Assembly: GCA_011364905.1 (NCBI GenBank)
Contig: RDNZ01000005.1
Location: forward strand, 1 to 64,000
Length of the DNA stretch: 64,000 bases
Reading direction: 5' to 3'
From: Candidatus Thorarchaeota archaeon
GTDB taxonomy: Archaea > Asgardarchaeota > Thorarchaeia > Thorarchaeales > Thorarchaeaceae
Below, one piece after another: positions 1 through 64,000 of the stretch. A program made the position numbers and the translations under genes. Positions within the stretch are counted from its first letter, which is position 1. Each line of letters opens with the position of its first letter. The notes below the pieces were generated by a model. That model saw only the letters and a list, made by a program, of their open reading frames with translations, did no database searches and was not told the DNA's origin.

Positions 1-291
1 AACAGCCGGAGGGCAGTAGCGACAACATGGGACCCCCGGAAGGACACTGTTGTGGATGAAGTCCCATGTCTGAATCATTTTGTCTTCATGGTCAGGGAAG
101 GCGAACTTGGTATCTCAGTCATGATACGTTCGAATGACATGTTTGGAGCGTGGCCAGCCAATGTATATGCTCTCGGAGAACTCCTAACATATGTTTCAGA
201 AAAAATTGGAATCAGACCTGGTACAATCACAACGCACTCGGTAAATGCGCACATCTACAAGCATGACTATGAAAAAGCCTCAGAAATTTAG
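1..291 (+). CDS. thyA: Thymidylate synthase, C-terminal part (gene cut by window start)
   Basis: The reading frame is open from base 1 and ends with TAG at 289-291, so only the last 96 residues are present. It contains RRAVATTWDP near the start, PCLNHFVFMVR, then RSNDMFGAWPANVYALGEL and a closing NAHIYKHDY. These match the C-terminal dUMP-binding segments of the ThyA-type thymidylate synthase/dCMP hydroxymethylase family, in the archaeal form. The enzyme makes dTMP from dUMP with methylene-tetrahydrofolate or a related pterin. The nucleophilic Cys lies upstream and cannot be seen. A start within the window (GTG or ATG near 52) would remove conserved residues, so this is a truncated gene and not a short one. 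Confidence 0.85.
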   Translation, partial: NSRRAVATTWDPRKDTVVDEVPCLNHFVFMVREGELGISVMIRSNDMFGAWPANVYALGELLTYVSEKIGIRPGTITTHSVNAHIYKHDYEKASEI

Positions 292-398
292 GGCGTTAAC
301 TCATCCGCTTAATTCATATAGGTCTTTAACTTGAAAGGCATATCAAGTTTCAATACTTAATCACAATGGTGTCAGTATATAGACGGAGTGAAACCAAA

Positions 399-1013
399 AT
401 GGATGATATAGATAAGAAACTGGTATCTATTCTGCAAAACAATGGGAGAACAAGCTTATCGGAGATTGGAAAGGAACTTGGGATGTCTCATGTTGCTGTA
501 AGTAAGAGGCTTGACAAGCTTGTTCAGGCAGAACTTGTAAACGTGACAGCTGGAGTCAATGCAGAGTATCTCGATGTAAAGGTCCTATTCATGGGACTCG
601 AAACTGAAGATATGGAAGTCGCAGAACGTATTCAATCTAAGTATAAGGACTGCCCCAGGATTTTGATGTTCGCACCGGTAACTGGGAGGTACAATGTCTT
701 TGCAGTCATGGTTGCTGAAGACACATGGAGTCTTGAATCAATAATCGGCACTTGTAGCATGAGAACTGAACCTGGTGTGAGAAGATCAGAGAGTTGGTTT
801 GGGAATGCGCCAGTTGCTCCTAAGTATCTTCAGGTGAATCTAGCTCCAAGCCCGACAACAAGTTCGGTTTCACCTTGTGGCAGGGATTGTGGGGCTTGCA
901 AGCGCTACAAAGCTGACAAATGTGTGGGATGCCCTCCGACGAATGTCTACAAAGGAGCACTCTGGGCGGCACCAAACAGGACCAAAAAGAAGAACAGAAA
1001 GAGCAAAGGTTAA
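399..1013 (+). CDS. Lrp/AsnC-family regulator with C-terminal Cys-rich (DUF3795-like) motif
   Basis: The N-terminal ~60 residues form a typical Lrp winged helix-turn-helix ([19 protein letters not shown], then [20 protein letters not shown]). A central region of about 90 residues could be the usual ligand-binding fold but matches RAM only loosely. The last 50 residues carry [20 protein letters not shown], five cysteines in the spacing of DUF3795-like metal-binding proteins. The start was placed at ATG 399, eleven codons inside the longest frame, because GGAGTGA lies just upstream (384-390) and MDDIDKK is the usual family beginning. Family knowledge supports DNA binding. A metal- or redox-sensing role for the Cys tail is inferred. 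The target is unknown; the next gene starts 34 bases downstream. Confidence 0.8.
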
Positions 1014-1047
1014 CACACACCTGTACTCCGATATTCTCGTGAATCTT

Positions 1048-1638
1048 ATGAGTGACGTCTTCATTCATCCGCTTGCAGTTGTAGACGATGGAGCCAAGAT
1101 TGGCGATGGAACCCGGATTTGGCATTTTGCACATGTAAGGGGAACAGCAACGATTGGCAAAGGGTGCAACATAGGGAAAGATGTCTATGTTGATGCCGAT
1201 GTTGTTATAGGACATAATGTGAAAATTCAGAACGGTGTGTCAGTCTATCATGGCGTGACCATAGAAGACGATGTGTTTTGCGGTCCTCATATGACTTTTA
1301 CCAATGACCTGTATCCCAGAGCATTTAGTACAACGTGGGAGGTTGCAAAGACATTGGTCAAAAGGGGAGCTTCAATTGGGGCTCACGCAACAATTGTTTG
1401 CAATACAACTCTAGGCGAATATTGTATGGTCGGGAGCGGTGCGGTAGTAACTCACGATGTTCCCGCCCATGGACTTGTTGTTGGCAATCCTGCACGACTG
1501 GTAGGATTTGTATGCAAGTGTGGGCAACCATTAACTGAAGAAGTCGCACAAAATGATACTAGCATAACGATGCGTTGTTCTAAGTGCAATGAAGAGACTG
1601 TGTTGTTGAAATCAGATATCAAGAGAAAGGCCAGGTAG
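1048..1638 (+). CDS. Left-handed beta-helix acyltransferase (WlbB/WbpD-like) with C-terminal zinc ribbon
   Basis: Repeated hexapeptide turns ([20 protein letters not shown], then [20 protein letters not shown]) define a trimeric left-handed beta-helix acetyltransferase. The closest remembered family is the UDP-2-acetamido-3-amino-glucuronate N-acetyltransferases used to make nucleotide sugars for surface glycans. The last ~40 residues contain CKCG and CSKC, a probable zinc ribbon seen in a subset of this family. ATG 1048 is taken as the start because the upstream in-frame extension (from 877) overlaps the Lrp gene and has no family similarity. The gene is about 196 codons long and ends 7 bases before the EF-2 paralogue, so the two are probably co-transcribed. 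No glycan genes flank it. Confidence 0.8.
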
Positions 1639-1645
1639 ACATGCA

Positions 1646-3757
1646 GTGTCCCACCTCTACAAGAAATTCGTCAATGAGAGAGTCATGGACCTTGTGAACA
1701 AAGTCCAGAATATCCGCAATGTCACAATCATTGCACATATCGACCATGGAAAAACTACGCTGAGTGATTCTCTGATTGCTGAATCAGGCTTGCTCTCAAA
1801 AGAGGTCGCTGCGACAGCAAGGCTTCTTGATTACGACTTCATTGAACAAGAAAGAGGTATCACGATAAAAGCATCAGGGATTTCATTGGTTCATGTTTTC
1901 AATGGGAAAAATCATTTAATCAACCTAATAGACACTCCGGGACACATCGATTTTTCCAGCCATGTCACTAGAGGACTTAGACTCACGGATGGTGCTATAA
2001 TCCTTATTGACGTAATCGAGGGAGTAATGGTACAAACAGAAACTGTCACGAGACAAGCAATGGCAGACCTTGTCAAGCCTGTGTTATTTGTGAATAAGGT
2101 TGACAGACTTTTCCGAGAACGTAAACTGACTGGGCGTAAAGCAGCTGAGGAGATTAATAGAATAGTACGCGAATTCAACGCGATGCTGGGAAAGTATCTT
2201 GATGATGAGAGATTGGAGGAGTGGGAGGTTTCCTTTAGTAGAGGGTCGCTTAGCGTGGGCTCAGCCTTAGACAAGTGGGGGATTGATTTGAATACATTGA
2301 GAGAGAGATCTGGAGGAAGCGATTCGCCAAAAGATCTGGCAAATGCATTCATTTCAATCTTAGAAGAGATTGAACAAATCTACAAGGCGGAAGAACGAAA
2401 AGAACTAGCAGCTCAATATCCAGTTGCACGCGTTGTCTTAGACTCTGTGATTCGAGTTATACCAAATCCAAAAGTGGCACAGAAATATCGCATTCCCCTG
2501 TTTTGGGATGGCAATCCTAACTCGAAAGTTGGCAAAAGCCTGCTCAGTTGCAATGCCACCGGTCCATGCATTTGCATGGTGGGCGAGGTACAGCCAGACA
2601 AACACGCATCAACTGCAGCAGCGGTGAGAATCTTTTCTGGCACTTTGGAAAGAGCCAAACCCTTGATGAACCTACGGACAAGAGAGCAACGGAAGTCGCT
2701 ACAGATTGGGATGTATATGTCAAAGACTCGTGTGGACATATCACATGTTCCAGCAGGCAATCTGGCTTTTATAACGGGACTCAGAGATATTGCAGTTGGG
2801 GATACACTAGTAGAACTAGCAGATTTTGAGAAATTGAAGGAAACAATTAGTCCGATGAAAGCACTACAGTATCCAACAGAGCCAGTTGTGACTTATACAA
2901 TTGAACCTAGAACCCTATCGGAACTGGGGAATATCCAAGGACCTATTGAGGCATATGTCGCAACAGATCCAGCTCTTGAGTTCGAAGTCAATTCAGAAAC
3001 AGGAGAGATGCTCATCTCCGGAGCTGGCGAGCTGCACATTGAAATCACGATGGAAAAATTAGCAAGGCAGGGAATAGAGGTCATTCTTGGTAAGCCAATG
3101 GTGTTATTGAGAGAGCAACTCACAAAAGATGGGCAATCTTGTTCAGCCGAGAGTGCCACTACGAGCGCATTCACGGTGCGTGCTATAGTTGCATCGGACG
3201 CAATGCAGCCGGACTCCTTTGGCACCGTAATTGACCAAGACTATCGGTCTGCAAGCTGGATTGTTGATAGATCTGATAAGATAAGTCCATTTGGCGAAGA
3301 AACGGAGTGGATCAAGGAGGCTTTTAGAACCATTATTCGTAATGGGCCCATAAAGGGAGAACGGATGCGAAGAGTAGGTCTTTTGATTGAGAACGCTACC
3401 GTGAAATCAACGTCTCCCGAAACATCTTGGCGCGATATCACTCAACCGTTAATTGAAGCGAGTCGAAAGAGTATAACATCGGGACAACCAGTGGTCTTGG
3501 AACCATGGATACATCTCGAGATTAGCACACCTGAGGACTACGTAGGATCTTTGAGTGCAATCCTCTCAAAACGAAAAGGCCATGTGCTTGACATAAATTC
3601 GGATAGAGCTCTCTTTAGAATCGATGCTGAAATACCCGTGCGAGAATCCTTCGGATTAGCGAATGAAATCAGAACCTCAACATCCGGATGGGCAACCTGG
3701 GGGGCACGAGCAGGAGGTTTTCGGGACATCAAGAATTCTGAGGCACGATATGATTGA
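1646..3757 (+). CDS. Divergent EF-2 paralogue lacking the diphthamide histidine
   Basis: A five-domain translational GTPase of 703 residues. It shows the P-loop AHIDHGKT (30-37), switch I ERGITIKASG, DTPGHIDF, and VNKVDRL, so GTP binding looks intact. Domain IV is unusual. The loop that carries the diphthamide His in EF-2 (normally LHxDxxHRGxxQ) reads NATVKSTSPETSWRD at residues 583-597, with no His and no RG. Such a second EF-2 missing the residues needed for modification is known from diphthamide-lacking Asgard archaea and Korarchaeota. The start is GTG 1646; ATG 1685 is the alternative. A canonical translocase role is doubtful. It may be a specialised ribosome factor (inference). The standard-length EF-2 is at 56160-58373. 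Confidence 0.88.
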   Translation: MSHLYKKFVNERVMDLVNKVQNIRNVTIIAHIDHGKTTLSDSLIAESGLLSKEVAATARLLDYDFIEQERGITIKASGISLVHVFNGKNHLINLIDTPGHIDFSSHVTRGLRLTDGAIILIDVIEGVMVQTETVTRQAMADLVKPVLFVNKVDRLFRERKLTGRKAAEEINRIVREFNAMLGKYLDDERLEEWEVSFSRGSLSVGSALDKWGIDLNTLRERSGGSDSPKDLANAFISILEEIEQIYKAEERKELAAQYPVARVVLDSVIRVIPNPKVAQKYRIPLFWDGNPNSKVGKSLLSCNATGPCICMVGEVQPDKHASTAAAVRIFSGTLERAKPLMNLRTREQRKSLQIGMYMSKTRVDISHVPAGNLAFITGLRDIAVGDTLVELADFEKLKETISPMKALQYPTEPVVTYTIEPRTLSELGNIQGPIEAYVATDPALEFEVNSETGEMLISGAGELHIEITMEKLARQGIEVILGKPMVLLREQLTKDGQSCSAESATTSAFTVRAIVASDAMQPDSFGTVIDQDYRSASWIVDRSDKISPFGEETEWIKEAFRTIIRNGPIKGERMRRVGLLIENATVKSTSPETSWRDITQPLIEASRKSITSGQPVVLEPWIHLEISTPEDYVGSLSAILSKRKGHVLDINSDRALFRIDAEIPVRESFGLANEIRTSTSGWATWGARAGGFRDIKNSEARYD

Positions 3758-3766
3758 TTCCTGCAA

Positions 3767-6067
3767 CTAACGTCTGATGTAAAATCTTCTGTTCATTATT
3801 GTTCCGAGTAGAGAAAGTACTCTGCGGTCTACCAATGACACACTATCTATCATTCTTATTGCTCGAGTCAAGTTCGAGAAGACAGCATTGAGGTATGGTT
3901 GCGCCTCAACCATTTCAGACTGTTCTACCATCTGAAGATATGCATGCGTGATTTTGATAAGACCAAGCCAATCTTCAGCCAGAAGGTAATTGTATTGAGT
4001 TTCATATGTGACCAGAGGACTCTCTTGAAACTTTCCTCTGTCGACGTAGGCAGCATATTGATTCTCCAAGGCAAGGGAGAAACGACGAAGAACTTGTGAC
4101 AATGATGATGATGTGGCCTTGATGAATTCAGCAGACTCGAGGAAGTCTGGTTCCATCAAAGCAACTTCTCCAAATGCTATGGCAGATCCATAAAAGCCAG
4201 TAGCCAGCTCAGAATAGTCCTTATTATCGTAAAACGCCTTTATTGTTTGAACAAGATAAGTCTGACCAAGCCAATATTGAGCAAGCAATGGGTCAGTTTC
4301 GCGAACAGCATCATCAACGGGAGGCTGTATCCGACCACCAATCTCAGCATTAAGTGCGCGCATGTTCATTTTAGCTGTTGATAGCGCTGCCACTACTCCA
4401 GCAACACCCGCGAGTTCAGATGTGCTTTGGCTCATGTTTTTCGCCCGTTCAAGAAGAGCCCTCCATGAGCTCTCCAAAAATGGCACTACCAATGAAACAC
4501 CATGTATGAACATTGAATCATCATCCATGCTAGCATCACTCAACATTCGATCAATGTCATCGAGAAGTCTCATTAGTTTGGGAGGAATGGTTCCTCCGTG
4601 GCGTGTCACTAGCCAGACAACATTGTATGTTGCAATAGCCACCTCAACAAACGCACGATTATCCGTGGGAAACAATGGCACATATTGAACCAAGATCTCG
4701 CGGAGAGGGTCTTGAATGTTAAGATCTGCTCTCTCCTTTGTTCGCATCCGTGAAAGTGCGAGTCCCATTCGAGTACCCACAAGTTCTATCTCGGAGATCC
4801 TTCCTTCAGCAAACTGTCCCTCCCGCATCTTAACAGCCCTTTCGAATGCTTCTTGGCCAGTGGCCCAGAATTCATCACATTCAGTGCTCAAACATAACCA
4901 GCCAATCGCATTCTCGGCTCTGGAGAGGTCTATATCAATATCCGGATGGTAGCCCTCTAGCTCTCCAAGCATTTCTTTTGCTCCACTCAAGTACTCCATC
5001 GATTTTGTCATGTTCTCATGATCACCGAGGAGACCGTGAGCAAAACCTAGGCTGGCAAGTGTATTGAAAACATGCATTTTCTGGTCAGGGTTCTTTTCTT
5101 CTATTAATTCGAAAATCCTTAGTCCGAGGTGAAGCTGTTCTATTGCTTGTGGAACACCTTCGCGCCAACCATTTGCGAGAATGCTTGAGCCAATGACAAC
5201 ATGAGCAAGACCGACTTCATCTCTCCCCACCTCTCCAGCTTTTAGTGCTATGTCATAAATCTCTGCAGCCTTGTTCGCGGTTTTACGAGCTTCCTGATAA
5301 GCGATTGATTCATCCCTAGTTTCATTGACTCCAAGCTGAAGAATGACAGCAGCTAGACGTACGCGGTCGTTCTTGGCACGCGCTTGTTTTTCAAGCTTCT
5401 TCAACCACTTTCGAGCTTCAGAAAACAGACGAAGCTCTGTCAAAACACGTGCATAGTCAAAGGTCACTTCGAACGTGAAATCTTTGAGTCGGACTTCACT
5501 ACCTATTTCCATCATTCTACTAAGCAGCAACTCGGCGCCTTCAAAGAAACCCTCCTCAATTAAGCTCCAAGCTAAACTGTGAACCTCGTATAATGCAAGT
5601 TGTGTTGTACCATCATGGCGCCTGTCGTAAATCGCATTTAGTGTCATAAGAACTTCATCAGCCAGAAAAGGAAGCAAGGGTCTGAGATTGAGTCTAATTG
5701 ATGAACTAAGTGCTTGAGAGAGTTCTCCCAGAATGTCGATAAGACTAGGTATGGCTTCTATGTCAGGAAGTAACTCACACTCAGTACGTCTATAATCATT
5801 CGTATACCGCGTATCAAGAAGCATAAGAAGTTCAGGTATTGCACGGTTTTTGTGAAATGACAATCGAATGGTGAGTTCAGCAAGTTTCGCACTGGCAAGC
5901 CCGGGCCTGCGAAGGATAATCTCCTCGATGGCACGTGCGATGTCATATAAAATATCTGCTTCATCGCTGTCGTTGAAAGTAACGTTCTGAACCGCTGAGA
6001 GCCCATCATCCAGAGAGAGGTTTGCACATAGAATATCTCTCAGTGTAGCTATCAGCTTTGTTTGCAA
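3767..6067 (-). CDS. Long alpha-helical repeat (TPR-like) protein, function unknown
   Basis: The 766-residue product has no signal peptide or membrane helix and is rich in amphipathic helices. Paired-helix segments such as FFEGAELLLSRMMEIGSEV, LRLFSEARKWLKKLEKQA and AGEVGRDEVGLAHVVIGSSI look like degenerate tetratricopeptide repeats running through most of the length. No catalytic motif is visible. The start is TTG 6067 with a strong Shine-Dalgarno (GGAGGCTCC) a few bases upstream. It is the last gene of a minus-strand run after two KaiC-like ATPases, 61 bases behind the nearer one, and probably scaffolds or senses something for that group. It converges on the EF-2 paralogue with 9 bases between stops. 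I do not recognise a named family. Confidence 0.75.
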   Translation of the reverse strand: MQTKLIATLRDILCANLSLDDGLSAVQNVTFNDSDEADILYDIARAIEEIILRRPGLASAKLAELTIRLSFHKNRAIPELLMLLDTRYTNDYRRTECELLPDIEAIPSLIDILGELSQALSSSIRLNLRPLLPFLADEVLMTLNAIYDRRHDGTTQLALYEVHSLAWSLIEEGFFEGAELLLSRMMEIGSEVRLKDFTFEVTFDYARVLTELRLFSEARKWLKKLEKQARAKNDRVRLAAVILQLGVNETRDESIAYQEARKTANKAAEIYDIALKAGEVGRDEVGLAHVVIGSSILANGWREGVPQAIEQLHLGLRIFELIEEKNPDQKMHVFNTLASLGFAHGLLGDHENMTKSMEYLSGAKEMLGELEGYHPDIDIDLSRAENAIGWLCLSTECDEFWATGQEAFERAVKMREGQFAEGRISEIELVGTRMGLALSRMRTKERADLNIQDPLREILVQYVPLFPTDNRAFVEVAIATYNVVWLVTRHGGTIPPKLMRLLDDIDRMLSDASMDDDSMFIHGVSLVVPFLESSWRALLERAKNMSQSTSELAGVAGVVAALSTAKMNMRALNAEIGGRIQPPVDDAVRETDPLLAQYWLGQTYLVQTIKAFYDNKDYSELATGFYGSAIAFGEVALMEPDFLESAEFIKATSSSLSQVLRRFSLALENQYAAYVDRGKFQESPLVTYETQYNYLLAEDWLGLIKITHAYLQMVEQSEMVEAQPYLNAVFSNLTRAIRMIDSVSLVDRRVLSLLGTIMNRRFYIRR

Positions 6068-6128
6068 TGGAGCCTCTCCTCTCAGAGCATGCTTACGGTT
6101 CCTGCTTTAAAGGTTTCACAGAAAACAA

Positions 6129-6842
6129 CTAACGTTCAATAACAAAATCGTGCCATTCTCGGGATGTGTCAGTGCCCCTCATCCGCTCCATCCTTATTTG
6201 GTGCCGGGGTGTTGGACCGCTGTCATCTATTCTAAATCTGAGAACTGCATCAGCAAGGTAGGAAAAGGTCGCATAGGTCTTCTCATCGTGGACACCCTCT
6301 TCGAGAATGTACATTATACTATGAGACTCCTGCTTTGTTCTACCGCTTAGCCGCTGCACCGCTCTCGGCATGGTCGTAGGACTGGAGTGCAGGATTAATG
6401 TGGAAAGGCTATCAATAACCACTCTTGCAACCACAAGTTTCTCCAAAACCTCTGACAACACAATCCCAAGCTCGCTAACATCATCAACTTTCGCTAAGGA
6501 ACGTGCAGGACCAGTGCTTGGTGCGCCCATCCGCTCGGAATAGCCATCAATGAAAACAAACTTGCCTGCAGCTTCCTGTTCATCAATTGTCCATCCATGA
6601 CGACTCATGTCATTGCGAATTACTCGAGGCGAAACATCTGTGGTGACAAAAACAGCAGGAAATCCTAATTCGACTCCCTCGGCGAGAAATGCCTCAGCAT
6701 AGGTTGTTTTTCCGGAACCGAGTGGACCCACTAGCATGTAGGACACTTGTGTCAACTGGCCGAACTTCACAAGGTCACTGATCATAGGAGTGGCTTTTGC
6801 TGGAGGCTGTATCACCTTTTGTGAGTCCTGATTCTCAACCAC
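6129..6842 (-). CDS. KaiC/RAD55-like RecA-superfamily ATPase
   Basis: A single RecA-fold domain of 237 residues. It has Walker A GPLGSGKT (39-46), FVTTDVSPRVIRNDMSRHGW in the usual position of KaiC-like proteins (LEExPxxIxxNM), and a Walker B-like VVIDSLSTL (141-149). There is only one ATPase domain, as in archaeal KaiC-like/GvpD-type regulators, and no KaiC autophosphorylation site can be assigned. It starts with GTG 25 bases after the stop of a second KaiC-like gene and is probably co-transcribed with it. The Walker A flanks (SYMLVGPLGSGKTTYAEAFL) and Walker B are well kept, so nucleotide binding is likely. The substrate is unknown. Confidence 0.82.
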   Translation of the reverse strand: MVENQDSQKVIQPPAKATPMISDLVKFGQLTQVSYMLVGPLGSGKTTYAEAFLAEGVELGFPAVFVTTDVSPRVIRNDMSRHGWTIDEQEAAGKFVFIDGYSERMGAPSTGPARSLAKVDDVSELGIVLSEVLEKLVVARVVIDSLSTLILHSSPTTMPRAVQRLSGRTKQESHSIMYILEEGVHDEKTYATFSYLADAVLRFRIDDSGPTPRHQIRMERMRGTDTSREWHDFVIER

Positions 6843-6867
6843 TTTGCGGGCCTCGCTATCTCAATGG

Positions 6868-7614
6868 TTAAACCCCGGGACTGATCTCTCCGGGCCAAAC
6901 CCTGATTCCTTCATCTGTGATTCTCATTGAGTGTATCCTTGAACTATGCTTTGAACCTCTCAGTTTGAGAACCTCGATTGAACGAGATCGTGATGTGTCG
7001 CTTATCTTCTCGTTGTAAAGTACAATAACACCAGATGCTAAGAAGGCTTCGATATCAAAAACGCCCAGTCCCTGCTCCTGAGCTGGAATCTCGCTGGTCA
7101 AGAGGAGAGTACAACCTGCACGAGTGATGGTGGCAGCAAGTTTGAAGAACTCCTCCCGAAGAATATCCCGACTTTTGAACTTGTATGCCATGATAGAGAG
7201 CGTGTCAAGAACAACTCGCGTTGCTTTGATCTTCTTCACGTGATTCAAGATTATTGCCTCAAGTCCGGAAAGGTCAAAGCTCGGATATTCACCAATAGTA
7301 ACAGGTGTCACTTCCTTCGATGGCGACAAATCAACTATGGCAATCTTCTTCTCCTTCTCAAGCTTCTCTAAGTCCATACCAAAACGAAGCATGTTTCTCT
7401 TGATAAGGTGTGGCGGTTCTTCGAGAGTCACAAGCACACCAGGCTCATTATATTCGGTGGCGCCTTTGTATATGAACTGAGTTGCCAAGATACTTTTCCC
7501 AGTTCCAGCTTTTCCAGCAATGAGAATCGTATCACCTCTTGGGAAACCTCCCTCGATTAGTTCATCGAGGCCAGGAATTCCTGTCTTTACCCGTTCGATT
7601 ATAAGGTCGTTCAT
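6868..7614 (-). CDS. KaiC-like RecA-superfamily ATPase
   Basis: It opens with the family signature VKTGIPGLDELIEGGFPRGD, followed by Walker A GKAGTGKS (34-41), the LEEPPHLIKRNMLRFGMD segment and Walker B VVLDTLS (134-140). It is one domain of 248 residues and belongs to the archaeal KaiC-like/RadA-related signalling ATPases. Its ATG overlaps the stop of the thioredoxin-fold gene by four bases (7611-7614), so translation is coupled. The tandem of two different KaiC-like ATPases behind a redox-type protein suggests a switch that reads a redox or metabolic signal (inference). Archaeal members have been linked to motility control and other phospho-signalling, but no such partner is present here. 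Confidence 0.87.
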   Translation of the reverse strand: MNDLIIERVKTGIPGLDELIEGGFPRGDTILIAGKAGTGKSILATQFIYKGATEYNEPGVLVTLEEPPHLIKRNMLRFGMDLEKLEKEKKIAIVDLSPSKEVTPVTIGEYPSFDLSGLEAIILNHVKKIKATRVVLDTLSIMAYKFKSRDILREEFFKLAATITRAGCTLLLTSEIPAQEQGLGVFDIEAFLASGVIVLYNEKISDTSRSRSIEVLKLRGSKHSSRIHSMRITDEGIRVWPGEISPGV

Positions 7615-7943
7615 TTTGACCCATCCTTCTTTTTCGTCATGACCTTGGCTCCGAGTACCATCTTCATCAGCAAATCCGGTTCAGGGATACCGGTCACTGA
7701 TATGCCACCAATCATAACAGTTGGTAGGGCGAATATACCAAACTCTTCAGCCGCATCGGGGTTCTCACTGACGTTCACGACTTTGAGTTCGAAGACTTCG
7801 GAGCCAAAGTTCTCCAACGTTTCTCGTATAACCTCTTCCGCTCGAGGACAGAACGCGCAAGTGTCAGACTTGAAGAAGACAACCTCGATTTTATCGGATT
7901 TCTTCTTCTTGGTTGACGCCTTGCGTTTTTTCTTGTCCGCCAA
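7611..7943 (-). CDS. Thioredoxin/glutaredoxin-fold protein with basic N-terminal tail
   Basis: After a Lys-rich tail (residues 2-18) comes a short thioredoxin fold: beta strand IEVVFFKSDTCAFCPRAEEV with the active-site CAFC (Cys29, Cys32), and FALPTVMIGG with the cis-proline at 74. At 110 residues it fits the small archaeal glutaredoxin-like thiol oxidoreductases, which shuttle disulfides or act as electron carriers in the cytoplasm. It is first in a translationally coupled pair with a KaiC-like ATPase. That arrangement suggests it acts on or reports to that ATPase and not in general redox housekeeping (inference). The basic tail, unusual for the fold, may bind nucleic acid or acidic partners. 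Confidence 0.85.
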   Translation of the reverse strand: MADKKKRKASTKKKKSDKIEVVFFKSDTCAFCPRAEEVIRETLENFGSEVFELKVVNVSENPDAAEEFGIFALPTVMIGGISVTGIPEPDLLMKMVLGAKVMTKKKDGSK

Positions 7944-8060
7944 ATGGTAGCACTCCCAGGTTCGAGAAACGGCATGGTTTCAAGCATTGTTTGTCACTTG
8001 AATGTTTTGAGGGTGTCGGCTGGCGCTCAAATAAGGAGATTGGCTATTACCCAGATAATA

Positions 8061-8441
8061 TCAGTATCTCAGCAGACGTTTGATTCTTGTGGCTGCTTTT
8101 CCTATGGGTCTTGCGTGATAACGGACATTGCGAGGCATGACTGCAGCCAAAATCAAAGCCTGTTTTCCACTGGTCCCTATTTTTTTGAAGACCGCTTTGC
8201 CTTGAGTGCACCGAAGGCTGATGTCCCTGAGATCTCCAATCATGAGTTCCTTTCTCACTCGCTCGGCAGAGTCTGATATGAATCCAGAAACCGCTGCAAC
8301 AACATCTCTGTCAGCCCCTGAAGAAACGGCGGAGGCAATAGAAAACCCGTCGTCTCTGACAAGAGAAGAGAGTGTGAATCCACCCTCCTTGTTCATTTGT
8401 TCAAGGATTTTCGGGAGGGCAGCATAGTCAGGACGGCTCAT
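8061..8441 (-). CDS. Roadblock/LC7-domain protein
   Basis: The 126 residues form one Roadblock/LC7 fold: a first helix ALPKILEQMNKEGGF, the strand SSLVRDDGFSIAS, a second helix around DVVAAVSGFISDSAERVRKEL, and closing strands ISLRCTQGKAVFKKIG and QALILAAVMP. Roadblock proteins dimerise and act as GTPase regulators or platforms (MglB, Ragulator, dynein light chains), and they are expanded in Asgard archaea. The start ATG has GGAGAAG upstream. It is divergent from the Rab-like gene at 8568 with 126 bases between them, so the likely partner GTPase is its immediate neighbour. It lies 117 bases upstream of the thioredoxin/KaiC run. Confidence 0.85.
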   Translation of the reverse strand: MSRPDYAALPKILEQMNKEGGFTLSSLVRDDGFSIASAVSSGADRDVVAAVSGFISDSAERVRKELMIGDLRDISLRCTQGKAVFKKIGTSGKQALILAAVMPRNVRYHARPIGKAATRIKRLLRY

Positions 8442-8530
8442 CTTTTTCTTCTCCGATTTTCCTTAAGTCTACACTCGAGTTGGTTGTTTCCCTAATAAAC
8501 AATATGAGATTGAACCAACTACAGTAGAGA

Positions 8531-8540
8531 TTTAAATAAT
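8531..8540 (+). promoter_or_regulatory. TATA box of the Rab-like gene
   Basis: TTTAAATAAT lies about 30-37 bases before the GTG start at 8568. That places transcription initiation only a few bases before the codon, as in archaeal leaderless or near-leaderless genes. The intergenic stretch is AT-rich and shared with the divergent Roadblock gene. The call rests on sequence and spacing only. Confidence 0.5.
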
Positions 8541-8567
8541 ATTTACAATTGAACAATAGTACGGAGT

Positions 8568-9125
8568 GTGAGTCTAATACCCGCTGAGTACCGTTACAAA
8601 ATTGTCATGTTAGGAGACGGTGCAGTGGGCAAAACCGCGATGACGACTCGTTTTACACAAAACTTCTTCGAAGCCGATTACAAACGAACAATTGGCAGTG
8701 ATTTCGCAATCAAACGACTCACGATTGATGATATTGATGCGCAGGTCACGTTGCAGGTATGGGACCTCGCTGGACAGCCAAGGTTTGAGTCTGTGAGACA
8801 GGGATTCTACAGAGGGGCGAGAGGTGGTCTCTTGCTCTATGATGTGACGCGTAGACGAACCTTTCTGAATGTTGAAAACTGGAAAGAGGAAGCATTCGCC
8901 AACCTCCAAAAAGAAATCCCACTGATTTTGGTAGCAAACAAGGTGGACCTTGAAGACAGTCGAGTGGTCGCAACGGAGGAGGGTGAGAAATACGCGAAGA
9001 AAAACAAACTCATCTACGTGGAGTCTAGTGCACTCACTGGGGAGAATGTTGAAGATGCATATCTCAACCTGTGCAGAACTATGATTGAAGACTCAAAGAG
9101 TGCAAACGGAGCAAATTCGGTTTAA
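8568..9125 (+). CDS. Rab/Ras-like small GTPase
   Basis: All Ras-superfamily motifs are present: G1 GDGAVGKT (16-23), switch I TIGSDF with the G2 Thr, G3 WDLAGQ (65-70), G4 NKVD (124-127) and G5 ESSAL. The 185 residues have an SGTPase core closest to Rab/Rap-type proteins. There is no C-terminal Cys, so prenyl anchoring as in eukaryotic Rabs is not supported and the protein is presumably cytosolic or bound through partners. The catalytic Gln70 is kept, so GTP hydrolysis is expected. It starts with GTG. It is divergent from a Roadblock/LC7 gene, which fits a GTPase-regulator pair, and it converges on a WD40 gene with 6 bases between stops. Confidence 0.92.
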   Translation: MSLIPAEYRYKIVMLGDGAVGKTAMTTRFTQNFFEADYKRTIGSDFAIKRLTIDDIDAQVTLQVWDLAGQPRFESVRQGFYRGARGGLLLYDVTRRRTFLNVENWKEEAFANLQKEIPLILVANKVDLEDSRVVATEEGEKYAKKNKLIYVESSALTGENVEDAYLNLCRTMIEDSKSANGANSV

Positions 9126-9131
9126 TCCAAC

Positions 9132-10259
9132 TTATTTTTTCCTAGGTGTGCCTTTCAGCAAATCAAGCTCTCGTTTGCATTGCCATACAAGATAGAATAT
9201 CTTCTTGGTCGCTAGGGTTTCTTCATCATAGTTAGAACAGAGATTCTCAAACTTCTGGATCAAGCTGTCTCTGGTTGCAGGACTATTGGTGGATTTAATC
9301 TCATCTAGGAGTGCCTCAAAGGGAGCCATGGTGGATGCAAGGTCGGTGACCTCCCAACGAATTATCGCGCCAGTACCATCTGCGGTGAGGAAAGACGATG
9401 TCTTGGGATACCACTCAATTCCATCAATCTCACCCATCGTTGACGCTTCGCCTAGAGTTTCAAACTTGGCTGTATCCCAAAGGTAGACCGTCTTATCGCT
9501 CGAACCAGAGGCAAGATATTTGCCATCCTCACTGAAACAGAGAGCTCGAACCTCTGTGTTATGAGCATGAAGAACCTGCTCGACTCTCATGGGAGTACCG
9601 GCTGAATCCCAGAGAATCAGACTAAGATCTGACGAGCCCGAAGCAAGTTTTAATCCATCGAATGAGAATCGGACCTGATGAACTGCTGCACGATGGTCAC
9701 TATGACGGTGGAGCATCTCGCCAGAGTTTGCGTCCCACTCGCAGATATTGGCATCTACAGACCCAGATACGATTCGATTGCCCTGTGGGTCCCAGTCGCA
9801 TGTCACGACGTAGAAGCCATGCCCTTTCAAATGATGCTTCATGGTATGGTCTTCAACATCCCAAATCATGAGAGTCGTGTCTCCACTTCCTGAAACCAGT
9901 TCGTTCCCATCAGGTGAAAATGCAAGTGAAAGAATGGGATACTCATGGCCACCCATTGTGGCCAGGCAGTCGCCTGTTTTAATATCCCAAAGCTTCACAA
10001 CTCGTTCTACACTTCCGGTCGCAAGGATATCACCTTTTGGACTAAAGGCAATAGATGTGCAGAGAAATTCATCCTGCATACGTTGCATTTCTTCACCAGT
10101 ATCTGCGAAATAAAGACGGATGCTTCGATCCTGTAACGCAGCAGCAAACATCCTTCCAACTCTGTTCATGGCAAAGCGTCGAGTAATCTCTGACCCACGC
10201 TCAGCTTGATCCCGCAGGATTATTGGCTTGAGGAAAATCGAGGACTCTTGGCTCTCCAT
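9132..10259 (-). CDS. WD40-repeat beta-propeller protein
   Basis: Most of the 375 residues are WD40 repeats. Good copies include LATGSVERVVKLWDIKTGDC, LVSGSGDTTLMIWDVEDH, IVSGSVDANICEWDANSGE, LASGSSDLSLILWD and LASGSSDKTVYLWDTAK, each preceded by a GH/H...V dipeptide region. About seven blades can be counted, enough for one closed propeller. A C-terminal helical tail of ~65 residues follows (SLIQKFENLCSNYDEETLAT). There is no signal peptide, so it should act in the cytoplasm as a protein-interaction platform. Its position between two Rab-like GTPases and a HEAT-repeat gene is suggestive of a shared pathway, but no direct link can be shown from sequence. Confidence 0.9.
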   Translation of the reverse strand: MESQESSIFLKPIILRDQAERGSEITRRFAMNRVGRMFAAALQDRSIRLYFADTGEEMQRMQDEFLCTSIAFSPKGDILATGSVERVVKLWDIKTGDCLATMGGHEYPILSLAFSPDGNELVSGSGDTTLMIWDVEDHTMKHHLKGHGFYVVTCDWDPQGNRIVSGSVDANICEWDANSGEMLHRHSDHRAAVHQVRFSFDGLKLASGSSDLSLILWDSAGTPMRVEQVLHAHNTEVRALCFSEDGKYLASGSSDKTVYLWDTAKFETLGEASTMGEIDGIEWYPKTSSFLTADGTGAIIRWEVTDLASTMAPFEALLDEIKSTNSPATRDSLIQKFENLCSNYDEETLATKKIFYLVWQCKRELDLLKGTPRKK

Positions 10260-10442
10260 TTATGTCACGCACAGACCTATTTTTGGCAGCTCGAGGCAGG
10301 AGGCTGCGTAAAAGTGTTGTTAATACGTCGTTAAAGAACTCGTATATCTAAGCATTATGCGTCCGGTCACACCAAGAAATTAATGTCACATCACAGCAAT
10401 CATTATCAAGCGTCGAAATGCCCGTCAGTAGGAGGGTGACCC

Positions 10443-11666
10443 TTGGCTGAGAAAGACGAGAGAAAAATTCTATCCGCACTTGGTGGAGGAGAGTCTGTAA
10501 GTCGTCTTAGGAAAGCAGTTAGAGGGGTACTGAGAAAATCAGATGATGCCGTAGACAAAATGCTGTCAGAACTAACGAGTATTCAGGCCTGTAAGGATGC
10601 CGCATTGACTGGAGATGATGATATCCGGCTTTTGGCTGTCTGCAGACTTGGGGAGTTTGGCGCAGAAGCGTTTGAAGCTCTCGATATATCTCTCAATGAT
10701 GAAAATCCTCTGGTTAGGACCATGGCTGCTGGAATGCTGGCGTTTACCGAGGATAAAGAAGCAATAGACATCTTGAAACCCTATCTCCGTGACAATGACG
10801 AAACAGTAAGAGATGCTGTCAAATACTCCCTCGGTTGGCTTGAGAAAAATGCATCAGAGAAGCTCCATGGAACAAGAATTCCCGACAGGTGTGAGAATCC
10901 AGCAGAGATTCTACTCGATTCTGATGCAATACCATTGAAAACTTCGGAAGATGTGGAAGTGACTAGTACCTATTCAGCGCAGCCTGAAAGTCTCGAATTT
11001 GGGATGACAATTGAGAACAATACTCTGGAGTCAATTCATGAGGTTTGCATCAAAGTCTTGTCGTATCCAAAAGAGAGTTTGGAGCCATTAGATTCGCTTA
11101 ATCAAAATATTGAGGCGATAGAACCAGGCGGGACAGAAGCACTGATTTTCGGGTTCAAGGTGACCCATGAAATCGTGGAAGGAGAGTTTGTCACTTCGGT
11201 CCAGTTTATTGATTCCAACGGTGAAGACATTGCTGCAATCTCGGGCAACATCTTTGTGAGATCCCTTTTCGAACAAATACTTCCACTTGATATGACACCT
11301 GAGGAGCTTCTCAGTCTGAAATCGGAAATGAAGGAGTGGAACAGAGAACACTCACTGGCTGTAGAAGCAAAGGAGCTGTTTGAAATTCTTAAGGATCTTT
11401 ACCAGAGTTGGAATCTACATATTATCCAAACTGAAAACACTGAGAGAAAGAAGCTCTTCATGGGAGTCATATCCGGATCCGCAAAGGGAAGAATCAATCA
11501 AAGTAAGTTGGTGGTCACTCTCACTGTCGTGGGTAGACTGAATGATAACCTCTCAAAACTACGCATTGATGTTCTGTCAGAAGACCCAGAAGCATTGCAC
11601 ACAATCGCCAGTGTGCTGTTTGAAACAATTCAGAGAAAACTAGGCGTTATAGAAATGGAAGACTAA
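10443..11666 (+). CDS. HEAT-repeat protein with C-terminal domain of unknown function
   Basis: The first ~140 residues form helical HEAT/PBS-lyase-type repeats (DDDIRLLAVCRLGEFGAEAF, NPLVRTMAAGMLAFTEDKEA, DETVRDAVKYSLGWLEKNA). Residues ~180-290 look like a beta-sandwich similar to adaptin-appendage or Ig-type folds (SLEFGMTIENNTLESIHEVC). The tail is a mixed alpha/beta domain. The combination of HEAT repeats with an appendage-like sandwich resembles the layout of coat adaptors, though this is only a structural impression. The start is TTG 10443 with a strong Shine-Dalgarno GGAGGGTGA at 10431-10439. It is divergent from the WD40 gene and convergent with the second Rab-like gene, with 2 bases between stops. 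Confidence 0.75.
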   Translation: MAEKDERKILSALGGGESVSRLRKAVRGVLRKSDDAVDKMLSELTSIQACKDAALTGDDDIRLLAVCRLGEFGAEAFEALDISLNDENPLVRTMAAGMLAFTEDKEAIDILKPYLRDNDETVRDAVKYSLGWLEKNASEKLHGTRIPDRCENPAEILLDSDAIPLKTSEDVEVTSTYSAQPESLEFGMTIENNTLESIHEVCIKVLSYPKESLEPLDSLNQNIEAIEPGGTEALIFGFKVTHEIVEGEFVTSVQFIDSNGEDIAAISGNIFVRSLFEQILPLDMTPEELLSLKSEMKEWNREHSLAVEAKELFEILKDLYQSWNLHIIQTENTERKKLFMGVISGSAKGRINQSKLVVTLTVVGRLNDNLSKLRIDVLSEDPEALHTIASVLFETIQRKLGVIEMED

Positions 11667-11668
11667 CT

Positions 11669-12235
11669 CTAGGCTAGTCCACCAGCCTCAAGAATCTTAA
11701 TGGCTAGTTCTAAGAAAGCAGCCTCAACGTTTTGTCCAGTTTTTGCACTTGTTTCAAGAAATGAGGTTATAACACCCTGAGAGGCAATCTTGTTGGCTAG
11801 TTGCAGTCCCTCTTCAGTGGTTACAATAGTCTGAGCCATCACAGGATTGTCCTTGAATTGGTCACGGAGGTCGGTCTTGTTTGCAATAAGAACGATTGGA
11901 ATCTTCTTGTTAGCATTGGTCCAGCATTCTTCTACCCAGTTCATGAGGTTATCGAAGGATTTTCTCTCCACGGTAGAATAGACAGCTAGTGCCCCCTGCG
12001 CACCTTTGTAGAAGGTCGAACGGACACTCTTGAAGTGTTCCTGCCCGGCAAGGTCCCAAATCTGTATCGACACATCATGGCCGCCCTCTAGCTGCATCTT
12101 CTTAACAGCGAAGTCTGCCCCGATGGTGATCATATAGTTTGCACGGAAACCTTCCCCCATGTAGGTTCGGCGGAGACTGGTCTTACCGACACTTCCATCT
12201 CCCATCAATACAACCTTGAACAGTGCAGTGACCAT
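11669..12235 (-). CDS. Rab/Ras-like small GTPase
   Basis: A 188-residue Ras-superfamily GTPase with G1 GDGSVGKT (12-19), switch I ITIGADF, G3 WDLAGQ (60-65), G4 NKTD (119-122) and G5 ETSAK, all intact. Compared with the Rab-like protein at 8568 it carries a longer insertion between G4 and G5 (DQFKDNPVMAQTIVTTEEG). The C terminus (EAGGLA) has no Cys for lipidation. ATG 12235 is preceded by AGGTGACAG. The promoter region holds a perfect inverted repeat (see 12257-12295), so expression may be controlled. The two Rab-like genes in this island differ enough that they are not a recent duplication. Confidence 0.92.
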   Translation of the reverse strand: MVTALFKVVLMGDGSVGKTSLRRTYMGEGFRANYMITIGADFAVKKMQLEGGHDVSIQIWDLAGQEHFKSVRSTFYKGAQGALAVYSTVERKSFDNLMNWVEECWTNANKKIPIVLIANKTDLRDQFKDNPVMAQTIVTTEEGLQLANKIASQGVITSFLETSAKTGQNVEAAFLELAIKILEAGGLA

Positions 12236-12256
12236 AATCTGTCACCTGTGTAGTGG

Positions 12257-12295
12257 AGTGTCCTGTGGACACTAGCGCGGTATTTGATATTTCTG
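12257..12295 (-). promoter_or_regulatory. Promoter with 7-bp inverted repeat upstream of Rab-like gene
   Basis: On the minus strand an A/T-rich TATA-like stretch (12281-12295) is followed by a perfect inverted repeat, AGTGTCC-3 nt-GGACACT, at 12257-12273. The repeat falls where transcription should begin, 22-38 bases before the ATG. An operator overlapping the start site is the simplest reading; a small 5' UTR hairpin is the alternative. Confidence 0.35.
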
Positions 12296-12465
12296 CTATA
12301 TGAGTCTATGTGGATTGTACAATTAGGCAAGTGTGCTGTTAGGATAAAGGCAAGAAACGAGTTTCAAAGGTAGCACAGCTGCGTATCACAGTTAGTTGAA
12401 ATTCATTTTGGTTGGTTCCACACGAAGTTGAGAACAGGGAGTTGTTCCCTCAAGCTAAAGACAAA

Positions 12466-13740
12466 TCAAGAGTCCGTGGCGACAAGTCGTTGTTTTGCTG
12501 CTTGAAGCAAATCGTCAGGCACTTCTCTCTTGAAAGGAATCTTCTTGTTAATCTCTAGATTCTTGATAATCGAATAAGCGAATTTGCCCAGCTCACCTAT
12601 TGTGAATGGCGTGAGAAGTGAAACATCATCAATTGCACTATGGCCGACTTTACCGGTCGTTGTCCCGTAGCTTGCCAGATGTATTGTAGGAATCCCATTC
12701 GCTGTGAATACTTTGTTGTCGCCCCCTGTAGTGGATGCCCGTCGGCAATGAGCAGGGTACTTGTTTCCCACAGATATTTTGGAAACCCAATCGATCATTT
12801 CATCTGTGCCAGACGCGAAGGCTAGCAACATTCCCGGCAACTCGCCAATGCTATCAAAATTGATGCATAGTGCAATATTGTCCAAGTCCACCTGAGATGC
12901 ATAAAACCTCGAGCCTTTCATACCAAATTCCTCCCCTCCGAAAGATACGAATCGATAGCTCAAGCTGGGTTCCTGTTGTGCGAGAATACGAGCGATTTCC
13001 AGCATTATCGCCACGCCTGCTGCATTGTCTGTTGCTCCTTGAGACAATGGATGTGTATCATGATGCGCGCATAACAATACTGTTTGTGGCGATTTCCCTT
13101 TTAGTTTGCATTCAATGCTTTGCATGTTCCCAGACTCTCTAGAACCTTTGACTACCATTTTCATTTGCGAGCCAAACATATTCTCATGTAGAATTCTTGT
13201 CTGTGATGCGGATACGACTATTGATGGGATTCGTGAGAAAGATGGGATTAATTCACTGTTCAAGAAATCCCGGGGAGCCACATCTCTTTCTAGGTCCAGA
13301 AATACTACGCCATCAGGATTCATTGCATAGAGCTTCTTCCACGATTCGGTCGTTTCTCCCGGTCGGTCAACATAGAGAGTGATGACTAACTTGTTCTCAA
13401 CATCTTCACGCTTCAGGCCGTCAATCATCTGATATGATCCAATGTAGGTAGTTTCGGATTCGACGCCTCCAAGAATCGTTGATGCGCTCATCCAACAAGG
13501 GACTCCCTGTATCACTATGCTGTCATCGGGTAATCCCAGAGTCGCAGTCTGAACCTCATAGAAGGAGTGCTCATGACCTAGAATCTGCACTGTCGATAAT
13601 CCAGCGCTCCTGAAGCGTTTTTCTATCAATAGCACTGCACTGATCTCAGCATCGGATCCACTCACACGGGGTCCAATCTTACATAAATCCTCAATTGTCC
13701 TATATGCTGCATCTTGGTCAAAATCTAGATTCCTTGGCAC
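12466..13740 (-). CDS. M28-family zinc aminopeptidase
   Basis: The peptidase M28 metal sites are clear: AHHDT (His226, Asp228), ATDNAAGVA (bridging Asp238), SFGGEEFGMKG (catalytic and metal Glu270/Glu271), CINFDSIG (Asp296) and a late GHSAIDD His. The 424 residues include an inserted PA-like region (~80-200) between the N-terminal segment and the metal sites, as in aminopeptidase Y/S-type enzymes. There is no signal peptide, so the enzyme is probably cytoplasmic and trims peptides. It ends with a short helical tail. The gene is a single minus-strand unit; 206 bases separate its start from the frameshifted gene upstream. Confidence 0.88.
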   Translation of the reverse strand: MPRNLDFDQDAAYRTIEDLCKIGPRVSGSDAEISAVLLIEKRFRSAGLSTVQILGHEHSFYEVQTATLGLPDDSIVIQGVPCWMSASTILGGVESETTYIGSYQMIDGLKREDVENKLVITLYVDRPGETTESWKKLYAMNPDGVVFLDLERDVAPRDFLNSELIPSFSRIPSIVVSASQTRILHENMFGSQMKMVVKGSRESGNMQSIECKLKGKSPQTVLLCAHHDTHPLSQGATDNAAGVAIMLEIARILAQQEPSLSYRFVSFGGEEFGMKGSRFYASQVDLDNIALCINFDSIGELPGMLLAFASGTDEMIDWVSKISVGNKYPAHCRRASTTGGDNKVFTANGIPTIHLASYGTTTGKVGHSAIDDVSLLTPFTIGELGKFAYSIIKNLEINKKIPFKREVPDDLLQAAKQRLVATDS

Positions 13741-13946
13741 AAACTAACCCTCGTCATCAGACTCGTGATACATGTCGGTGCGATTTAGGTCTTATGACCC
13801 TGACAATTCGGATTGGCTCTGTTAGTCTTATCAAGGAGTCGCCACAAATCATACCCAAAGCAAATCACATTCTCTAATCCACCCAACATCAAATCTTCCA
13901 CGAACGAATTGCGACATATTTTCTATGAAGTATATGATGATATAAG

Positions 13947-15380
13947 CTAGAAAGGAGATGGCGAACACACGGCAGATCGTGGTAGGAGGGAGATTCGTGA
14001 CGATTGAGGGTTTGTTAGGAAAAACTCACCGGTATTTCTCCATGCTTTAACTGACGACCTTCGAAAACACTGCCATATAGGCGTCTTTTCATTGATGACT
14101 CTTCGAGCAATTTGCTTATACTTCCAAAACCCGTGGTTCACAATGTTTGAGTCTATTGATACGGTTGCATAAGCCAGAAATTTAAAGGACTTATTCAAAA
14201 CAAATCGCCACATGAATCCATCCTTGTACCAAATAAAGTCAAGCTTCAACTCGTCTTCCGTTACTTCAATCCCCGGTCAAAACAACCTTGGAGAAAGTAG
14301 TTACTACTCAGTTTTCTCATGTTGTTGGACTGTCCCGTATTCGATTCTTCGTGTAGTTCAGTGTGACCGATTAGATGGATAACAAAAGCATTTGTAGGAA
14401 ACAAGATAAGTTCCAATAAATATGTAGATTCAGTGTGGATATCTGCACCTGCAAAACCACGCAAATTCGATTCACCGAAATATCTAACCCTGAAACTTTG
14501 AGAGACTTGTTTCGAGTGTTCGATATCTATCCTTGAGCACATCTTTCTTCTGTTTGTAAACCTCCCAAAGCATGACGTGACATCTAAAATCTGCCTGTTT
14601 AACATCTTCCGCACTATGTAGTGGAAGCCACACCTTAGGCTGTGAGATGTACGCCACCTTACGCTGTGGGATGGGTGTCATTAGTTCTCGTTTTTCAAAA
14701 TACTTCATATCTTTCGCTATAAAACTGAGGGATTTCCAACTTTTGTCTGGTGTAATATCCTGAATCCGATCATGATTAATGAAGTCAGCTGAAGCAGACT
14801 GAGGCAAATCCATGTCATAGAGGAGAAACTGTTTCAGAGTGACTCGCTTGTGGTCAATTGGTAGTCTTGGTCCTATTGCAAGAATTCTCTGATTTGTGAT
14901 TATAATCGCACCTATTCGACCATTTGCATTATTCGAGAATTTCCAAAGCAAATTACCCCTTGATATAGGTGATATGTCATAGAAGGAGAAGGCCCCGAAA
15001 TCAGCGTACTCAATCCGCTCTTCAGAATCGAGAATCAACTCAGCGAAGCGTCGATAAATATCAAAAACAGGACCCACTCCATCATCCGGTTGAAGATATT
15101 CAGGAACTTGAAACGGGAATGTACACCCAAATCGTCTTGTCAGTAACATCAATATAAGACTCGCCGACGGCAACTGGCCAGCACCGGGATAACCACGTTG
15201 GAGGAGCTCGATTCCTTTCCGGTGTAGCTCTTTGCAAAACTCAGGTGAGACGATTAGTTTTGGATCAAAAGGAATCTGTACTTCTTTCTCAAGAAAATCT
15301 TGCAGTTTTTGAACATTCTCCTGAGTAAGTTCAGATTTACTTATAGCGTCTATTTCACCCAAGATCTGAAAGATGTTCAT
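13947..15380 (-). pseudogene. Frameshifted gene for a PH/GRAM-like-domain protein
   Basis: Three overlapping minus-strand frames read as one protein. The first (15380 to about 14500) has ~300 residues and includes GRIGAIIITNQRILAIG, a signature typical of bacterial PH-like/GRAM domains. It stops at 14484 after SLSKFQG. The sequence then continues sensibly in a second frame (RVRYFGESNLRGFAGADIH to LSSNYFLQGCF, down to 14261), and again in a third (GIEVTEDELKLDFIWYKDG to NTGEFF, about 14035). Two frame changes within 250 bases mean either a decaying gene or assembly errors. The 3' end runs into the structured element at 13954-14041. The function is unknown. ATG 15380 is preferred because the longer frame upstream (to 15458) looks non-coding. 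Confidence 0.6.
13954..14041. other. Structured non-coding element, copy A
   Basis: This 88-base stretch aligns along its length with 47859-47940. Shared blocks on the plus strand are GGCGA-CAC, ATCGTGGTAGGAGGG, TTCGT, ATTGAGGG and GAAAAACT. The ends GGAGA (13954-13958) and TCTCC (14037-14041) can pair. It overlaps the decayed 3' end of the frameshifted gene. It could be a small RNA gene or a short non-autonomous mobile element, and the transcribed strand is not certain. Confidence 0.5.
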
Positions 15381-15614
15381 TACATGACCTAGTGAGGTTT
15401 TTCTAGAAGAATGATAAATATTCTCTGGGTTTACTCGTTGCAATATGATCCAAAGCAAGAAACCTATCTCGCATTCAATATCTAATCACCAGACCAGACA
15501 TGAATATCTATTTTCAACACCTGCCTGCAGCATTAAAAAATCCAAGATAAGCCGATGTAAAGAAGCGAAAGACATCTATCCCTAAAAGACACAGTAAAAT
15601 GAGGAGGCTTTCGT

Positions 15615-16781
15615 TTGGGCCATTCAATTAGTGGGAGATATGTTGGTGTTTCAGCTATATTCGTGATAGGTATAATACTGATTGGAACTGGTTTGTTTTT
15701 CTATTTTAACGAACACTATCCAGGACCAAACGGAACAACTACTACTACTACTACAACCACTACTACAACAGAACCAACAACCACAACCCCGCCACCTCAA
15801 GTGGAGAATCCATATGAAGTAGCCATTGTTTTTACAACTGGAGGTCTCGGAGATCAAGGTACCAACGACGCGTGCTATAGTGGCGTACTCAATGCTCGTT
15901 CAGACTATGGAATCAACTTCACATATGTCGAGCCCACTTCAATCTCCGAGTATGAAACATGGATCAGGTCATATGCAGCGCATTCTGGATACGTCAACTC
16001 CTTTGACCTCATAGTCTGCATTGGGTTCGACCAGAGTGATGCACTAATGACTGTCGCAGAGGAATTCCCAAACCAAAGATTTGCAATAATCGACGCATTC
16101 ATTGATCCTGGCGTATACCCCAATGTTGCATCATGTCTGTTTCAAGAACACGAGGGCTCAGCGTTGGTGGGGGCAATTGCAGGACTGACCACTCAAACAA
16201 ATAGTATTGGCTTCATTGGCGGGATGGACATTGCTCTTGTAAATCGTTACGCAGCCGGGTATGTCTGGGGGGCAAACTTGACCAGTCCGGGTCTCAATCA
16301 TACTGAAATGTACACAAATGACTGGGTTGACACAACCGTTGGCAAAGCTCTGGCTTCAGACATGTATTCATCAGGAGTGGATGTTGTGTTTGGAATGGCT
16401 GGAAGATCCTATCTCGGTGCATTTGACGCTGCAAAGGATGACAATGCGACATCACCTGTTCCACTTTGGGTCATTGGATCAGATTATCCTCAGATGCATT
16501 TCGGGTGTGCAGATCCCAATAACCCACTTCCTCCGACGGTGTGTCTCACCTCGATGCTCAAACGAGTGGATGTGGCAATCTATAACATCATCTATGACGC
16601 TGTAATTGGTACTTGGGCCAGTGGTCTGAAGATCTTCGACCTTTCGAACGGTGGGCTTGGATACGAGATAAACACTGACCTTCTCACACTCCCGCAGTCA
16701 GTAATCAATACTGTAGAGATGATTAAGACAGGGATTATCAATGGAACCTATGTGGTCCCTGATACCATCTACTGGACCTGA
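15615..16781 (+). CDS. BMP/Med-family solute-binding protein, membrane-anchored
   Basis: An N-terminal membrane helix (VGVSAIFVIGIILIGTGLFF, ~10-29) is followed by a Thr run of twelve residues and a Pro/Thr linker. A periplasmic-binding fold of the basic-membrane-protein family comes next: VAIVFTTGGLGDQGTNDACY, LIVCIGFDQSDALMTVAEEF, SCLFQEHEGSALVGAIAGL and IGFIGGMDIALVNRYAAGY. Characterised family members bind purine nucleosides for an ABC importer. The protein would sit outside the membrane, held by its N-terminal helix. No BMP-type permease or ATPase lies nearby, so its transporter is elsewhere. The start is TTG 15615, set by GAGGAGG at 15601-15607. Confidence 0.88.
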   Translation: MGHSISGRYVGVSAIFVIGIILIGTGLFFYFNEHYPGPNGTTTTTTTTTTTTEPTTTTPPPQVENPYEVAIVFTTGGLGDQGTNDACYSGVLNARSDYGINFTYVEPTSISEYETWIRSYAAHSGYVNSFDLIVCIGFDQSDALMTVAEEFPNQRFAIIDAFIDPGVYPNVASCLFQEHEGSALVGAIAGLTTQTNSIGFIGGMDIALVNRYAAGYVWGANLTSPGLNHTEMYTNDWVDTTVGKALASDMYSSGVDVVFGMAGRSYLGAFDAAKDDNATSPVPLWVIGSDYPQMHFGCADPNNPLPPTVCLTSMLKRVDVAIYNIIYDAVIGTWASGLKIFDLSNGGLGYEINTDLLTLPQSVINTVEMIKTGIINGTYVVPDTIYWT

Positions 16782-16944
16782 AATGCAGTTTACTTTCGGG
16801 AGACTGTCCCCCTCAGGCTCGTACATTTGGAAGGACTAGGGAACTCCATAAAATCCACAATCAACTAGGACTTAACATACTAGCCTGATAGTCAAGAGAC
16901 CGTACTCTGGTACTGCGGGTAACGCCACTAAGAGGATGCAGATC

Positions 16945-17220
16945 ATGGGACGAACTGTCCGCACCTATAGAGATGGAGTCAGGATTGAGGAAGAAAGATG
17001 GAAGGACTTTAGACGGACCCTCAGGCCGTCCCAGAGAGACCGTTTTGACCGTATCTTCGACTATGCGAGGGGGTTCGCAGATGCAGGGACCATGATGGTG
17101 ACACCGCGAATCATTGAGGTCATTCTTCTATCTGCACTTCTAGAGATGCTTGGAGAACTTGATGAGATCAGAGAGAGGGTCCAGGTCTTGGAGAAGAAGA
17201 TTGAGGAGACCACCCCCTGA
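16945..17220 (+). CDS. Small basic/coiled-coil protein coupled to DNA polymerase B
   Basis: The 91-residue product has a basic, Arg-rich first half (VRTYRDGVRIEEERWKDFRR) and a C-terminal amphipathic coiled coil (LEMLGELDEIRERVQVLEKK). No known domain is recognised. ATG 16945 was chosen over ATG 16936 because AGAGG at 16931-16935 is too close to the first ATG but well spaced for the second. Its TGA overlaps the ATG of the polymerase gene by one base (17220), so the two proteins are translationally coupled and probably physically linked. A role as an accessory or tethering subunit is inferred. Confidence 0.7.
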   Translation: MGRTVRTYRDGVRIEEERWKDFRRTLRPSQRDRFDRIFDYARGFADAGTMMVTPRIIEVILLSALLEMLGELDEIRERVQVLEKKIEETTP

Positions 17221-19499
17221 TGGAAAAGACTGGCTGGCTCTTGGACTGCAGTGTGAACCAGGAAAAACATGCACTGACCCTCTGGATAAAGAGCGAAGAG
17301 GAGACCAAGGGTTACACCTATCGTGGATTTCAGCCCTCTGTTTTTGTAAGTACCGACCTGATGCGAAGTATGGACTGGAGTGAAACAGACATTCTGAATG
17401 CAGTCCTAGAGCATCCCAAAGTGGTACAAACGAAGATTGTGAAAAAATTCACCAGTGTCTATGATGTGGAGAAGACCCCAGTTCTGCAGGTATTCACTGC
17501 ACCAGATGCACTGCGAGAGGTTGCTAGAGACCTAGAGAGACTTCCTGGAGCTACTGTGTTTCATGCAGACATCGATCCGGTCCACCAGTTCTTCATCGCC
17601 AAGACTATGTTCGTCTTTGGACGTGTTAAGTATGAGCTGAAGGGAGATGAGATTGTCAATGTCGAGTGTCTTGACGATCGTGAGGACCCAAAGTATGAGA
17701 TTCCCGACCTTGTGGAGCTTGGGTTCGAGGTGTTCATTGACACCGAACAGATTTTCCCTAAGATAGAAGACAGGATACATCACATAGAGGTCTATTACAA
17801 AGAAGAAGTCATCCATATCGAGGACTTAGAGGAAAGGAATATTCTCTACAGATTTCAAAGCATTGTCGACAAGATAGACCCTGATGTGATTACCACGCGG
17901 AGAGGTGACGAGAGTCTCTTCAGGTATCTCAGCTTACGTGCCCAAGTCAATGGAGTAGAACTACGACTCTCGCGGGATGGCTCACCATTGAGGGTCACAT
18001 ACAGAGAGCCCCAGTCATTCTGGCAGTACAACCAGATTGTGTACAGATCAGGGACCCAAGTCACGTTGAATGGGAGAATTCACATTGACAGAGGAAAGAC
18101 AGGCATGCACTTCTTCTCTCCTGTGGGCCTAGATGGCGTCGCAGAGAGCTGCCGTCTTGCCTTGGGAAGACCACAGAGAGTCTCACGGATGACTATTGGC
18201 GCGGTGAACGCAGCTGTACAATTCTACAATGCTTTCAAGATGGACATCCTCATACCTCCAGTCAAACGAAACCCAGAGTTCCTCAAGTCACTCAACGAAC
18301 TGGCGGCCATCGACAGAGGAGGACTGATCCTTCAGCCACGGCCAGACATCTACGAGAATGTCGCTGAGTGTGACTTTTCGTCGATGTACCCAACCCTTAT
18401 GGTCAACAAGAATATCAGTCCCGAAACCATATGCACACGCACAGACTGCCCCTATGGTAAGGAGTACTGTATCACAGTCCCTGAATTGAGCTTCAAGATC
18501 TGTTCTCGCAAGAGGGGAATTGTATCAAAATCATTAGAGCTACTTGTCAACAGAAGAATGAAGTTCAAGGATCTGATCGAAGGAGGCGAAGATGCGAAGA
18601 AATACGAGTTTGTCCAGAACACACTGAAGGGAGTTCTAGTTTCATGTTTTGGATATCTTGGCTTCAAGAATGCAAAGTTCGGGCGAGTGGAGGCTCACAC
18701 TGCTGTAACCGCATTTGCAAGAGATGTCATGCTCAGGACCCAAGAGATTGGGGAAGAGATGGGACTGGAGATGATCCATGGTATTGTTGACTCTGTATGG
18801 CTGCAAGCTGAAGGCGCGATTGACTACGAGAATGTCGCGGAGTTCTGCAAACGGGTCACTGAAGATGTCAAGATTCAGATGTCGCCAAAAGGAGTCTACA
18901 GGTGGATGGTCATCCCATCCTCTCGCCTGTATCCCTCAGTTGCCCCATTGAATCGATACTATGGGGTCTATAGAAACGGAGGAATAAAGACGCGGGGAAT
19001 CGAGACCCGTCGGCGAGATACATGCTTGTATGTCGGTGACTGCCAGAAAGAGATGATTAAGACTCTTGCACGTGGTCGTGACAAAGCAGGGTTTCTGGAG
19101 CAGATACCAAGTGCGTATTCGGTGTGCCAAGAGTATATCAATAGACTGCATGATGATAATGTAGACATCAGAGACCTTGTCCTCAATGCCACGCTCACGC
19201 GAAATCCTCATGAGTATCGAGCCACATCAAGAGCAGCAGTAGTTGCTCAGCAGTTGGTCAAGGCGGGGAGAGACCTACATGCGGGTCAAAAGGTCAGATA
19301 CGTAATGACATCAGCAGACTCAGAAAACCCTATACGCAGAGTATGCGCGTTGGAGTTGTTTGATGGATTTACGAGATACGATTCAGATGCTTATGCGAAT
19401 CTTTGTAGACGCGCTTTTGAAAGTCTCATTCCCGCGCAGTATCTGAATTCTAAAATGCAACTGGATCCTGAACAGACAGCTCTTTTCATAGAAGGTTGA
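17220..19499 (+). CDS. polB2: Family B DNA polymerase, PolB2-like, with degraded exonuclease motifs
   Basis: The 759 residues carry motif A DFSSMYPTLM (Asp385), motif B KGVLVSCFGYLG (Lys470) and motif C as GIVDSVWL, where YGDTDS is expected. The first motif C Asp is Ile522, but the second (Asp524) remains, so the catalytic Asp pair could still work. In the exonuclease half, Exo I is FIDTEQ (Asp174, Glu176 present), while Exo II reads TTRRGDESLF without the NxxxFD pattern, and no Exo III YxxxD is seen. Four Cys around 405-428 may form a zinc site next to the palm. This pattern resembles the archaeal PolB2 group, described as partly inactivated and, in Sulfolobus, linked to damage response. Proofreading is probably lost. 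Confidence 0.85.
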   Translation: MEKTGWLLDCSVNQEKHALTLWIKSEEETKGYTYRGFQPSVFVSTDLMRSMDWSETDILNAVLEHPKVVQTKIVKKFTSVYDVEKTPVLQVFTAPDALREVARDLERLPGATVFHADIDPVHQFFIAKTMFVFGRVKYELKGDEIVNVECLDDREDPKYEIPDLVELGFEVFIDTEQIFPKIEDRIHHIEVYYKEEVIHIEDLEERNILYRFQSIVDKIDPDVITTRRGDESLFRYLSLRAQVNGVELRLSRDGSPLRVTYREPQSFWQYNQIVYRSGTQVTLNGRIHIDRGKTGMHFFSPVGLDGVAESCRLALGRPQRVSRMTIGAVNAAVQFYNAFKMDILIPPVKRNPEFLKSLNELAAIDRGGLILQPRPDIYENVAECDFSSMYPTLMVNKNISPETICTRTDCPYGKEYCITVPELSFKICSRKRGIVSKSLELLVNRRMKFKDLIEGGEDAKKYEFVQNTLKGVLVSCFGYLGFKNAKFGRVEAHTAVTAFARDVMLRTQEIGEEMGLEMIHGIVDSVWLQAEGAIDYENVAEFCKRVTEDVKIQMSPKGVYRWMVIPSSRLYPSVAPLNRYYGVYRNGGIKTRGIETRRRDTCLYVGDCQKEMIKTLARGRDKAGFLEQIPSAYSVCQEYINRLHDDNVDIRDLVLNATLTRNPHEYRATSRAAVVAQQLVKAGRDLHAGQKVRYVMTSADSENPIRRVCALELFDGFTRYDSDAYANLCRRAFESLIPAQYLNSKMQLDPEQTALFIEG

Positions 19500-19504
19500 T
19501 TTTT

Positions 19505-20881
19505 CTACTCAGTCACTGCGTGAGCTTGCATCGCAATCCTCGGTCGTAGTTCTCGAACAGGAATTCCCGTTTCTTTAGAAACTCGAAAGACATCGTCAGC
19601 TTCGGGCTTGATACTGAGAATACTCCCATCCACACTTCGAGAAACCTTCACGCGAACCATGTGTTCATTGCCATCAATCTCAAATCTACACACAATGGTT
19701 TCGCGTATTGCTTTAAGCCGCTGCCAGGTCGTATAACGAATCCCGATTGTACCAAGATTCCTGATCATAACGTCAGCAATACTCTTCAACCCGGCCTTAG
19801 CCGCAATGACCTTAACAACATAACAAGGACGGTTTTTCTTACCAATCGCAGGTATAATGGTCACGTCATAGGCGAGTCCTTCCTCAAGAAGCGTGTCAAA
19901 TAATGTACCAAGAGTTTCACCATCGACATCATCGACATTGGTCTCTATTACTATCACATCATCTTCGTTCCAACCGTCGATCACATTGGATGTCTCTTCG
20001 GCCTTAGCTTTGGTTTCTTTCTGCGCCTTACTTTCTTTCTGCGCCTTAGTCTCTTTCTGCGCTTTAGTCTCCTTCTTCTTCGGCTCTTCCTTTGCTGGTT
20101 CAGCTTCTTCCTTCTCCGGAACTACTGTTTCGCCAACGACAATCGACAGCATATTTGGAATCTTCCCAAGATCCCGTATACCAAAACCGAATCCTTGATT
20201 CTGTGCAACAAAATCGTCATGCGATTCCACAAACTTGTCTGCAATTGCAATTAGGAGAGCTGCACCAGTTGGAGTCAGCACCTCAGTCTTGGCATCGCCT
20301 TCGTGATGTGGAACCTTGTTTGCTTTAAGCAACTCTGAAACAGCTGGCACAGGAACTTCAAGCACACCATGTTCAGTTTCGATGGTACCACTCCCTACTG
20401 CAACGGCCGTTGAAAGGAACTCTGCGTCCCCCAAAAGGCCTGTTCTTTCAAGAAGATAGGCGGTTCCCACAATATCGAGGATGGTATCGATTGTACCAGT
20501 TTCATGGAGGAGTAATTCATCAATGGGTGTATCGTGAACTCGACTCTCAGCTTCAAGAAGCTCATCCAGCGCTTTTGTAGCAATCTTCTTGCCCTCTTCA
20601 CATAGCTCAACTTCTTCGGCAACTGAGTGAAGCACCTCTTTAAGTGAGATGGGAGTAAGTCGAATTCCTGTGTTCTGTGACACCTGAATCTGGCGACCTG
20701 TCATTCCAGAATGGGTATGAGACTCCATGTTTATGCGAAATGAGGGGTCATATATCAGAAGACTGGCAGCAACAGGGAGTAATGCATCATCTTCTCCAAT
20801 TAAATCTGTGAGAGCTGAAAGAAACATGTCGCCTGAAGCTCCGGCGGTTGCAACATCTATGAGCACTGTTTTCTTTGTCAA
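19505..20881 (-). CDS. larC: LarC-like nickel-pincer cofactor synthase with charged repeat insert
   Basis: The N-terminal region has IDVATAGASGDMFLSAL and LLHETGTIDTILDIVG, and the C-terminal region ETNVDDVDGETLGTLFDTLL; both halves are typical of LarC (DUF111). LarC inserts nickel into the pyridinium bis-thiocarboxylate cofactor used by lactate racemase and related enzymes. Residues 255-297, between the LarC1-like and LarC2-like parts, form a Lys/Glu-rich insert with four copies of KETKAQ or close variants. The start is TTG 20881 with AGGAGGATCC upstream. The gene follows the C1 cluster in the same direction after 150 bases, and converges on the polymerase gene with 5 bases between stops. 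LarA and LarB are not in this window. Confidence 0.85.
   Translation of the reverse strand: MTKKTVLIDVATAGASGDMFLSALTDLIGEDDALLPVAASLLIYDPSFRINMESHTHSGMTGRQIQVSQNTGIRLTPISLKEVLHSVAEEVELCEEGKKIATKALDELLEAESRVHDTPIDELLLHETGTIDTILDIVGTAYLLERTGLLGDAEFLSTAVAVGSGTIETEHGVLEVPVPAVSELLKANKVPHHEGDAKTEVLTPTGAALLIAIADKFVESHDDFVAQNQGFGFGIRDLGKIPNMLSIVVGETVVPEKEEAEPAKEEPKKKETKAQKETKAQKESKAQKETKAKAEETSNVIDGWNEDDVIVIETNVDDVDGETLGTLFDTLLEEGLAYDVTIIPAIGKKNRPCYVVKVIAAKAGLKSIADVMIRNLGTIGIRYTTWQRLKAIRETIVCRFEIDGNEHMVRVKVSRSVDGSILSIKPEADDVFRVSKETGIPVRELRPRIAMQAHAVTE
20003..20074 (-). repeat. Four-unit 18-bp tandem repeat inside larC
   Basis: The segment encodes KETKAQ, KETKAQ, KESKAQ, KETKAK (residues 270-293 of LarC). 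The DNA units are nearly identical, so the copy number may vary between strains. The repeat stays in frame and forms a charged linker between two domains. Confidence 0.8.
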
Positions 20882-21031
20882 ATATCGGATCCTCCTGTTG
20901 TTACTCCTCCATCTGGAACTATGTTCATCGTAACTTTTTCATTTTTTCTAACGTGAACTCCATATCTGATAATAAAGTGACATCCGACCCAGCCTAAATA
21001 AGATTGTCAGCTCGTACTCATTTCCATGAAT

Positions 21032-21811
21032 TCAACTCGTCTGATGTTTCCTCCACTGGCTAAAAATGGCCATGTACATGCATTCCGAGGGAGGAATCCA
21101 CATTTCTGCGGAATCAAATGACTGGTCGACAAACTCAACTGGAGCATCTCTAACGATTGCCGCTGGAATCGACTCATTTGTTTCGCCCATAACTGCAGTG
21201 CATGCAGATGCCAGATTATCAGCAATAGCTCTTCGCGTTATGCGCATGACATTCCCAAACAAATCCTTATGTCCGCGCTCGTCCACAACAGGGCGAAATC
21301 CAGAAACACCAAGAGCCATTCCAATGTTTCCCAATCGCAGAGGTTGTGTCCTGCTATCGATGAGGAGAACTCCAATCGTTATGCCAAGTCTACTCTTAAC
21401 CTCATTACGTAGTCGGTCTGCGCTAGCGCGGGGATTTAGAGGAAGAAGTGATGCATGACCTGGTGGTGAATTGGATTTATCGACGCCTGCGTTTGCCATC
21501 AGTGTATTGTTCTTGATTGTGAGCAAAACATGCGGAATCCCACCAAGAATGTCATCAGCCTCTTCTATGACAAGCTCAGCGATTTCAGGTTGCAGTTCGT
21601 ATTTCCTCGCTAGTTTCTTGGCATCCTCTGATGGTTCTATTTCAGAAAGACTGACAACTCTACCCTCAGTTGTACCAAGAGGGGTCTCAGCAACACCTAG
21701 AATGTCATTATCTTTGAGCTCGAGTCCAGATTCGTCGATGGCATTCAGAAGTACATCAATGAAGTTATCCTCTGGTAGGATAATTCGCGTCTTGACGGGA
21801 ATAACCTGCAT
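21032..21811 (-). CDS. cofE: CofE-like gamma-glutamyl ligase (F420-0 or pterin glutamylation)
   Basis: The 259 residues match coenzyme F420-0:L-glutamate ligase: IPVKTRIILPEDNFIDVL at the start, LGVAETPLGTTEGRVVSL, VDKSNSPPGHASLLPLNP, VLLIDSRTQPLRLGNIGMAL and the RPVVDERGHKDLFGNVM region. CofE adds gamma-linked glutamates to F420-0 using GTP. It sits 42 bases after marker protein 14, at the end of a cluster built around MetF and Mtr proteins. A CofE homologue in such a place might glutamylate the pterin carrier instead of F420; homologues have been reported to replace folylpolyglutamate synthase elsewhere. Sequence alone cannot decide between the two. Confidence 0.85.
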   Translation of the reverse strand: MQVIPVKTRIILPEDNFIDVLLNAIDESGLELKDNDILGVAETPLGTTEGRVVSLSEIEPSEDAKKLARKYELQPEIAELVIEEADDILGGIPHVLLTIKNNTLMANAGVDKSNSPPGHASLLPLNPRASADRLRNEVKSRLGITIGVLLIDSRTQPLRLGNIGMALGVSGFRPVVDERGHKDLFGNVMRITRRAIADNLASACTAVMGETNESIPAAIVRDAPVEFVDQSFDSAEMWIPPSECMYMAIFSQWRKHQTS

Positions 21812-21853
21812 CTTGTATACCCGATAAGGCTCGTAGATGACTGAAAGATAAAG

Positions 21854-23257
21854 TCATCCATGCCCCTTTTTTTGGAGCCTCATCCTCTGACCCATAATGC
21901 ATTTATCGCCCTTGCGGCCTCCCATAGGATTTTCTTTGGTGCCCATTGAGTTCATGCAACGAGCTGCGACAGCAGCGCCCATTGCTAGCCCGTCTTCAAC
22001 AAAGAGGAGGTCATGCGACGAGGACCAGCGTTCACCAGTCTTCAACCGGAGGCCATCCACGATTAGTTTCGGCTTATGTCCAGTTATGATTGACCTTCCT
22101 GTAAGACCGAGAGATGTATTCCTAAGAAGGAGTCCTTCACTGTCAACAATGTTGACGATTCTTTGAACGATATCAACCATGGCACAATCTATAGCAGTCA
22201 AAAGAACTTCGACTCCAGCCTCTGCAACGATGGTTTGACCCAGCTTTTCTAGTTCAGCGAGCTTTGACCCGTTTGTCCCAGCATCAACACCGATCAGGAG
22301 AACCTTAGACTCGTTTGCAGATTTTCCGTTCACAGGAACAGTTCCAAAACGGGTGTCGGTTTCTTTTACACGCTCCACTCGGATATAGTCATCGAACCAT
22401 TCGTTAACGATCTTCGTTTTGCTTGGATGATATGATTGTGGCAAATCTAGAACTGTCCCATTCCGCTCTGGAACCAAGCCAGACTTGCGAACTAGTGCAT
22501 CAGGAATTGCCCCAGCCAGCCCTACGAAGGATCCAATTGTCTTTGCGTAGGGATAACTATCGTCAGTAATGCGTCCTGCGAGAGTAGTACCGAAATCAAG
22601 AGTCATGACCGGATGCCGAAAGTCAATACTAGTACTTTTCGCCGCTCCTTTAATTCCCGCTGTAACTAATTCGCCCTCCATTTCATTAGCTACAATTGAA
22701 GTGTCTGATGGAGGCAGTGAACTAGCCACAGCACCGTCAAAGTAGACTTTCTTAAGCCATGTGAACTCCTGTAGATCAGGAGGGAGGTTCTCGGCCATGA
22801 GCGAAGCAGTCATTTTCCGCGGAGAAACCCCGGCCTGTAAGCACCCATCAGCAAGTGCTTGGACAATCACCCCGACTTCATCAGGGTCTGCAAATCCTGC
22901 TGTAACGCCTGTGGACCGGACTACAAAGTGAAGGTCGCGATCGATGTCTAACCTCGCCCTATTCAGAACTGTGAGAAGCACATCAGAAACCATCTCTGAT
23001 ACCGATTCACGAGTGAGGTCAACTCCAAAGATTGTCCTCCCGAAGATCTGCTCATCAGATTGAGGAGCGCGGACGTCTCTGGTCATTCGCACTTCTTTCT
23101 CAATCTCATAGATCTCTGCGGTCTTAAGATTGGTCGACACTAGAATGCATTTGGTGGTGGTGTTGCCCAGCTCAACTGACGCAACGGTATAGAAGGGACC
23201 ATTGCGGAGTGAAGATACTCCAATCGAGCGAGGTTTGATAACCTTATCTTTTCTCAC
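21854..23257 (-). CDS. Methanogenesis marker protein 14-like actin-fold ATPase
   Basis: The 467 residues start with an actin/Hsp70-type phosphate-binding strand, VASVELGNTTTKCILVSTNL, and continue with FVVRSTGVTAGFADPDEVG, FDGAVASSLPP, VANEMEGELVTAGIKGAAK and TLDFGTTLAGRI. These match what I recall of methanogenesis marker protein 14, a family conserved in methanogens and of unsettled function. The actin-fold ATPase character and its place directly after MtrH suggest a maturation or reactivation role for the corrinoid methyltransferase (inference). The start is GTG 23257, and 19 bases separate it from the upstream mtrH stop. Its presence in an organism with no sign of Mcr here is notable. Confidence 0.8.
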   Translation of the reverse strand: MRKDKVIKPRSIGVSSLRNGPFYTVASVELGNTTTKCILVSTNLKTAEIYEIEKEVRMTRDVRAPQSDEQIFGRTIFGVDLTRESVSEMVSDVLLTVLNRARLDIDRDLHFVVRSTGVTAGFADPDEVGVIVQALADGCLQAGVSPRKMTASLMAENLPPDLQEFTWLKKVYFDGAVASSLPPSDTSIVANEMEGELVTAGIKGAAKSTSIDFRHPVMTLDFGTTLAGRITDDSYPYAKTIGSFVGLAGAIPDALVRKSGLVPERNGTVLDLPQSYHPSKTKIVNEWFDDYIRVERVKETDTRFGTVPVNGKSANESKVLLIGVDAGTNGSKLAELEKLGQTIVAEAGVEVLLTAIDCAMVDIVQRIVNIVDSEGLLLRNTSLGLTGRSIITGHKPKLIVDGLRLKTGERWSSSHDLLFVEDGLAMGAAVAARCMNSMGTKENPMGGRKGDKCIMGQRMRLQKKGHG

Positions 23258-23276
23258 CGACTAGACCAACTCCATT

Positions 23277-24212
23277 CTAGAGTAGCTTCTTGTAAGGATG
23301 ACTATCAGGTGGTTCAATACCAAACTCAATTTCTGATGACTCTCCAGCAAAGGCATCTCCCATCGCAATAACAGGGAAGACACGTTCTGCATTCTCGATT
23401 GGACCATATAGCACATAATCAGCACCCATCATTTGAACAATGAGGTTGGAAGCTGCATCTACAGTCAAGAAACCCTCACGGTTGACTTTCTTGTACTTGC
23501 GCAACCAAGGCCAAGATGATGGAGCGTTGTGAACGCCCGATCCAGTGGGCAGTCCATAAATTGACTTCGAAACAAAGGTAAATGCGGCAGCTGATCCCGC
23601 TCCCGCACCCATTGCAGTCACAGCCGTGTCAATCAAAGGTTTGGAAACACCCAACTCTTTTGAAAGGTCAAGAAGTCCTTTGTCGAGGTTCAAAGCACCG
23701 TTCTCCAGAACCTTTCTTCGACCTGCAATTGAGGGATCTTGTGGATTGAAAGCTAGGAGTATCGCACATTCGTGCTGAATTTCACGCAAGGAGTCTAGTT
23801 CCTCTTCAGTTGCGGATACATTGAGTGAGTTGTAAATTGCACGATCAAGTAGCCCGACTTCCTCAGCATGTCGCAACCCAGCAATTCTAACCATTGGGTC
23901 AGTTGAATCGATGAGGAAGGGTGCGTCCGTAAGATTGGTGACAAAGTCGATGTATTTTATCAGCGCCTCTTCAGATTCAGAAAAAATCTGAATGAGTGTC
24001 GGATTGCCGGTCATAGCTGACATCTCATCTTGCCTTTGAATAAGTGATGCAGCCACGTCCTCCTCAAAAATACCTCTCCTGGGATCAGTGACAATCTTAT
24101 GACCACTATAGAAAATTGTTCCAGCTAAAACCGTCGGGGTCTCTCCAGGATTGCCGCCTATCCTGACACCACCCACACTATGAATTATCTGCTCTTTCTC
24201 AAAAACAAACAT
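23277..24212 (-). CDS. mtrH: MtrH-like methyl-pterin:corrinoid methyltransferase (second copy)
   Basis: At 311 residues it matches the length of MtrH. It opens MFVFEKEQIIHSVGGVRIGG with the GENPTVL-type strand, and carries SDTDAPFLIDSTDPMVRI-like strands, ending in the VHNAPSSWPWLRKYKK and MGADYVLYGPIENAERVFP segments of a TIM-barrel methyltransferase. MtrH moves the methyl group from methyl-tetrahydromethanopterin to the corrinoid of MtrA. It starts 5 bases after the mtrA stop. It is clearly paralogous to the copy at 24922 but not a recent duplicate: the two share the first ten residues almost exactly and diverge afterwards. It may use a different methyl donor or acceptor. Confidence 0.87.
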   Translation of the reverse strand: MFVFEKEQIIHSVGGVRIGGNPGETPTVLAGTIFYSGHKIVTDPRRGIFEEDVAASLIQRQDEMSAMTGNPTLIQIFSESEEALIKYIDFVTNLTDAPFLIDSTDPMVRIAGLRHAEEVGLLDRAIYNSLNVSATEEELDSLREIQHECAILLAFNPQDPSIAGRRKVLENGALNLDKGLLDLSKELGVSKPLIDTAVTAMGAGAGSAAAFTFVSKSIYGLPTGSGVHNAPSSWPWLRKYKKVNREGFLTVDAASNLIVQMMGADYVLYGPIENAERVFPVIAMGDAFAGESSEIEFGIEPPDSHPYKKLL

Positions 24213-24217
24213 GTGTT

Positions 24218-24904
24218 CTAAACCTCCCGTCCAAAAAGAATTGTACCAGTATCATCATCTTGTACTTCAATAGCAACTAATGACGGATTCTCAGCCACAA
24301 TGGCACTTGATTTGTGACTCGTCACCAAGGAGCCATTTGATTCAAAAACAACTCCGTATTCAGGAAGGAGTATCACGTCTGCTTCCACGCGCCTCCGCCG
24401 TGATTTCTTGGCAGTCACTTTAAACTCCACCCACATAGCACCTTTTGCGAAAGCCCCGGGGTCTTTGGAACTCAGCTCCTTTGCGGCATCTGCAATTTTC
24501 ATAGGGTCATTTGTGTTAATCATATCTATTAGTTTGACTTGTTCTCTAAACTGCTCTATGCCCTCCAGTGGGATATTTTCTATATATGGGATTGCACCTT
24601 CAGCATCAATTATCTTCCGTGTTTGAGGGTCAACTCCATTGTTGTAGAGTGCCCTCATAGATCGACCAGTGAGATGACCAGGAACTTCAGGCCCCGAGAG
24701 AATCAGAAATCGTATATTCGGATTAGAAATGACATTGATGATGACTCGTTCTATACCTATGTTCTCCGTTTTGCAGGAGCCAATGATCGCATACTCTGTA
24801 TCAACACTAATCTTCTTTCCAAGCGTGCAAATGGCAACACAATGGGAAGGTGTTCCGACCTCAAAGTCTCCTGATACAGGGGGCCATTCTTCGTTCTCGC
24901 TCAT
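24218..24904 (-). CDS. mtrA: MtrA-like corrinoid protein, soluble form
   Basis: The 228 residues open with EWPPVSGDFEVGTPSHCVAICTLGK, the usual MtrA beginning. The segment FLILSGPEVPGHLTGRSMRAL contains His77, equivalent to the His that ligates cobalt in methanogen MtrA. IIDAEGAIPYIENIPLEGIEQF follows. The C terminus (VQDDDTGTILFGREV) is hydrophilic and lacks the membrane helix that anchors MtrA in the eight-subunit methanogen complex. The start ATG has AGGAGGAAG upstream. Placed between two mtrH genes, it is the likely methyl-carrying corrinoid subunit for both. No MtrB-G membrane subunits are seen, so sodium pumping is not supported here. Confidence 0.88.
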   Translation of the reverse strand: MSENEEWPPVSGDFEVGTPSHCVAICTLGKKISVDTEYAIIGSCKTENIGIERVIINVISNPNIRFLILSGPEVPGHLTGRSMRALYNNGVDPQTRKIIDAEGAIPYIENIPLEGIEQFREQVKLIDMINTNDPMKIADAAKELSSKDPGAFAKGAMWVEFKVTAKKSRRRRVEADVILLPEYGVVFESNGSLVTSHKSSAIVAENPSLVAIEVQDDDTGTILFGREV

Positions 24905-24921
24905 TGGATTTTTGCTTCCTC

Positions 24922-25839
24922 CTATTCGTATGATGGCGGATCAAATAAAGGTCGGTCGATGTCAAGTGCACTGTTTGCTTCAGCTATAGCGGTTGCCATG
25001 GCATTTCCAGTCAATGCTACAGCTGTGAACACCTCTTTCGTGTGAGCCATAGAGCCATACATGATTGAATCTGTTGCAAAGAGTTGAGCTGTCACCGTCG
25101 ATGCAACGAGTGCTGCAGTCATAGTCGAGTCATCATCGAATCCGGGTTGTTTGAGAAACCTCCATGCTGATGGAGCGTTATGTGGACCTAGACAGGTGGG
25201 GAGGCCCAACTCAGATTTTATCGCGATAGTCGTTCTATACTCGAGTCCATAACCCGCTCCGACAGGCATTGTTGCTGGATCAACAAGCACCTTTCCAATT
25301 CCCATTGACTCAGTAAGACTAAGCACTTCCTTGATTGTTTCCATTCTGTCAACAAGTGTCGTTGCACGAGGGGTCCATCCCAAGACCACAGCCATGTCAA
25401 TGGAACTCTGCTGCAATGCCTCTTTCTCATCGTCTTTCATGGAAAGGTTGACAGAGTTGTAAATTGCTCTACTAGTGAGACCGGAGTCTTGACAGTACTC
25501 AATAGCCCTCACTCGTGCGTCAGCGTTTATAGATTCGAACATGAAAGGTCCTTCATAGTTGTCAGCCAGCCACGAGAGATGATTTTCGATTGCAGTAGGA
25601 GTTCGACCATATGCTTCGATTACAAGTGGATGACCAGTCTTCTCTACCATATGGAGACCAGAGTCAATCCACTGTTTTGCAGTAGTCTTGTCGAAGGTGC
25701 CTTCCCTAGTGTTCTTCACAATAGATTGACCTTTGAAGAATAATCCTCCCACAAGAACTGCAGGATTCTCTCCTGGTTGGCCTCCAATGGTTACTCCTCC
25801 AAAATCAAATACTCGTTGTTCTTTCTTGAAAACAAACAT
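24922..25839 (-). CDS. mtrH: MtrH-like methyl-pterin:corrinoid methyltransferase (first copy)
   Basis: This 305-residue MtrH homologue has MFVFKKEQRVFDFGGVTIGG, PAVLVGGLFFKGQSIV, GPFMFESINADARVRAIEYC, SRAIYNSVNLSMKDDEKEAL and CLGPHNAPSAWRFLKQPG. It precedes mtrA by 17 bases and follows metF by 11, so the order metF-mtrH-mtrA matches the expected flow of a methyl group from methylene-pterin to corrinoid. This makes it the better candidate for the true methyl-pterin enzyme of the two copies (inference). The fold is a soluble TIM barrel acting in the cytoplasm. Confidence 0.87.
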   Translation of the reverse strand: MFVFKKEQRVFDFGGVTIGGQPGENPAVLVGGLFFKGQSIVKNTREGTFDKTTAKQWIDSGLHMVEKTGHPLVIEAYGRTPTAIENHLSWLADNYEGPFMFESINADARVRAIEYCQDSGLTSRAIYNSVNLSMKDDEKEALQQSSIDMAVVLGWTPRATTLVDRMETIKEVLSLTESMGIGKVLVDPATMPVGAGYGLEYRTTIAIKSELGLPTCLGPHNAPSAWRFLKQPGFDDDSTMTAALVASTVTAQLFATDSIMYGSMAHTKEVFTAVALTGNAMATAIAEANSALDIDRPLFDPPSYE

Positions 25840-25850
25840 GGAAATTCACC

Positions 25851-26774
25851 TCATTTGGGTCTAGGAAGCAGATTTCCGAGTCTAGAGAGTTCGATGATGC
25901 TTTCAGTCCAACCGACACCCATAAGATGAACTCCGTTAATCCCCTTTATTTTTCTGATGCTTCCCAGTAGTTCCAACGCAATCTGTATTCCCTCGTTTCT
26001 CTCAGCCACGACTCTCTGTGTTTCATCCAAACCTCTACCCGCATCTCTCATTCTGCTTACAATCTCTTTCGGAACTGTAATTTCTGGTACCTGATTGTTC
26101 ATGAATTCAGCCATCTCTATGTCTCTTAGGGGGATTATTCCTGCAAGCACTTTTAGATTCAAGCTAGTTGCTAGGCTCATGAAATCCTTTAGCCGCGTGG
26201 GATCAAAAATAGCCTGCGTTTGAAAGAACTGAGCTCCTGCAGCTTGTTTCTTCTCTGTAAGAAGAACTTGTTCCTCCAAAGATGGTGTATTTGGATTGAG
26301 TGTTGCTCCAATATAGAACTGAGGCGCACCTTCTAGTTCATCGCCGACAAAATCCACTCCTTGTCGAAGATTACTAGTCAGCTCAATTGCTTTGACCGTA
26401 TCTAAATCGTAGACCTCTTTTGCACCAGGATGTGTGCCATGTTTTGCATGGTCGCCAGCTATGAATAGAATGTTTCTGACACCTAGGGCATATGCACCAT
26501 ACAGCTCACTTTGAATGGAAATTCGATTCCGGTCCCTAGTTGTCATGTGCATTATCGGTTCAGCTCCAGAGCCCAAAACATAATGCGCACAGATAGCACT
26601 ACTCATTGTGGGTATACCTAGAGCATTGTCGGGGACATTAATAGCGTCGCAGAATTTTCTAACCATCTTTGTACGTTCTTTGATGAGATTGGAGTCTGTA
26701 CCATGAGGAGCTCCAATTTCTGCTGTTACAACAAATTCTCCTTCATCTAGCAATCGTTTGAGGCGGGTTTCCAA
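25851..26774 (-). CDS. metF: MetF-type methylene-tetrahydrofolate (pterin) reductase
   Basis: The 307 residues form a MetF TIM barrel: FVVTAEIGAPHGTD, the VRNILFIAGDHAKHGTHPGA loop that contacts FAD, FYIGATLNPNTP, AGAQFFQTQAIFDPTRLKDF and VLAGIIPLRDIEMAEFMNN. MetF reduces methylene- to methyl-tetrahydrofolate. Many archaea use the unrelated F420-dependent Mer for this step, so a MetF at the head of an mtr operon suggests a hybrid or bacterial-type methyl branch. Whether the cofactor is folate or methanopterin cannot be told. It begins with TTG 26774, the first gene of the cluster, 63 bases behind the end of the peptide-binding protein gene. Confidence 0.87.
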   Translation of the reverse strand: METRLKRLLDEGEFVVTAEIGAPHGTDSNLIKERTKMVRKFCDAINVPDNALGIPTMSSAICAHYVLGSGAEPIMHMTTRDRNRISIQSELYGAYALGVRNILFIAGDHAKHGTHPGAKEVYDLDTVKAIELTSNLRQGVDFVGDELEGAPQFYIGATLNPNTPSLEEQVLLTEKKQAAGAQFFQTQAIFDPTRLKDFMSLATSLNLKVLAGIIPLRDIEMAEFMNNQVPEITVPKEIVSRMRDAGRGLDETQRVVAERNEGIQIALELLGSIRKIKGINGVHLMGVGWTESIIELSRLGNLLPRPK

Positions 26775-26837
26775 AAGTTTCGATATCTCCCAATTTTCTT
26801 AATGAGAAGGATATGCGCTACCCTAAATTGCTTTTGT

Positions 26838-28640
26838 CTATTCATGGTGCTTTCTTTCGCTTATCAGAACAAGAATAGCACAAACAATAACAATCGAGTA
26901 TACTATGAATGCGGCATATTGTAATGTTTGATTTTGTGAAACGGGTGTGGAAGCGGCAGAAGTGTTGTCAAGGTTTGGTAGTGTTGGTGGTGGGAGCCAA
27001 TGATACCTTGGATTTGTGGTCAGTTCATAGTACCTTCCATCTTCGAAGTCTGTTAACAAGAAAGCTCCGCAAGTAACATGAGGTTCATCCGGATTAAAGA
27101 CAGGATTCCAAGTATTCCAACCTGAATAACCAATTTCTGTGAAAGTGTGTTCTGGAATTATGTATTCATAGGCAATTTTGTTGAAATGCCAATACGACTC
27201 AGAATCGAACTCAAAGACCACACGATATGTTGATGGCGCATATACAGAAACAAGATCACTCAAGGAATCTGCGGCTGGATTTCCATAAGCTTTGCTTCCT
27301 AGTTGGTATGTGAATGTGAACGCGATGTCATCGGCAGTCAGCATCCAGCCATCTGACCATGTGGCATTTTGTAGGATGTCAAAGGTAAAGCGCATATGGC
27401 CATCAGGGATTAACGAGTTGTTGCTATGGGTTTCAACAAGCATAGATTCTGCTAGGTCTGGAATTGGGTTCATGTTGGGATCATGTGAATAGAGGGATGA
27501 GTAGAGATTCTCAAGAATCAAGTGTGAATAGGATGAAGACGCGGTGTAGATATTGAATCTGTCCGGTTCCCCGCTAATTGCGATATCGAATAAGCCACCA
27601 TAAGACCCATCGATTTCATGAATTCTTCTCAGAGTCCATGGACCTGAGAAACATCGGCATTGGTCCTCAACATAACCTTGGAACTGGTCATTCCTAACTG
27701 CTTCAAAATAGTTATCCTGACATACAACCAATCGTGGAACATTATAGTGTAGATTCTTCTGAATCTCAGTCGAAGCCTCAAAAACCTCTTGGTATGTTTT
27801 CCCATCATGATATTTATCGATCCAGTATGAAAACGTATCATTTCGATAATTAGAGAATTGGAGAAGATTCTCCCAGACTATAGTGTTGTATCCAAAATTC
27901 AAATCCCATACCACCATATCATTAAAAATCTGTGGACTGGGCCATGGATCCAATGAATCATACCAATCATTATTGACATTCAGCGAATCAAGAGCTTCAC
28001 AAGCAAGTTGCGAGATTTTCCCAGCTATGGCTGGACTTGAAGGGGAGTAGTACCCTCTGACAGTAAATGGTTCGCCATTCGGTGCATCTCTGAATCCTGT
28101 TGTCGTATTGAATGCAAATCCAAGTTCATCCAAGAGTGAATTACCTCTCTCTATGTCAGCCTCATAGTAATGATACTCAAGAAAATCTTCTGCACACCAC
28201 CTATTCGTCGATGGAACCACTGAATCATGCAGTGTTGCATGACCTTCGTACACGTAGTCTATAGCTTTAGTTTTGTTGAAAGCAAAAGCAAAAGCCCGTC
28301 TAAAGCCACTGATGTTTAGTGGATATTCACTGCAATTAATGGTTATACCAATATTCCCATTTCTTGGACATTCTAATATGTCAATATCCGGATCAGCATC
28401 TAATGTCGAGAGTTGTGAGTAGGTGATACTACCAATATCAACCGCTCCACTTTGAAGAGCAAGGACATGTTGGTTATATCCGACAGTTACTTTGTAGACT
28501 GCCCTGTCGATAAATGGCCCATAACGGATATCTTCAGGAATATCTATAGAATCAACAAGAGGAATTTGAAGAAGGATGATTAGAAAAATGCAGCACAGAG
28601 ATAATGCACTCTTTGACCTCCTCAAAACAATCCACCCCAT
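26838..28640 (-). CDS. Family 5 (peptide-type) solute-binding protein with C-terminal membrane anchor
   Basis: A signal-like helix (ALSLCCIFLIILLQIPLV) is followed by two stretches of SBP_bac_5 fold (FRRAFAFAFNKTKAIDYVYE, LTADDIAFTFTYQLGSKAYG). The protein ends with a Ser/Thr linker and a second membrane helix (YAAFIVYSIVIVCAILVLI) plus a basic tail ERKHHE. At 600 residues it is in the range of DppA/OppA proteins that bind oligopeptides or nickel. C-terminal anchoring is typical of archaeal binding proteins without lipoboxes. No permease or ATPase genes of the Dpp type are adjacent. A good promoter and a 19-bp palindrome lie just upstream. Confidence 0.85.
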   Translation of the reverse strand: MGWIVLRRSKSALSLCCIFLIILLQIPLVDSIDIPEDIRYGPFIDRAVYKVTVGYNQHVLALQSGAVDIGSITYSQLSTLDADPDIDILECPRNGNIGITINCSEYPLNISGFRRAFAFAFNKTKAIDYVYEGHATLHDSVVPSTNRWCAEDFLEYHYYEADIERGNSLLDELGFAFNTTTGFRDAPNGEPFTVRGYYSPSSPAIAGKISQLACEALDSLNVNNDWYDSLDPWPSPQIFNDMVVWDLNFGYNTIVWENLLQFSNYRNDTFSYWIDKYHDGKTYQEVFEASTEIQKNLHYNVPRLVVCQDNYFEAVRNDQFQGYVEDQCRCFSGPWTLRRIHEIDGSYGGLFDIAISGEPDRFNIYTASSSYSHLILENLYSSLYSHDPNMNPIPDLAESMLVETHSNNSLIPDGHMRFTFDILQNATWSDGWMLTADDIAFTFTYQLGSKAYGNPAADSLSDLVSVYAPSTYRVVFEFDSESYWHFNKIAYEYIIPEHTFTEIGYSGWNTWNPVFNPDEPHVTCGAFLLTDFEDGRYYELTTNPRYHWLPPPTLPNLDNTSAASTPVSQNQTLQYAAFIVYSIVIVCAILVLISERKHHE

Positions 28641-28661
28641 AGTACTAGTAGAGGATTGACT

Positions 28662-28698
28662 TTATTATTTCGGTTCAACCAATGAAATCATTTCATTG
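28662..28698 (-). promoter_or_regulatory. BRE/TATA promoter with upstream 19-bp palindrome
   Basis: On the minus strand CCGAAA (BRE-like) and TAATAAAG (TATA-like) at about 28662-28676 lie 22-36 bases before the ATG at 28640, so the transcript should be almost leaderless. Directly upstream is CAATGAAAT-C-ATTTCATTG (28680-28698), a perfect palindrome with one central base that overlaps the hflX stop codon. Its place just before the BRE suits an activator site. Confidence 0.5.
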
Positions 28699-30006
28699 AG
28701 TGGACAGGCGTCGCAGATCACCAGCAGGCAGATCTCGATCTAACTTTTGAGCCACTTCAATGTTAAGATTGGCAACAACCTCGATGTGCTCTCCAGTGTA
28801 GTTTTCGCTTATGATATCACCCTCCTCATGAAGCCAGGATAGAAGTGACATTCCCTCATTACCGTATGGGAGTTTGATCTCATATCTATGGAGACGTGGA
28901 AGCTGTTCCATAATCGCTTCAACTAGGAGATTGAGATTCATCATATAATGTGCAGATATGGGAACGACTTTCAAGAGTGTGTCAGGAAGCGCATTGACTC
29001 TTTGCTCAATTTCTTCACCACTAAGAAGATCAATCTTGTTGAGTGCTGTTACAATAGGAATACCATTTGCTCCAATCTCATTGAACGTGTCTAGACATGC
29101 TTTTACCTTTCGTTCCATTTCTTCAACACTGTCAGAAGCATCGACTACTAGTATGACAACATCAGCGTCTGCAACCTCCATGAGTGTAGTGTTGAAAGCT
29201 TGAAGAAGAGGTTCAGGTAAATCACTAATGAAACCCACTGAGTCCGACAAAACAACACGACGACCAGGTAGGTTCAGTTCGCTAGCCTTTGTAGAAAGAG
29301 TTGTGAATAGTCCATCAGCGACTTTTGCCTCTGAACCTGTAAGCGCTCTATGTAGGGTGCTCTTGCCTGCATTCGTGTACCCAGCTATTGTGAGCTCAAT
29401 GAACCCCTCATGAACCCGCTTCTTCTTTTTGATTTTTTGTTCGGTTGTGATTTTCTTGAGCTTGTCATTTATTGTCGCCAGTCGTTTCCGAATTTGCTTC
29501 ATTCGCAGGTTAAGCAAATCCTCTCCAGCACCAATCTGCTCGGCTATTGGACGATCTCCAGTATGCTCTTTCTGAAGTCTCATTCTTATCTGGTGACGTT
29601 CAAAGGGCAATTCGTACCTTAATCGAGCCTGTTCAATTTGAAGTATAGCTTGCGGGCTTTTTGCATGTCTATCAAAGATTTCGAGGATGACTTGTGTTCT
29701 GTCACGAACCTCAATTTCCCAGAGTTCCATCAGTCTGAAAACCTGACCTGAAGAAAGGTGGGGGGAGAAGAGTACAAACTCAGGTTCGTTCACTTCTATC
29801 CATGTCTTGATTTCCTCAGCTTTTCCTGAACGGAGGTTATACTTCGCAACAGGAGGACTCACAATATCGAAAGACCCTATCACATCATATGAAGCTGTTT
29901 TTGCCAAAGCCTTAAACTCACTAAGAAGATCGGGTTCTAGATGAAACCTCCGCTGTACAAGTAAAGCTGTTGCTTCGACCATCAGGAGGTCAGAAAGAAG
30001 ATTCAT
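28693..30006 (-). CDS. hflX: Ribosome-associated GTPase HflX
   Basis: An N-terminal HflX domain with its glycine-poor linker and coiled coil (RLRYELPFERHQIRMRLQKE, then RMKQIRKRLATINDKL) precedes a G domain. The G domain has GYTNAGKST (P-loop), SDSVGFISDLPEPLLQAFNTTLMEV (G3 and the HflX signature), and TALNKIDLL (G4). The 437 residues fit the family. HflX binds the large ribosomal subunit, splits stalled ribosomes in bacteria and is widespread in archaea. It is divergent from tgtA with 65 bases between starts. The C-terminal domain ends at the palindrome described above. Confidence 0.92.
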   Translation of the reverse strand: MNLLSDLLMVEATALLVQRRFHLEPDLLSEFKALAKTASYDVIGSFDIVSPPVAKYNLRSGKAEEIKTWIEVNEPEFVLFSPHLSSGQVFRLMELWEIEVRDRTQVILEIFDRHAKSPQAILQIEQARLRYELPFERHQIRMRLQKEHTGDRPIAEQIGAGEDLLNLRMKQIRKRLATINDKLKKITTEQKIKKKKRVHEGFIELTIAGYTNAGKSTLHRALTGSEAKVADGLFTTLSTKASELNLPGRRVVLSDSVGFISDLPEPLLQAFNTTLMEVADADVVILVVDASDSVEEMERKVKACLDTFNEIGANGIPIVTALNKIDLLSGEEIEQRVNALPDTLLKVVPISAHYMMNLNLLVEAIMEQLPRLHRYEIKLPYGNEGMSLLSWLHEEGDIISENYTGEHIEVVANLNIEVAQKLDRDLPAGDLRRLSTQ

Positions 30007-30071
30007 CTTAAAGAGTTTGATTTATGTCACACGGAAAGATTCTTGGCTAGATGAATGTGTGACCGAGTAGA

Positions 30072-32111
30072 ATGCATATGACTCAATTTGAGATTCGAGC
30101 AAAGGATGGTCTGGCACGCCTAGGCAGATTCACAACAAATCACGGAACAGTAAAAACGCCCTTGCTCATGCCTGTGGTCCATCCAGGAAAATCTGCTATT
30201 CCAGCCCAGGCACTAATTGATGAGTATGGATTCCAGATGGTCATCACCAATTCGTACATTATCAACTCTCACGAACGATTTAGAGCAAAAGCCCTGTCGG
30301 ATGGATTACACAGTCTGCTTGGCTTTGATGGTCCAATCATGACAGACTCCGGGACATTCCAGATGTATTTTCATAATCTTCCTGAAAAGGAAATCGAACC
30401 AGTAGAGATAGTTGAGTTTCAACGAGATATTGGAAGTGATATTGGTACAATTCTTGATGTCTTCTCAGACCCTGATGTTGGGAAGGATAAGGTAAAGGAG
30501 GATGTCCAAAAGTCATTTGACAGAGCGAAGATTTCAATCGACAAGAAGGGAGAGATGTTTCTTGCAGGCACAGTTCAAGGAGGCATTTACACTGACCTGA
30601 GAGAGGCCGCAGCAAAATCCCTTGCCAGCTTGGACTTCGATGTGCATCCCATTGGGGGAGTCGTGCCGCTTATGGAACGGTATAGGTTTTCGGATATTGT
30701 GAGAATCACGTTGGCAGCGAAAAAGCATCTTCCTCCAGACCGTCCCGTTCATCTCTTTGGCTGTGGTCACCCCATGCTCTTCGCACAGGCGGCTTTGCTT
30801 GGATGTGACTTCTTTGACTCCGCGTCTTATGCAAAATTCGCTGAGTCCGGAAGGATGCTTCTGTCAACAGGAACTGTGCACCTAAATGAGTTAGATGAGC
30901 TTCCGTGTAGTTGTCCTGTCTGCAGCGCGACATCAGCTGATGAATTAAAAAGCGCAAAGAAAGAGGAACGCGAACTAGAGCTCATGAAACACAATTTGTT
31001 TGTGAGTGCAGCTGAGATACGCCGTGTGCGTCAAGCAATCTCGGAGGGCAAGTTATTCGAGTTGGCGGCGTATAGAGCCAGAGGTCATCCAGCGCTCTAT
31101 GAAGCACTGCAAGCGGTGGTGAAAGAAGCTCAACAACTCGAAAAAAGCGACCCAGTTGGCAAGACCGGATCGATATTCTATACTGGACCTGAAACCACGT
31201 GGAGACCAGAGATTACTGGATTCCACTCTCGTCTTATCGCACGATACCCCTACAAGAAAACAATGACTCTACTGCTCGTGTCTGACTCTGGCCTCAGACC
31301 ATTCTATGACACCTTTGAGGTTGTCATCAAGGAGGTCAGGAAAAGATCAGCTGATGACTTGCTTCTTCTGTTTGTAACACCACTGGGTGTTGTGCCATGG
31401 GAACTAGAACATGTTCATCCAGCCCAGCAATGCCTCTTTCCAGAATCATTAGATCCAGAAACGCTGGAAGCTGTCGAAAAAAGAACAAGAAACGTTCTTG
31501 AGATGCTCTCATTTCAAGACGCAGTTTGGTTCAAACGAAACTCAAACGTGGACTCTGCAGTTGCAAGGTTACAGAAGGAGTATCAACTTGATACTGTTAC
31601 TTCCGCTTCTGAAGTAGTCAGTCATCTCCCTTCCGAAAAGGAGAACGTTTCATGGATGAGAAGAAAATTGCGAGCTCTCTTTATCCATCAATGGGGCAAA
31701 AATGCAGGTGAAGTCGCAGATCTTGAAAACTTGGAGATTGTGCTTTCCAAGAACACTGGCAAAATCAAGCATGTCAAACTAGATGATGGGATTCTATTCA
31801 CCATTGTACCAACCACAGGACTAATCACACCAACCCTACGAGGAGGCAAAGAGCTCCTGCGCGTCGGGATTGATGACACTTACAAGGTAATTATGGATTC
31901 TGAGGTCTCACAATTTGTATCCTCTGGAAAATCGGCGCTTGCGAAGTTTGTGAAACACGCAGATAGGAATCTGAAGGCGGGGGAGGAAGTAGTGGTCTTG
32001 GATGAAGCCAAAAACCTACTAGGAACTGGCAGATCCGTCTTAAGTGGTGAAGAGATGATTGCCTTTAATCGTGGCGTCGCAGTCATGATTAGGCATTCGA
32101 GGAAGCCCTAG
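30072..32111 (+). CDS. tgtA: Archaeosine tRNA-guanine transglycosylase
   Basis: The N-terminal half is a TGT TIM barrel: ITNSYIIN, MTDSGTFQMYF with the catalytic Asp, AGTVQGGIY, HPIGGVVPLMERY, VHLFGCGHPMLFAQAALLGC and the zinc motif CSCPVC. The C-terminal half contains the archaeal TGT extra domains and ends in a PUA domain (LRVGIDDTYKVIMDSEVSQF to AVMIRHS). The enzyme swaps guanine at position 15 of archaeal tRNAs for preQ0, the first step of archaeosine. The length (679) is normal for the archaeal enzyme. ATG 30072 or 30078 could start it. The last 23 bases overlap the 3' end of the convergent ABC ATPase gene. Confidence 0.93.
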   Translation: MHMTQFEIRAKDGLARLGRFTTNHGTVKTPLLMPVVHPGKSAIPAQALIDEYGFQMVITNSYIINSHERFRAKALSDGLHSLLGFDGPIMTDSGTFQMYFHNLPEKEIEPVEIVEFQRDIGSDIGTILDVFSDPDVGKDKVKEDVQKSFDRAKISIDKKGEMFLAGTVQGGIYTDLREAAAKSLASLDFDVHPIGGVVPLMERYRFSDIVRITLAAKKHLPPDRPVHLFGCGHPMLFAQAALLGCDFFDSASYAKFAESGRMLLSTGTVHLNELDELPCSCPVCSATSADELKSAKKEERELELMKHNLFVSAAEIRRVRQAISEGKLFELAAYRARGHPALYEALQAVVKEAQQLEKSDPVGKTGSIFYTGPETTWRPEITGFHSRLIARYPYKKTMTLLLVSDSGLRPFYDTFEVVIKEVRKRSADDLLLLFVTPLGVVPWELEHVHPAQQCLFPESLDPETLEAVEKRTRNVLEMLSFQDAVWFKRNSNVDSAVARLQKEYQLDTVTSASEVVSHLPSEKENVSWMRRKLRALFIHQWGKNAGEVADLENLEIVLSKNTGKIKHVKLDDGILFTIVPTTGLITPTLRGGKELLRVGIDDTYKVIMDSEVSQFVSSGKSALAKFVKHADRNLKAGEEVVVLDEAKNLLGTGRSVLSGEEMIAFNRGVAVMIRHSRKP

Positions 32112-33249
32112 ATGGAGCAGGTGCAAGTGCCAGCGGATGGCCTGGGACCTTTCTAAGAGCATCGACCCCACCAATTGGTAGGATCATCACCTCATCTTGT
32201 GGTGCAAAAAGATGAATATCATCGCCTTCTGTCACTCCAGAATCAGGATCAAGTAAAGCTTCAGCTGAAATGTCTCCAATTCGGAAATAGGCTTCGAGGG
32301 CATTTCCGACGTAGATGGTCCTTGTAACGGTGCCTATAATTTCGTTATCTGTGGCATTTTCCTGCACAGAATGTAGGTCTTCGGGTCTTATTGCCACCTT
32401 CACCTTCTCACCTGACTCAAAGGGGTAATCATTAATTGTTGTCCGTCCAACTACTAACTGATTGTGTGGTATCCGTGCGGTCAGGGTTTCACCAACATCT
32501 TCAATGGTTCCATCGATAAAGGTGCACTGACCAATAAAATCTGCAACGAATACTGTTTGCGGATTGGCGTAAATTTCACGCGGAGTGTCAAACTGCTGAA
32601 CGTAGCCATGGTCCATGACTGCAACCTTATCAGAGATACTTAATGCTTCATGTTGGTCGTGTGTGACATAGACAGTTGTTATCGACAACTCTTTCTGGAT
32701 TCTGATGATTTCTTCCCTCATATCAATCCTGAGCTTGGCATCAAGGTTTGAAAGAGGTTCATCCAATAACAAGACATCTGGTTCTATGGCAAGAGCTCTT
32801 GCCAGCGCGACGCGTTGTTGCTGACCACCTGAGAGCTGGTGGATATGACGACCAGCTAGCTCGCCCATCCGAACCATCTCAAGTGATTCGTTCACTCGTC
32901 TTGAGATAGCGCCCTTAGTGTATTTCATCCCACTGACACGTTTTAGCTTCAGTCCGTATGCAACGTTGTCAGCAACCGACATGTGCGGCCAGAGTGCATA
33001 GTTCTGAAAGCACATTCCAGTGTTTCTCTTGTACGGAGGAATCATTGTCACATCTCTATCATCGAAAAATACCTTTCCATGATCAGGAACGTAAAATCCA
33101 GCAATGATTCGTAGTAAGGTTGTTTTTCCGCAACCAGATGGACCCAGCAGAGTTGAGAGTTCACCCTCTTCCAAGACCATGGTCACTTCATCGGTCGCCA
33201 CAACATCACCGAATGTTTTGCGCAAGTTCTCTAATACAATCTCGACCAT
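32089..33249 (-). CDS. ABC transporter ATPase, FbpC/PotA type
   Basis: The 386 residues have Walker A GPSGCGKTT, the Q-loop FQNYALWPHMSV, the signature LSGGQQQRVALARAL, Walker B VLLLDEPLSNLD and the H-loop THDQ. A C-terminal TOBE domain follows (VGRTTINDYPFESGEKVKVA, then VAIRPEDLHSV). This is the ATPase of importers for ferric iron, polyamines, thiamine or aminoethylphosphonate. It sits 9 bases behind the permease gene, so the three genes down to 36798 form one operon. The short extension after the TOBE domain (LRKVPGHPLALAPAPSRASS) is not typical and overlaps tgtA on the other strand. Confidence 0.92.
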   Translation of the reverse strand: MVEIVLENLRKTFGDVVATDEVTMVLEEGELSTLLGPSGCGKTTLLRIIAGFYVPDHGKVFFDDRDVTMIPPYKRNTGMCFQNYALWPHMSVADNVAYGLKLKRVSGMKYTKGAISRRVNESLEMVRMGELAGRHIHQLSGGQQQRVALARALAIEPDVLLLDEPLSNLDAKLRIDMREEIIRIQKELSITTVYVTHDQHEALSISDKVAVMDHGYVQQFDTPREIYANPQTVFVADFIGQCTFIDGTIEDVGETLTARIPHNQLVVGRTTINDYPFESGEKVKVAIRPEDLHSVQENATDNEIIGTVTRTIYVGNALEAYFRIGDISAEALLDPDSGVTEGDDIHLFAPQDEVMILPIGGVDALRKVPGHPLALAPAPSRASSNA

Positions 33250-33258
33250 CTAATCACC

Positions 33259-35313
33259 TCATATTCCAGTCATGGCTGAAGATCGCGCACCTAGAATCTT
33301 GTTAGTAATAGTGATGACTGTCATTTGCATTGCCATCATTAAAACTCCCAAACAAGCCGCGCTATTTGCAGCCGAATAGCTTGCTGAGTGAGATTCAAGA
33401 ACTTCTTTGGTCCAAAAAGTCATTGGAGCTTGTTCAGGACCTAGACTTCCTAATATCAGACTCGTACTCACCTCGCTAACCGAGTAAACAAATGATAAGA
33501 GGGAACCAGCAAGCACACTAACACCTATCAATGGTAAAGTGATTTTTGCAAATGTTTGATTCTTGCTGGCGCCCAGATTTTGAGATGCTTCTTCAAGCAC
33601 TACAGGCGTTGATACCAGCCCGGCATAGGCTGCTCTAACAGTGAAGGGGAATTTCCGAACAGTATATGACATTATTATTAGGAACGCTGGACCATCCAAA
33701 GGGAAGAAAGGAGTCCGGAAATACATAATGAAATATCCCGTAGCAATGACAATACCCGGAAGAGCAATCGGAGATGTCACAAGCAAGTCGAAGGAGGTCT
33801 TCCCTGGAATATCACGACGCGCAATGATATATGCCGCACTGGCTCCAAGAAGAACAATGAAAACAGTGGCAATCGCGCCATAGATTAAGGTAAATATTAT
33901 CGACCTCGTGACTGCGGGATACGTAGTGAATATGGAGTAGTTCTCTAGGGTCCAAGTGTTAGGCAAAGGTGAAGTGGTTGACCAAATGCCGGCGAATGAT
34001 AGAATTATGACGCTAATCTGGGGAATCAGAGCTAAAAACAACAGGGGAAGCAACAATATGTATAGCAGTAGTGTTGTACGTTTCGAGAGTTTACGAGTTC
34101 GAGGATTCCATTGACCGCCCTTAGTACCGGATTCGTATGATCTCACTCCAGCGTATTTTCGAATTGCCAAGAAACCTAGAAGCGCAAATAAAAGCAGAAT
34201 CATTCCGATAGCAGGTCCTTTAGGATCTATTCCTAGAGCTCCAGATCTGAAAGAATCGAAGACTTGGAAAGCAAGGGTGTTTTTGGCCTGTGGATCCTCT
34301 TGAAATACAATTGGAGTGCCTAAGTCTTCAATGCTGAGAATAAATGTCAGAATGGATCCAGCCTGGATTCCGGGCATTGCTAGAGGGAGGGTGATAGAAC
34401 GAAACAGCCTCGATCCTTTTGCACCCAGATTCTCTGCCTGTTCCTCTAAGGATGGGTCGATTGACATGAAAGAGGAATAGGCGTTGAGATAGACAAGCGA
34501 AAAGAGTGACAATGACTGCACAAAGATAATAGCAGCGAGACCCTTGATTTGTATCTGCATAGGAAAGATATGCAACGTGTCGTAGAATAGATTGTTAATA
34601 AAACCATTAAGACCGAGAAACGACTTGATTCCAATCGCGCCTATAAAAGGTGTAGCAAGAAGCGGGAATATCAGAATTGTTCGGATCACTGATTTTCCAA
34701 AGAACTCGTATCGCGCAACAATGAAAGCCAAGAAGACTCCAAGTAAAACCGAGAATCCGGTAACAATAATCGCTACATATATCGAGTTTATTACTGCACC
34801 GAGGTCCCAGCCCTGAATCACAACAGTCTGGCCAATAATCACCGTTCTGAGATCACCAAAGAAGTGCCAAGTTTTCGTGCCAATATCAAAGTACCATGGC
34901 CAGATGGTGGGATCCTGAAACAGTTGTGCAAAATGATATAATGAAGGCAAACCTGTGCTAGGGTCTGTAAAGGAGTATACTACCACGCTGATTAAAGGCA
35001 AAACAAGAAAGAGAGTGAACGTGATGAGAACGGCTGCCAATTGGATGGAGGTGAGTGTATCCAACTCTCGACGAAGCTTTTTCAATCCGCCTCGAAATCG
35101 ATCCCCAGGGTTTTGCAAGAAATCGCTAACACCATCTAGACGCCGCCCCGTCCAGGGTCCAATCCCTCGAATTCTGCCAATAAGACCATTCTTGAGTCTT
35201 CTTGGAAACGCTCTAATGGTCAGTTCAAGATTATATTGAAACGAATCAGGAACTAACTCGTCTTGTTCAATTGGCACCTCTTCTACCATTTCGTCAGCGG
35301 TGTCATCGTCCAT
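33259..35313 (-). CDS. ABC transporter permease, fused two-domain FbpB type
   Basis: The 684 residues hold two inner-membrane transport domains in one chain, each with about six membrane helices. Each has an EAA loop (SLEEQAENLGAKGSRLFRSI in the first; EEASQNLGASKNQTFAKITL in the second). This single-chain layout is that of FbpB and 2-aminoethylphosphonate/thiamine permeases. An acidic cytoplasmic N-terminal extension of ~90 residues precedes the first helix (LTSIQLAAVLITFTLFLVLP). GAGGAAAGAG upstream of ATG 35313 supports the start. The gene lies between the binding protein and the ATPase, 21 and 9 bases apart. Confidence 0.92.
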   Translation of the reverse strand: MDDDTADEMVEEVPIEQDELVPDSFQYNLELTIRAFPRRLKNGLIGRIRGIGPWTGRRLDGVSDFLQNPGDRFRGGLKKLRRELDTLTSIQLAAVLITFTLFLVLPLISVVVYSFTDPSTGLPSLYHFAQLFQDPTIWPWYFDIGTKTWHFFGDLRTVIIGQTVVIQGWDLGAVINSIYVAIIVTGFSVLLGVFLAFIVARYEFFGKSVIRTILIFPLLATPFIGAIGIKSFLGLNGFINNLFYDTLHIFPMQIQIKGLAAIIFVQSLSLFSLVYLNAYSSFMSIDPSLEEQAENLGAKGSRLFRSITLPLAMPGIQAGSILTFILSIEDLGTPIVFQEDPQAKNTLAFQVFDSFRSGALGIDPKGPAIGMILLLFALLGFLAIRKYAGVRSYESGTKGGQWNPRTRKLSKRTTLLLYILLLPLLFLALIPQISVIILSFAGIWSTTSPLPNTWTLENYSIFTTYPAVTRSIIFTLIYGAIATVFIVLLGASAAYIIARRDIPGKTSFDLLVTSPIALPGIVIATGYFIMYFRTPFFPLDGPAFLIIMSYTVRKFPFTVRAAYAGLVSTPVVLEEASQNLGASKNQTFAKITLPLIGVSVLAGSLLSFVYSVSEVSTSLILGSLGPEQAPMTFWTKEVLESHSASYSAANSAACLGVLMMAMQMTVITITNKILGARSSAMTGI

Positions 35314-35334
35314 CTCTCTTTCCTCAAGTGCGGA

Positions 35335-36798
35335 CTACGTTTCTGCTTCAACCTGTGCTTGGATATTTGCATACTGTATATTGGCGGCCGCTGTCCACCG
35401 TGATTGAACACTATTAGCATACGCCGAATCGTAAATCATGTCGTTATTAATAGCGGTAGCGTACGCAGGAGTAAACGTTTCCATAGTGGAAGTCTTTGGA
35501 TCCTGAATGGTCATCATCTGACTCATAAGACTTGCATAGCTGTCCAACTCAGCGGCATTAATTCGACCTTCATGATAGGCAGTATAGATTGCGTACCAGC
35601 AGTTCACAAGCGCAGTATGAGCGTCCGTAAGCACAGACTCCCAATATTTGATGAATGCTCTGTTCATCTGCAGTGACATTGTGTCGTTGAAATCAATGCC
35701 TACCGTGTCAATTGTCTGATTGAAGGCGGTATAGAGATCTTCAACTCCTACAGCAGTGGGTTCATCAAAGGCGCATCTCATGACAGGCATTCTACGAATG
35801 TTATTGTTAAGCCAAAGAGACTGGCCATAGCAGCTAAGAATGAAGTCTACGAAGGCTTCAGCCGCGGCTTCCTGCTGAGTGTTGGCTGCAATAGCTATTG
35901 GATCACCATTCACGATTGATTGACCTTCCGGTACAAAATACTGACAGTCCGGATTTCTTGCCTGAGAAAGGTATCCGTAGAAGTCAATAGACATGGAAAT
36001 ACCAACCTCTCCAGTTTCTACGGCGTTTTGTGTTTCCACAGATCCGCTGTAGATACCTGCACTCCCCGCCATTCGGGACATAGTTGTCCAGCCTTCTTGC
36101 CAGCCAAGTGCTTGAGTAATAATCTCGTATATACGCGTGTTTGATGTCGTACCGGGAGCATTACCCATAGAAATTGTTGGGACTGTAGGCAGAAGAGAAG
36201 CGTAAACTGGATCAGCAAGGTCCGTCCAAGTACTGGGAGTGGGAAGTGAATAGGTGTCTAGAAAGGCATTATTAACAGTAAAGCCGAAGGTTGATATTGC
36301 TGCTGCAATCCACACGAGTTCGTCAGCAGTATTGTTTCGCTTCATATCAACTCCTGCGATAGTATCATTGACTCGAGCTGCCACAGTCTGCATCCTGGGG
36401 CTAGTAAGTGGATACAGTAGGCTATCCCTCATCAACTGATCGAACAAAGTCGGGCCGCCGCCCCAACAGACATCGATTGTTCCTTCATTAATCAAGTCAT
36501 CCCAGAATTCCTCGGCAGGGGCTCTGAACTTCAAATCAACAATATTGGCATCATGAGCGATATCACTAGCCAAGAATGCCGATTTGAAAACATTTTGAAT
36601 AGATATATCATGTCGTGTTAAAATGGTGAGGGTGATTCCGCTACTTGTTGTGGTAGTTGTGGTTCCGGTCGTTGTATTATTGGGACCGAATCCGCCTCCT
36701 AAGTAGAATATTGAAACACCAGCAACACCGATTATCACGATTACTATAACAGCACTAAGCATAGTTCTAGTTCTTCCAGCTGTTTCAAAATCACTCAT
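35335..36798 (-). CDS. Solute-binding protein (Fe3+/phosphonate type), N-terminally anchored
   Basis: An N-terminal membrane helix (LSAVIVIVIIGVAGVSIFYL) and a Thr-rich linker (NNTTTGTTTTTTSSG) lead into a type 2 binding fold. Its parts include LTILTRHDISIQNVF, TIDVCWGGGPTLFDQL, VWIAAAISTFGFTVNNAFLD, WTDLADPVYASLLPTVPTIS and VVEAAAEAFVDFIL-like helices. This is the SBP_bac_6/FbpA group, which binds ferric iron, phosphonates or phosphorylated sugars. No clear Tyr pair for iron can be assigned from sequence alone. ATG 36798 was preferred over GTG 36804 because AGAGGTG is better spaced for it. It is the first gene of the ABC operon and is divergent from the exported-protein cluster. Confidence 0.88.
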   Translation of the reverse strand: MSDFETAGRTRTMLSAVIVIVIIGVAGVSIFYLGGGFGPNNTTTGTTTTTTSSGITLTILTRHDISIQNVFKSAFLASDIAHDANIVDLKFRAPAEEFWDDLINEGTIDVCWGGGPTLFDQLMRDSLLYPLTSPRMQTVAARVNDTIAGVDMKRNNTADELVWIAAAISTFGFTVNNAFLDTYSLPTPSTWTDLADPVYASLLPTVPTISMGNAPGTTSNTRIYEIITQALGWQEGWTTMSRMAGSAGIYSGSVETQNAVETGEVGISMSIDFYGYLSQARNPDCQYFVPEGQSIVNGDPIAIAANTQQEAAAEAFVDFILSCYGQSLWLNNNIRRMPVMRCAFDEPTAVGVEDLYTAFNQTIDTVGIDFNDTMSLQMNRAFIKYWESVLTDAHTALVNCWYAIYTAYHEGRINAAELDSYASLMSQMMTIQDPKTSTMETFTPAYATAINNDMIYDSAYANSVQSRWTAAANIQYANIQAQVEAET

Positions 36799-36997
36799 TT
36801 GCACACCTCTTGGATTATTGAGTATCTAGTTGAGTCATGAGAGAGTAGATTGCAGTAATTAAGGTTTGTCACTCACGAGAAGATTGCGTACTCCAAACAT
36901 TTCATAGAACCTCTTGCAATTCGAAGTGTTCATATAGGGAGAGATTCTGCAATATGACTAAGCTGCTATCTTTTATAGATAGGAGAGGAACCTGAAA

Positions 36998-38035
36998 ATG
37001 AAAAACATCAACGGAAGACAAGCAGCATCACTTTTTGTGATTGCAGCTTTATTCGCATCCTTTCTTGCGTTTTCATCTGCGACTCCGGTCGCCGCAGCTT
37101 CTGGAACAATCGTCTTTGATTATTCCCATGGGCAAGCACCTTCGTTTGAGGAGGTCATAGCCTATGATGCACAGCTAGGAGCAAATCTGACGGCCATGGG
37201 TTATACTGTAGTGTGGGCGCGAGGAGGAATTAATGCATCAATCCTGAGCGGAGCTACGGGCTTGGTTATGGGTTCGTGCTATGGAGCCAATAACGGATAC
37301 ACGGCCGGGGAAATATCAGCAATAGGTGACTGGTTTAATGCTGGTAATAAGTTCCTATGGGTCGGCTATGACAGCGATTACACTTCCCTTCCCGATGCGG
37401 GTCAATGGATTGACAACAACATGACACTCATTCTAGAAGCAGTCCATTCAGATGTCTATGGTGAACCGACAGCAGTCGAGGATCCGGTGAATAATGGAGG
37501 CTCTGGATACCGTGTGGTTGCAAACAAAACGAGCACCAATCCATACGTCGCAGACATCGTTAGTGGAGTCACAGAAGTTCTTATGCATGGACCTACCTGT
37601 CTCTACGGCGCTAGTGGTAGTTCTATGGCATCTCCTGTAGCATTGGAAACAACAACAGTGACTGATGTCTACCCGATTCTATACACGGGTGGAAACGGTA
37701 CTATCAATGACGGCGATGCTACCGACCCAATCGTTCATACTAACGGACAGCAGGGAAGTTTCGTCATGATGGCGATGCAGATCAATGCCGGTGATGCTGG
37801 AACTGGAAACCTCATGGTATCCGGTGCCTCACCATATGGTGACTATCAGCCAATGTACGCCAGCTATTACAATAAGGTATTGGACGGCTACAACTTAGTA
37901 AAGCAAGCAATAGACTTTGGTATGCAAGCAGTCCAACCCGCAGGTGCGCCAATTAATTGGATACTAATAGCAGGTGTTGGCGGTGCTGCAGTCGTAGTAA
38001 TCATCATCGTTGTCTATTTCGTAAGGAAACGATAA
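36998..38035 (+). CDS. Exported amidotransferase-fold protein with C-terminal membrane anchor
   Basis: A signal peptide (AASLFVIAALFASFLAFSSA, cleaved near VAAA) is followed by a Rossmann-like domain (GTIVFDYSHGQAPSFEEVIA, LGANLTAMGYTVVWARGGIN, GDWFNAGNKFLWVGYDSDY). It resembles the class I glutamine amidotransferase/ThuA/DUF4350 fold but has no clear catalytic Cys-His-Glu triad. It ends with a membrane helix (NWILIAGVGGAAVVVIIIVVYF) and VRKR, so the body faces outside. The same fold recurs in the two genes that follow. GGAGAGGAA precedes ATG 36998, and a strong terminator follows the gene at 38047. It may bind sugars or phosphate-bearing ligands; the function is unknown. Confidence 0.75.
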   Translation: MKNINGRQAASLFVIAALFASFLAFSSATPVAAASGTIVFDYSHGQAPSFEEVIAYDAQLGANLTAMGYTVVWARGGINASILSGATGLVMGSCYGANNGYTAGEISAIGDWFNAGNKFLWVGYDSDYTSLPDAGQWIDNNMTLILEAVHSDVYGEPTAVEDPVNNGGSGYRVVANKTSTNPYVADIVSGVTEVLMHGPTCLYGASGSSMASPVALETTTVTDVYPILYTGGNGTINDGDATDPIVHTNGQQGSFVMMAMQINAGDAGTGNLMVSGASPYGDYQPMYASYYNKVLDGYNLVKQAIDFGMQAVQPAGAPINWILIAGVGGAAVVVIIIVVYFVRKR

Positions 38036-38046
38036 GTCAATATCGA

Positions 38047-38083
38047 GTAGTCTGGGTTTTCCAGACTACACCTCTCTTTTTTT
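38047..38083 (+). terminator. Intrinsic terminator-like hairpin
   Basis: GTAGTCTGG, a 5-base loop and CCAGACTAC (9 bp, perfect) are followed by CTCTC and seven T. It lies 12 bases after the stop of the exported protein gene. Archaeal transcription usually ends at T tracts, and the added hairpin makes this a strong candidate. Confidence 0.75.
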
Positions 38084-38190
38084 GTTAGTAATGCGGATTG
38101 AGTGTGATTAGGATTCAGTCCTCTTACGCCAAAAAAAGCAAACTTTAAGAAACTGTTTCCACGGAGGTAATATCCCCAAACGGTGATTCT

Positions 38191-40596
38191 ATGAAACATG
38201 ATTCATTATCTAAATACTTAGCCTTGTCATTTCTTCTCTTACTAGTTGTGTCAGTCCTACAGACTAGTAATTCCTGGACAACAGTATCCTCTCAACCATC
38301 AGAGAATTACGTAAATGCTTCCTTTACCCCAAAGTCAATTCTATTTGATGAGTCACATTGTGATAACGGAAGCAGTCTTTGGGCACCAGGCAACGCTTCG
38401 TTGTTTAGTTGGATCTTGGGTGAAAGCGGGTATGACTCGGATACAAATTTTAACACAAGTCTGGATTCAGGAGTACTTGACCAGTATGATATCCTCGTCC
38501 TGTTCTTTCCAGTTATTCCGTTGACGAGTGGTGAAATAGGCGCTGTCCATGCGTTCGTAGATGCTGGAGGCGGTTTGCTTCTTGTTGGCGTAGATGATAG
38601 CAACTTTTGGGAATTTCGTTCGAATTATCTCAATCCGATCTCAAGTGGTTACGGAATCACCTTTCAATCAAACACTGTAGACGAAACAGTAACATCCTTT
38701 GCCACACACAACATCACATACGGAGTGACATCGATAAATACACGCGGAGATGACTTCAAATTCTGCACGATGTCTGTTTCAACACCGGCTGTTTCAGTCG
38801 TGGATTCAACATCAGGTCCAATCATCGCAACTTCTGAATCGGGCTCTGGCAGAGTAGTTGGCGTGGGAGGCCCAAGCATTTTCTATATGTATAGAAAGAA
38901 TGCAGGTAGCTTTGGAGATTCGCACTTTCAAATGTCAGTGAACATCATCGACTGGCTAGCGAGAAATCCAAAGAGAATTGCAAACATCCCGTCAGAGGCT
39001 GTGATTACAGTCGGTCCTGGACCCTCTTTGTCGCCATCTGCAGTTGAAGACTATGTCATGTTTACGGGAGCATACCATGAACATACGACTCACAGTGATG
39101 GAGCCAATACCCCATTGGAAATGCTTGAGAAGGGAATTAGGCTGGGCTATGATTTCTTTGTGATGACAGATCACTCTCATAACACTCCGGGTGACGTTGG
39201 CGGAATCACCGGAGCCCTTGCAATGCAAGATATAGTGAATGCGAATCACATCGACTTACCAATAATTGCTGGTGCGGAGCTGTCATCTGTCAAGCACACT
39301 ATTGGGTTCCCACTGACTGAAAACATCTGGACGGATAATCAACAATATGCAGTCGAGCAGATACATGCTCAGGGAGGAATTGCTATTCTGGCGCACCCAA
39401 CAATTGGATTTGATTACGCGCCCATCTATGAAAACCGAACTGCCTTGGGCTACGACGCAATTGAGGTGGACAACAGAGGCTTCTTCTTCGGCGGTGGAGA
39501 AGATGGCTTTTTTGACAACTTCATGGGTTCTGCGGATACACACACAGATTTGGAAGACGGACTTCGAGATGCCATATTCGTCGAGAATCCAAGTGGACCC
39601 AATGGAAGAGTGACCGCAGGGGACATCATCGATGCTGTTCTCAATAAAAGGGTTGTAATAATAGATCCATATAATGGCATGATCTATGGGCAGGAAGTAT
39701 GGGTCAACCGCTACATAGAGATTAGAGATCAAGCCGAATCAGCAATCCAGTCATGCAATGCATTACTTGACAGCTTGAAGGATTCGGGTGAAGAAGTCGG
39801 TCTGTCTGAGTTCTACCTCGCTGATGCTATGAAATCTCTTGACGCCTTGAATCCTGATAGAGCGCTTAGAATGGTCCAGAATGCAACCTCGGATGCAGTG
39901 CTTGGAGTCGACCTATCCATAACATCTCCAATGATTATGGAACCAGACACGGACCATGAAGTACCACTAGCATTGAAAAACAATCATACATATGGTGTCG
40001 AGATTGCCTCAACTTTGTTTGTTGGCAAGGGCATCTCTGTTACGTCGAATGATTTCAGCATTGTTGTGGCTGGAAAAAGCACTTCGACAGTGACACGGGA
40101 TTTCAGATCGAATAGTTATGGACTCACGACGTATTACTTGAATCTGTATGAATTCAATACTACGGGATTCATTAATCCCATCTTGATACCGATGAAGGGA
40201 ATCATTGATAATGTCACAGTAGAAGCAATCAAAGAGGGTGGTGACTATAACGCCGATGTGGCCTTTTGGATAGGAAGAGCTTCTGCCAGACAGATAGTAA
40301 CGGCCACTTTGTTCTACGACGATGGGACAGGTGAGCAACAAGTCGATATGAGCAGAGAGTTTAACCTGTTCCTCTATACGCTCGGTCCGTTTCCATCAAA
40401 CACAGAGCTGTCTATCCACATCATTGTGGTAACCTTCGAGGGAAACACGTACACGATTGGTGAGCAGGTTTTAACGCTAGGAGCAACTGGGCAGCCTCCT
40501 GAAATCGGTCCAATACTGCTTCTGGCGGCTGTCGGCGGCGCGGCTGCAATCATCCTCGTAATCGTAGTGGTTTTCTTAAAGCGGCGACGTGGATGA
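38191..40596 (+). CDS. Exported PHP-domain phosphoesterase with amidotransferase-like domain, membrane-anchored
   Basis: The 801-residue product has a signal helix (YLALSFLLLLVVSVLQTS) and an amidotransferase-like domain (~50-260, LDQYDILVLFFPVIPLTSGE, GGGLLLVGVDDSNFW). A PHP domain from ~290 has its metal motifs in order: HEHTTHSDG (296-304), MTDHSHNT, GAELSS, ILAHPTIGF and GSADTHT. A helical region, beta-rich domains and a C-terminal helix (IGPILLLAAVGGAAAIILVIVVVFL) with KRRRG complete it. PHP domains hydrolyse phosphate esters with a trinuclear metal site. Being exported, it probably acts on extracellular phosphoesters. Its substrate is unknown. It starts 155 bases after the first exported protein gene. 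Confidence 0.82.
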   Translation: MKHDSLSKYLALSFLLLLVVSVLQTSNSWTTVSSQPSENYVNASFTPKSILFDESHCDNGSSLWAPGNASLFSWILGESGYDSDTNFNTSLDSGVLDQYDILVLFFPVIPLTSGEIGAVHAFVDAGGGLLLVGVDDSNFWEFRSNYLNPISSGYGITFQSNTVDETVTSFATHNITYGVTSINTRGDDFKFCTMSVSTPAVSVVDSTSGPIIATSESGSGRVVGVGGPSIFYMYRKNAGSFGDSHFQMSVNIIDWLARNPKRIANIPSEAVITVGPGPSLSPSAVEDYVMFTGAYHEHTTHSDGANTPLEMLEKGIRLGYDFFVMTDHSHNTPGDVGGITGALAMQDIVNANHIDLPIIAGAELSSVKHTIGFPLTENIWTDNQQYAVEQIHAQGGIAILAHPTIGFDYAPIYENRTALGYDAIEVDNRGFFFGGGEDGFFDNFMGSADTHTDLEDGLRDAIFVENPSGPNGRVTAGDIIDAVLNKRVVIIDPYNGMIYGQEVWVNRYIEIRDQAESAIQSCNALLDSLKDSGEEVGLSEFYLADAMKSLDALNPDRALRMVQNATSDAVLGVDLSITSPMIMEPDTDHEVPLALKNNHTYGVEIASTLFVGKGISVTSNDFSIVVAGKSTSTVTRDFRSNSYGLTTYYLNLYEFNTTGFINPILIPMKGIIDNVTVEAIKEGGDYNADVAFWIGRASARQIVTATLFYDDGTGEQQVDMSREFNLFLYTLGPFPSNTELSIHIIVVTFEGNTYTIGEQVLTLGATGQPPEIGPILLLAAVGGAAAIILVIVVVFLKRRRG

Positions 40597-40803
40597 GCAT
40601 ACTCTGTCTGTGTGACAATATCAGGACCATATAATACACAGCGACGGTCAAAACACTCTTGAAGACATGTTAGACAATGGACTTTCTCATGGCCTTGATT
40701 TCAGGGCTATGACCAGCCACTCTCAAAAAAGTCCCAAGTCAATAGAGGGGGCATGCCCTCCAAGCATACCACTTAATACCGACAAGTCTTGAATATGGGA
40801 GTC

Positions 40804-42771
40804 ATGAAAAAAGCAAGTGCAGTACTAATTATTTTGCTGTTGCCAATCTTCACCGCGGTTGTCTTCACACCGATGGTGACTACGGTGGATGCATGGGGAC
40901 ATGCAACCCACTTTTTCATAACGGAACAAGCCATGGCGGGGATTAGCAATCAGAGCTGGGCTGATGCCTTTGAATACTACTCCGCAGAGGTCATAGGTGG
41001 TAGTGTCTATCCTGATGTCGCATGGCAGGATTGGGACAATCATCTATACTATCCTGTAAATGGGACCCACCATGCACCAGAAGCTGCACAAAGATGGTAC
41101 AATTTTACAAGGACCAACTTTACAATTGGAAATTGGGAGGATGGTTTCTTCGCAGCAGGTGTCATGGCACACTATTTCAGCGACCCCTGTATACCGGTTC
41201 ACACTGACGTCTTCTGGGCAGGCCATTCGGCCTATGAAACGGATATCAACAATAATCTTGATCTCTTCACGATCTCGACTCCAACTGAATCGTACATCGC
41301 AAACGCTAGCCAATTAGTAGTCGATTCTGCAACTTACTCACACCAGTACTATGATGATGTGGTTTTTGCATATCCAACAGATAGCTCTCAAGCAATCCAA
41401 ACCAATGTGACAATCAAGAACTTGACTCAGGACTGTCTCAACTTGGCTATAGATGGTCTTCTTGATCTCTTCTATACTGCGACTTTAGGCATCAATGCAC
41501 CAGACGTAACAATCACCTATCAGTACAAAGCGATGATGGATGTTGCCCATGGTAATGACTATGCGGCTGCGGATTTGGATACGATTAACACGACTCTGTC
41601 GCAAAAGGGGTATCAGTTGACTGAACAGAGTACAGCAATAACGACTGAGAGTCTTGCAGGTGTTGACTTATTCATCGCCACGTGCGCTAGTTCACCTTAT
41701 ACTGCCAATGAACTCAATGCGATTTCCACATGGGCAGCCAGCGGAAATAAGGCGTTACTACTTACAGGAAGAGGTGATCATCCTTCAAGCCCGACGAACA
41801 CATCATATTCTGATGCCATCTTGGCAGCGATAGGCTCCAATATCAGAAATAATGATGACAATGTCTACATGGAAGGAACCTACAATCCATGGTATGATGA
41901 TTTGACAGTAATTCCTGATTCATCAGTTACCGTGAACCTCACAGCAGGTGTAAACACAGTGACGTTCTTCTCACCGAATAGTCTCTACTTCATAGACGAT
42001 GGTCCAGTTCTTCCCATAATCTATGCGGACGTTACAGGGTATCAAACTAACCAAGCCCCTCCCGCTCCTGCAGTCATCTATGATGATTCTATGGATGGCA
42101 TTTGGGGTAATCAGATCCCACTAGCTGCAGCTGAGGAAATAGGAAGCACGAGACTGTTGGTCACGGGAACGACATTCTTCAGCGACTTTGATTATAGTAA
42201 GCCTCAGTTTGATAACGTTCAATTGCTTGAGAATTTCCTAGATTGGGGAGTTGGGAACCGTTCTGAGTGGAACATCGCAAATGTGGATGAGGTTGGACCA
42301 AGAGTCAGCAATGTGGAGTGGAATCCAAGCAGCCCAGATGATGGGGAAAGTGTGACTGTTACAGCAACTGTAGCAGATCCAGGCGGCGTTGATGCTGTAT
42401 ATCTGAAGTACAACAATGGAACCGACTTGGTGACATTACAGATGGATGCAGGTGCTGGGGGAGTTTATTCGGGAGTCATCTCGGATGTGACCACTGGATC
42501 ACTCTCCTTCACTATTGAAGCGCATGACAACTCAGATAACATAGAAACACGAACACCGTTCACAATCACTTGGACACCTCCAGTCACAACTACTACCACT
42601 CCTCCAACTACCACAACAACGGCACCCACGACCGAAACTCCGACTACCTCTGAAACACCCACAGGCACAGGAACTGAACCTCCACTGCCAACGAACTTGC
42701 TGCTGATAGCAGGCATTGGAGTTGCTGTAGTGGTGTTGTTAGTTGTTGCGGTCTTAGTCCGGAAGCGGTAG
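40804..42771 (+). CDS. Exported zinc phospholipase C-like protein with amidotransferase-like and Ig-like domains
   Basis: After a signal peptide ending VDA, the mature protein would begin with Trp (residue 31), which in Bacillus phospholipase C is itself a zinc ligand. WGHATHFF, YPDVAWQDW, AHYFSDPCIPVH and GHSAYE supply the His, Asp and Glu ligands in the family order. Next comes an amidotransferase-like domain (SLAGVDLFIATCASSPYTAN, NKALLLTGRGDHP) and an Ig-like domain (VSNVEWNPSSPDDGESVTVT). A Thr/Pro-rich stalk then leads to a C-terminal helix (NLLLIAGIGVAVVVLLVVAV) with RKR. The protein should stand on the cell surface and cleave phospholipid head groups or similar phosphodiesters. ATG 40804 gives the best signal peptide; TTG 40789 and ATG 40795 are in frame. 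Confidence 0.85.
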   Translation: MKKASAVLIILLLPIFTAVVFTPMVTTVDAWGHATHFFITEQAMAGISNQSWADAFEYYSAEVIGGSVYPDVAWQDWDNHLYYPVNGTHHAPEAAQRWYNFTRTNFTIGNWEDGFFAAGVMAHYFSDPCIPVHTDVFWAGHSAYETDINNNLDLFTISTPTESYIANASQLVVDSATYSHQYYDDVVFAYPTDSSQAIQTNVTIKNLTQDCLNLAIDGLLDLFYTATLGINAPDVTITYQYKAMMDVAHGNDYAAADLDTINTTLSQKGYQLTEQSTAITTESLAGVDLFIATCASSPYTANELNAISTWAASGNKALLLTGRGDHPSSPTNTSYSDAILAAIGSNIRNNDDNVYMEGTYNPWYDDLTVIPDSSVTVNLTAGVNTVTFFSPNSLYFIDDGPVLPIIYADVTGYQTNQAPPAPAVIYDDSMDGIWGNQIPLAAAEEIGSTRLLVTGTTFFSDFDYSKPQFDNVQLLENFLDWGVGNRSEWNIANVDEVGPRVSNVEWNPSSPDDGESVTVTATVADPGGVDAVYLKYNNGTDLVTLQMDAGAGGVYSGVISDVTTGSLSFTIEAHDNSDNIETRTPFTITWTPPVTTTTTPPTTTTTAPTTETPTTSETPTGTGTEPPLPTNLLLIAGIGVAVVVLLVVAVLVRKR

Positions 42772-42788
42772 ACGCAAATTGAAGATAT

Positions 42789-42824
42789 GTGACCAGGACC
42801 TTCCTGGTCACACCCCCTATTTTT
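42789..42824 (+). terminator. Intrinsic terminator-like hairpin
   Basis: GTGACCAGG, a 5-base loop and CCTGGTCAC (9 bp, perfect) are followed by a C/A run and TTTTT. It begins 17 bases after the stop of the phospholipase-like gene and has the same stem and loop size as the hairpin at 38047. Confidence 0.75.
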
Positions 42825-42961
42825 CGTTCTGTAATTTTGACTGGGAAAAAACAGCAGACCCTTCGATTTGAGCAAACCCTCATTCCAAAAATCGGATAGC
42901 TATATCTTCATATGTTTAGATGAGATATGAATTACGATATAATAGAGAGAGGGTTTGCAAA

Positions 42962-43606
42962 ATGACTTACGGGTTGGACGCCAACGACCTGGAAAGAGAG
43001 GTTGAGATAGGTGTAGTGAGCGCCTTTGGTTGGGCGGTCATTGAGTTTGAAGCCACGCTATTTCAGAAATATTTGTTAATGTCAGCACCCAGCTCCTTGA
43101 TTACTGAAGATATGTTTCGGAAATATCTGAAGGATATGGAGGCAAAGGGGTACCTTGCGCCGGTTGATTTTCAAGGAAAGAAAGCATGGAAACGATTGGT
43201 GATTGATTCAGAGATCCAAGAGCCAGCAATGACTCCGGAAGAAGTTAACGAGTTCATTGCAAAAGCGCAGGCGGCATCGCAAAAGAAAAAGAAGAAACGT
43301 GAAGTTTTTAGTGATCATCGATTTCGGGAGTCCAAGAAGGTTGCGGAAAAGATTATTCGTACTCTTGAGCAGGTTATGCCTAAGTCGAAAGCTGGTAGAA
43401 TGCCTTGGGAACCAAAACTAATAGGCCATGTTGAGGGAATGCACAAAGCCCTCGCGGAGTCGAAGGATGAGTTTCTCAAGTACCTGAAGAAGAATATACC
43501 GAGCGCATATGATCCAATGAAAAAGATACTCAAATCGGAAGGAGAAGAAATGCTTCTCCTAAGTCTAAGATTCATTGAGTCTGGACAACGGGCGTATCCA
43601 CCATAG
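42962..43606 (+). CDS. Unknown cytoplasmic protein with helical and Lys-rich regions
   Basis: ATG 42962 is chosen because GAGAGAGG lies before it; an in-frame ATG at 42920 would add 14 residues without support. The 214-residue product has an N-terminal helix-rich part that may be a winged helix (MFRKYLKDMEAKGYLAPVDF) and a strong basic stretch KKKKKREVF. A helical C-terminal half follows (SKKVAEKIIRTLEQVMPKSK, SKDEFLKYLKKNIPSAYDPM). There is no signal peptide and no Cys. The winged-helix look and basic stretch fit nucleic-acid binding, but no family is recognised. It follows the terminator at 42824 and precedes the convergent pmbA gene. Confidence 0.6.
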   Translation: MTYGLDANDLEREVEIGVVSAFGWAVIEFEATLFQKYLLMSAPSSLITEDMFRKYLKDMEAKGYLAPVDFQGKKAWKRLVIDSEIQEPAMTPEEVNEFIAKAQAASQKKKKKREVFSDHRFRESKKVAEKIIRTLEQVMPKSKAGRMPWEPKLIGHVEGMHKALAESKDEFLKYLKKNIPSAYDPMKKILKSEGEEMLLLSLRFIESGQRAYPP

Positions 43607-43656
43607 CTGTAAATGGTGATCTATGAAAGCTATATCACTGTCTTCTGTTTAATTTG

Positions 43657-45051
43657 CTACTGTCCAACGAGCTCTGTTCCAGAGAATGCAATAGTAGGCA
43701 GTATGACACTCCCGTTAACTCCAATATCAGAAATGCCCTGGACTTGTATGTCGTTCGCGATGTATAGGTCGCCCTTGAGGCTCTCGTATAGATTGCCAAC
43801 ATGCAGCGCGTGTTTGATTTGACTGGTTAATTCACCATTCTCTATTAGCCGAGCGTTCCGAATCTCATTCGAGAAGGAACCTGAAGTTGGTTCAACTTGA
43901 GGCCATGCAAAGTGCTCTATGAATACTCCTTTGTCGATTTCACTTACCATATCATCGACGGTCTTCGTTGACGGAGTGATTTCAAGTGTTGTTATTCTGC
44001 AAGTCACTGGAGCTGCAAACGCACCGTTGATTTCACGGGCACCACGCCGCATTCCATTACTTGTCGATTCCAAGTCCAATTGGGCTGCATTATAACTATC
44101 ATTCAAATATGATGTGAGAATACCCTTTTCAATCACCGAGGTCTTCTTCATTGGCATCCCTTCATCATCGACAAGTGCACTGAGGAGACCCCTCTCAGAT
44201 AGACCATTGTCATATATGGTCAAGACCTCGTTTGCCACTGTGTCTCCAACCTTGTCGGTCCAAGGACTTGACTTCTTGTTGACATTCTCTCCTGAAGCTG
44301 AAAATTCAATAATCCGATTAAGTAGCTGTGCAGTTTCACTAGGTGCAAGAACAGCAATGACATTGTCCCACTTCTCCTTAAAGGCATCTGCCTTCAAGAC
44401 ACTCAATGCTTGCTCTTTCAGCTTCTCACCAACTTTATCAAATTCAATCTCAGAAACTTCACGCGACCAACATCTTTGAACACCCTCTCCAACAGCGCCA
44501 GAAACCTCAGCTTTCGCAGTGAAAAACCCATAGACCATCGTTGATTTTGAACCAGCGTCAACACCAAGCGAGTTCATCACTTTAAAATCGACAGAACTTG
44601 CTCGAAGGGTACCATTTGGAACAGTGACACTGTCAGAGGCTGCGCTCTCAACAACCAACATGGCTTTGTCTGTAAGATATTCGCTATCTAGATGTGCGGT
44701 GTTTTTGTCATAGAATCGCTCAGGACTCCCAGATACTTTCTTTGGGCTTGGTAGCGATTTGAATTTGAGATCAGGACTACTCACTTTTGCCATCGAACTC
44801 GCTCGAGAAACGAGGTCATCTACTGACTCTAAAGTGAGTGTGGAACTGGTATACCCTATTTTCTTGTCTATTATGAGTTTTAGCCCAAATCCCAACTCTG
44901 TTTGGGATGTACCCATCTTCGCAATATCATCATCGATATAGACGCCGGATGTTCTGACGATGATCCCAAATACCTCTGCCTGGGTTGCACCTGCTTTCTC
45001 TGCTAGATGGAGAATTTTACTATTGGTGGATTCTATGTCCATCTCAACCAC
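43657..45051 (-). CDS. pmbA: PmbA/TldE-family protein
   Basis: The 464 residues show family landmarks: LIIDKKIGYTSSTLTLESVD, VMNSLGVDAGSKSTMVYGFF, SPWTDKVGDTVANEVLTIYD, GLLSALVDDEGMPMKKTSVI, and NGSVILPTIAFSGTELVG at the end. PmbA (TldE) lacks the metal site and pairs with TldD to form a heterodimeric metallopeptidase that cleaves unfolded or modified peptides. The two genes overlap by eight bases (45044-45051), so they are made together. The pair is old and widely kept in archaea. Confidence 0.9.
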   Translation of the reverse strand: MVEMDIESTNSKILHLAEKAGATQAEVFGIIVRTSGVYIDDDIAKMGTSQTELGFGLKLIIDKKIGYTSSTLTLESVDDLVSRASSMAKVSSPDLKFKSLPSPKKVSGSPERFYDKNTAHLDSEYLTDKAMLVVESAASDSVTVPNGTLRASSVDFKVMNSLGVDAGSKSTMVYGFFTAKAEVSGAVGEGVQRCWSREVSEIEFDKVGEKLKEQALSVLKADAFKEKWDNVIAVLAPSETAQLLNRIIEFSASGENVNKKSSPWTDKVGDTVANEVLTIYDNGLSERGLLSALVDDEGMPMKKTSVIEKGILTSYLNDSYNAAQLDLESTSNGMRRGAREINGAFAAPVTCRITTLEITPSTKTVDDMVSEIDKGVFIEHFAWPQVEPTSGSFSNEIRNARLIENGELTSQIKHALHVGNLYESLKGDLYIANDIQVQGISDIGVNGSVILPTIAFSGTELVGQ

Positions 45052-46432
45052 CTCCCACTATAAGTTCGACACGCATGTTGGGGCCCCCGGACGAAACCGG
45101 AATGAAATCCTCTTCTCCTTTCCCACAAGTACCACCGCTAAAAGACAGAGTGTCACCCACTGCGTCTACAGTTTTTAATAGTTCGAGGACCTTTCCTGCA
45201 ATCGACAGTTGTCTGACAAGCTGTGTCTTTTGCCCGTTTTTTATGATATACCCTTTTAGAGCTGTACCTTGAACTCCGCCCCCAACAACATCTTCCATTC
45301 CAGATGTGAATTTTGTGATAAACAAACCTTCCTTTGTGTCCTCGACAATCTCTTCATCTTTCCAATCACCTTTGTCAAAAAACGTGTTGGTCATTCTAGC
45401 AAAGACGCGTCGGTTGAAATCCTGTGCCCTGCCATTGCCGGTCGGCTGAACACCCATCAGTATCGCTGTTTCAAGGGTGTGGAGGTATCCCTTGAACACA
45501 CCGTTTTCGATTATCACGTTTCGTGACGATGGAGTCCCCTCCGAATCATAGGGTACACTTCCCGATGGCCCCTTCAATGTTCCATCATCAACCATTGAAA
45601 CTAGTTCAGTGCCAATTGTCTTGCCAACAAGACCTGTCAGAAATGACCGACCCTTGACTACCTCGTCCGCCTCACTTGCATGACCACAGACCTCATGAAC
45701 TATCAGACCTGCAATATTCCCATCAATGACGGTCGTGAGTTTTCCTGAAGGTGGTTTCTCAGCTGAAAGGAGTTCTATTGCTCCCTTAGCAGTCTTTGAT
45801 CCAAAGGCTTCAGGGTCAACACTTCGGGCTAGCTCAAAACCAGCAGTGCCATCAACCACATCGAAGTCGAACTGAACATTACTCCCCTCCCTTGCAACAG
45901 CTTGAGTCACAACACGGATTCTTGATTCATCCCATTCAAGTTTTGACCCAGCTGTGTTGACCAGCTTGTAGATTCTTCTTGCATCACCATAGACTGAGTT
46001 TGTGTTGACTATCTTGTCATTTAGCTTCTGAGCCTTATCGAGATTCATGAGAAGCTCTATCTTCTCTTCAGTTGACACATCACCCGGATCCTCCTCAACC
46101 TGCTGGTGGACTGTCCTCTCAATGCCCTCTATTTCAGAAAGATCAATATCCTTTCTAGAGTGTTTCGAACAAGCCTTTGCCATTTTTGCGGCTTTTTCAA
46201 GAAGGCCCAAAAACTCCTTTTCAGAGAGGTGTCTTGATGATGAGGCAGTACCCCAGCATTCGCCGACGAGAGTGCGAGCAACAGCACCAGCAGTAGACCT
46301 TCTGTTGAATGAACGAAGCGAACCATTTGTCACATAAAGGTTCGTTGCATTCCGATCTTCAAGGCGAATGTCTGCAAAGGAAACCGCCTTATCGGAAAAT
46401 GAGTCAAGAGCCTTATCCATAATATCCAGCAT
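45044..46432 (-). CDS. tldD: TldD-family metallopeptidase
   Basis: The zinc-binding HExxxH motif appears as IVHEVCGHASEADEV. Other family segments are LYVTNGSLRSFNRRSTAGAV, VSMVDDGTLKGPSGSVPYDS, GTPSSRNVIIENGVFKGYLH and MTNTFFDKGDWKDEEIVEDT. At 462 residues it is normal in length and pairs with the PmbA protein that overlaps its end. The partner roles (TldD catalytic, PmbA structural) are known from bacterial TldD/E. Substrates in archaea are not established. Confidence 0.92.
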   Translation of the reverse strand: MLDIMDKALDSFSDKAVSFADIRLEDRNATNLYVTNGSLRSFNRRSTAGAVARTLVGECWGTASSSRHLSEKEFLGLLEKAAKMAKACSKHSRKDIDLSEIEGIERTVHQQVEEDPGDVSTEEKIELLMNLDKAQKLNDKIVNTNSVYGDARRIYKLVNTAGSKLEWDESRIRVVTQAVAREGSNVQFDFDVVDGTAGFELARSVDPEAFGSKTAKGAIELLSAEKPPSGKLTTVIDGNIAGLIVHEVCGHASEADEVVKGRSFLTGLVGKTIGTELVSMVDDGTLKGPSGSVPYDSEGTPSSRNVIIENGVFKGYLHTLETAILMGVQPTGNGRAQDFNRRVFARMTNTFFDKGDWKDEEIVEDTKEGLFITKFTSGMEDVVGGGVQGTALKGYIIKNGQKTQLVRQLSIAGKVLELLKTVDAVGDTLSFSGGTCGKGEEDFIPVSSGGPNMRVELIVGGG

Positions 46433-46507
46433 CTGGCTTCACTACTGCTCTCGGTTTTTGCAGTGGAGATAAGTCTTTGGAGAAAAGCAACTATAATGAC
46501 CAAAGGA

Positions 46508-47437
46508 TCAATCTTGGACGTAAAGAGTGCCCTTCATCATAGTCACTGCAGTACCACTCACTTTGACCTGCTCAATGTTTTCCTGGTTGCCACGAACCTC
46601 AACGAAAATTTTGCCAGGTCTATCTACATAGTGGCCTTGCTCGATGACGATGCTCGTTACTGGATATGTTGTTTCCATGATACCATATCTGATTAAGTAG
46701 CTACCAAGACTTCCAGCCGCTGAGCCAGATACTGGATCCTCATAGATACCAAACGCAGGACCGAAGTGACGGACTTGAGCATCTGATGTTGGCTCCCTTG
46801 TATCTCGAGTGAAAACACTAAGAGAAACATAGTCAGAGTTAGCCTGTAACTTCTTCAAGCACTCCCAATCAGGTTTGATTCTATCAAGAGACCTACTTGT
46901 TGAAACCGGCATCATTAGATGAGGCGTTCCAGTACTCACAGTCTGCAAAGGATTTGGTGAAAGAATATCTGCTAACGAGAGACCTAAAGCTTCAGCATAT
47001 TCTTTGGGATCATAAGTTTCTAGGAACTGAGGCTTTTTGTGAGTTATTTGAATCTCGGGATGTCCGGTCGATTCATTCCTCACAATCTCAATATCAAGGA
47101 TGCCCGTACTGGTTTCAAGACTTACCATTGTGACATCCTGGACTAATTCGATAAAGCCCTCTTCGACAAGTGCATGAAAAGCGGCAATAGTTGGATGTCC
47201 AGAAAATCCTATTTCCCTTTTGGGAGTCATGTATCGAAAATGGAAGTCAGCTACTTGTGATTTAGAAACAAACACTGTTTCAGTCACATTCATTTCACGA
47301 GCAATTTTATTCATCGTCTGCTCGCTGACACGATCTGCATCCAGAACGACAGCAGCAGGATTCCCTCCAAACGGCTTATCGGTGAATGCATCAACTTGAA
47401 TCACGTTGAGGGTATGGTTACTAAGCATGGACATCAA
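46508..47437 (-). CDS. PhzF-family isomerase/epimerase-like protein
   Basis: The 309 residues have the two-domain diaminopimelate-epimerase-like fold of PhzF. It starts QVDAFTDKPFGGNPAAVVLD, with NVTETVFVSK carrying the catalytic Glu, then REIGFSGHPTIAAFHALVEE, and in the second half FGPAFGIYEDPVSGSAAGSL. Family members isomerise small acids (PhzF acts in phenazine biosynthesis), but most archaeal copies are of unknown substrate. It is a single gene between tldD and a small membrane protein gene. Confidence 0.9.
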   Translation of the reverse strand: MMSMLSNHTLNVIQVDAFTDKPFGGNPAAVVLDADRVSEQTMNKIAREMNVTETVFVSKSQVADFHFRYMTPKREIGFSGHPTIAAFHALVEEGFIELVQDVTMVSLETSTGILDIEIVRNESTGHPEIQITHKKPQFLETYDPKEYAEALGLSLADILSPNPLQTVSTGTPHLMMPVSTSRSLDRIKPDWECLKKLQANSDYVSLSVFTRDTREPTSDAQVRHFGPAFGIYEDPVSGSAAGSLGSYLIRYGIMETTYPVTSIVIEQGHYVDRPGKIFVEVRGNQENIEQVKVSGTAVTMMKGTLYVQD

Positions 47438-47501
47438 CTTGTGGGGAAACCGCTCAATGGTTAATTAAGAATTCCATAAGGACAGAGTAGCTGCCACACA
47501 T

Positions 47502-47771
47502 TCATTTACTCTCCATATGATGGGAGAATTGCTCTTTGTGTTGTGAATGATACAAGACTCTATCTGCAGGGATTATCTTAGCCGGTCCGAACCTGGCTTT
47601 AGCAGGTTCGTAGTCACAATCAAGTAGGGTTGCAGACCACATATCACGACCCTGCTTCCCAGTAGTTTCGTGAGCAGCGCTCGGTCTGTTCTTGGTTATC
47701 CTAACACTATAGGCATAGAATAGCATTGACAGTAATACGCCAAACCCAAGCAGATAGATTATGAACGGCAT
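47502..47771 (-). CDS. Small membrane protein, function unknown
   Basis: The 89-residue product begins with a hydrophobic helix (FIIYLLGFGVLLSMLFYAYS) ending in RITKNR, so the remaining ~65 residues should be cytoplasmic. The tail contains MWSATLLDCDYEPAKARFGP and several His near the C terminus. No domain is recognised. It has a plausible length and composition for a real gene and lies 64 bases upstream of the PhzF gene start in the same direction, but conservation evidence is lacking. Confidence 0.5.
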   Translation of the reverse strand: MPFIIYLLGFGVLLSMLFYAYSVRITKNRPSAAHETTGKQGRDMWSATLLDCDYEPAKARFGPAKIIPADRVLYHSQHKEQFSHHMESK

Positions 47772-47858
47772 TGTTAACTATTGTGAATTATATTGATTTA
47801 AGGTTTCTGTTAGACTGACAAACACATTGTTCAGATATGGAAGGCAATGGAAGAAGGT

Positions 47859-47940
47859 GGCGAGCACGTGGGAATCGTGGTAGGAGGGGGGAGTTTCGTA
47901 ATTGAGGGCATGTAACGAAAAACTAGCCCACACGCTCGCC
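47859..47940. other. Structured non-coding element, copy B
   Basis: The ends GGCGAGC and GCTCGCC (47859-47865, 47934-47940) pair perfectly. GTGGG (47868) and CCCAC (47927) extend the stem past a 2x2 internal loop, and GTTTCGT with ACGAAAAAC can form an inner hairpin. It aligns with 13954-14041. On the plus strand a T-rich stretch follows at once (47941-47950), as for a terminated small RNA. It lies in a 459-base gene-free region (47772-48230) that otherwise holds A/T-rich sequence and the tes terminator. Confidence 0.55.
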
Positions 47941-48174
47941 TTTGCTTTTTACTTTAATAGGATTTATGCCCGGCTATTCCTACTTAGACTTGTATTAATT
48001 CTTTTCTCCACTTATTAAAGTTTGTTTTGGTACTAGGAAAATTCGCAAAATAATTGAGCCCTATTCATTGTATAAGCTCTATTTTTCAATAGCAAAAATT
48101 GTAATCACATCACCATTTCAGTGGATGAATTGTTCTTAAATTACGGCGAATTGTTCTAATGAGAAATTATAGTG

Positions 48175-48217
48175 GAAAAAGAAAAACAGAGGTGTGTGTT
48201 CATGATGAAACACACAC
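48175..48217 (-). terminator. Intrinsic terminator-like hairpin after tes
   Basis: On the minus strand GTGTGTGTT, an 8-base loop and AACACACAC (48192-48217, 9 bp, perfect) are followed by CTCTG and a T-rich run TTTTTCTTTTT. It starts 13 bases beyond the stop of the radical SAM gene. Confidence 0.7.
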
Positions 48218-48230
48218 ATGTTAGCGATCT

Positions 48231-49883
48231 TTACTTTTCACTAGTATAAGGCGTTGAGATGCTTTCCTCTTCAACCTTGGTCGGTTTGTGGCCAGACCGC
48301 CATTCATCGATTGTCTTTGAGAACTTCTTCTCAATCCTCGAACGGTGAATAGTGTTCATCGTGCAGAATGGGATAATACGTCCATCTGGGACAGAGTAGT
48401 TGATGTCACAATGCTGGACACGTTCAAGGTCGAAGTTGTAGGGGTCTTGGAAGTGCATCATCCCTAGCATGATGATACGTCTCATGAGTTTGGCAAGTGA
48501 GTCATAGTCTCCACGATTGAGGAATGCACCAAGAAGGTCTTTGATGATGCCTTTCTTCTTGATATGACGAACACCAGCTGCAAGTTTCGCTTTTGCACGT
48601 GTGCTCGCACCTCTTGCTTGGTCGGCAAATAGATTCGCAATTTCCTCAAGCAAGACTAGGAATTTGTCAACATCGATGATGTCTGTGATTGGTCTGTAAC
48701 TGCCATCATCATCAATGTAAATGAAAGTGGCCATTCCGCATGCAAAGTGAGAACTCAACTCAAGATCAGGACCGCCCTTGATCAGACCAAGAGCACGACC
48801 AACTGGCATCATTGAGGGCACAGGGTACCATTCGGTATGAGGTATCTTGCCGCCTGTTTGCTCCTCGATGAGGTGAATGGCATCAGGAATAGTGATTCTC
48901 ATCTCGTTACGTGCAGCATAATCAATCCGACCAGTAATGCTCACCGGTTGGAAGTTCACGCAACGCACAACGTCACGGTTCTCTACAGCAAACTCGACTA
49001 TTCCACCAAGCTGGCCATCATTTACGCCTCGTACAACAGTTGGAACCAAAACTAAAGATTCCATTCCAACCTCACGAGCGTTCTGGATAGCTTGCTTCTT
49101 TAAAGGCAGGAGATTTGTACCGCGGGCCGCAAGGTAGGGCTCAGGAGTAATCCCATCGAATTGCATGTATATAGTTGAGAGACCAGCATCACGAAGTTCC
49201 TGCAAGTATTCTTTGCTTTTGCCAATGCGTATCGCGTTGCTAGCTATCTGTACGTGACTGAAACCAAGCTGCTTTGCCCACTTGATATATTGGGGCAGAT
49301 TCTTACTGACAGTTGGTTCGCCTCCAGCAAATTGGATCGCAGGAGCTGGAACAGGTAAATTGCTACGGAGGTTCTTCATCATATCAAAGACCTCCTGAGG
49401 TTCTGGCTCATAGACAGTTCCACCCTCAGCAGCAACAGCGAAGCAAATAGGACATCGAAGGTTACAGCGATTAGTCACATCAAGAAGAGCAAGAGCTGTG
49501 TGAGACTTGTGTTCAGGGCATTGGCCACAATCTTCGGGGCAGCCTTTCACAGTTTCAGTTCGCGGATTGTCAAGACCAACTGACTTGTACCACCACTTTT
49601 GGGCTTTCTTGAACATTTCAACATCACCCCAGTAAACATCCACAAACTCTCCATGCTTCTCACAGGTCTTCTTGTACATGACCTTACCATCGTCTTCATA
49701 GAGGGTTGCATCGATCACATGGACTTCATCATCAGTCAAGAAGCATTCAGGACAAATCGATTGAGTCGTATATGGTAATTCTTTGACTGGGTACCGTTCA
49801 ACATGATACCTTGATATTGGCCCACCATCTTCATGTTTTACGGGTTCTTCTGGTATTTTTTTAATATCATTATCAGTAGCCAT
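48231..49883 (-). CDS. tes: Radical SAM protein similar to tetraether lipid synthase (Tes/GDGT-MAS)
   Basis: The 550 residues hold an N-terminal rubredoxin-like Cys region (SICPECFLTDDEVHVIDATL, KKTCEKHG), a second Cys cluster (KGCPEDCGQCPEHKSHT) and the radical SAM motif CNLRCPICF (Cys140, 144, 147). They are followed by the GGEPT loop (QFAGGEPTVSKNLPQY) and a long C-terminal domain with further Cys. The layout matches archaeal Tes/GDGT-MAS, which couples two archaeol tails to make membrane-spanning lipids. Assignment rests on remembered motifs. A related radical SAM methylase is the alternative. The gene stands alone and ends in a strong terminator. Confidence 0.82.
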   Translation of the reverse strand: MATDNDIKKIPEEPVKHEDGGPISRYHVERYPVKELPYTTQSICPECFLTDDEVHVIDATLYEDDGKVMYKKTCEKHGEFVDVYWGDVEMFKKAQKWWYKSVGLDNPRTETVKGCPEDCGQCPEHKSHTALALLDVTNRCNLRCPICFAVAAEGGTVYEPEPQEVFDMMKNLRSNLPVPAPAIQFAGGEPTVSKNLPQYIKWAKQLGFSHVQIASNAIRIGKSKEYLQELRDAGLSTIYMQFDGITPEPYLAARGTNLLPLKKQAIQNAREVGMESLVLVPTVVRGVNDGQLGGIVEFAVENRDVVRCVNFQPVSITGRIDYAARNEMRITIPDAIHLIEEQTGGKIPHTEWYPVPSMMPVGRALGLIKGGPDLELSSHFACGMATFIYIDDDGSYRPITDIIDVDKFLVLLEEIANLFADQARGASTRAKAKLAAGVRHIKKKGIIKDLLGAFLNRGDYDSLAKLMRRIIMLGMMHFQDPYNFDLERVQHCDINYSVPDGRIIPFCTMNTIHRSRIEKKFSKTIDEWRSGHKPTKVEEESISTPYTSEK

Positions 49884-50000
49884 AATTATTCACTCCATGG
49901 CCAAATAAAACCACCACTGAACAGGGTGGTATTGTCTGATACGGTGCGCCAAGAATTTGAATATAAGTTTAATCCGAAGTTTCCGAATATGTAAAGTGAG

Positions 50001-50318
50001 CTACTCGTACCCTTCAGCTTCTTCAGATGAAAGAACATATCCCTTCGTGAATCCGCCTCGAGCAAGAAGTTTACTGTGTCGTTGGAGTTCAATGAGTGCT
50101 GTGTCTGCTTTTCTGAGTCTAAGTAGGGCATCGATAGCCTCTTGAATATCGACTAGTTCCTCAGTATCACCAGAGAAAAGAAACTCCTTTGCCTCTTCGA
50201 CAATCTTCTCGCGAAGCAGCACTTCAAGCTCATCAGGTCCGGCAACGCGAACCCTGGGATTTCCTCCATTTTCACGAATAATGTCTGGAATCTTATCTCG
50301 TACTAGTTTTTCTGCCAA
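50001..50318 (-). CDS. MazG-like all-alpha NTP pyrophosphohydrolase
   Basis: EKLVRDKIPDIIRENGGNPR opens the protein, followed by EEAKEFLFSGDTEELVDIQEAIDAL, where the EExxE and ExxD pairs would bind magnesium. This is the small phosphoribosyl-ATP pyrophosphohydrolase-like house-cleaning family. TTG 50318 is preferred as the start because it falls just beyond the stop of the upstream gene (50335-50337), has GGGTGATT before it, and gives the usual family beginning. A GTG at 50327 is possible. It would clear non-canonical nucleotides. The product is about 105 residues. Confidence 0.8.
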   Translation of the reverse strand: MAEKLVRDKIPDIIRENGGNPRVRVAGPDELEVLLREKIVEEAKEFLFSGDTEELVDIQEAIDALLRLRKADTALIELQRHSKLLARGGFTKGYVLSSEEAEGYE

Positions 50319-50334
50319 GAGAATCACCCATTTC

Positions 50335-51009
50335 TTATCTGATTGCAAGCGCAACTTCTACTTGATATTTCGCAGCATCCAAGAATGCATCTGCAGCAAG
50401 TCTGACTGAATTGGGAAGTTCTGAGGTCCAAGGAGACTCAGCATCTCGTGGTGTAGATTCAGTCATAGCTGAGAATGCCAGATACTCGACATTCATTGCA
50501 TCATCAAAGGAAATCGTTCCCACCCATTGACCCTCTCCATCCACAACCTCGTACGTCGGGAGGAACTTCTTCATTCCTTCAGGAACAATGGCATTCCAAT
50601 AGATCGACATGTCATTGAATTGCTCTGGGTCTCCGAGACCTATGGTGTACGTGTCCATTGTCGCAGTTGCTGTCACTAGCTTATAGAGAATACCTATGTG
50701 ACAATTCAGACACTGATTGAACTCAAGACCATCGCCGCTGGGTTCGACATATGCAATTCCATTTTTCTCAATATTATCGTCATTGCAGTGAACACAGAGA
50801 TTCATGCCCCATCTCACTTCAAGGTGGTCGCTAAATGGCCCCTTGAGAAAACGGTCTTCAGCTCCTTCAAAAGCGCTTCTTACTGCTTCTTTCCCTTCGC
50901 CGTCCATTTTGGTCCGGATGGCTTTCCAGACTTGAAGACCATCTTGCCAAAGAATGTTGAAAATCATATCTGCAAGCTTGTCAAGAGACCTTTCTTCTAA
51001 TGCGCTCAT
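50335..51009 (-). CDS. Unknown protein with a CxxC...CxxC motif
   Basis: The 224 residues begin with a helical region (LADMIFNILWQDGLQVWKAI) and contain CVHC at ~72 and CLNC at ~100, spaced for one zinc or iron site. A mixed alpha/beta C-terminal part follows (YEVVDGEGQWVGTISFDDAM, PNSVRLAADAFLDAAKYQVE). No family is recognised. It lies 16 bases upstream of the MazG-like gene, with which it is probably co-transcribed. Its ATG is preceded by a short gap to a 304-base gene-free region. Confidence 0.55.
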   Translation of the reverse strand: MSALEERSLDKLADMIFNILWQDGLQVWKAIRTKMDGEGKEAVRSAFEGAEDRFLKGPFSDHLEVRWGMNLCVHCNDDNIEKNGIAYVEPSGDGLEFNQCLNCHIGILYKLVTATATMDTYTIGLGDPEQFNDMSIYWNAIVPEGMKKFLPTYEVVDGEGQWVGTISFDDAMNVEYLAFSAMTESTPRDAESPWTSELPNSVRLAADAFLDAAKYQVEVALAIR

Positions 51010-51313
51010 AGCATCACGTCAATAGAATAAGGACTAGACATTTCAATTAAACATTGGTTGGACCTCCTGAAGGTCAACTATTGCTAGCCTAAGATTTTTA
51101 ACTAAGTCAGAATGAGATTCCAGAGGACGAATAGGTGAGAAAAGGATGGATTGCCAAATTCACTAACTCATATGAAAGTGAATGTAGTCCGTTCTCTGAT
51201 TGCATGCTTGTTCGATCTTTTATGGTGTATTCAGAGCAATATGTTAGACAACCATACTCCATATCGAGCTGCCATACTGCATTTGCAAGTTACAGATATT
51301 ATCTATTCCGACG
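51010..51313. other. Gene-free region between divergent genes
   Basis: About 300 bases between the Cys protein gene and ileS. It contains an inverted repeat GGACCT-CCTGA-AGGTC near 51060 and an A/T-rich promoter-like stretch around 51089 (AGATTTTTAACT). Small overlapping frames at 51135-51354 look random. Nothing else is recognised. Confidence 0.4.
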
Positions 51314-51319
51314 TTGGTG

Positions 51320-54300
51320 ATGGAAGTGTTCAAGCCAGTACCCAGTCAAGTTGATTTTGTTGCCCAAGAAAAAGAAATGCTCAAGCTGTGGAGTGATTCG
51401 CAGATTTTTGAGAAACTAAAGAGTCTCAGAGCAAATGGGCCAATCTGGTCATTCCTTGATGGCCCCATCACAGCCAACAATCCCATGGGAATCCATCATG
51501 GATGGGGACGCACCTACAAAGATCTATACCATCGTTTCAAAGGTATGCAAGGATACCACACCCGATATCAAAATGGATTTGACTGCCAAGGGCTTTGGGT
51601 GGAGGTCAATGTGGAACGGGACTTGGGATTCAAGGGCAAGCAGGACATAGAAGCATTCGGATTGGAGAAGTTTATCATTCTATGCAAGCAGCGTGTTTTG
51701 AAATACGCTGCAATCCAAATGGAGCAGAGTGTACGTTTAGGCTATTGGATGAACTGGGACAATCCAGAAACTCTTCAAAAATTGCACGATGCTCTTGGTA
51801 AAAACCCGTTAGCAGAAATGACAATCGAAGGCGTGAAAGGTCCGGTCACTGGTACAGTTGAACAACTTGTTGGAAAGCTTGGGACACCTGAGGTGGGAGG
51901 ATCGTATTTCACATTCTCTGAAGAGAACAACTATACGATTTGGTCTATGCTAAAATCCTGTCATGATAGAGGGTGGATATACAAAGGCCGGGACGTAATG
52001 CCATGGTGCGCTCGATGCGGAACGGGAATTAGTCAACATGAGATAGTAACCGAGGGCTATCGTGAGTTGACGCATCCTAGCATCACATTGAGATTTCCAT
52101 TGGTAGATCGACCTGGAGAAAGTCTTCTTGTATGGACCACGACGCCATGGACCCTGAGCAGCAACGTTGCAGCAGCTGTTGGTCCAGACTTAACATATGC
52201 AAAGGTGCGTCAGGGAGAGGAAATTCTGTACCTCAGTAACAAGACTTTACACATGCTGAAAGGAGATTTCCAAGTTGAGGAGGAACTCCTAGGTCTCGAT
52301 ATGGAGGGGTGGGTATATCATGGCCCTTTCGATGAGCTTCCGGCTCAGAAAGAGCATGACGTTGCAGGAAAGCACCGAGTGGTTGCTTGGGATGAGGTAG
52401 GTGAGGAGGAGGGTACAGGGATTGTACATATTGCACCAGGTTGTGGTGCAGAAGACTTCGAACTCTCAAAGGAGCTTAATCTTGCTGTAATTGCGCCACT
52501 TACGGAGAATGGAATTTTCCTGGATGGATTTGACTGGCTGACTGGGATGAATGTGAAGGAAGTTGCTCAGCCAATATTCGATAACCTCCGCAAGAAGGGT
52601 CTGGTGTACAGGATAGAGGACTATACTCACCGATATCCTGTGTGTTGGAGATGCCAAGAAGAGCTGGTCTTTCGGCTTGTAGATGAGTGGTTCATTTCCA
52701 TGGGTGCGAAACTAGACATTCCGTATGAAGATGTCATGGAAGAACAGAAAGAACATAATCTTCGCTACCAAATCATGGAGGTGGTTACCAGCGATACCAA
52801 TTGGTATCCTTCCTTTGGAAAAGATAGAGAGCTAGATTGGCTTCGAAACATGGATGATTGGATGATCTCCAAGAAACGCTATTGGGGACTCGCGTTGCCA
52901 ATCTGGGAGTGTTCGCACTGCGGCCACTTCGAAGTGATAGGCAGTAGAGATGAACTCAAGAAGCGAGCTGTTGCTGGATGGGATGCTTTCGAGGGGCATT
53001 CACCACACCGACCGTTCATAGATGAGATTGAGATAGAGTGCACTGAATGTAAAAAGAGAATGAAGCGAATACCTGACGTTGGAAACCCATGGCTGGATGC
53101 AGGTATTGTTGCCATGAGTACAATGAGGTACAATTCAGATAGAGAGTATTGGAACAAATGGTTCCCAGCAGATCTCATTAGCGAGAGCTTTCCGGGGCAA
53201 TTTCGAAACTGGTTCTATAGTTTACTCGCAATGAGCACAATCCTTGAGCGTCGAGCACCATTCAGGGATGTCTTCACCTATGCCACACTGAATGCTGAAG
53301 ATGGAAGGCCGATGCACAAATCCTGGGGCAACATGGTGGAGTTTGATGATGCAGCCGATTCGATGGGAGTTGATGTAATGCGCTTAATCTATTGCGCTCA
53401 TCGACCTGAGAAGGACCTTGCCTTTGGATACCACCGTGCTGATGAGGTGAGGCGACAGTTCCTGATTCCGCTATGGAATGTCTACTCATTCTTTGTCACA
53501 TATGCTTTGATAGATGGATGGGTTCCGCATAAGGAGAGGAGACTGACTCTAAGCCTATTGGACCGATGGATACTCTCAAGAATGAATGAGTTCACTCGCG
53601 AGGTTACAGATTCTTTGAATGCATATGAGCCGGATACAGCGACAGCGGCCATCGCTCGTTTCATAGATCATCTTAGTAATTGGTATCTCCGGCGAAGCCG
53701 AAGGCGATTCTGGGCTGAATCAGGAGCAAGTGACGATGTTGATGCAGATAAGAATGCAGCATATGATACGTTGTATCGTGTGCTCATCACTCTATCTCGA
53801 CTACTTGCCCCATTCGCACCGTTCGTATCAGAAGCTATGCATCAGAACCTAACACAGGGAGTTGAAACAGACACACCTGAAAGCGTTCATCTTTGTGATT
53901 GGCCTCAGAGCGAGTCCATCGATACAAAACTCAACTCAGAAATGGAGTTCATCTTACGTCTGGTTTCACTTGGACATGCAGCAAGAAACCAAGCGAATTG
54001 TAAACTTCGCCAACCATTGTCAGAGATCGCATTTGCTGTTACTTCTGATATGGAACAAGAAGTAGTTATGCGCTATAAAGATGTGATAGCAGATGAACTG
54101 AATGTAAAAGAAGTCCGGCTGCTAGATGTTACTGCTGAGGTGATAAGTTATCAGCTCAAGCCACTGCCAAAGCAGCTAGGTCAGAAATATGGCTCGCGTT
54201 TCCCTGAACTCAGAAAAGCCATATTGCAGCTAGACACACGAGATGCTTCAACCCAGTTTCTGAATGGCAATTCAGTTGATGTGACCTTAAATGGAGAGAA

Positions 54301-54682
54301 ATTCAGTATTCTGCCCGAAGAGGTCGAAGTAATCGTACAAGCCAAAAAGGGCTTTTCAACTGCGTCAGAAGGACCCTACCTTGCAGCCTTAACAACACAA
54401 GTGACGCATGAACTGAAACTTGAAGGCCTTGCTCGAGAGTTCGTCAGACGTGTTCAGAATTTGCGCAAGTCGGCGGACCTCAACGTCAATGACCAGATAG
54501 AAATCCAGTACTCTTCAAGCAAGATTATGGCTGAAGCAGTAGAGAATCATCAAGTGTATATCTCAGAGGAAACGCTGGCTGAAAACTTGAAACAAGTGCA
54601 AAAGCCTGCAGGCAAATTTCACGAGGAATATACATTCGCGGACGAAAAGCTGGTGTTAGCGATTACTCGTATTAAGAGCTAA
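51320..54682 (+). CDS. ileS: Isoleucyl-tRNA synthetase with variant signature motifs
   Basis: A class I synthetase of 1120 residues. The HIGH region reads PMGIHHGWGRTYKD (HHGWG at about 61-65 counted from the upstream TTG 51314), so the last His is Trp and the spacing is two residues shorter. The KMSKS loop is HKSWG (668-672). The editing domain is present (TTPWTLSSNVAAAV, TGIVHIAPGCGAEDF), as are paired Cys zinc sites (CARC, CWRC, CSHC, CTEC). The anticodon-binding and C-terminal domains end with FVRRVQNLRKSADLNVN. Similar HHxWGRT enzymes are remembered from some bacteria such as Chloroflexi, so transfer is possible. ATG 51320 is chosen; TTG 51314 and GTG 51317 are in frame. Confidence 0.88.
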   Translation: MEVFKPVPSQVDFVAQEKEMLKLWSDSQIFEKLKSLRANGPIWSFLDGPITANNPMGIHHGWGRTYKDLYHRFKGMQGYHTRYQNGFDCQGLWVEVNVERDLGFKGKQDIEAFGLEKFIILCKQRVLKYAAIQMEQSVRLGYWMNWDNPETLQKLHDALGKNPLAEMTIEGVKGPVTGTVEQLVGKLGTPEVGGSYFTFSEENNYTIWSMLKSCHDRGWIYKGRDVMPWCARCGTGISQHEIVTEGYRELTHPSITLRFPLVDRPGESLLVWTTTPWTLSSNVAAAVGPDLTYAKVRQGEEILYLSNKTLHMLKGDFQVEEELLGLDMEGWVYHGPFDELPAQKEHDVAGKHRVVAWDEVGEEEGTGIVHIAPGCGAEDFELSKELNLAVIAPLTENGIFLDGFDWLTGMNVKEVAQPIFDNLRKKGLVYRIEDYTHRYPVCWRCQEELVFRLVDEWFISMGAKLDIPYEDVMEEQKEHNLRYQIMEVVTSDTNWYPSFGKDRELDWLRNMDDWMISKKRYWGLALPIWECSHCGHFEVIGSRDELKKRAVAGWDAFEGHSPHRPFIDEIEIECTECKKRMKRIPDVGNPWLDAGIVAMSTMRYNSDREYWNKWFPADLISESFPGQFRNWFYSLLAMSTILERRAPFRDVFTYATLNAEDGRPMHKSWGNMVEFDDAADSMGVDVMRLIYCAHRPEKDLAFGYHRADEVRRQFLIPLWNVYSFFVTYALIDGWVPHKERRLTLSLLDRWILSRMNEFTREVTDSLNAYEPDTATAAIARFIDHLSNWYLRRSRRRFWAESGASDDVDADKNAAYDTLYRVLITLSRLLAPFAPFVSEAMHQNLTQGVETDTPESVHLCDWPQSESIDTKLNSEMEFILRLVSLGHAARNQANCKLRQPLSEIAFAVTSDMEQEVVMRYKDVIADELNVKEVRLLDVTAEVISYQLKPLPKQLGQKYGSRFPELRKAILQLDTRDASTQFLNGNSVDVTLNGEKFSILPEEVEVIVQAKKGFSTASEGPYLAALTTQVTHELKLEGLAREFVRRVQNLRKSADLNVNDQIEIQYSSSKIMAEAVENHQVYISEETLAENLKQVQKPAGKFHEEYTFADEKLVLAITRIKS

Positions 54683-54715
54683 GTCCGACACTAGAATTGC
54701 ATCTATCTAGAGGGA

Positions 54716-56044
54716 TCAGAGAGAACCGGATTTCCGTATGAGCACATCGATTAAGGTGTGATAGACTTCAGAAGTTGTTCGTAAGGACTCTATTGAAACC
54801 CATTCATTCACTCCATGAACGTTGTCGCCTATCGGACCAAAGTCGAAGAGGTCAGCGCCTTCGCCAGCAAAAAACCGAGAATCAGAAGCTCCAAACCCCT
54901 CAATGACTCTATATGGTATCCCCTCTTTCTCAAGAGCCCATCGCGCAGCTTTGATGAGCTGTGAATCAGGGTCGCAGTCCACGTAGCCTATACCTGGATG
55001 AACTTGAAGTGAGAACAGGTTTACTCGGTCCTTCAAGGCGTTTTCCATAGCCAACTTGATAGATTCATCGTCATTCGTCATTGAACGAATATCAATGTAC
55101 AGAGTCCAAAGGTCACCTTCCTTTGACAGGATGTTGGGACAAATGTTGGTCCCCATATCTGAAGGGTGCGTCGGAAATGCAATACGAGTAATTGGAAGCA
55201 AGGACCGCATCAGATTGGTCAGAGCTGAGTCATAGGTATAGTCTGAACCTGTTTCACTTGGATGAATAACCTCCATCTCAATCCAATCTGGTACAACATT
55301 ACCCTTGAGAAATGCACCTTTGACTGATTCTACCACGGCTTGAGGATTGAGATCAAGATACTTCGATGCGGCAATCATCGCGTGCCTATCTACGCCAAAT
55401 CGCAAGTAAGCACTATGTCGAGTGTTCGTACCATAGGTTTCAGTCTCCACTCGTATTGTTTCTTTAGTTCCTCGAATCTTCTGTTTCTCTTCTTTGACTT
55501 TAATGAATGTAGGAAGGATGTTGCGTCGGCGATGAATGATATTCTGCCCAGATCCATCTGCGACAACAACATGGTCCGGGAAGAGACCCTGCTTTATTAG
55601 ATACTCCTTCAAGAAACCTGCTCCTTGACGACCCCCTAGCTCTTCATCCCCAGATACGGCAATCATAACTGTACAAGGAAAATCGGATTCCGCAATCTTT
55701 TCAGCGAGGAGCAGAAGCGAAACAACATTCCCCTTATCATCACATGTTCCTCTTCCGTAAGCTCTGTCACCTTCGATTCTAAGCTTCAACGGATCCGAGT
55801 CCCAACCATCACCAAATGGGACAACATCAAAGTGAGCAAGGAAGAGGATTTTGAATGAACCATGACCTCTTCGAGCAAACACTGTGAAGTATCCATTGGA
55901 CTCTAGGATTTCAGAGTGAAAACCATAATTCTGAAGTACGCCACTAATGAATTCTGGGCACTCTTTTTCTGGCTTTGTGTTTCCATCATTTCTTGTGTCG
56001 AACGAAATCAGAGTTTCTAGAAGGTCGGTGGGGTCTAGTTTCAT
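54716..56044 (-). CDS. M20-family metallopeptidase (ArgE/DapE/dipeptidase-like)
   Basis: The M20 sites are in order: FLAHFDVVPFGDGWDSDPL with the metal His and the Asp two residues on, YGRGTCDDKGNVVSLLLLAE with the bridging Asp, and VSGDEELGGRQGAGFL with the catalytic Glu pair. Later GASDSRFFAGEGADLFDFGP and NVHGVNEWV supply the last His. The lid domain sits between (~190-320). At 442 residues it is normal for amidohydrolases that cleave dipeptides, N-acetyl amino acids or succinyl-diaminopimelate. The true substrate is unclear. It follows EF-2 on the same strand but is separated from it by a terminator. Confidence 0.88.
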   Translation of the reverse strand: MKLDPTDLLETLISFDTRNDGNTKPEKECPEFISGVLQNYGFHSEILESNGYFTVFARRGHGSFKILFLAHFDVVPFGDGWDSDPLKLRIEGDRAYGRGTCDDKGNVVSLLLLAEKIAESDFPCTVMIAVSGDEELGGRQGAGFLKEYLIKQGLFPDHVVVADGSGQNIIHRRRNILPTFIKVKEEKQKIRGTKETIRVETETYGTNTRHSAYLRFGVDRHAMIAASKYLDLNPQAVVESVKGAFLKGNVVPDWIEMEVIHPSETGSDYTYDSALTNLMRSLLPITRIAFPTHPSDMGTNICPNILSKEGDLWTLYIDIRSMTNDDESIKLAMENALKDRVNLFSLQVHPGIGYVDCDPDSQLIKAARWALEKEGIPYRVIEGFGASDSRFFAGEGADLFDFGPIGDNVHGVNEWVSIESLRTTSEVYHTLIDVLIRKSGSL

Positions 56045-56105
56045 CTCAATCAGTTGTAGACGTGCTTAAACGAGTCAAAAGTCTATCCTCTGGGGAAGCC
56101 GTTCT

Positions 56106-56145
56106 AAAAAAAGTAGGGTCGAGGAGCAATCAATGGACTGCTCCT
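56106..56145 (-). terminator. Intrinsic terminator-like hairpin after EF-2
   Basis: On the minus strand AGGAGCA, a 10-base loop and TGCTCCT (56122-56145) are followed, after CGACCCTAC, by seven T at 56106-56112. It lies 15 bases downstream of the EF-2 stop and separates that gene from the M20 peptidase gene. Confidence 0.65.
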
Positions 56146-56159
56146 GTCTTCAAACTGGA

Positions 56160-58373
56160 TTAAGTTCGTTTGTACATCCATCGACTCCAAGAACTCAGGC
56201 TTGGCATTTCCTCAGGCATACCTTTTCGAGCTCTAATCTCTAGGATGATCTCTTCCTGCATGTTGCTAGGTAGCGGTTCGAATCCTCTGAACTCATAGCC
56301 AAAGAAGCTCCGACCCGCGGTTGCACTCCTGAATTCATCTGCAATCCCTATGGTTTCTGCAGTCGGGAGTGTACCCTTCACAGTGACTGTGTCTTCTTCA
56401 CCTTCGATTGTCACGATTTGACCGCGATGTCCTGTCAGGACCTTGATAACCTGTCCCTGTGTATCGGTTGGAGTTTTGATATCAGTGTTCAGAACGGGTT
56501 CAAATAGTCCAGGTTTCCCTGTTAGAAAACTCATGTTAAGTGCAGCACTCACCATTGTGGCGACCTCGTTGTAACCAGTGTGAGCAGGGTCGGTATGGAC
56601 CGTTGCATCAGTGAGCACTACTCTAACACCCATCACAGGCTCTTTTGCGATTGGACCGCCTTCAATAAACTCTCTGAATGTAGTCTGAAGATATGAGAAT
56701 ATTCGCTCAAATCTCTGGACACCGCTCATAGCATCGACAAGTATGGAGGACTCGTAGATATCAAGGATCTTTCTGGCTTCCTTCGCATCCCATCCAGCCT
56801 CGTCTCGGAGAATAGCTGCACGCTCACGGTCCGGCATTTCAGCTGTAATCCTCTTCTTTCTGATGAGCTCCACAGTCTTTTCGTCAAGCGGTTCAAGATA
56901 CATTCGAATCCTGTTGTGTCCATTGGGAGACTTGGTGTGAAACTCGTCGCCCTTATCAGTCATCTTTTCTCTGTACACAATGATTGGCTCAGATACCTTG
57001 ATCTTGACTTGCTCGTTGATTCTCTTTGTCAGAATCTCAATCTGAAGTGGGTCAATACCATCAAGTCGGTACTCACCGGACTCCTTGTCGTGAACGAACC
57101 GTGCAGTGGGGTCAGCCATGATCCACTTTGAAACGACCTCACCGAGCTTAGCGATTTCTTGTGGATCGACTGGTTTAATGCTTCTACTAACAACAGGTTC
57201 ACTGACATATTCAATGGCCTCAAAGCCCTTCATATTGGAACCCGGCATAACGAATGACTCACCACTTGGACACATGAACCCAAAGACAGAGAAGAGGTTA
57301 CCAGCAGGCACTTCATCCATGTCAAGAATGTCGGTGATCTCTTGGACACCCAAACGTTTCACCTTTGCATTCTGTTTCATGTTGACTAGTTGAATCTCCT
57401 GTCCAGACTTGATTGTGCCTGAGAAAACCCGTCCAATGAGTGTAGGTCTCTTGCTTTTGGGATCAATGAAAATCTTGGTAATCATTCCGAGCAGAGGTCC
57501 ATTCGGATCACATTGTACAAGCGCCTTACCCTCCGGACTGTCAAGTTCTCCAGACCAGATTCGAGGTATCTTGTACTTTTGAGCCTCTTTTGGACTGGGC
57601 AAGTGTTTTACAATCATCTCGAGGAGTGCATCATCGAGCGGTAGATTCTCTCGTAGCCAGCGCTCGTCACCCTCGTTGTATTTCTCGAAGACAATGAGAG
57701 GTTTGATATCCTTCTTCTCTAGGGTCTTCATAGTGAAAGCCCAACCAGTCTTCGCGCTTCCGATTGCAACACTTCCCTCTTGGAAACTCACTCTCCAGTT
57801 TAGGGCATACTCCTTTGGAGCGACCTTCTTGATGAGTTCGTTCACCTTTGCGATGATGATGTCAATACGCTCATAGACCTTAGCTGGTGGGAGCTTCAAC
57901 TCGTTGATGAGTCGGTCCACTTTGTTGATGAACAGGACTGGCTTGCATGCTTCGCCGCCCACAGCAAGACGTATGTTAGTTTCCGTCTGAGTCATCACTC
58001 CCTCTAGAGCATCGACAAGAATGACCGCGCCATCGCTGGCACGCAGTGCTCGGGAAACCTCTCCAGTGAATGAGAGGTGTCCAGGAGTGTCAGACAGCTG
58101 AACGAGATACTCCTCGCCGTCGACCTCGAAGTTCAACAGCACGACTGAAGTGAATATAGTGATACCGCGCTCCTGTTCCTCTTCGTCACTGTCTGTCATC
58201 AGTGCCTGTCCAGCAGCGGCATCACTCATCAGACCAGCGCGACGCATCAGATAGTCAGTTGTTGTGGTCTTTCCATGATCGATGTGAGCGCTAATGGAGA
58301 TGATTCTCTTGTGCTCGAAATCGTTTGAAAGGATGAGCCTTTTGATTGCATCTGGCTCTTTGATTTTAACCAT
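56160..58373 (-). CDS. fusA: Translation elongation factor 2
   Basis: The 737 residues contain all G motifs (SAHIDHGKTTTTDYL, EEQERGITIFTSVV, LSDTPGHLSF, FINKVDRLI) and the five domains of aEF-2, so this is the main translocase. In domain IV, residues 589-604 read DATVHTDPAHTGYNEV where other archaea have a form of LHxDxxHRGxxQ. The His that would become diphthamide (His598) is present, but RG and the downstream Gln are replaced. Asgard archaea lacking dph genes are known to have such altered loops. AAGGAGA sits before ATG 58373. The 5' leader is long and carries a small open frame. The stop is followed by a terminator. Confidence 0.93.
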   Translation of the reverse strand: MVKIKEPDAIKRLILSNDFEHKRIISISAHIDHGKTTTTDYLMRRAGLMSDAAAGQALMTDSDEEEQERGITIFTSVVLLNFEVDGEEYLVQLSDTPGHLSFTGEVSRALRASDGAVILVDALEGVMTQTETNIRLAVGGEACKPVLFINKVDRLINELKLPPAKVYERIDIIIAKVNELIKKVAPKEYALNWRVSFQEGSVAIGSAKTGWAFTMKTLEKKDIKPLIVFEKYNEGDERWLRENLPLDDALLEMIVKHLPSPKEAQKYKIPRIWSGELDSPEGKALVQCDPNGPLLGMITKIFIDPKSKRPTLIGRVFSGTIKSGQEIQLVNMKQNAKVKRLGVQEITDILDMDEVPAGNLFSVFGFMCPSGESFVMPGSNMKGFEAIEYVSEPVVSRSIKPVDPQEIAKLGEVVSKWIMADPTARFVHDKESGEYRLDGIDPLQIEILTKRINEQVKIKVSEPIIVYREKMTDKGDEFHTKSPNGHNRIRMYLEPLDEKTVELIRKKRITAEMPDRERAAILRDEAGWDAKEARKILDIYESSILVDAMSGVQRFERIFSYLQTTFREFIEGGPIAKEPVMGVRVVLTDATVHTDPAHTGYNEVATMVSAALNMSFLTGKPGLFEPVLNTDIKTPTDTQGQVIKVLTGHRGQIVTIEGEEDTVTVKGTLPTAETIGIADEFRSATAGRSFFGYEFRGFEPLPSNMQEEIILEIRARKGMPEEMPSLSSWSRWMYKRT

Positions 58374-58525
58374 CAGGGTGTCTCCTTGCTACTTACTTTG
58401 TGTCCCCTCGTGATATTGTACGATAGCATGTCCCCAACTGTCCATTATCACACGAGAGAACTCGTTGGGAGCACCAGCAATCTCACTGGTGGCTTGCGCG
58501 ACCTCGCGAGCAGATGATTAAAAGT
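58374..58525 (-). promoter_or_regulatory. Long EF-2 leader with small upstream frame and hairpin
   Basis: A TATA-like CTTTTAAT near 58515-58525 would give a leader of roughly 120 bases. The leader holds a hairpin CACCAG-8 nt-CTGGTG near 58470-58490. A short frame of 18 codons (58389-58445, peptide MDSWGHAIVQYHEGTQSK) ends 15 bases before the EF-2 start codon and is preceded by GTGAT. Whether it is translated or regulatory is unknown. Confidence 0.35.
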
Positions 58526-58647
58526 ATTTCTACAGGGGAATTCCAAATTGCTGAAGAATTGAAGACGACTCCTTCGGTTATGAAACTTCAGCTTGACAAA
58601 TGCGTTTCAAACGTCGAGTTAGACGACTCAATGCTCAAATATCAATT

Positions 58648-59499
58648 CTAGCGATGAGCAATCACAACCATGCGTTCAGAATTAGAAGCATACGGAAGTC
58701 GGGGAAGAAAGTGCTGGCCGTAGAATTCCACTTTTGAGAATCCGACCTCTTCAAGCATCTCTCGAATCTCAAGGGCAGTATACACTCGGGTGTCATTATT
58801 TGAGAGCGCGTCTTTATCCATCAGGACAAGTCGATCCTCTTCCGTGTCGATAAACACAGCAGGACGACCGATGAGGACACCTGCATGTGCATCCAGAACA
58901 TGAGGCTCATTCAATAGAAAACCCTCTTCCAGTTGGGTCCAAGTCTTCTGGAACTTTGGCAAGTTGTAAGGATTCATTAGGTCAAGCAGAAGGCAGCCAC
59001 CCTCAAGCAATGCGTCATAGGTCTCTTTCAGCACATGCTTATTCATCTCATGATCAAAGAATCCAAAACTATGACTGAGCATGACTGCAGCTTTGAACTG
59101 CGATTTGAAGGACATGTCCCTCATATCGCCGGCATAGAAGTTGGTATCTACCTTGGCATCCTTTGCGCTTCTCTTTGCAAATTCAATCAAAGACTGCGCT
59201 ATGTCAAATGCTGTTACTTTGAAACCCTGCTTGGCAAATTCAATAGACTGGTATCCTGCGCCACAAGCGATATCCAGTATTTCATTGCCTTTCTTAAGAT
59301 TCAAGACCTCAATGATGAAGGATACAACGAGCTTGTCATACTGGTCAATCCCTTGAATTGATTGGCGGTGTCGTACACGAATGATTTCAGCCCAGAACTC
59401 ATCCCAGCCAAGTTCGACCTTCTCCATTGATTTGCACTTCCAATCGATGCCCTGCATTGACTTGGATATGAAGATTGTCATGGTGAAACTAGTTGTCAT
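58648..59499 (-). CDS. Class I SAM-dependent methyltransferase
   Basis: The core is ILDIACGAGYQSIEFAKQGF (motif I with the AdoMet-binding Gly), VTAFDIAQSLIEFAKRSA, NFYAGDMRDMSF and AAVMLSHSFGFFDHEMNKHV, a Rossmann methyltransferase of the ubiE/small-molecule type. A C-terminal region (LEIREMLEEVGFSKVEFYGQ) is usual for this group. The substrate is not predictable. The start is uncertain. ATG 59427 (MEKVELGWDEFW) begins the conserved part, while 59499 would add 24 residues without obvious domain content. A structured sequence lies 110-200 bases upstream on this strand. Confidence 0.82.
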   Translation of the reverse strand: MTTSFTMTIFISKSMQGIDWKCKSMEKVELGWDEFWAEIIRVRHRQSIQGIDQYDKLVVSFIIEVLNLKKGNEILDIACGAGYQSIEFAKQGFKVTAFDIAQSLIEFAKRSAKDAKVDTNFYAGDMRDMSFKSQFKAAVMLSHSFGFFDHEMNKHVLKETYDALLEGGCLLLDLMNPYNLPKFQKTWTQLEEGFLLNEPHVLDAHAGVLIGRPAVFIDTEEDRLVLMDKDALSNNDTRVYTALEIREMLEEVGFSKVEFYGQHFLPRLPYASNSERMVVIAHR

Positions 59500-59610
59500 G
59501 AAAAGATCGGTTTCACCAATATAGGAACAGACCTAACCTATCATTGTGGATGCTGCAGTGCGTTAGAGGTCGATGAGATTATGTTCACGAACGAGAAGAA
59601 AATTAGAAAA

Positions 59611-59698
59611 TGGAGAGTCCGCATTTTTCCTTTCTCCGCCGGGAGGGACGCAGTACAACAGGAAAACTCGAAATGAGCATAACCTGCGGGCTTCTCCA
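59611..59698. ncRNA. Candidate structured RNA, multibranched fold
   Basis: TGGAGAGTCCGCA (59611-59623) pairs with TGCGGGCTTCTCCA (59685-59698) through a single bulge. Inside, TTTTCCT (59625) pairs with AGGAAAA (59660) around a CTCC-GCCG-GGAG hairpin. A CTC-GAAAT-GAG hairpin follows (59667). The strand is open: on the minus strand it lies upstream of the methyltransferase gene, with a possible promoter TTTTTTAG near 59725; on the plus strand no promoter is obvious. No known riboswitch was recognised. It occupies the 423-base gap 59500-59922, whose remainder is A/T-rich with short inverted repeats. Confidence 0.45.
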
Positions 59699-59922
59699 CC
59701 TGAAACGAAGGTAAGTTATCTAAAAAACCTTTAGGTTGTCTACAAAAGTATCACTTTTGACTAATTTTCGTCAAGTCTTTCTAATTTTTGGACTGTTACT
59801 AAAAGATGAGTTGCGTATGGGAAAAAACCGGTCTTTGAACGAAATGAACAGCAAAAAATGAGGATTGCGTACCCAAATATGTGAATCAACGATATGAAAA
59901 AGGCAAATCAAGAAGTGATTGG

Positions 59923-59995
59923 TAGCCCCGCCAGGATTTGAACCTAGGTCCGGTGGGCCAGAACCACCGATGCTGGACCACTACACCACGGGGCT
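59923..59995 (-). tRNA. trnQ: tRNA-Gln (anticodon CUG)
   Basis: The 73-nt gene folds completely. Acceptor AGCCCCG pairs with CGGGGCT; the D arm is GTG/CAT; the anticodon stem GGTGG/CCACC encloses the loop TTCTGGC with CTG at 34-36; the T arm CTAGG/CCTGG encloses TTCAAAT; the discriminator is A. CCA is not encoded. Downstream on the minus strand is a CCTTTTTC run, the usual archaeal tRNA end. No intron is seen. Confidence 0.95.
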
Positions 59996-60062
59996 ATGTG
60001 TGGCTCCGAAGTCTGCTAGTGTATTTTTCATCTTTTCGGTTCGAAGGCAAACTAGACGCTTC

Positions 60063-60073
60063 TTTTATAAAAA
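60063..60073 (+). promoter_or_regulatory. TATA box of the creatininase-family gene
   Basis: TTTTATAAAAA lies about 33 bases before ATG 60102, giving a near-leaderless start. It also lies behind the tRNA-Gln gene on the other strand, but about 70 bases away, too far to be its own TATA box. Confidence 0.5.
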
Positions 60074-60101
60074 GACTCAGCTAAGCCATCACGATTTAGA
60101 A

Positions 60102-60848
60102 ATGCCACTCTGGTCGGAACTCACTCACGGAAACTTCAAAGAAATAGCTTGCAAAACTGAAGTTGTAGTCATGGTGACTGGAGCTCTCGAAGCTCATGGA
60201 AAGCACCTTCCTCTTGGGACAGATACAATACTTCCTGAGTCTCTCGGAACCCAGATAGCTAAGAGAACAAACGCACTAGTCCTTCCAGCAATCCCATTTG
60301 GTGAGAGCTGGTCGTTTGATCAGTACGATGGGACCATCTCGATTCAGTCAGATGTTTTGACAGGATACTATGAGTCAGTCATGACAGCCATATTCAAACA
60401 TGGATTTCATTATATTGTGGCATTGAATGGCCACGGAGGAAACGACCCGATTCTACGCCAAGCCGCGAGAAAGGCAACTCAAGAGGGGGAAAGGACAGTC
60501 GTTATCGTGAACTGGTGGAGAGATCTGGCAAAGTCTGTGCGAGAACTAGTAGAAGAAACTCCAGGAGGCCACGCGGCGGAGGATGAGACTTCTGAAGCCA
60601 TGCATGTACGCCCTGACCTCGTTGACATGACTGTTGCTGAGGCACATCGCATCGAAACGAAGTTCACCATTGTATCTGGGGCTTATCGAAAAGACCTTCT
60701 CCCATCCGCGGTTTATGGAGACCCAAGAAAAGCATCAGGGGAAAAAGGCAAAGCCATCATGGAACAGGCTGAGAAAGAACTCCTTGAGCTGATTAATCAA
60801 TTAGAACAGGGACAACTCCCTGTTGAAAAAACTAGATTCCAACCTTAA
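60102..60848 (+). CDS. Creatininase-family amidohydrolase
   Basis: The motifs are VTGALEAHGKHLPLGTDTI (metal Glu, His and Asp), IVALNGHGGNDPILRQA and GGHAAEDETSEAM with the metal and catalytic His/Glu pair. This family includes creatininase and hydrolases of riboflavin (ArfB) and mycofactocin (MftE) pathways, and it cleaves cyclic or linear amides with a metal pair. ATG 60102 (MPLWSELTHGNFKEI) is used. A longer frame back to 59919 is rejected because its first residues are an antisense reading of the tRNA. The 3' end overlaps the next minus-strand gene by 17 bases. ArfB-like function is possible since F420 genes are present, but not shown. Confidence 0.85.
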   Translation: MPLWSELTHGNFKEIACKTEVVVMVTGALEAHGKHLPLGTDTILPESLGTQIAKRTNALVLPAIPFGESWSFDQYDGTISIQSDVLTGYYESVMTAIFKHGFHYIVALNGHGGNDPILRQAARKATQEGERTVVIVNWWRDLAKSVRELVEETPGGHAAEDETSEAMHVRPDLVDMTVAEAHRIETKFTIVSGAYRKDLLPSAVYGDPRKASGEKGKAIMEQAEKELLELINQLEQGQLPVEKTRFQP

Positions 60849-61644
60849 AGATTAGGGCATCTCGAAGGACCCGTTGAAACATGCGTAGAAGGTTCTTTCC
60901 TTCAGTGGCGATAGTGTCAAATACCGGATATCCCTCCAAATCCAACATCTGGACCATATAGTCAAGGGGCAGTGCGTTTGGAAGGTCCCTCTTGTTCAAC
61001 GCCACAATGATAGGGAGTGTTGCCATCCTATCGGTACCTAATGCAATTCTGAGCTCTTGTATCGATGCAAGATTCTCATTCATCTGTTCAGGCGTAGAGT
61101 CTGCCATGAAGATTAAGCCATCACAATCTCGTAACACTTTGATTCGCTGGCTTGCATGTCGTCTCTGTCCAGCCACAGTAAAAACATCAAACACAACCAT
61201 CTCGCTCGCTGAAACCGGAACGAAGTCGAAGAAGGTCGTTCGACCGAGCTCATCATGAATCTCAATTATCTTTCCCTTGGCGAGCGAGCGAACATTAGCA
61301 AACAACCATCGGAGAGCAGTGGTCTTCCCAGAGAGAGATGGCCCATAGAAAACAATCTTGATGTGAACCCTTCCTACTTCGTCGCGTTTCAAGATATGAC
61401 CTGGTACAATCTCAGCCGCGCTTTGAGGCTTAATACTAGCCCGTCGAGCATACGCAGCGGTTGCTTCGGGATCAAAACGAACCTCCTCTGAAGAAGCGAC
61501 TAGCGTACCCATAGGTGCAGGAGTTGACTCAGGAACGGGTGGAGTTTCAACCGCAGGTTTGGCATCAACACTAACTTCTACTGATACTTCCTCTTCATCT
61601 TCAGGCTTCTTGGAGCGCCCGGTCAACCTGCGGAACACAGACAA
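60832..61644 (-). CDS. MglA-like small GTPase with long disordered N-terminal tail
   Basis: Residues 1-90 are rich in Pro, Glu and Val and look disordered. The G domain follows: P-loop GPSLSGKTT (101-109), IIEIHDELGRTTFFDFVPVS (switch I region, as in MglA), VFDVFTVAGQRRHASQR (G3, with the Mgl/Gln pattern) and NKRD (217-220). MglA-type GTPases set polarity in bacteria and work with Roadblock proteins (MglB); this window encodes such a Roadblock at 8061-8441. Asgard archaea have many related GTPases. The start is TTG 61644 with GGAGAGG upstream. The acidic, proline-rich tail is unusual for the family and may recruit partners or limit access to the core. Confidence 0.88.
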   Translation of the reverse strand: MSVFRRLTGRSKKPEDEEEVSVEVSVDAKPAVETPPVPESTPAPMGTLVASSEEVRFDPEATAAYARRASIKPQSAAEIVPGHILKRDEVGRVHIKIVFYGPSLSGKTTALRWLFANVRSLAKGKIIEIHDELGRTTFFDFVPVSASEMVVFDVFTVAGQRRHASQRIKVLRDCDGLIFMADSTPEQMNENLASIQELRIALGTDRMATLPIIVALNKRDLPNALPLDYMVQMLDLEGYPVFDTIATEGKNLLRMFQRVLRDALIFKVGI

Positions 61645-61745
61645 ACGCCTCTCCAGAATTTAGGATACTCAATCACCGTTTAAATCTTAGGGGGCTTTCA
61701 TCCGCAGTAGGCTTTATCAACTAAAAGGCTTTGGAGAGATTCATA

Positions 61746-62870
61746 ATGACAGATTTGATTGAATCAGAGTTCATCTCTAAGACATGGCCTACACTCAGTC
61801 AGATGACTTACCTGAATAATGCCTCGACTGGGATTCCACCAGTCAACGCTTTCAAAGCAATGAAGCAGTATTTGGACAATAGTGCAAATGCAGCTGGTAA
61901 AATCGAAGACACACTCAAGGCATTCAAAGAGATTCGACAGAATCTTGCTACGCTTCTTGGTGGAGATTACAACCAATATGCATTCGTGCCAAGTACTAGT
62001 GAGGGAGTCAACACAATCGCGCATAGCGTGGAATATCCTCCAGGCTCAAACGTTGTGCTCTGCGACCTCGAATTTCCAGCCAATTATGTTCCTTGGCAGA
62101 ACGCAAGCAAGCTGTACGGTTTTGACCTTCGAGTTGTAAAATCAGATGAGGGCGCGGCTCCCTTGGAATCATTCAAGGACAAGGTCGATGAAAATACAAA
62201 GGTCATTGCTGTAAGCCAGATTCAGTTTGGTACGGGATTCAGATCAGATTTGAGTAGACTCTCAAAACTTGCGCATGACAACTCTGCCATTCTATCTGTT
62301 GACGTGATTCAGGCTGCAGGATGCATCGATACAGACTTGGTGAAGTCAGGCGTAGACTTCGCAACCGGACAATCAGCGAAATGGTTGCTAGGACCTATCG
62401 GAGCAGGGTACATCTTTGTTGGGCAGTCAGTACTAGAGAAACTGCGACCTCGGTTCATTGGATGGTGGGGAGTTGAAGAGCTCATGGAGTTCGAATACCG
62501 TGAACGGACACCACTACCTGATGCACGAAAATTTCAGGTAGGATCACCATCAATGGTATCATATGTTGGATTGTTGGAATCATTGAAGACCCTACTTCAG
62601 ATTCCTGGTAAAGTTAGAGAGACAGCGGCTCTAAGTAATTCAGATTATCTCCGTAAGCGGCTCTCAGAGCGCGACATTCCATTCTATGACTTCGGTCCGG
62701 AGAACAATTCAGCTATTGTTTCCTGCAAACCCCAAGATGTTGAAAAGCTCCATGAAGAATTGTTGAAGAACAAGATTCATTGCTCTGTAAGGAATGGCAG
62801 ACTACGAATATCACCTCACTTGTATAATAATCAGGATGAGATTGACAAAATTGTCGATAATTTGAGGTGA
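61746..62870 (+). CDS. Class V aminotransferase (cysteine desulfurase-like)
   Basis: A PLP fold type I enzyme of 374 residues. It has TYLNNASTGIPPVNAF at the start, FVPSTSEGVNTIAHSV (cofactor phosphate region), ILSVDVIQAAGCIDTDLVKS with the PLP-ring Asp, and FATGQSAKWLLGPIGAGYIF, where Lys forms the Schiff base. No Cys-bearing desulfurase loop is obvious, so a lyase, epimerase or aminotransferase function is as likely as cysteine desulfuration. ATG 61746 is chosen over TTG 61731 because GGAGAG is better spaced for it. The next gene, a metallo-beta-lactamase, starts 5 bases after its stop and should be co-translated. Confidence 0.85.
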   Translation: MTDLIESEFISKTWPTLSQMTYLNNASTGIPPVNAFKAMKQYLDNSANAAGKIEDTLKAFKEIRQNLATLLGGDYNQYAFVPSTSEGVNTIAHSVEYPPGSNVVLCDLEFPANYVPWQNASKLYGFDLRVVKSDEGAAPLESFKDKVDENTKVIAVSQIQFGTGFRSDLSRLSKLAHDNSAILSVDVIQAAGCIDTDLVKSGVDFATGQSAKWLLGPIGAGYIFVGQSVLEKLRPRFIGWWGVEELMEFEYRERTPLPDARKFQVGSPSMVSYVGLLESLKTLLQIPGKVRETAALSNSDYLRKRLSERDIPFYDFGPENNSAIVSCKPQDVEKLHEELLKNKIHCSVRNGRLRISPHLYNNQDEIDKIVDNLR

Positions 62871-62874
62871 CTCG

Positions 62875-63561
62875 ATGCTAGATCAAATCGCAGACTCAAT
62901 CTATTTCATAGAGAGTAGGTCATTCGATTCAAACATCACCTACATCAAGTCAGGAAACCATGAGATTCTTGTGGACACAGGCACGGGGCTCTATTCATCG
63001 GCGCTTGATAGAGATTTGCAGACGCAGGGTTCATCATTGGAGTCGATAACTGACGTGGTCCTTACCCACTGCCATATCGATCATATCGGTGGCGTAGTAC
63101 CGCTCTTGGAAGTAGGATCACCAAAACTCTATCTTCACAAGGCAGAGGCCGAGTCTATTAACAGTGGCGACATGAGCCCTACGCTTAGTGACACCTTTGG
63201 AGCAGACCTCCCACTATTCAAAATTGATGTCATACTTGAAGAGGGGAGCTTGATTGACTTCGGAGATATTAGACTCAAAGTGTTCCACACACCAGGACAC
63301 TCAGCCGGGAGTATCGTGATGAGAGTGGAAGGCTCAGGAATCCTATTCACTGGAGACACGCTATTCCCCGGTGGTAGTTTTGGCAGAGTTGACTTCCCAA
63401 CTGGTGATCCGCTCAAACTTGTGGAGTCGCTTAGACGGATCTCTGAGATGGAGTTTGAGATTGGTTTGCCTGGACATATGAGTGCCATGAAGCATGACGC
63501 TCGTCGGTCTGCACTTACATCGTATCAGATGGCGAAGAATTGGTTCAATGTGAGTGGTTGA
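62875..63561 (+). CDS. Metallo-beta-lactamase-fold hydrolase
   Basis: The dinuclear metal site is complete: THCHIDHIGGVVPL (HxHxDH), FHTPGHSAGSIVMRV (His), FTGDTLFPGGSFGRVDFPTG (Asp) and GLPGHMSAM (His). At 228 residues it is a plain glyoxalase II-type domain with no RNA-processing beta-CASP part. It hydrolyses thioesters, lactones or phosphodiesters. GAGGTGA overlaps the upstream stop and serves ATG 62875, so the class V aminotransferase and this hydrolase form a coupled pair. Their pairing suggests sequential action on one metabolite (inference). Confidence 0.9.
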   Translation: MLDQIADSIYFIESRSFDSNITYIKSGNHEILVDTGTGLYSSALDRDLQTQGSSLESITDVVLTHCHIDHIGGVVPLLEVGSPKLYLHKAEAESINSGDMSPTLSDTFGADLPLFKIDVILEEGSLIDFGDIRLKVFHTPGHSAGSIVMRVEGSGILFTGDTLFPGGSFGRVDFPTGDPLKLVESLRRISEMEFEIGLPGHMSAMKHDARRSALTSYQMAKNWFNVSG

Positions 63562-63756
63562 CAAGAACAAAATCATCATTGTAATACGGGGATAATGTGG
63601 GGTATTCTACTAAGCAAAGAATATATGAGATAAATCGTTTGAGCGTGAGTGTCGATGATGACACCATCAGTGGAAAAGCCGTCGGCATTAATGCTCAAAA
63701 CAGACTCTCAGACCATCTTGATGGCCTTGAGGGGATAAAGAATAAACAATCCATCA

Positions 63757-64000
63757 GTGAGTGTGGAATATTTGACTGACCCTCCTCGTGACTTGGAAGA
63801 ACTACTAAAAGAGTTCAAGCCCGAGAAGAAGGCTCGTTTTCAAGCATTCGACAGGGTAATCAGTGCACTCAATACACCCAGCCAATCACTCTTTGTCACA
63901 GACAACGATAACGAGGTCGACACATTTCATCGAGAATTCGACCAATTCTTGGTTTTAACAGGAAGAATGGAGGAAGGTGGAGAACGACCATATCATATGG
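63757..64000 (+). CDS. Unknown protein, N-terminal part (gene cut by window end)
   Basis: A frame open to the last base runs from GTG 63757 (or GTG 63763, TTG 63772) and encodes about 80 residues: VEYLTDPPRDLEELLKEFKP, then KARFQAFDRVISALNTPSQS, DNDNEVDTFHREFDQFLVLT. The composition is normal for a cytoplasmic protein and no domain is recognised. It begins about 195 bases after the metallo-beta-lactamase. A smaller frame at 63597-63779 overlaps its start region and is less convincing. The rest of the gene lies outside the window. Confidence 0.5.
   Translation, partial: MSVEYLTDPPRDLEELLKEFKPEKKARFQAFDRVISALNTPSQSLFVTDNDNEVDTFHREFDQFLVLTGRMEEGGERPYHM

Follow-up and report, generated by a model that had tools for sequence, protein, structure and literature searches.

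A conserved, previously uncatalogued family of small structured RNAs in Candidatus Thorarchaeota with a nearly invariant hairpin and a C-rich loop

Small RNAs that interfere with ribosome binding provide the closest described parallels to the element reported here. In Methanosarcina mazei, sRNA154 and sRNA41 are stand-alone, intergenic, trans-acting RNAs that mask ribosome-binding sites, and sRNA154 is structured, its loop 2 carrying an anti-RBS sequence (PMC5867862). Gram-positive sRNAs with C-rich loops (the Rsa family, RNAIII) expose accessible UCCC motifs in hairpin loops, and pairing of bacterial sRNA UCCC loops with Shine-Dalgarno sequences has been proposed or shown (PMC3861533). The RNA considered here, an 88-nt element on the minus strand at positions 59,611–59,698 of the window (the whole 64,000-nt stretch of Thorarchaeota DNA that was analysed), is likewise predicted to be stand-alone and intergenic, and it presents a C-rich loop that resembles an anti-Shine-Dalgarno sequence. 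The M. mazei RNAs, however, come from another lineage, have known targets, and are likened to the present RNA by description, not by a comparison of sequences or folds. The Gram-positive RNAs are bacterial and unrelated; moreover, nothing in those precedents leads one to expect the invariant stem that carries the loop here. Riboswitches share with the present family a compact junction fold and a position upstream of a same-strand gene, but here the gene has a separate promoter-like element, opposite-strand genes intervene in some genomes, and no known aptamer matches. Archaeal RNase P RNA and SRP RNA resemble the element as single-copy, structured RNA genes of the housekeeping type. Nevertheless, it is not a missing copy of either, both having been located elsewhere in 11 of the 12 tested genomes; the one exception is the window's own assembly, which is 81% complete.

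The window's element is a member of a conserved, previously uncatalogued family of small structured RNAs. In a DNA search of 99 related genomes, the majority of those in the window's family proved to contain a similar stretch, with the common motif CTCCGCCGGGAGGGACGCAG (plus strand). The first covariance model was built from nine relatives with the window's copy excluded, and that copy scored 49.1 bits against it; the score against model R2, built from 41 copies, is 60.8 bits (E = 8e-12). A covariance search in Asgard genomes, which the earlier note had proposed as a check, was carried out with R2 on 228 genomes of the phylum and recovered one copy each in 42 of the 47 genomes of the window's family, with all 13 genera represented, and no match in the 181 genomes outside it. 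A scan of 84,980 species genomes for the core motif gave 19 matching stretches, all titled Candidatus Thorarchaeota, and the motif scan of viral contigs gave no exact match. The covariance search detected no RNA in five genomes of the family: G001, G009, G042 and G046, which lack the neighbouring methyltransferase as well and may be incomplete, and G031, in which the methyltransferase is present. It should be noted that the genomes compared are mostly incomplete metagenome assemblies, and that two loci, in G022 and G032, are weak matches (35.4 and 27.6 bits).

The supposition that no known class fits agrees with the database searches. At the gathering threshold, Rfam 15 recognizes only tRNA in the window; a permissive scan of positions 59,450–59,930 adds nothing but VrrA, matched at chance level and outside the RNA, and the loci of six relatives yield tRNA together with chance-level matches, again outside the RNA. 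The literature searched contains no description of a structured small RNA from Asgard archaea that corresponds to this family. The family would give Rfam a new Asgard entry and would also serve as a Thorarchaeota marker.

The RNA, with its 5′ end at 59,698, folds as a three-way junction closed by P1a and P1b, which agrees with the multibranched fold described at this position in the earlier note. The closing stem has 6 plus 7 bp, with one A.C mismatch and one bulged A, and there are two inner arms. The 5′ strand of P1a (UGGAGA, 59,693–59,698) pairs with UCUCCA at 59,611–59,616, and that of P1b (GCCCGCA, 59,685–59,691), the site of the family's strongest covariation, pairs with UGCGGAC at 59,617–59,623. 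P2 (CUC AUUUC GAG, 59,667–59,677) is a short hairpin that varies freely among relatives, with compensatory changes. The P3 arm (59,625–59,666), which bears P4, makes the window's copy a divergent one: it is shifted to UUUUCCU/AGGAAAA, whereas most relatives have CCUGUUG/CAACAGG. P4 (59,633–59,654) is nearly invariant, reading (A)CU-G-CGUC/GGCG-G-AG(A) in the window and UCU-G-CGUC/GGCG-G-AGA in the family, and has a purine mismatch at its centre. It is capped by the apical loop CCUCCC (59,641–59,646), which is CUCCC in one clade. All of these elements are given for the minus strand.

Either strand of the 88-nt stretch adopts the fold that the earlier note described. Folded alone, the minus strand of the window's copy is not stable beyond chance (z = -1.56, with 12 of 200 shuffles equally stable), and it is the comparison of copies that settles the reality of the fold. 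Covariation in homologues, the absence of which was to have spoken against the fold, is evident among the 41 copies: two-sided changes occur in 21 of the 31 pairs, against a mean of 10.6 in shuffles, and in 100 cells against 28. This rules out a chance fold. In the 41-copy alignment, which was fitted to the model, 89.5% of cells are paired, compared with 80.1% in shuffles and 44–50% with slid 3′ partners. Alignments A4 and A5 are biased toward the proposed structure, because it was derived from the very sequences that were then fitted to it, and the manual alignment of copies was adjusted by hand; safer evidence than the fitted alignments comes from the two-sided changes and from nine single copies, which folded independently into the same overall shape. 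The covariation signal sits in P1b, P2 and P3. P4 is hardly backed by covariation, there being zero two-sided changes in its CGUC/GGCG part; what backs it is its conservation, the independent folding, and the versions at loci L008, L009 and L030, which are rearranged yet still pair. The mismatch within it (G.G, A.G or G.A) stays a purine mismatch in most copies. A pseudoknot between CCUCCC and GGAGA of P1a is unlikely, since some genera have GACAG in P1a and yet keep the loop as it is. The copy lengths, which range from 77 to 116 nt with no consistent open frame, argue against a coding sequence with a conserved reading frame; the structure is conserved without coding constraint, as befits a stand-alone RNA.

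Two features speak for transcription from the minus strand, the strand on which the earlier note had placed the element ahead of the methyltransferase: an upstream box whose distance is constant, and a U.G pair in P4. In 38 of 42 loci, the minus strand carries the box, ATTTATAGG or a close form of it, with its start 28–31 nt upstream of the 5′ end of the RNA. In the remaining four, the window included, the box finder chose ACCTAAAGG at -37/-38 (-38 in the window), and a TTTTTTAG-type box can be recognized by eye at the usual distance in the same four loci; the window's TATA-like TTTTTTAG, assigned in this way, lies at 59,720–59,727 (minus strand) and starts 29 nt upstream of the 5′ end. The U.G pair, present in 37 of the 41 copies, would turn into A.C if the plus strand were the transcript. 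A functional transcript from the plus strand would accord with the better folding of that strand when the window's copy is considered alone (z = -2.88, with 1 of 200 shuffles equally stable, vs. -1.56), but across copies it is the minus strand that folds better against mononucleotide shuffles (mean z of -3.4 vs. -2.5), and the aligned copies, read on the minus strand, contain 51 G-U cells vs. 20 A-C cells. Together with the constant distance of the minus-strand box, this leaves the plus-strand transcript highly improbable. A U-rich stretch directly 3′ of P1 (59,590–59,610, minus strand), with similar tracts in many relatives, is a possible terminator of the archaeal type; a scan for bacterial-type terminators found none. 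From these features we infer transcription from the minus-strand box and an end point: the transcript would start at the foot of P1 and end in the U-rich stretch.

The next gene on the same strand, beside every copy of the RNA found and always downstream of it, as the earlier note had it for the window, encodes a methyltransferase. In the window this is a class I SAM-dependent enzyme of 259 aa (58,648–59,427, minus strand; start MEKVELGWDEFW). The start (ATGGA..., LGWDEFW) is probably at 59,427, 183 nt from the RNA, and not at the upstream ATGs at 59,499 and 59,481, judging from the conserved N-terminus. The upstream ATGACAATCTTCATATC was considered as a leader peptide and rejected, its ATG being absent in several species. 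The gene is preceded by ACAANSTTCWTATC, 48–55 nt from the ATG in 41 loci whatever the distance to the RNA; it was not found before the gene at L015. The window's form is ACAATCTTCATATC (59,465–59,478, minus strand, 51 nt before the ATG). In G036, a relative, the element occurs once in 800 kb, at the methyltransferase, and it resembles the boxes of CTTAA type that precede tRNA genes in this genome. We read ACAANSTTCWTATC as the putative promoter of the methyltransferase itself, possibly one with a specific regulator. Methyltransferases carrying this element were matched at E <= 1e-40 only in the window's family (43 of the 98 genomes searched).

On the other side of the RNA, 221 nt upstream, lies tRNA-Gln(CUG) (59,920–59,995, minus strand), and of the relatives for which a tRNA was located, most have it 147–300 nt ahead of the RNA. 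ARAGORN names the tRNAs near the locus variously as Gln, SeC and Trp; a tRNA-SeC call in G036, which needs checking, suggests selenocysteine decoding. An Arf/Rag-like small GTPase with an N-terminal extension (60,832–61,644) is kept near the element in several relatives. The order tRNA, RNA, methyltransferase is generally conserved, so closeness alone is no proof of a functional link, which the constant position beside one gene could nonetheless reflect.

What this position means is the first matter on which readings of the family diverge. The earlier note suggested a riboswitch-like leader, and a cis-acting riboswitch or attenuator of the methyltransferase would explain both the adjacent, same-strand arrangement of all copies found and the succession of P1 and a U-rich stretch, which could form a conditional terminator. 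The details of the locus point elsewhere. The distance from the RNA to the methyltransferase ATG ranges from 64 to 1005 nt, while the promoter-like element of the gene keeps a constant distance, as does that of the RNA. Moreover, opposite-strand genes intervene in four genomes of three genera: a nitroreductase-family gene in G005, a roadblock-domain gene in G022 and G032, and a VapBC-like pair in G024. (The pair inserted in G024, at L072:1057-1732, consists of a MazE-like antitoxin and a PIN-domain toxin.) By sequence, these intervening genes and the separate promoter-like element do not fit a riboswitch, which shares a transcript with its gene, and G031 has the methyltransferase with no detected RNA. 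Direct pairing of the RNA with the methyltransferase start receives no support either, as no excess pairing was found and cognate pairs are no better than non-cognate ones. The leader reading is therefore improbable in our opinion, and the note's interpretation is not upheld in this respect. The family very probably represents a stand-alone small RNA gene, specific to Thorarchaeota and non-coding, with probable transcription from its own TATA box. The family, its fold, its single-copy state and its independence from the methyltransferase are well supported computationally.

How such a stand-alone RNA would act is considerably less certain. P1, P2 and P3 may form a variable scaffold presenting the invariant P4 hairpin with its CCUCCC loop, and the loop may be a trans-acting one that base-pairs with ribosome-binding sites rich in G (GGAGG/GGGAGG). 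Such pairing is our leading guess because the loop contains the CCUCC of the 16S 3′ tail (GGAUCACCUCCU; the 16S ends CCUCCU), because G036 shows an excess of GGAGG ahead of its starts (35 occurrences in 11 near positions vs. 12 in 31 positions further up), and because of the sRNA precedents cited above. The complementary loop is also accessible in the predicted fold. Nevertheless, we hold this mode of the loop to be doubtful, and a stand-alone RNA with a trans-acting anti-Shine-Dalgarno loop, although the best explanation of the whole, is put forward only tentatively. The conservation of P4 is as high in its paired bases as in the loop, more than simple pairing of the loop would call for. For this reason, an RNA that works within a ribonucleoprotein is about equally likely. 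In that case P4, including the purine mismatch and CCUCCC, would be a sequence-specific protein-binding site, and the RNA a scaffold or regulator of the bound protein. In keeping with this possibility, the pairs of P4 hardly vary while P1b, P2 and P3 covary freely, the purine mismatch persists in most copies, and neither 800 kb of G036 nor rRNA offers a conspicuous RNA target. On the other hand, no partner protein was identified and Rfam holds no match to a ribonucleoprotein of such shape, and this second reading, too, is no better than a plausible suggestion. A bolder version joins the two: a lineage-defining Thorarchaeota RNA or RNP whose loop mimics the anti-Shine-Dalgarno tail of the 16S and thereby vies with the ribosome for many mRNAs, as a global translation regulator. 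We consider it unlikely; no such regulator of Asgard archaea is described in the literature searched. Since the family is well bounded and strongly folded, with a single copy in each genome and an invariant recognition arm, the targets or the protein partner can be searched for directly.

Several other roles were considered and set aside. Sites complementary to the core were sought in 800 kb of G036 and score no higher there than in shuffled sequence, which excludes, in that stretch, a trans antisense RNA with a single highly complementary target. The aligned copies, on inspection, have no conserved ACA or C/D boxes and no standard kink-turn, and no Rfam match passes, so an H/ACA or C/D box guide was rejected. 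A guide for rRNA was rejected as well, because the complementarity of the core to rRNA does not exceed that of shuffled cores (12/40 for SSU and 15/40 for LSU). As a separate observation on rRNA, archaeal SSU matches break at model positions 828/829 or 496/497 in five contigs (G024:C42, G021:C77, G017:C4, G008:C131 and G019:C23), and these breaks may be introns at conserved sites or breaks in the assemblies.
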